A stretch of DNA of 16,630 nucleotides, from contig JAAYOB010000040.1 of NCBI GenBank assembly GCA_012520575.1, positions 1 to 16,630 on the forward strand, read 5' to 3'. Positions 1-16,630 of this stretch are shown piece by piece. The position numbers and the translations under genes were made by a program. Each line of letters starts with the position of its first letter. Position 1 is the first letter of the stretch. The stretch is from Candidatus Stramentimicrobium fermentans. GTDB lineage: Bacteria; Atribacterota; Phoenicimicrobiia; Phoenicimicrobiales; Stramentimicrobiaceae. Under the pieces are notes generated by a model, which was not told the origin of the DNA, searched no databases, and worked only from the letters and a program-made list of their open reading frames with translations.

Positions 1-828
1 GACCTCTCTAATTTTCTTAATATCTCCCTTCCTGCTCTGGTCCATTTTTTGAACGTCCAATTCTTCACTTAATAGTATTTTTTCTTTTTCTATATCAATT
101 TTAAAGATTAGAGGGAAAAAATTCATAGCAAAAATAACTATAATCACCCCAAAGGGATAGCCCACCGCATAACCGGTGCCGATAGCAGCCTCGGAATTCT
201 TTAAAAAGGTGTCCTTCTCTTCCTCTGAAAAAGACCGGATGTAATTGATATCAAGATCTTCAGTAAATCCCATAATATGTAAAATTCTCTCTTTTTCCGA
301 TATATTTAGCTCTGAAAATCGATTCAAAAGCTTGGCAGAATGCGGGCGAACCGATTCTAAGGCAGCCCCCAGTCCAGGAGAGCTGGTTAAAGCACCGGTA
401 TAGACACCCGTATATAAATATGGATTTTCTACCTGATAGAGTATACTAAAACTATATGTTGCAGCGGCTCCCATAAAAGTAATCAAAAAGCCCAGTATGA
501 TAAATTTTAGACCATATTTTTTAATTACTCTCCCCACGTCTTTAGCAGCGAGCAGACCTACTGAGGCAATAAATAATATCAAAAATAAATCAAAATATCC
601 TTTGTCAATAATATTTCTACTCAAGACAACCTGTGCAGTCTTAAACAAATCGCTGTTCGGCTCAATGGTTTGAGCAAACCTGATAATTAACCATCCTACC
701 GCTATACCTACAAAGAGCGCACCTGAGGTGCTAAAACTAAATCTCCCTATTTTAATATTGCCAAACAATAAGCCTAAAAGAACACAAAAACTTATCAGTA
801 CAATAGGGGAGCTAATCAATGCTAACAT
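1..828 (-). CDS. AspT/YidE-family membrane exchanger, N-terminal part (runs off left edge)
   Basis: I translated this frame by hand. It is open for 276 codons from ATG at 826-828 to base 1 and continues outside the window. AGAGG lies just upstream of the ATG. The protein is strongly hydrophobic, with membrane segments near residues 4-23, 35-52, 79-96, 107-133, 139-157 and 218-243. The sequences GALTSSPGLGAALE (145-158) and GYAVGYPFGVIIVI (219-232) match the half-repeat of the aspartate-alanine exchanger/YidE-YbjL family. These proteins carry two such repeats flanking TrkA-C domains. The family exchanges small anions or amino acids, but the substrate cannot be read here. A charged stretch at about 160-215 sits between the two motifs, where relatives usually have a short loop. 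The family call is good; the function is only a class assignment. Confidence 0.8.
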   Translation of the reverse strand, partial: MLALISSPIVLISFCVLLGLLFGNIKIGRFSFSTSGALFVGIAVGWLIIRFAQTIEPNSDLFKTAQVVLSRNIIDKGYFDLFLILFIASVGLLAAKDVGRVIKKYGLKFIILGFLITFMGAAATYSFSILYQVENPYLYTGVYTGALTSSPGLGAALESVRPHSAKLLNRFSELNISEKERILHIMGFTEDLDINYIRSFSEEEKDTFLKNSEAAIGTGYAVGYPFGVIIVIFAMNFFPLIFKIDIEKEKILLSEELDVQKMDQSRKGDIKKIREV

Positions 829-889
829 AAAAAATCCTCTTTCTTTTTAACCTATTTAGTATTTAATAATTAATAATTGATTCTACTTT

Positions 890-916
890 ACTCTATTTTT
901 ATTAACTGCTCGTCAA
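890..916 (-). promoter_or_regulatory. Weak candidate promoter for the exchanger gene
   Basis: On the minus strand TTGACG (916-911) is followed 15 bases later by TAGAGT (895-890), about 60 bases before the exchanger ATG. The -10 matches consensus at only four of six positions and the spacer is short. Readthrough from the upstream tRNA-processing genes is an alternative. Confidence 0.25.
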
Positions 917-941
917 CACCACCCTCTTAAACTTGAAGGTT

Positions 942-2261
942 TTATTCCGGATCTTTATCTTTGATTTTGGCTGCAATGCTCAACAGGTAATCTTTATAGT
1001 TATTTTCCGGAGAAACTAATACTTTATTTAATAGTAATTGTAATATTTCTCCCATTCTTTTTCCGGGGGGTAACCCTATTTTAATCAAATCTTTTCCTTT
1101 AACCGCTAAATCTGTTAGGGAAACTGGCGGATTCTTTTCTAACTCATCTTGCACTAGCCTCTCTTCTAAAGCTAAGGCCCTTTTATTTAACCTATTGCTA
1201 TCTCCCTCGGTTGATAACAATGTTTTCTTTAACCGAAACATAGTCTTGCAATTTTCTCTTCCCACTTTAGCCATCAGAAAGCGAATATTTTGTGTAGTAC
1301 CGAAATCCAAGGAGGTCCATTCTTTACTCAATAAGATTTTTAGTTTTTTTAAAATTATATTTTTAAATCTCAGGCTACTTATTAAGGGCAAGAAAAATAT
1401 TCTTGTCCTATGACATGAACCAAAATACAGCCTCCCCCAAAGTGCAAGTAGGGTAGATAAATCTTCCTTAAATTCATTAAGTCCATAAAATGATATCTTT
1501 TCACTACTACTGTTACCTAAAAGTTCTTTTTTTACCCCATCTTTGCTTAAGATATGCCTCTCCAAGCCACAATACCTGAGTAATTCTATTCCTCTTTGTG
1601 CCTCAGAACTTTTTAAGATAGAAGAAATCTCTTCTCTTATTCTCTCTGAACTAACCTGGTGAAGTAAAAAGGCATTGTTGCAAATGCTGTATTTTGTTTT
1701 CTTATCGATAGCAAAATTGAGTTCACAAGCGATACGAATAGCTCTTAGCATCCTCAAAGGGTCTTCTTGAAATCGAAGGTTCGGTTCTCTACTACGGATA
1801 ATTCTTTGCTTAAGATCTTTTATTCCTTTGGCAGGGTCTAGAAGACCTTTTTGGGGATTCCAAGCCAGAGAATTAATGGTAAAGTCTCTGTTCAGCAAAT
1901 CTTGTAATAGAAGAGGTATCCTTTCTTCTTGACGAACATCGTGCTGAATAATAATTTTTTGTTTTTTCTCCTTGTGCAGTGAAGAGATATGGTACACCTT
2001 GGAATTTATAATAAGCGTTACGGTTTGAAAACTTTTTCCTATGAGCAGAGTCTTAAAATTGTTAAAAATTTCTTGGATCTGTTCCGGTTCAGCATCGGTA
2101 ACAATATCCCAATCCTTCCCCTTTTTCCTGGATAAGAGGTCTCTGACACAACCACCCACCAAAAAGGATAAAAAACCTGTCTCCTCTAACTGCCCTAGAA
2201 CAAAGAGGACCTTTTCGGGTATCTTATCTCTATCAATTTCTCGAAAACCAAATGCTCTTAT
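942..2261 (-). CDS. cca: CCA-adding enzyme / poly(A) polymerase-type tRNA nucleotidyltransferase
   Basis: This is a class II nucleotidyltransferase that adds or repairs the tRNA 3' CCA end, or a poly(A) polymerase of the same family. Counting from TTG at 2162, it has LVGGCVRDLL (1-10), the metal-binding DWD (17-19), NRDFTINSLAW (91-101), a DP..GI.DL segment (109-116) and EDPLRMLRAIRIA (133-145). A typical C-terminal GKDLIKIGLPPG follows. ATG, GTG and TTG are absent upstream of 2162, yet the frame stays open for 39 more codons. That stretch reads as the usual family N-terminal helix (IPEKVLFVLGQLEETG) leading into LVGG. I therefore place the start at ATA, 2261-2259, with GGAG 8 bases upstream and 2 bases after the previous stop, giving 439 aa. 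The fallback is TTG at 2162 (406 aa), which would lack the helix. The gene is co-transcribed with the B3/B4 gene. Specificity (CCA versus A-adding) is not decided. Confidence 0.9.
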   Translation of the reverse strand: MRAFGFREIDRDKIPEKVLFVLGQLEETGFLSFLVGGCVRDLLSRKKGKDWDIVTDAEPEQIQEIFNNFKTLLIGKSFQTVTLIINSKVYHISSLHKEKKQKIIIQHDVRQEERIPLLLQDLLNRDFTINSLAWNPQKGLLDPAKGIKDLKQRIIRSREPNLRFQEDPLRMLRAIRIACELNFAIDKKTKYSICNNAFLLHQVSSERIREEISSILKSSEAQRGIELLRYCGLERHILSKDGVKKELLGNSSSEKISFYGLNEFKEDLSTLLALWGRLYFGSCHRTRIFFLPLISSLRFKNIILKKLKILLSKEWTSLDFGTTQNIRFLMAKVGRENCKTMFRLKKTLLSTEGDSNRLNKRALALEERLVQDELEKNPPVSLTDLAVKGKDLIKIGLPPGKRMGEILQLLLNKVLVSPENNYKDYLLSIAAKIKDKDPE

Positions 2262-2263
2262 GA

Positions 2264-2962
2264 CTAAATCTCCATCTCCTTATTATTAATATTTATAAAA
2301 CCCTTTTTGGTCTGGCATTGAAAATATTTTCTTAGTAAGGTTTCAAGCTCATCGGCTGCCTGTACCACTTTATCTTTATTTGCTTCAAAACCATCGATAG
2401 GGAAAAATATGTTTTTAGAATTCTCATCAATCTTTCCAATATCTGATTGTCTCCAGATCCATCTTCTGGTTCTAATTCTCTTAACATCAGCATACACCAG
2501 CTCACCTGCCTCCAATGTTTCGATAGTTTCTTCCCCCAGCGGAATGAAGGTATCACCCTCTTTGGAAAATCTTACCGCAATCTCTCCTTTTAAGGCGTCA
2601 AGGTCATGTGCCCCCATAGGTAAAATATATTTCAGAGAGACACTATTTCCCAGGTCTACTATCGGATTAATGGAAGGCAGACGATTTCCTTTAGCCACCC
2701 TTTTCACCATTGCTTCGATGGAACTGGTATATTTGTTGGGGTTGAGACCCACCCGGTTAAAAGCATCTCTATATAACTTTAGGTCCGGGTATTCTTTTAT
2801 ATTTATACCTTTTAATCTATCTTCTAACTGTCCCATCTCTCTTTCCAGAAGGGTGCAGATTTCCGGCATATATCTATTATTATCAATATTGTTCCCTATG
2901 ACCACCCCAAAATATAAATCGGGTAATTCCAAAAATACCTCATTATAAATTTTAAACTTCAT
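2264..2962 (-). CDS. B3/B4 domain protein (PheRS beta-chain-like, tRNA-associated)
   Basis: This 232-residue protein matches the stand-alone B3/B4 domain family (COG3382), which is related to the editing region of the phenylalanyl-tRNA synthetase beta chain. The domain spans about 60-195: YRDAFNRVGLNPNKYTSSIE (64-83), KRVAKGNRLPSINPIVDLGN (88-107), SLKYILPMGAHDLDAL (109-124), GELVYADV (153-160) and RRWIWRQSD (166-174). It has no signal peptide or membrane segment, so it should be cytoplasmic. ATG at 2962 is preferred because GGTGGAG and AAGGA lie just upstream. GTG at 2977 would add five residues. The stop codon sits 2 bases before the proposed start of the tRNA nucleotidyltransferase, so the two are one operon. 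Relatives are thought to bind or deacylate mischarged tRNA. That role is inferred from the family and is not visible in the sequence. Confidence 0.85.
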   Translation of the reverse strand: MKFKIYNEVFLELPDLYFGVVIGNNIDNNRYMPEICTLLEREMGQLEDRLKGINIKEYPDLKLYRDAFNRVGLNPNKYTSSIEAMVKRVAKGNRLPSINPIVDLGNSVSLKYILPMGAHDLDALKGEIAVRFSKEGDTFIPLGEETIETLEAGELVYADVKRIRTRRWIWRQSDIGKIDENSKNIFFPIDGFEANKDKVVQAADELETLLRKYFQCQTKKGFININNKEMEI

Positions 2963-3019
2963 ATTTCCTTGCTCCACCTTTTTCCATGATTTTTAATATT
3001 TAAAAAAATTATTATTTTT

Positions 3020-3028
3020 ATAATACCA
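3020..3028 (-). promoter_or_regulatory. Extended -10 promoter for the B3/B4-cca operon
   Basis: The minus strand reads TGG-TATTAT (3028-3020), an extended -10 with one mismatch to TATAAT. No recognisable -35 lies 16-18 bases upstream. It is about 58 bases before the B3/B4 ATG and resembles the elements at 14009-14017 and 15576-15584. Confidence 0.5.
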
Positions 3029-3147
3029 TATCTGAATACCCCTGAGGTAAATAAATATAGTAAGGCTAATGCTCCGGAAAAGATTAGTTACTATCAATTG
3101 GCAATTAGGATAGAATTTAAGAAAGTAAAAAATAAAGACAAAAATGC

Positions 3148-3175
3148 TTGACAAAGATTAAAACTGTGTTACTAT
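3148..3175 (+). promoter_or_regulatory. Sigma-70-type promoter of the marR-trx operon
   Basis: A perfect TTGACA (3148-3153) is followed after 16 bases by TACTAT (3170-3175), which predicts transcription from about 3182. That leaves a short leader before ATG 3215. AT-rich inverted repeats nearby (arms TTGCT 3175-3179 and AGCAA 3199-3203) could hold a MarR operator for autoregulation, but they are weak. Confidence 0.6.
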
Positions 3176-3214
3176 TGCTAATATATAATATTGTTGAAAG
3201 CAATTATTGTTATT

Positions 3215-3643
3215 ATGAAAGATATTTATGAATCAATCCTCAAATTGAAATACTTTTGTCAATGCCATGAAAGCAGGATTAGCTCATCCTGCCAAATTAC
3301 ACTGGCTGAATTGAGAGGAATTAAAGCAATTGAAGAAGAGCGGGATATATCCTGCTCAGATTTCTCGAAAAGGATTAATCTGTCCCCTTCTCGCGGCAGC
3401 CGAATTATTGATAGCTTAGTCAGGAAAGGATTCCTTTCTCGAGAGATAAAGGATAGTGACCGCAGGTCTACCTATCTTTCTTTAACAAACAAAGGTAAAA
3501 AGATAAAGAAGGAAATTGGACGAGAACAGAATGATTTTGAGTTGATATTGAAAACCGCATTGAATAATGAAGATATGGAATTAATTAGAAAAGGATTAAA
3601 AATATTAGAAAAATTAATGGAAACTAATATAATAAGGAGATAG
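3215..3643 (+). CDS. MarR-family winged-helix transcriptional regulator, cysteine-rich
   Basis: A 142-residue MarR-type regulator. Helices at both ends form the dimer interface. The winged helix-turn-helix covers about 46-95: SDFSKRINLSPSRGSRIIDSL forms the DNA-reading part, and KDSDRRSTYLSLTNKG (79-94) is the wing with the typical DRR turn. It has four cysteines: C15, C17 and C26 in the N-terminal helices, and C47 at the start of the DNA-binding domain. Together with a thioredoxin gene starting 2 bases after its stop, this suggests a thiol-redox sensor, which is inference. ATG 3215 was chosen because a start at TTG 3191 would add an unnatural hydrophobic octapeptide. Neither start has a clear ribosome site, so a short-leader or nearly leaderless mRNA is possible. 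Its targets other than its own operon are unknown. Confidence 0.88.
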   Translation: MKDIYESILKLKYFCQCHESRISSSCQITLAELRGIKAIEEERDISCSDFSKRINLSPSRGSRIIDSLVRKGFLSREIKDSDRRSTYLSLTNKGKKIKKEIGREQNDFELILKTALNNEDMELIRKGLKILEKLMETNIIRR

Positions 3644-3645
3644 TT

Positions 3646-3978
3646 ATGTCAGGAAAAGCAGTAATTGAGGTAAATGAAAATAATTTCCAACAGGAAGTAT
3701 TGGATTCTACTCTTCCTGTGCTGGTAGACATGTGGGCACCCTGGTGTATGCCCTGCAGGATGGTGGCGCCGACTGTAGAAAAGATTGCTCAGGACAATAG
3801 CAATAAGCTAAAGGTTTGCAAATTAAATGTTGATGATAATCAGAATGTTGCTGCCCGTTACAATATACAGGGGATTCCTGCCCTGTTAATATTTAAAGAC
3901 GGAAAAGAATATGACCGAATAGTGGGAGCTGTTCCACCTCAGGCTATACAGGCCAAATTAGATAAAATGTTTCAATAA
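3646..3978 (+). CDS. trxA: Thioredoxin with WCMPC active site
   Basis: A 110-residue thioredoxin, the normal length, and cytoplasmic because it has no leader. The active site is WAPWCMPCRMVAP (30-42) with redox cysteines C34 and C37. Met replaces the Gly of the classic WCGPC, which should alter redox potential or partner choice. The cis-proline loop reads QGIPALLIF, with Ala where Thr is usual. A third cysteine is C58. A strong AAGGAG (3634-3639) lies 6 bases before the ATG, inside the end of the MarR gene, so the two are tightly coupled. Transcription ends at the hairpin at 4007-4046. A thioredoxin reductase is not in the window, so the electron donor is unknown. Confidence 0.93.
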   Translation: MSGKAVIEVNENNFQQEVLDSTLPVLVDMWAPWCMPCRMVAPTVEKIAQDNSNKLKVCKLNVDDNQNVAARYNIQGIPALLIFKDGKEYDRIVGAVPPQAIQAKLDKMFQ

Positions 3979-4006
3979 TGTTAATAATATTAAAATAAAA
4001 GTAGTC

Positions 4007-4046
4007 CAAATAAGGGTATATATTTATTAATATATACCCTTATTTG
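4007..4046. terminator. 18-bp perfect hairpin, bidirectional terminator
   Basis: Bases 4007-4024 are the exact reverse complement of 4029-4046, with a 4-base TATT loop. On the plus strand the stem is followed by ATTATTTTT (end of marR-trx). On the minus strand it is followed by ACTTTTATTTT (end of the nuclease unit). It lies 28 bases past the thioredoxin stop and 4 bases past the small minus-strand ORF, between convergent genes. The stem is AT-rich apart from a GGG/CCC block. Confidence 0.8.
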
Positions 4047-4050
4047 TGCA

Positions 4051-4161
4051 TTATTTTTCATCTTCAGTATTACCCCTGTCCTTATTTTTACGCTTTTTAG
4101 TTAATAACATACTTAGCTCTAATCCTTCTTTCCTCAATTCCATCATCTTATTTCTTAACAT
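4051..4161 (-). CDS. Possible 36-residue small protein, unknown
   Basis: A short frame from ATG 4161 to TAA 4051-4053 encodes 36 residues, strongly charged and Lys/Arg-rich (for example KKRKNKDRGNTEDEK at the end). GTG at 4167, directly after the nuclease stop codon, would give 38 residues. GAGG and AGG are nearby as weak ribosome sites. The ORF fits exactly between the nuclease stop and the terminator stem, which supports a real last gene of that unit. Its small size and lack of recognisable family mean it could be chance. No function can be proposed. Confidence 0.3.
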   Translation of the reverse strand: MLRNKMMELRKEGLELSMLLTKKRKNKDRGNTEDEK

Positions 4162-4167
4162 AGACAC

Positions 4168-5733
4168 CTAAGCCTCAGATAGTCCTTCCTTAGTCTTATT
4201 ATCTAATTGCTCTAAGACCAGATCCATTATTTCTTTTAAACCCAGAGCTTCTTCTTCAAATAAGCGCTGCTCTTTTTTAATTGCTTCCTGAGTCTCTCTT
4301 GCTGTGACAACTCTACTAGTTCCTTTTATTAAAAAATTATCTCCCATTTGAGGTATAATGGTCTTGATATTAAATTCTTGCCGGATCAGACCTGATAAGG
4401 CTTGCAGGGAACCTGGTTCTCCATGGACTAAAAAAACCGTGCCCGGACTTTTTTTAAAACCTCTCAACCATTGTATGGTCTCTAATTGGTCGGCATGTCC
4501 TGAAAATCCATCTAAAACATATTTCTGGGCTTTAACGCTGATATCTTCACCAAATATTTTTACTGTCTTTGCTCCATCAATTATTCTACGACCCAGCGTT
4601 CCCTCTGCCTGATAACCAACAAAGACAATGCTCGACTCTTTTCGCCATAGGTTGTGTTTTAGATGGTGTTTGATTCTGCCCGCAGTACACATACCGCTGG
4701 CAGAGATAATGACCTTGCTCCCTTTAGAGTCATTCAAATCTTTTGATTCCTGGGTGGTTCTGGAATAGTAAAGATTATGAAAATCTAAAGGGTTATCCCC
4801 TGCCTTAATCAGAGCGAGTGCATCGGCATCAAAACAATCAGGATTTCGTATAAATATTTCTGTTGCCGAAATAGTAAGGGGACTGTCCACATAGACAGGT
4901 ATGTCCAGAAAATCATCCTCTTTTACGGAAATAATCTGGTCATAGTATTTGTTCAATTCATAAATGATATCCTGAGCCCGCTGTATAGCAAAAGAAGGAA
5001 TGATAACATTTCCTCCTCTTTCCCTGGTTTCTGTTATGATGGGTATTAGCCTGACTGCCTCTTTATCATATGAAGGATGAATTCTATCACCATAAGTGGA
5101 ATCCAATATGAGGTAATCTGCCTCAGTAATAATTGCCGGATCTCTAATGATAGGCTTGTTTTTGCTCCCTAAGTCTCCGCTAAAGACTATCTTACAAATC
5201 CTGTCTCCTTCTTTTATCCAGAGTTCAACAATAGCTGAGCCAAGAATATGACCGGCATCCTGAAATCTAAAGGTAAATGTTTCATCTATAGTAATTTTTT
5301 GGTTATACAGGACCGGGGAGAAACATTTCAAAGAAGAAAGGGCCTCTTCTACGGTATAAAGGGGTGTGCGTAAGGATAGGCCGGCACGTGCTCTTTTCCG
5401 ATTATCCCATTCTGTTTCCATCTCCTGGATATGACCACTATCGGGAAGCAGGATAGAACAGAGGTCAAAAGTTGCTTTAGTACAGTATATTTTCCCCTCA
5501 AAACCAGCCTTTACTAAATTGGGAATACGTCCGCTGTGATCAATATGGGCATGGGTTAATACCAAGAAATCTATCTCTTCCGGTTGATAAGGAAAGGGTT
5601 GAAAATTGAGTCTGTTAATCTGTCGTCCTCCTTGAAACATCCCGCAATCAACCAATATTTTCTTTTCCCCTATTTCCAGCAGATAATTAGAGCCAGTTAC
5701 TATCCCAGCTGAACCATAAAAACTAATCTTCAT
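4168..5733 (-). CDS. Metallo-beta-lactamase/beta-CASP nuclease (CPSF/Ysh1-like)
   Basis: A 521-residue zinc nuclease of the beta-CASP group (COG1236 type), expected to cleave RNA in the cytoplasm. The N-terminal metallo-beta-lactamase fold carries THAHIDHSG (60-68), the main zinc motif. Further conserved parts are DAGHILGSA, SGDLGSKNKP and ILDSTYGDR. The beta-CASP insert follows, including IPSFAIQRAQDIIYEL and VYVDSPLTISATEIF. ISASGMCTAGRIKHHL, DGFSGHADQ and FLVHGEPG complete the second zinc site and the C-terminal RMMBL domain. The last 50 or so residues are charged and helical. It is about 50-70 residues longer than common bacterial homologues, which is not unusual. The ribosome site is weak (AAAGGA about 18 bases upstream). 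It faces marR-trx convergently. Confidence 0.9.
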   Translation of the reverse strand: MKISFYGSAGIVTGSNYLLEIGEKKILVDCGMFQGGRQINRLNFQPFPYQPEEIDFLVLTHAHIDHSGRIPNLVKAGFEGKIYCTKATFDLCSILLPDSGHIQEMETEWDNRKRARAGLSLRTPLYTVEEALSSLKCFSPVLYNQKITIDETFTFRFQDAGHILGSAIVELWIKEGDRICKIVFSGDLGSKNKPIIRDPAIITEADYLILDSTYGDRIHPSYDKEAVRLIPIITETRERGGNVIIPSFAIQRAQDIIYELNKYYDQIISVKEDDFLDIPVYVDSPLTISATEIFIRNPDCFDADALALIKAGDNPLDFHNLYYSRTTQESKDLNDSKGSKVIISASGMCTAGRIKHHLKHNLWRKESSIVFVGYQAEGTLGRRIIDGAKTVKIFGEDISVKAQKYVLDGFSGHADQLETIQWLRGFKKSPGTVFLVHGEPGSLQALSGLIRQEFNIKTIIPQMGDNFLIKGTSRVVTARETQEAIKKEQRLFEEEALGLKEIMDLVLEQLDNKTKEGLSEA

Positions 5734-6311
5734 TTGTTTTAGATACCCATCCTTTATATTTTAAGGTGAAGGTAAGCAGCCCTCGACTGATAAGAATTGA
5801 ATATTCCTTGTTCTTTACAAGAACTCCTTCTCTAGAAAATAAATAATAGACTATTTGGCTTATTATTTATATTTATAATTATAACAGAATGAAAAAGGAA
5901 GACTACTAGAATATCTTTTATACACATTCTTGCGGGTTAGATTTTTAAATCATTAGAAAATTAACATCCACAGGTAAGAAAACGGCAAAAATAGTAAAAT
6001 GGCTGGCATTATGTTGGAGATAAGCAGTTTTTTAAAGGTAATCGACCTTGTAAAATTGATTTGCTTTAATTATAAGGAATTCTCTTCAGTCGGCTGGTTT
6101 AAAATACTCTCACCTGACATATATCTAAACTTTCCAAGCTGATTTACTTCTACACGAATATCTATATTTATTTTCAAACATCCTAAAGTAATAAATCGTT
6201 CCTATCAAACATTTTTTAAAATATTTTTAACGTTTATATGGTTAGGAATACCTGTTTTTCATTTTATTGTATTAAAATCATTGCTGCTAAAAGCCGACGA
6301 GGATACATCGT
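5734..6311. other. 578-bp gap with no confident gene
   Basis: This AT-rich gap lies upstream of the nuclease gene and downstream of the exported phosphodiesterase. I see a 10-bp hairpin with a 12-base loop (5839-5848/5861-5870) and a 6-bp one (GTTCTT/AAGAAC around 5810-5825). I found no clear terminator. A minus-strand frame at 6070-6177 (TTG start, 35 residues) and an opposing plus-strand frame at 5999-6142 (47 residues) overlap, and neither has a good ribosome site. The nuclease promoter should lie here, but no convincing -35/-10 pair was found. Confidence 0.5.
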
Positions 6312-8018
6312 TTACCAATGCAGAGTAAAGCCCAGCCGATTGGGTATCTGCCAGTTTAAGTAAAGATTTTTGTTGATGCGGTAGTTGATCTCCTTACGGT
6401 TTTCCTGCCATTCTTTAAAATTATTGAGGTGGACCTGTCCGCCATAATTGAATTGAATGCGGTCAAAATCCATCTGTAGGCGGCTCTGCAGGAAAGGTTC
6501 CCAGCTATTTTCGCTCGCTCGGTACTCTACTCCGGCACCAGCCCATAGCCTTATGACATAGGAGCTATAGACATCATATTCAAACCAGCCTTTAGTAATA
6601 TCATTTTCATGGCGCAAGGCTAAATTCCAACGATAGTGAGGAGATAGCGTGAGCTCAAATCCGGGAAATTCAAATTCACCATCTTTAAGGTTGCCCCAGA
6701 GGGAAAGAGAATGGTTTTCTCTTTCCGGAGTACTGCCATAGAAGCTCAGGTTAGGAATACTGGTAAAGAGGGTATGAAGCCACATCTCTTCCCTATCGTA
6801 GAGGTGTTCCAGTTCTTTTCCCCGCAATAGAATCGGCACCAATAAGTCCATATCGGTTACCCCATGGTGATTACCGGTATAATCAAAGATAAGATTAGTA
6901 AAGATTAGGTGAGGGGGGTTCACCACTAAAACAATATCCCCGGCATTCTTATTGGATAGAAATCCAAAAATGTTGGGAGGAACAGCCGGAAATTTACTCT
7001 TTCTGGTCAGAATGAGCCATTCGTCTGCACTAAGCCATTCTCCCTGATAACCATCAGTATAATAGGAAAACTCATCTTTCCCCTCAAAGAGGTATCTGAT
7101 CTTCCCTTCCCCATTCTCTTGGAAAATCACTTTACTGTCAATTGAATAACCTCTCACTATATCGGGATACCCATTCTCTTTGTAAAAAGTAAAATCTATC
7201 TTTGTCTCTTGAACAATCTTTTGGGCATAGTATTCTTTTAAGTTAAGGTCCTTTAAATAAACATTGGGGAAGAAGAAGGATTCCAATCCATCACCCAGTA
7301 CCCTATTTATTTCAAGAACATGATCAATAACTATCTCATTATCAAGAGCCATGCCATGGTCACAATATAAAATTAGATTAACTTCATCCAAATTCAATCT
7401 CTTTACTAATCTGCCAAGATAACGATCAAATCTGCGAATAGAATTTAGATATATTTTCTCTCCAAAAACATGTCCGGCAGCATCAGGAGAAAACCAGTAC
7501 AATTGAATCACTCCATAGGTTTCTAAAAGCTGAGGAATGTTCATCATGGGAAGAAACATAAGAGAATCTATCACAGGTAACCCATAAAGCATACTAAACT
7601 GAGCCCTGCGTGGTATAGCAGAAAATAGATTAGAGAAAGATTTTATCCCTGATACTTCTCTGCCTTTTTCCCTATTATAATAACCCCAGCCAATATTTTC
7701 TCCTGTTTCGTTACCGAGTCCTTCTTTGAGTCGGGGGATAATATTCTCGGTTCCACCCGGAAAGAGACTCAAACCATATTTAATGGCATGCCCTTCTTTG
7801 AAGATGGCTTTAGTATTGGGGAGATATTCTTCCTCCATATACTGAAAAAATTTTGAGGAAGAAACGGCATCAAGATGAATTATAAGAAATTTAGGGCTTA
7901 CCTCTCGGCAAAAGGCAGTAGGAACTACTGATAAGAAAAATGCGATCATAATTAGCAGATAAATAAAAAAACAACAACCTCTTCTATTGCTTTTTAAAAA
8001 AAACAGTGTTTTGATCAA
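6312..8018 (-). CDS. Exported alkaline-phosphatase-superfamily phosphodiesterase with C-terminal beta-barrel-like region
   Basis: A 568-residue exported hydrolase. Residues 15-37 form a hydrophobic signal peptide, with likely cleavage near AFC-RE. The catalytic domain (about 43-425) keeps the metal and nucleophile residues of the type I phosphodiesterase/nucleotide pyrophosphatase group: HLDAV (D50), FPGGTENIIP (T90, nucleophile), FSPDAAGHVFG (D179, H183), CDHGM (D220, H221) and NHHGVTD (H384/H385). From about 424 to the end the sequence becomes alternating aromatic and polar, like amphipathic beta-strands, and finishes GFTLHW with a terminal Trp, as outer-membrane barrels do. Enzyme plus barrel is unusual; the barrel is inference. 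The start is TTG with only a purine-rich stretch upstream; no in-frame ATG comes before M24. The substrate may be a phosphodiester or a phospho- or sulfo-lipid or glycan. The gene is monocistronic. Confidence 0.8.
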   Translation of the reverse strand: MIKTLFFLKSNRRGCCFFIYLLIMIAFFLSVVPTAFCREVSPKFLIIHLDAVSSSKFFQYMEEEYLPNTKAIFKEGHAIKYGLSLFPGGTENIIPRLKEGLGNETGENIGWGYYNREKGREVSGIKSFSNLFSAIPRRAQFSMLYGLPVIDSLMFLPMMNIPQLLETYGVIQLYWFSPDAAGHVFGEKIYLNSIRRFDRYLGRLVKRLNLDEVNLILYCDHGMALDNEIVIDHVLEINRVLGDGLESFFFPNVYLKDLNLKEYYAQKIVQETKIDFTFYKENGYPDIVRGYSIDSKVIFQENGEGKIRYLFEGKDEFSYYTDGYQGEWLSADEWLILTRKSKFPAVPPNIFGFLSNKNAGDIVLVVNPPHLIFTNLIFDYTGNHHGVTDMDLLVPILLRGKELEHLYDREEMWLHTLFTSIPNLSFYGSTPERENHSLSLWGNLKDGEFEFPGFELTLSPHYRWNLALRHENDITKGWFEYDVYSSYVIRLWAGAGVEYRASENSWEPFLQSRLQMDFDRIQFNYGGQVHLNNFKEWQENRKEINYRINKNLYLNWQIPNRLGFTLHW

Positions 8019-8121
8019 CTTTTCTTTTATGGTAATTTTTCCTATTTTACAACATATTTTACTATTTATATCCTATGTCCTTATTGATTAAACTTGGCAT
8101 ATTTACCTTGCCCTCTATAAA

Positions 8122-8150
8122 TTAGTACCATTATTAACCTGTTTTGTCAA
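8122..8150 (-). promoter_or_regulatory. Promoter of the exported phosphodiesterase gene
   Basis: Minus-strand TTGACA (8150-8145) is perfect. A 17-base spacer ends in TGG, followed by TACTAA (8127-8122), a poor -10 that is helped by the TGG extension. It predicts a leader of roughly 97 bases before the TTG start. Confidence 0.5.
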
Positions 8151-8184
8151 AAATAGCATCCCTTAAATTCTATTCTATATATTT

Positions 8185-8727
8185 TTAAAATTTCACCTCG
8201 ACGCTCTGTCTGCTCTCTTCTTCGGCTTCAAAATAGGAGCGTCCTTTAAAGCCAAAAACGTTAGCAATAATGGCAGCCGGGGCCTTGGCAATACCGATAT
8301 TATACTTCATAGCGGTATCATTGTAGAATTGTCTGGAAAAACCTATCTTGTCTTCGGTATTTTTCAGTTGTTCCTGTAAATCCAGAAAGCTGGCATTGGC
8401 TTTTAAATCGGGGTAACTTTCCGCCACGGCAAAGAGGCGGCCTAAAGCTCCACCTAATTCGGTATTGGCTTTTATCTTTTCATCCGGAGTCTGGGCAGAC
8501 ATATATTTAGTACGAGCTGCGGTCACATTTTCTAAAGTCTCTTTCTCATGCTGGGCATATCCCTTGACCGTATTGACCAGATTGGGTATCAGGTCAAATC
8601 TTCTCTTCAACTGAACATCTATCTGGGCCCAGGCATTGTCCACTCTCCCCCTCAACGTGATAAAGTTATTGTAGGTTATTAATGCCCATAGAGCAGCTAG
8701 CACTAAAAAAATTAATGCAAAACTCAT
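8185..8727 (-). CDS. lemA: LemA family membrane protein
   Basis: A 180-residue LemA protein of typical length. It has one N-terminal membrane helix (2-20), followed by a long all-helical domain. Family marks are VQLKRRFDLIPNLVNTVKGY (38-57), ESYPDLKA (103-110) and SRQFYND (131-137), then NVFGF (156-160) near the end. AAAGGAG lies 7 bases before the ATG. It is the second gene after the DUF2207 protein, 109 bases away, with no terminator between them. LemA and DUF2207 proteins are often neighbours in bacteria. Their joint function is undetermined, although a role in the envelope is likely from the membrane anchors. The helical domain would sit on the outer or the cytoplasmic side; the sequence does not settle this. 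Confidence 0.93.
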   Translation of the reverse strand: MSFALIFLVLAALWALITYNNFITLRGRVDNAWAQIDVQLKRRFDLIPNLVNTVKGYAQHEKETLENVTAARTKYMSAQTPDEKIKANTELGGALGRLFAVAESYPDLKANASFLDLQEQLKNTEDKIGFSRQFYNDTAMKYNIGIAKAPAAIIANVFGFKGRSYFEAEEESRQSVEVKF

Positions 8728-8836
8728 CTTCTTACTCCTTTCTTAAATTGTTAATTAATTTTCTAATCTCTCTTAAATCCTTATTATCCAGTTTTACGGA
8801 AATTATCTGCTTCCTTATTGATTGCAATCTAATCAA

Positions 8837-10696
8837 TCAGAAAGCACCGGCACCACCGCCCCCTCCTCCTCCACTGCTGCTGCCACCGCCGGAGGAGAAT
8901 CCTCCACCGGAGCCGGTAGAGGGTGCCTTATAAGAAAAAGCACTGGAAAATGCCTTATCAAAGGAACGAAAGGAGGCCGCATTGAGCTGACCGGTACCAC
9001 CGGTCAGATGGTATAATATAGTCGAATTATTCATGGTAATATTCTGGGCAGCTAAAATTGGTCTTAATTTAGCAATGACCTTTTCTGCTACACCTAAGGT
9101 TATAGCATAGACTAAGTAATGCTCCCATACTACCAGTGAGGGTATTTCATAGTCCTTCATATTGCTGAAATGTAATAAAAATCGTTTAAAAGCAGTCCAT
9201 TTTTCATATTCATTCACTCCGGTTTGCGTCTTTTTTCTGATGGTTGAACCATAAATTATCAGACCGGCACCGGTAAGTAGTACTGTAAATAATAATGGTA
9301 TCCAGACAAGCCATCTAATCTTAAAGAAGAGACCTGCAACCATTAAAACCAAGACAGCGCCAATCTCTCCCAGCATAGTTTTTATAGCTGTTTCTAATCC
9401 CGGTTTATCTTTGTGAAAATAACCGTATTTATCAAACTCCTTTTTAACAATTCTCTGCCAATCAAGATATTTTTGGCGAAATAAGCCCGGGGCCCAGGAC
9501 GATTTAGCAGTCTGCTTGGCGTATTGTTCAATCTCTTTTAAGGAGACTGAATCCCTCCTCCCAACAGTGCCAAAAAGCCAGTCGATAAGGTCGATTTCAT
9601 GCCTTTTTAAGGAAGAATAATCTTTTTTGATAAGTGTAAAACGATAATCCTTTTTTTTGAAGAGTCCGCTCATTTCTTCATCTATTCTTAAGTACTTCTT
9701 GCGGGCCAAATCCATCAAGGTTGCCATAATATCTTTAGAGGTTGCTCCCTGTAAATCCATCAAATAGCTCAACACGGCAGGAGTAATATCCTGAGGCAAT
9801 TCCCGATAATAATCTAATTTCAGCTCCGGTTTAAGTTCGCGATCATATTTAAAGTAAAGCCGAATAGCCATAACAATATTTAGAATAATTACTACCGGTA
9901 TCAGTAAAAGTGCAAAAACAGTAATATTATGACGACGTTGGCCGCTTTTTGCCCAATTCAACTCCTCCCGCATAATTTCTCCATATTTATCTTGCGCTAC
10001 CATTCGAGAGGAATAAGGGGCAAAGGAGATAGGGAATAAAATCCTCGCCTCTATCATTTCTTGAGAAGGAAGATTATCTACCTGATAAAGTACATATCCG
10101 CTATCCTCTATCGTTACCTGCCCCTGAGACGGACCATGACCAAAAACTTTTATATTATCAACCGATACTGCCTGATTAGGAAAGTAGATTTCAATCCTGG
10201 CTCGTTCAATGGGTGAGGTATTGGTAGTATCAAAGAATTTCCAATAAAATTCAGCTATATCGTTATATTTGGTGACTACATTCTTCAGGCGGTATTCCAA
10301 TAAAAATCTTTTTGTCACATTAGCAGATCTATCATAAATACGAAAGGTGACCATATTACCTTTCGTTTCCTCTGTTACCTCCAGCTTCTTTCTCGCCGGT
10401 TCATATTCTGCTCCATAAAAATAAGCCAGTCCATCAGAACCCTTCAAGCCGATAGAGCGGGTAATACCGTTAAACTCTCCGGAAAACCGATAGGTGAATA
10501 ACTCACTGACCTCTGCATCACCGTTTTCCTGAATAAATACCTGTGCTTCATAGTCCATAATACGAAAGCTGCGGTCATCTTGAGCCAGCCCATCATTACA
10601 AAGGCAAAGTATTAGGAAAGTCAAAAGGATCAGAAAAAATAATTGAACCTTCTTTTTGCTCATTTTATTCATCCTGTAGTCGAACATTTCGCTCAT
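8837..10696 (-). CDS. DUF2207 membrane protein with glycine-rich tail
   Basis: A 619-residue DUF2207 family protein. A signal or anchor segment (16-38) is followed by a beta-rich extracytoplasmic domain (about 41-240), a membrane helix (257-281) and a cytoplasmic part with a winged-helix-like stretch (ITPAVLSYLMDLQGATSKDI, 304-323). Two close membrane helices follow (442-459 and 461-483). The C-terminus (594-619) is almost only Gly and Ser and ends GGGAGAF, a low-complexity tail typical of this family. AGGAGG is 5 bases before the ATG, so the start is well supported. It is the first gene of a unit with LemA. In many genomes LemA comes first; here the order is reversed. Biochemical function is unknown. 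The divergent CPBP protease next door may share regulation. Confidence 0.9.
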   Translation of the reverse strand: MSEMFDYRMNKMSKKKVQLFFLILLTFLILCLCNDGLAQDDRSFRIMDYEAQVFIQENGDAEVSELFTYRFSGEFNGITRSIGLKGSDGLAYFYGAEYEPARKKLEVTEETKGNMVTFRIYDRSANVTKRFLLEYRLKNVVTKYNDIAEFYWKFFDTTNTSPIERARIEIYFPNQAVSVDNIKVFGHGPSQGQVTIEDSGYVLYQVDNLPSQEMIEARILFPISFAPYSSRMVAQDKYGEIMREELNWAKSGQRRHNITVFALLLIPVVIILNIVMAIRLYFKYDRELKPELKLDYYRELPQDITPAVLSYLMDLQGATSKDIMATLMDLARKKYLRIDEEMSGLFKKKDYRFTLIKKDYSSLKRHEIDLIDWLFGTVGRRDSVSLKEIEQYAKQTAKSSWAPGLFRQKYLDWQRIVKKEFDKYGYFHKDKPGLETAIKTMLGEIGAVLVLMVAGLFFKIRWLVWIPLLFTVLLTGAGLIIYGSTIRKKTQTGVNEYEKWTAFKRFLLHFSNMKDYEIPSLVVWEHYLVYAITLGVAEKVIAKLRPILAAQNITMNNSTILYHLTGGTGQLNAASFRSFDKAFSSAFSYKAPSTGSGGGFSSGGGSSSGGGGGGGAGAF

Positions 10697-10774
10697 AGTT
10701 TCCTCCTTTCTTATTACAATTAATAAGAAAAAGCAGAAATTTTACGGAACAAAGACAAATTTATTTAATTATAT

Positions 10775-10780
10775 ATTATA
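10775..10780 (-). promoter_or_regulatory. Candidate -10 of the DUF2207-lemA operon
   Basis: A perfect TATAAT on the minus strand (10780-10775) lies 78 bases before the DUF2207 ATG in a very AT-rich stretch. No matching -35 was found 16-18 bases upstream, so this is tentative. Confidence 0.35.
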
Positions 10781-10840
10781 CTACAAATGAGTAAAATTAG
10801 ATTAAGATTGTGATGAGAAAAAAATTAAAAAGCCTTACCC

Positions 10841-10856
10841 GCCAAGAATTATTGGC
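10841..10856. promoter_or_regulatory. Near-perfect 16-bp palindrome over the CPBP promoter -35
   Basis: GCCAAGAATTATTGGC is palindromic at 14 of 16 positions, with arms GCCAA/TTGGC and centre AATT. Its right arm overlaps the -35 of the CPBP gene (10852-10857). This is the place and shape of a repressor operator, but the binding protein is unknown. Confidence 0.35.
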
Positions 10857-10880
10857 AATAAGATGATATTTGTATTATAT
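10852..10880 (+). promoter_or_regulatory. Promoter of the CPBP protease gene
   Basis: TTGGCA (10852-10857), a 17-base spacer and TTATAT (10875-10880) predict transcription from about 10887. A start codon at 10880 would overlap the -10, which supports ATG 10973 as the true start. Confidence 0.5.
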
Positions 10881-10972
10881 TGAACATAACTTATAGTGTG
10901 AATCTATTTCGAATCTATATTTCGATTATTCGATGTCTAATGGCAGTTTTTTGGCAGGAGGATAATTTTATT

Positions 10973-11881
10973 ATGATGGAAAAAAATAAAAAAGTGTTAT
11001 TATTTACTGGTCTGACTTTTCTGCTCAGTTTTTCACTGGTCTTCTTTTACTTTATGTTGGGTGGCAAATGGGTTCCTCCCGGTACTTTAATCATCTCGGT
11101 CACTTATATGTTTATTCCTATGCTGGTGACCATTATAGTCCAGAAGCTCATTTACAAAGAAAAAATCAAAGAACCATTGGGGGTTTCTTTTAAATTAAAC
11201 TGTTGGTTTGCAGTTGCCTGGCTCCTGCCCTTTCTACTGGCATTTCTCACTCTGGGCATCAGCCTCCTTATCCCTAATGTGCAATTTGCCCCGGATATGT
11301 CAGGTATTTATGAGGGACTGGAGGCAACTATGAGCCCGGATCAGATTGCCGCCATGAAGGCGCAAGTACAAGCTTTGCCCCTGCACCCTTTCTGGATGGG
11401 GGTACTCTCGGCACTGGCAGCCGGTATAACTGTCAACGCCATTTCCGGTTTTGGCGAAGAACTTGGCTGGAGAGGGTTACTTCAGAAAGAACTTAGCTAT
11501 TTAGGATTCTGGAAATCAACTATCACCATCGGTTTTATCTGGGGAATATGGCATGCTCCGATAATTTTGCAGGGACATAACTACCCGCAGCACCCCAAGA
11601 TAGGAGTACTTATGATGGTTATCTTGACTATACTTCTCTCACCCATCTTCAGCTATGTGCGTCTGAAGGCAAAATCGGTTATAGCTGCAGCTATCATTCA
11701 TGGTTCTCTTAACGCTACTGCCGGTCTGCCATTGATAGTTTTAAAAGGGGGAAATGACCTGCTAGTGGGAGTGCCCGGTTTAGCAGGATTTGCCGCTCTG
11801 GTTTTGATTAATTTAGGACTTTTGATCTATGACCGCTATTTTGCTAAAGACAAAATAATGACGGGTTCATGTACGAATTAA
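10973..11881 (+). CDS. CPBP (CAAX/Abi) family intramembrane metalloprotease
   Basis: A polytopic membrane protease of the CPBP family, 302 residues, with about eight hydrophobic segments. The three catalytic motifs are intact: GEELGWRGL (161-169, EExxxR), FIWGIWHAP (188-196, His194) and IIHGSLN (241-247, HxxxN). Glu and His residues bind the catalytic metal within the membrane. The frame can be extended to TTG 10880, but that codon sits in the promoter -10, while AGGAGG (10956-10961) lies 11 bases before ATG 10973. Relatives process prenylated proteins, bacteriocins or anti-sigma factors; the substrate here is unknown. The gene is divergent from DUF2207-lemA, which suggests shared envelope control, but that is inference. 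No immunity or bacteriocin gene is adjacent. Confidence 0.9.
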   Translation: MMEKNKKVLLFTGLTFLLSFSLVFFYFMLGGKWVPPGTLIISVTYMFIPMLVTIIVQKLIYKEKIKEPLGVSFKLNCWFAVAWLLPFLLAFLTLGISLLIPNVQFAPDMSGIYEGLEATMSPDQIAAMKAQVQALPLHPFWMGVLSALAAGITVNAISGFGEELGWRGLLQKELSYLGFWKSTITIGFIWGIWHAPIILQGHNYPQHPKIGVLMMVILTILLSPIFSYVRLKAKSVIAAAIIHGSLNATAGLPLIVLKGGNDLLVGVPGLAGFAALVLINLGLLIYDRYFAKDKIMTGSCTN

Positions 11882-11931
11882 TGATAACAATATTTAACCT
11901 TTTCTTAATTCCTAACCTAAAAATAAAAAAA

Positions 11932-11984
11932 GATTGAGCCTTATGTAATAAGAATCGATGTTCAGATCTGATTAGGGCTCAGTC
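11932..11984. terminator. Branched hairpin between convergent genes, candidate bidirectional terminator
   Basis: GATTGAGCC (11932-11940) pairs with GGCTCAGTC (11976-11984), with one G-U pair on the plus-strand RNA. Inside are a 5-bp hairpin (CTTAT/ATAAG) and the 10-base palindrome TCAGATCTGA. The minus strand continues into TTTTTTTATTTTT, as at a terminator for the Fe-S operon. The plus strand continues into AATTTT. The 35-base loop is long for a simple intrinsic terminator. Confidence 0.5.
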
Positions 11985-12110
11985 CTAATTTTCTATCTCA
12001 ATTAACATGCACCATATGGCGGCAGCTTTTTTGTTTCTCACTTTTCCTCAGCAGGTTTACTCAGAGCACTGAAGTAATTTACTTTTTCAGCATTCTTTTC
12101 TATTTTTCTT

Positions 12111-12731
12111 CTATTCTTCGAAATGTTCTTTCTTATATTTTTCTATTAATCCCAAAATCTCTTCCTTGCACTCTCCACACACTGTTCCTGCTTTGGTCTT
12201 TTCCTGTATATCTAAAAAGGTTCGGGCACCATCTAATACCGCCTCTTCTATCTCTTTATCGGTAACATCCATACATTGGCATACTACTCGAGCTTTATCT
12301 TCTTTAATCTTATCAATCATGCCATTACGACGATAATAATCATTAATGGCGGCTTTGAGGGCTTTATCACCCAATACAGAGCAGTGTACCTTATGGATGG
12401 GCAGACCGCCCAACTCTTTAGCTACATCCTTCGGTGAGATATTATAGGCATCTTCCAGCGTTTTACCGATTACCATCTCCGATAGTATGGAGGTACTGGC
12501 AATAGCACTGGCACAGCCATAGGTCTTCCATTTACAATCGGTGATGATTCCCTTTTCTTTATCAACTTTAATCCCCATCATCATCTCATCGCCGCATTTC
12601 ATATTGCCTACTACACCCTTACCGTCCTCCTGATAATTCCGCTCATCTTCCAGGATATTGCGGGGTTTTATAAAATGCTCTTTTAACTTTTCCGAATAAA
12701 CCCATTCTACCTTAGTGCTTGTTTCACTCAT
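12111..12731 (-). CDS. IscU/NifU-type Fe-S scaffold with C-terminal BFD [2Fe-2S] domain
   Basis: A 206-residue Fe-S cluster scaffold. The NifU-N/IscU domain (about 12-137) has the three cluster cysteines: KCGDEM (C46, with D48), YGCASAIAS (C73) and VHCSVLGDKA (C117). A BFD-like [2Fe-2S] domain follows (148-200), with VVCQCMDVTD (C151, C153) and TVCGECKEE (C185, C188). The third domain of full NifU (Nfu) is missing, so this is the two-domain form found in many anaerobes. It receives sulfur from the cysteine desulfurase upstream and passes clusters to target proteins in the cytoplasm. The ATG overlaps the end of the desulfurase gene by 8 bases (ATGAGTGA), so translation is coupled. No hscA, hscB or iscR is present. 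Confidence 0.93.
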   Translation of the reverse strand: MSETSTKVEWVYSEKLKEHFIKPRNILEDERNYQEDGKGVVGNMKCGDEMMMGIKVDKEKGIITDCKWKTYGCASAIASTSILSEMVIGKTLEDAYNISPKDVAKELGGLPIHKVHCSVLGDKALKAAINDYYRRNGMIDKIKEDKARVVCQCMDVTDKEIEEAVLDGARTFLDIQEKTKAGTVCGECKEEILGLIEKYKKEHFEE

Positions 12732-13923
12732 TCTTCACTCCTTCGACATCAACTGTGGACATTCTCCTAATTTTCTTAATTATTTCCGGCAATACTTCAA
12801 TAACATAATCGATATCCTCTTCTGTAGTGTCTCTACCCATACTGATTCTAATGGAACCATGGGCATATTCAATCGGCATACCAATACCTAAAAGTACATG
12901 TGAGGGGTCCAGCGACCCGGAGGCACAGGCAGATCCGGTGGAAACAGCAATGCCGGTTAAATCGAGATAGAGCAATATCGCCTCACCTTCTGCTCCAGGA
13001 AAAGAAACATTTAAAGTATTGGCTAAACAATCTTCCGGGTGTCCGTTAAAATAGATATGGTCAATCTTACCTTTTAATCCTTCCTTTAACTTGTTTTTGT
13101 AGGAGAGCAGTCTTTCATGGTCAGCCGCCATCTCGGCTTTGCGCAGCTCTACTGCCTTGCCAAACCCCACAATACCTAAGGTATTTTCAGTCCCTGCCCT
13201 GCGACCATTCTCCTGATGTCCCCCCCGTATAAGCGGGCAGAAAGGAGTATTTTTATGTATATACAAAGCTCCAATCCCTTTGGGCCCGTACAGTTTATGG
13301 GCGGAAAGGGTTAAAAAATCCACACCTAAATCATTGACATCTACCGGTATCTTCCCCACCGCCTGTACCGCATCGGTATGTATTAAGCTACCATAACGGT
13401 GAGCAAGCCGACTAATTTTTTTAATATCCTGAATTGTTCCTATTTCATTATTAGCGGTCATTATGGAGACCAGTGCGGGTCCTCTTTTCAGCTCCTCTTC
13501 CAGCTCATCCATAATAATCTTGCCATATTTATCAACATTGATATATTTCACCTCGGTATTTCTATCGGTCAGGCATTTCACCGTCTCTATAACACAGGGA
13601 TGTTCAATGATTGAAGTTATCACTTTATTAAATTTAACGGAATTAAAGCAACTGCACTGCTTGGAAGGACAGGCCAAAATAGAAAGGACCGTATTGTTGG
13701 CTTCCGAACCTGAACCGGTAAAAACAATCTCTTCAGGACTGGCACCGATAAAAGAAGCCACTGCCTCTCTCGCCTCTGCCATCATTACCTTAGCCGCCCT
13801 GCCGAATTGGTGCAAACTCGAAGGATTACCAAAAACATCCATGGCTTTGATAATTTCTTCCTTTACCATAGGATGTAATGGTGTAGTACCATTATTATCC
13901 AGATAAACTCTACGTATTACCAT
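12724..13923 (-). CDS. Cysteine desulfurase (NifS/IscS type)
   Basis: A 399-residue PLP enzyme that takes sulfur from cysteine for Fe-S cluster assembly. It has YLDNNGTTP (7-15), EHPC (108-111, His109 stacks on PLP), HTDAVQAVGK (182-191) and LSAHKLYGPKGIGAL (206-220, Lys210 binds PLP). GHQENGRRAGTEN (235-247) and STGSACASGSLDPSHVL (328-344, catalytic Cys333) complete the active site. It is of normal length for group I desulfurases. Cysteines cluster at C85, C90 and C92 in CPSKQCSC, where relatives have a plain surface loop. AGGAG is 10 bases before the ATG. It overlaps the IscU-type gene and is read from the promoter at 14009-14017. Whether it serves general or special Fe-S assembly cannot be told; no nitrogenase genes are nearby. 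Confidence 0.95.
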   Translation of the reverse strand: MVIRRVYLDNNGTTPLHPMVKEEIIKAMDVFGNPSSLHQFGRAAKVMMAEAREAVASFIGASPEEIVFTGSGSEANNTVLSILACPSKQCSCFNSVKFNKVITSIIEHPCVIETVKCLTDRNTEVKYINVDKYGKIIMDELEEELKRGPALVSIMTANNEIGTIQDIKKISRLAHRYGSLIHTDAVQAVGKIPVDVNDLGVDFLTLSAHKLYGPKGIGALYIHKNTPFCPLIRGGHQENGRRAGTENTLGIVGFGKAVELRKAEMAADHERLLSYKNKLKEGLKGKIDHIYFNGHPEDCLANTLNVSFPGAEGEAILLYLDLTGIAVSTGSACASGSLDPSHVLLGIGMPIEYAHGSIRISMGRDTTEEDIDYVIEVLPEIIKKIRRMSTVDVEGVKNE

Positions 13924-14008
13924 ATCTAAAATACTCCTGAAGCTACTAATGATTAACTAAAAGTGTACCTTACTCTTTTTTAATAAATCACTGCTTTCTT
14001 TAATTCGT

Positions 14009-14017
14009 ATTATACCA
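14009..14017 (-). promoter_or_regulatory. Extended -10 promoter of the nifS-iscU operon
   Basis: TGG-TATAAT on the minus strand (14017-14009) is a perfect extended -10. The region 16-18 bases upstream shows no -35. It starts an mRNA with a leader of roughly 80 bases in the 130-base gap after phosphofructokinase. Confidence 0.6.
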
Positions 14018-14053
14018 TGCCTTTTTAAAGATATTCCTTTTTAGCAAAAACTT

Positions 14054-15157
14054 TCAACTGCCGAAACAAACCCCAATGGCTCGGGCTGCTTTAATCATTT
14101 CATGGTCAGCAGTTGCCAAACGAGGACCTTTGGCTACCTCTTCTAAAGGATAGGCGGCCAAATAATTTCCTTTGACACTTACCATCTGACCAAACTTTTT
14201 TTCTTCAATCAAATCAATTGCTTTAGATCCCAGACGGGTTGCTAAAATTCGATCAAAGGGAGTCGAAGTACCGCCACGCTGTAAATGCCCCAACACTACC
14301 GCCCTGGTTTCTAATTCCATCAATTTTTCTAACTTAGCTCCTAAGACGAGACTAATACCACCCAAGCGGAGCTGTTCAGCACTATCCGGTACAATCTTCT
14401 GCACTACCGCCTCGCCACCCATGGGCATGACACCCTCAGCTACCACAATTATGCTAAACAAGCGGCCTGTTTTTCTTCTTTGACTAATATAATCCGCTAT
14501 CCGGTCAATCTGATATGGCATTTCCGGAATTAAAATAACATCACCTCCCCCCGCTATACCGGCATGGAGGGCAATCCAGCCCGCTTTACGCCCCATCACT
14601 TCAACCATCATAATACGGTGGTGCGATTGTGCGGTGGTATGGATACGGTCTATGCCTTCGGTGGCAATACTGACCGCTGTATCGAAACCAAAAGTGATAT
14701 CGGTTCCCCTGACATCATTATCGATAGTCTTAGGTACTCCCACTATAGGCACTCCCAATTGATGGAGTCGATTAGAAATCCATAGAGTGCCATCGCCACC
14801 CACACAGACCAGACATTCTATCTTTAGAGCTTCAATATTGCTTAAAACTACTGCGGAGCAGTCAGAAAATTTTATCTCATCACCTTTTTTAATAGCATAA
14901 TGAAAGGGATTAGCTTTATTGGTAGTACCCAGTATAGTTCCCCCTAGGGTTAATATACCGGAAACATCATCAAAGCTGAGTGTACGATATCTGTTATGGA
15001 TTAGCCCTTCATATCCGTCTAAGACACCGATGACTTCCATATTACGTTTTAAGATGGCTTTTTTGGTAACCGCTCTGATTACGGCATTAATACCGGGACA
15101 ATCTCCGCCACCGGTAAGAATGGCAATCCTTCTTTTCTTATTCTTAATTTTAACCAT
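14054..15157 (-). CDS. pfkA: 6-phosphofructokinase, mixed-substrate type
   Basis: A 367-residue cytoplasmic enzyme that phosphorylates fructose 6-phosphate in glycolysis. Visible motifs are ILTGGGDCPGINAVIRA (13-29), VGGDGTLW (119-126), VPKTIDNDVRGTD (141-153, with D146 as catalytic base) and EVMGRKAGWIALHAG (186-200). In the donor site, Gly at GGDGT (123) is the ATP type, while Lys in PKTIDND (143) is usual in pyrophosphate enzymes. Both occur together in the mixed-substrate group, where several members use ATP. ATP is therefore likelier, but not certain. AGGGA lies 5 bases before the ATG. It follows the MliC-like gene by 26 bases, so the two are probably co-transcribed. Confidence 0.93.
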   Translation of the reverse strand: MVKIKNKKRRIAILTGGGDCPGINAVIRAVTKKAILKRNMEVIGVLDGYEGLIHNRYRTLSFDDVSGILTLGGTILGTTNKANPFHYAIKKGDEIKFSDCSAVVLSNIEALKIECLVCVGGDGTLWISNRLHQLGVPIVGVPKTIDNDVRGTDITFGFDTAVSIATEGIDRIHTTAQSHHRIMMVEVMGRKAGWIALHAGIAGGGDVILIPEMPYQIDRIADYISQRRKTGRLFSIIVVAEGVMPMGGEAVVQKIVPDSAEQLRLGGISLVLGAKLEKLMELETRAVVLGHLQRGGTSTPFDRILATRLGSKAIDLIEEKKFGQMVSVKGNYLAAYPLEEVAKGPRLATADHEMIKAARAIGVCFGS

Positions 15158-15183
15158 AATATTCCCTATCCGCCTTTTGTTTC

Positions 15184-15534
15184 TTACTCCAATCTCTGCA
15201 GTTTACACCCGTCGTAAACCGGGTCATCATTAAAGAGCACCATCGCCTCCCCCTGATGTTCCCAAAAGACCACACTCTCATCTTCATTGGCATACCTCGC
15301 ACCGGAGGCACTGACAGCTAGCTTTAACCTATACACCTTTCCTTCCAGCTGTACAACCGCCAAATCCCCTTCCTCCTCGTAGTTTACCCTTATCTCGGCA
15401 CCCGATGGACAGACAAAAATAAAATAGCTCTCTTCTGAACCTTCTTCTCCTTTTTTATAAAGTGAATAAAAATGTAAGCCGCCTATTAATATTAGAATAC
15501 TTAAACTAATGAAAATAATTTTCTTTTTATCCAT
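15184..15534 (-). CDS. MliC-like lysozyme-inhibitor domain, membrane-anchored
   Basis: A 116-residue protein. Residues 5-24 form a membrane anchor or uncleaved signal, with no lipobox. The rest is an MliC/PliC-type domain: FVCPSGAEIRVNY (40-52), VYRLKLAVSASGARYA (67-82), VVFWEHQGEAMVLF (88-101) and a final YDGC (107-110). SASGARY corresponds to the family's SGSGARY loop that enters the lysozyme active site, with Ser and Arg kept. C42 and C110 can form the conserved disulfide, which implies an extracytoplasmic location. Known relatives inhibit C-type lysozyme in Gram-negative bacteria. Here the target may be a self or competitor muramidase, which is inference. No ribosome site is evident. It leads the unit with phosphofructokinase, with a promoter at 15576-15584. 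Confidence 0.8.
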   Translation of the reverse strand: MDKKKIIFISLSILILIGGLHFYSLYKKGEEGSEESYFIFVCPSGAEIRVNYEEEGDLAVVQLEGKVYRLKLAVSASGARYANEDESVVFWEHQGEAMVLFNDDPVYDGCKLQRLE

Positions 15535-15575
15535 TAGAACTATACCGCCGCTGATTTGGTACTTTAATTGTCGCG

Positions 15576-15584
15576 ATTATACCA
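15576..15584 (-). promoter_or_regulatory. Extended -10 promoter of the mliC-pfk unit
   Basis: TGG-TATAAT on the minus strand (15584-15576) is a perfect extended -10, about 42 bases before the MliC-like ATG. The -35 region holds only a TTTCCG/TTCCGG-like weak match. Confidence 0.6.
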
Positions 15585-15676
15585 TTAAAGCAGGTAACCG
15601 GAAATCTATGTTGAGCTGACAGAGGTTTTTAGTTCACGGTTTTCAGTATTTTTTAACAGGTGGGGTCCTTGGTGGG

Positions 15677-16555
15677 CTAGGCCTCTATTTCCAAGATAAT
15701 CTTTTTAAGTTTTTCTCTTGCTTCAGCTGTTAAAGGTTTAATTGGTCTTAAGGTATTACCTACATCAATTCCTTTTAGCTTTAGTCCTTCCTTCATAATA
15801 GACGGAAAACTGCCTAAAGAAAAAGCCATACGTAGTGGTGCAAGTCTAAATTGTGCCTTCAGAGAACCTTCCAGATCTCCTTTTTGGAACAACTCATAAA
15901 TGGAAACGACTAATTTCGGAACAATATTTGCAGTGGCCGGAACACTTCCTTTAGCTCCATAGGATAGGAATCCATAAATAAGTGTGTCTCGTCCAGCTAA
16001 GACGGAAAAATTATTTGTTTGCCGAATTATTTCGGCAGCCTTCGTCATATCCCCACTGCTATCTTTAATACCTACAATATTATCAATATTACTTAAACGA
16101 ACAATTAGGTCTATGCCCAAATCCACTCCCGTACGGTCAGGGTTGTTATAAAGAATAATGGGTAAATGGGTATGGGAGGCAATTTCCTTATAGTGTTCAT
16201 ATAATTCTTCTTGATTTGGGGTAATAAAATAAGGTGTAATGACAGATAAAGCATCTACCCCTAATTCTGTTGCCATTACGGTTAATTCTACTGATTCTTT
16301 GGTAGTAATCGCACCCGTACCGGCATAGACTGGTACTCTTTTATCGGTTGCCTCAAGAACTGTTTCAATTATTTTTTTCTTTTGCTCAAAATTTACAGCA
16401 TATCCTTCCCCTGTGCTTCCTAAAGGAAATACACCATGGACTCCTGATTTTATCAGATAATCAGTCATCTTTTTTAAAGCTTTTTCATCGACTCGTTCAT
16501 CCCCATCAAAAGGGGTAACCATGGGAGGAATAATGCCTCTGATTTGTAAATTCAT
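15677..16555 (-). CDS. DapA/NanA-family pyruvate-dependent aldolase
   Basis: A 292-residue (beta/alpha)8 class I aldolase of the dihydrodipicolinate synthase/N-acetylneuraminate lyase family. The motifs are GSTGEG (46-51), ITPYF (106-110), ILYNNPDRTG (134-143) and VGIKDSSGD (161-169). Y136 and the Schiff-base Lys164 are in place, so it should be active. The pyruvate-binding motif has Ser-Thr, as in NanA and sugar-acid aldolases, where DapA has Thr-Thr. R141 is the DapA-type Arg that holds a carboxylate. The substrate is therefore uncertain: DapA, or a 2-keto acid or sugar-acid aldolase. AAGGAG is 6-7 bases before the ATG. It follows the partial gene at the right edge by 21 bases and is probably co-transcribed with it. 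No lysine-pathway neighbours are visible. Confidence 0.88.
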   Translation of the reverse strand: MNLQIRGIIPPMVTPFDGDERVDEKALKKMTDYLIKSGVHGVFPLGSTGEGYAVNFEQKKKIIETVLEATDKRVPVYAGTGAITTKESVELTVMATELGVDALSVITPYFITPNQEELYEHYKEIASHTHLPIILYNNPDRTGVDLGIDLIVRLSNIDNIVGIKDSSGDMTKAAEIIRQTNNFSVLAGRDTLIYGFLSYGAKGSVPATANIVPKLVVSIYELFQKGDLEGSLKAQFRLAPLRMAFSLGSFPSIMKEGLKLKGIDVGNTLRPIKPLTAEAREKLKKIILEIEA

Positions 16556-16576
16556 AATCTTCTCCTTGTAAATGAA

Positions 16577-16630
16577 TTATAATTTTTCTTTTAAAAAGAT
16601 TCTGCTAGGACTAACTCCTGCTTTTTTACC
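16577..16630 (-). CDS. C-terminal 17 residues of an upstream gene (partial)
   Basis: A minus-strand frame open from the right edge to TAA at 16577-16579 reads GKKAGVSPSRIFLKEKL. The aldolase start is 21 bases further, with its ribosome site in between, as in an operon. The piece is too short to name, and it could be a chance frame. Confidence 0.4.
   Translation of the reverse strand, partial: GKKAGVSPSRIFLKEKL

Follow-up and report, generated by a model that had tools for sequence, protein, structure and literature searches.

The 568-aa protein encoded on the minus strand of contig JAAYOB010000040.1 of Candidatus Stramentimicrobium fermentans combines a phosphodiesterase-like enzyme domain, preceded by a signal peptide, with a C-terminal tail that is probably a small outer-membrane β-barrel. 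The stretch analysed here, called the window, comprises 16,630 nucleotides. It is likely that the hydrolase is tethered at the outer membrane by its own C-terminal barrel, probably on the periplasmic side, and that it acts on phosphodiester head groups of an outer membrane free of lipopolysaccharide (LPS); closure of the barrel, the membrane side, enzyme activity and the lipid substrate are the parts of this proposal that we infer.

Architecture of the fusion protein and its enzyme domain

The gene and the parts of its product are located in the window as follows:

6312..8018, minus strand: gene of the 568-aa fusion protein, with a TTG start and the stop codon at 6312-6314; full-length homologues have 53-69% identity
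7905..8018, minus strand: signal peptide (about residues 1-38), with a basic start and a hydrophobic core, as read from sequence and alignment
6747..7904, minus strand: type I phosphodiesterase/nucleotide pyrophosphatase-like domain (about residues 39-424), assigned from PF01663, the ENPP4 profile alignment and the invariant ligands
6315..6746, minus strand: predicted C-terminal β-barrel domain (residues 425-568), assigned from AlphaFold2, structural matches, alternation and the invariant polar face
6315..6335, minus strand: putative terminal β-signal L562-G-F564-T-L566-H-W568, hydrophobic at -1, -3, -5 and -7

The relatives align with the fusion protein end to end, and its closest named matches are Atribacterota bins. 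In the preliminary description, the fusion was placed at positions 6312-7000; this interval holds the whole tail (about 6315-6746) but also extends into the end of the enzyme domain. Cys37 was considered as a lipoprotein site and rejected, since in the alignment this residue is absent from the relatives, which argues for a type I signal peptide and not for a lipoprotein signal.

The assignment of the enzyme domain is supported by PF01663, which matches the protein at E 2.9e-11 over residues 166-264 (44 bits, with a curated cut-off of 23) and was found in all nine aligned family members (9/9). The match is confined to the metal-binding core, and so the remainder of the enzyme domain is divergent. 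The best solved relative to which the family profile leads is human ENPP4 (E 5e-6), and none of the solved relatives is close. In the alignment with ENPP4, residues D50, T90, D179xxxH183 and D220-H221 fall on its catalytic residues, the stretch covering D50 and T90 being weak (4 bits). Seven metal ligands had been listed in the preliminary description, and six of them (D50, T90, D179, H183, D220 and H221) are indeed invariant in the 16 family sequences; the last one, H385, was wrongly chosen, as the neighbouring position 384 is His in 16/16 relatives, while position 385 is His in 6/16 and Ala in 10/16. Judged by its position and conservation, H384 is the putative seventh (last) metal ligand, and T90 is the predicted nucleophile. 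From these sequence data, we infer that the enzyme is exported and is a two-metal phosphodiesterase belonging to the alkaline phosphatase superfamily, nearest to the NPP/ENPP branch.

The fold of the C-terminal tail and its last residue

The tail consists of 144 residues, is all-beta and ends with Trp (...NRLGFTLHW). The alternation of aromatic and polar residues pointed out earlier is far above chance: in 5000 shuffled orders of residues 428-568, the amphipathic alternation was never as high as in the actual sequence (z = 4.9). By the same measure, the enzyme domain and POTRA regions give values from -1.2 to 0.5, and the barrel segments of BamA from the same genome give 2.1-3.3. Modelling of the tail only with AlphaFold2 (alignment A2, 9 sequences) resulted in a 10-strand meander with no helix, with predicted strands at residues 437-445, 448-458, 464-471, 474-485, 489-500, 505-518, 521-530, 539-547, 553-558 and 563-567. 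The alignment is shallow, and one of the five models was good (pLDDT 72.4, pTM 0.63), the other four having pLDDT of 36-52; in the good model, confidence is lowest for the last two strands (pLDDT about 46-56). A prediction for the full-length protein (9 sequences) reached pLDDT 43 and was set aside. Thus, of the barrel of about eight strands suggested in the preliminary description, the barrel-like fold was retained, but the predicted number of strands is 10.

The structural comparisons also relate the tail model to membrane barrels. Foldseek returned porins, VDAC, KdgM and a designed 10-strand barrel at E 0.01-0.2, none below 0.001, and the odd one out among the matches was a soluble lipid-transfer domain (ORP1). 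In the VIA-align comparison, which ran on the candidates of Foldseek, 50/50 rows were transmembrane barrels; a soluble sandwich or jelly-roll, considered earlier as the fold that would speak against a barrel, did not appear. The closest folds in the PDB are KdgM/NanC porins and OmpT/OMPLA/LpxR barrels (Z 10.6-13.3, identity 8-13%). The Z values were 13.3 and 12.7 for KdgM-type porins (rmsd 2.8-3.0 over 127-133 residues), 11.8 for NanC, 11.1 for OpcA, 10.9 for Pla and LpxR, and 10.6 for OMPLA. In these relatives, unlike in the fusion tail, the barrel itself is the channel or the enzyme, and KdgM, NanC, LpxR and OMPLA have 12 strands, about two more than the tail model. A search with the tail sequence against the PDB gave chance matches only (protein kinases, E 0.6).

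Conservation within the tail was considered separately for its two faces, which were assigned from the hydrophobicity pattern itself, with strands taken from the model. On the hydrophobic face, the mean hydropathy is +2.0 and 8/43 positions are invariant; on the polar face, the mean hydropathy is -2.0 and 16/38 positions are invariant, including E480, D482, R490, R513, Q515, D517, N524 and Q528; the entropy difference between the faces is marginal (permutation p = 0.049). Such a conserved, charged polar face is expected of a packed, buried barrel lumen and not of the solvent face of a sandwich. Together with the model, these observations suggest that the tail may close into a small outer-membrane β-barrel, probably of 10 strands.

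Barrels assembled in the outer membrane are known to end in a bulky residue, often Phe or Trp (PMC3419190). The aromatic residue noticed earlier at the end of the window protein is a family trait: Trp is exactly the last residue in 16/16 sequences having the C-terminus, with the stop codon directly after it in the members checked, and positions -3, -5 and -7 from the family C-terminus are hydrophobic in nearly all of the 16. Both Omp85 proteins of the fusion-bearing genome end in Phe.

Outer membrane, lipid A genes and gene neighbourhood

A single-membrane genome devoid of BamA had been named as the other finding that would oppose a barrel; in the host genome BamA, Skp and TamB are all present. 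The BamA gene (Omp85, E 1.2e-44) adjoins genes for Skp and an LptB-like ATPase, and an SLH-domain protein is encoded as well. Omp85 was found in 48/50 Atribacterota genomes, and the envelope of the cultured Atribacter laminatus was reported to be consistent with the Gram-negative type with an extra internal membrane (PMC7736352). The host genome contains a second hydrolase-barrel fusion (L063:3523-6618, on G000:C28), a Phe-terminal protein of 1032 aa with Peptidase_MA-like, PD40 propeller repeat and C-terminal Omp85 barrel domains. At positions 15184-15534 of the window (minus strand), a small exported protein with an MliC (lysozyme inhibitor) domain is encoded.

The search for the same fusion in related genomes, proposed in the preliminary description, revealed that it recurs across one Atribacterota order. 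It is present in 16/24 genomes of this order, a number that includes partial copies at contig ends and one broken copy, the genomes being mostly metagenome bins, and in 0/26 other Atribacterota genomes. LpxC is distributed in the opposite way (0/24 genomes of the fusion's order and 26/26 of the others), and the split of LpxB mirrors that of LpxC, save for a few genomes in which its match is weak or missing. Nearly all genomes of the fusion's order have Omp85/BamA. Judging by gene content, lipid A seems to have been lost throughout this lineage and the outer membrane kept. The fusion and the absence of LpxC track one deep split, so the association of the fusion with lipid A loss may reflect shared ancestry. 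A second Omp85 ORF, which is long (about 900-1140 aa), is also almost confined to the LpxC-less order. No relative of the fusion was found in viral contigs and plasmids at the sensitivity used. A weak match to the tail in G041 (E 0.06) was rejected, as the protein is a sugar-nucleotide epimerase. The spread to other phyla that the labels of L036 ('Lokiarchaeota') and L038 ('Spirochaetes') would imply was not accepted either: the contigs show the Atribacterota order fusion-mazG-tamB, which makes wrong binning more likely. Decay of the gene was also observed. In G027 (L099, G027:C23), only N- and C-terminal fragments and a stop are left of a broken copy, and in G040:C2 (L096) the intact fusion gene is preceded, upstream of 7020, by an extra copy that has decayed and contains several stops.

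In the family of the window protein, the fusion gene follows DUF2207-lemA on the same strand:

8185..8727, minus strand: lemA (PF04011), the upstream neighbour of the fusion gene; the same order is found in L095, L097, L100, L102 and L106
8837..10696, minus strand: conserved gene of a DUF2207 membrane protein (PF09972/PF20990), the neighbour of lemA

In one genus only, the fusion gene is directly upstream of mazG-tamB(-bamA-skp). In LPS-bearing Atribacterota, the corresponding cluster has tamB-bamA-skp and then lpxC-like and lpxB genes, and its variants in the fusion's order are mazG-tamB-bamA-skp-fabZ-lptB-like or mazG-tolC-RND-bamA-skp-lptB-like, followed by a gene for an SLH protein. In L107:9156-11225 and in L119, the place between skp and lptB-like, occupied by lpx genes in the LPS-bearing relatives, is taken by fabZ; this retained gene may be what is left of the lost lipid A cluster. 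In L098:3420-4382 (G037:C265), a gene of a secreted patatin-like phospholipase is located between two copies of the fusion, the upstream one being cut by the contig end.

Proposed mechanism, alternatives and known systems

It is proposed that the fusion protein would be exported by Sec via its signal peptide, after which BAM would insert the barrel through the terminal Trp β-signal. The enzyme would then hang on the periplasmic side of the outer membrane and could cut phosphodiester bonds, most likely in phospho- or glycolipid head groups of this membrane, in an envelope devoid of lipid A. The even number of predicted strands, considered with the periplasmic C-terminus of such barrels, makes a periplasmic location of the N-terminal enzyme most likely, and ten strands with a short linker favour this side over surface display. 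The head-group substrate is suggested by the enzyme class, the tamB neighbourhood and the patatin-like phospholipase between the two copies; TamB is a proposed phospholipid carrier (PMC10665443). That the tethered phosphodiesterase belongs to the machinery building or remodelling the LPS-free outer membrane of the LpxC-less order, and trims head groups of the lipids that replace lipid A, is a speculative extension which we hold to be rather improbable.

If the barrel were a small autotransporter, the enzyme would be found on the cell surface and would degrade environmental nucleotides or other phosphodiesters. Precedents for such display exist, as the enzyme-barrel fusions EstA and PlpD/FplA put the enzyme at the surface and animal NPP enzymes work outside the cell. 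However, the gap between the enzyme and strand 1 is only about 12 residues, with no predicted helix to thread the pore, and the lumen face is packed with invariant bulky and charged residues. A pore of 10 strands would also be narrower than that of classical autotransporters with 12, and no autotransporter or POTRA domain of Pfam was matched at E up to 10. We consider surface display unlikely. Still less probable is a soluble tail, i.e., a β-sandwich or jelly-roll accessory domain binding substrate or the wall, with the enzyme free in the periplasm or secreted. Sandwiches, too, have alternating strands, and the shallow alignment, the weak E-values of Foldseek and a barrel closure that is presumed leave some room for such a domain; it is opposed by the membrane barrels in all VIA-align rows, the highly conserved polar face and the invariance of the terminal Trp (16/16) within the -1, -3, -5, -7 pattern. 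Finally, the barrel could be the working part, as a small channel or an oligomer, with the enzyme domain as a degenerate lid or scaffold. The limitation of the PF01663 match to residues 166-264 and the divergence of the rest would fit this explanation, but all seven catalytic and metal residues are invariant across relatives at 53-69% identity, and we consider it very improbable.

The proposed tethered hydrolase can be compared with known systems. With NPP/ENPP enzymes (PF01663), it shares the catalytic core, the seven metal and nucleophile positions and export; it differs in that only the core matches well and in the barrel tail, which is absent from the other PF01663 proteins of Atribacterota whose sequences were inspected. 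EstA-type proteins (type Va) have the order of signal peptide, N-terminal hydrolase and C-terminal barrel with a terminal aromatic residue that is predicted for the fusion, but their hydrolase is of another family and their barrel has 12 strands compared to about 10 in the fusion, which is also without a predicted helical linker. In PlpD/FplA-type proteins (type Vd, patatin phospholipase-POTRA-barrel), a hydrolase is joined to an outer-membrane barrel, as is predicted for the fusion; the fusion, however, is not a patatin and has no Pfam match to POTRA or an Omp85-type barrel. No autotransporter or POTRA and Omp85 Pfam domain was detected in the window protein (E up to 10) or in its relatives (E up to 1), and by domain content the fusion is not a member of the EstA or PlpD families. 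Enzymes fused to outer-membrane barrels are already known; a full-text literature search, whose coverage excludes many subscription journals, returned no alkaline-phosphatase-superfamily enzyme with such a barrel anchor.

The fusion would represent a simple solution, found in nature, for positioning a soluble enzyme at the outer membrane. It is also a concrete candidate for a protein involved in making or maintaining an LPS-free outer membrane in diderms that are seemingly without lipid A and keep BamA and TamB.
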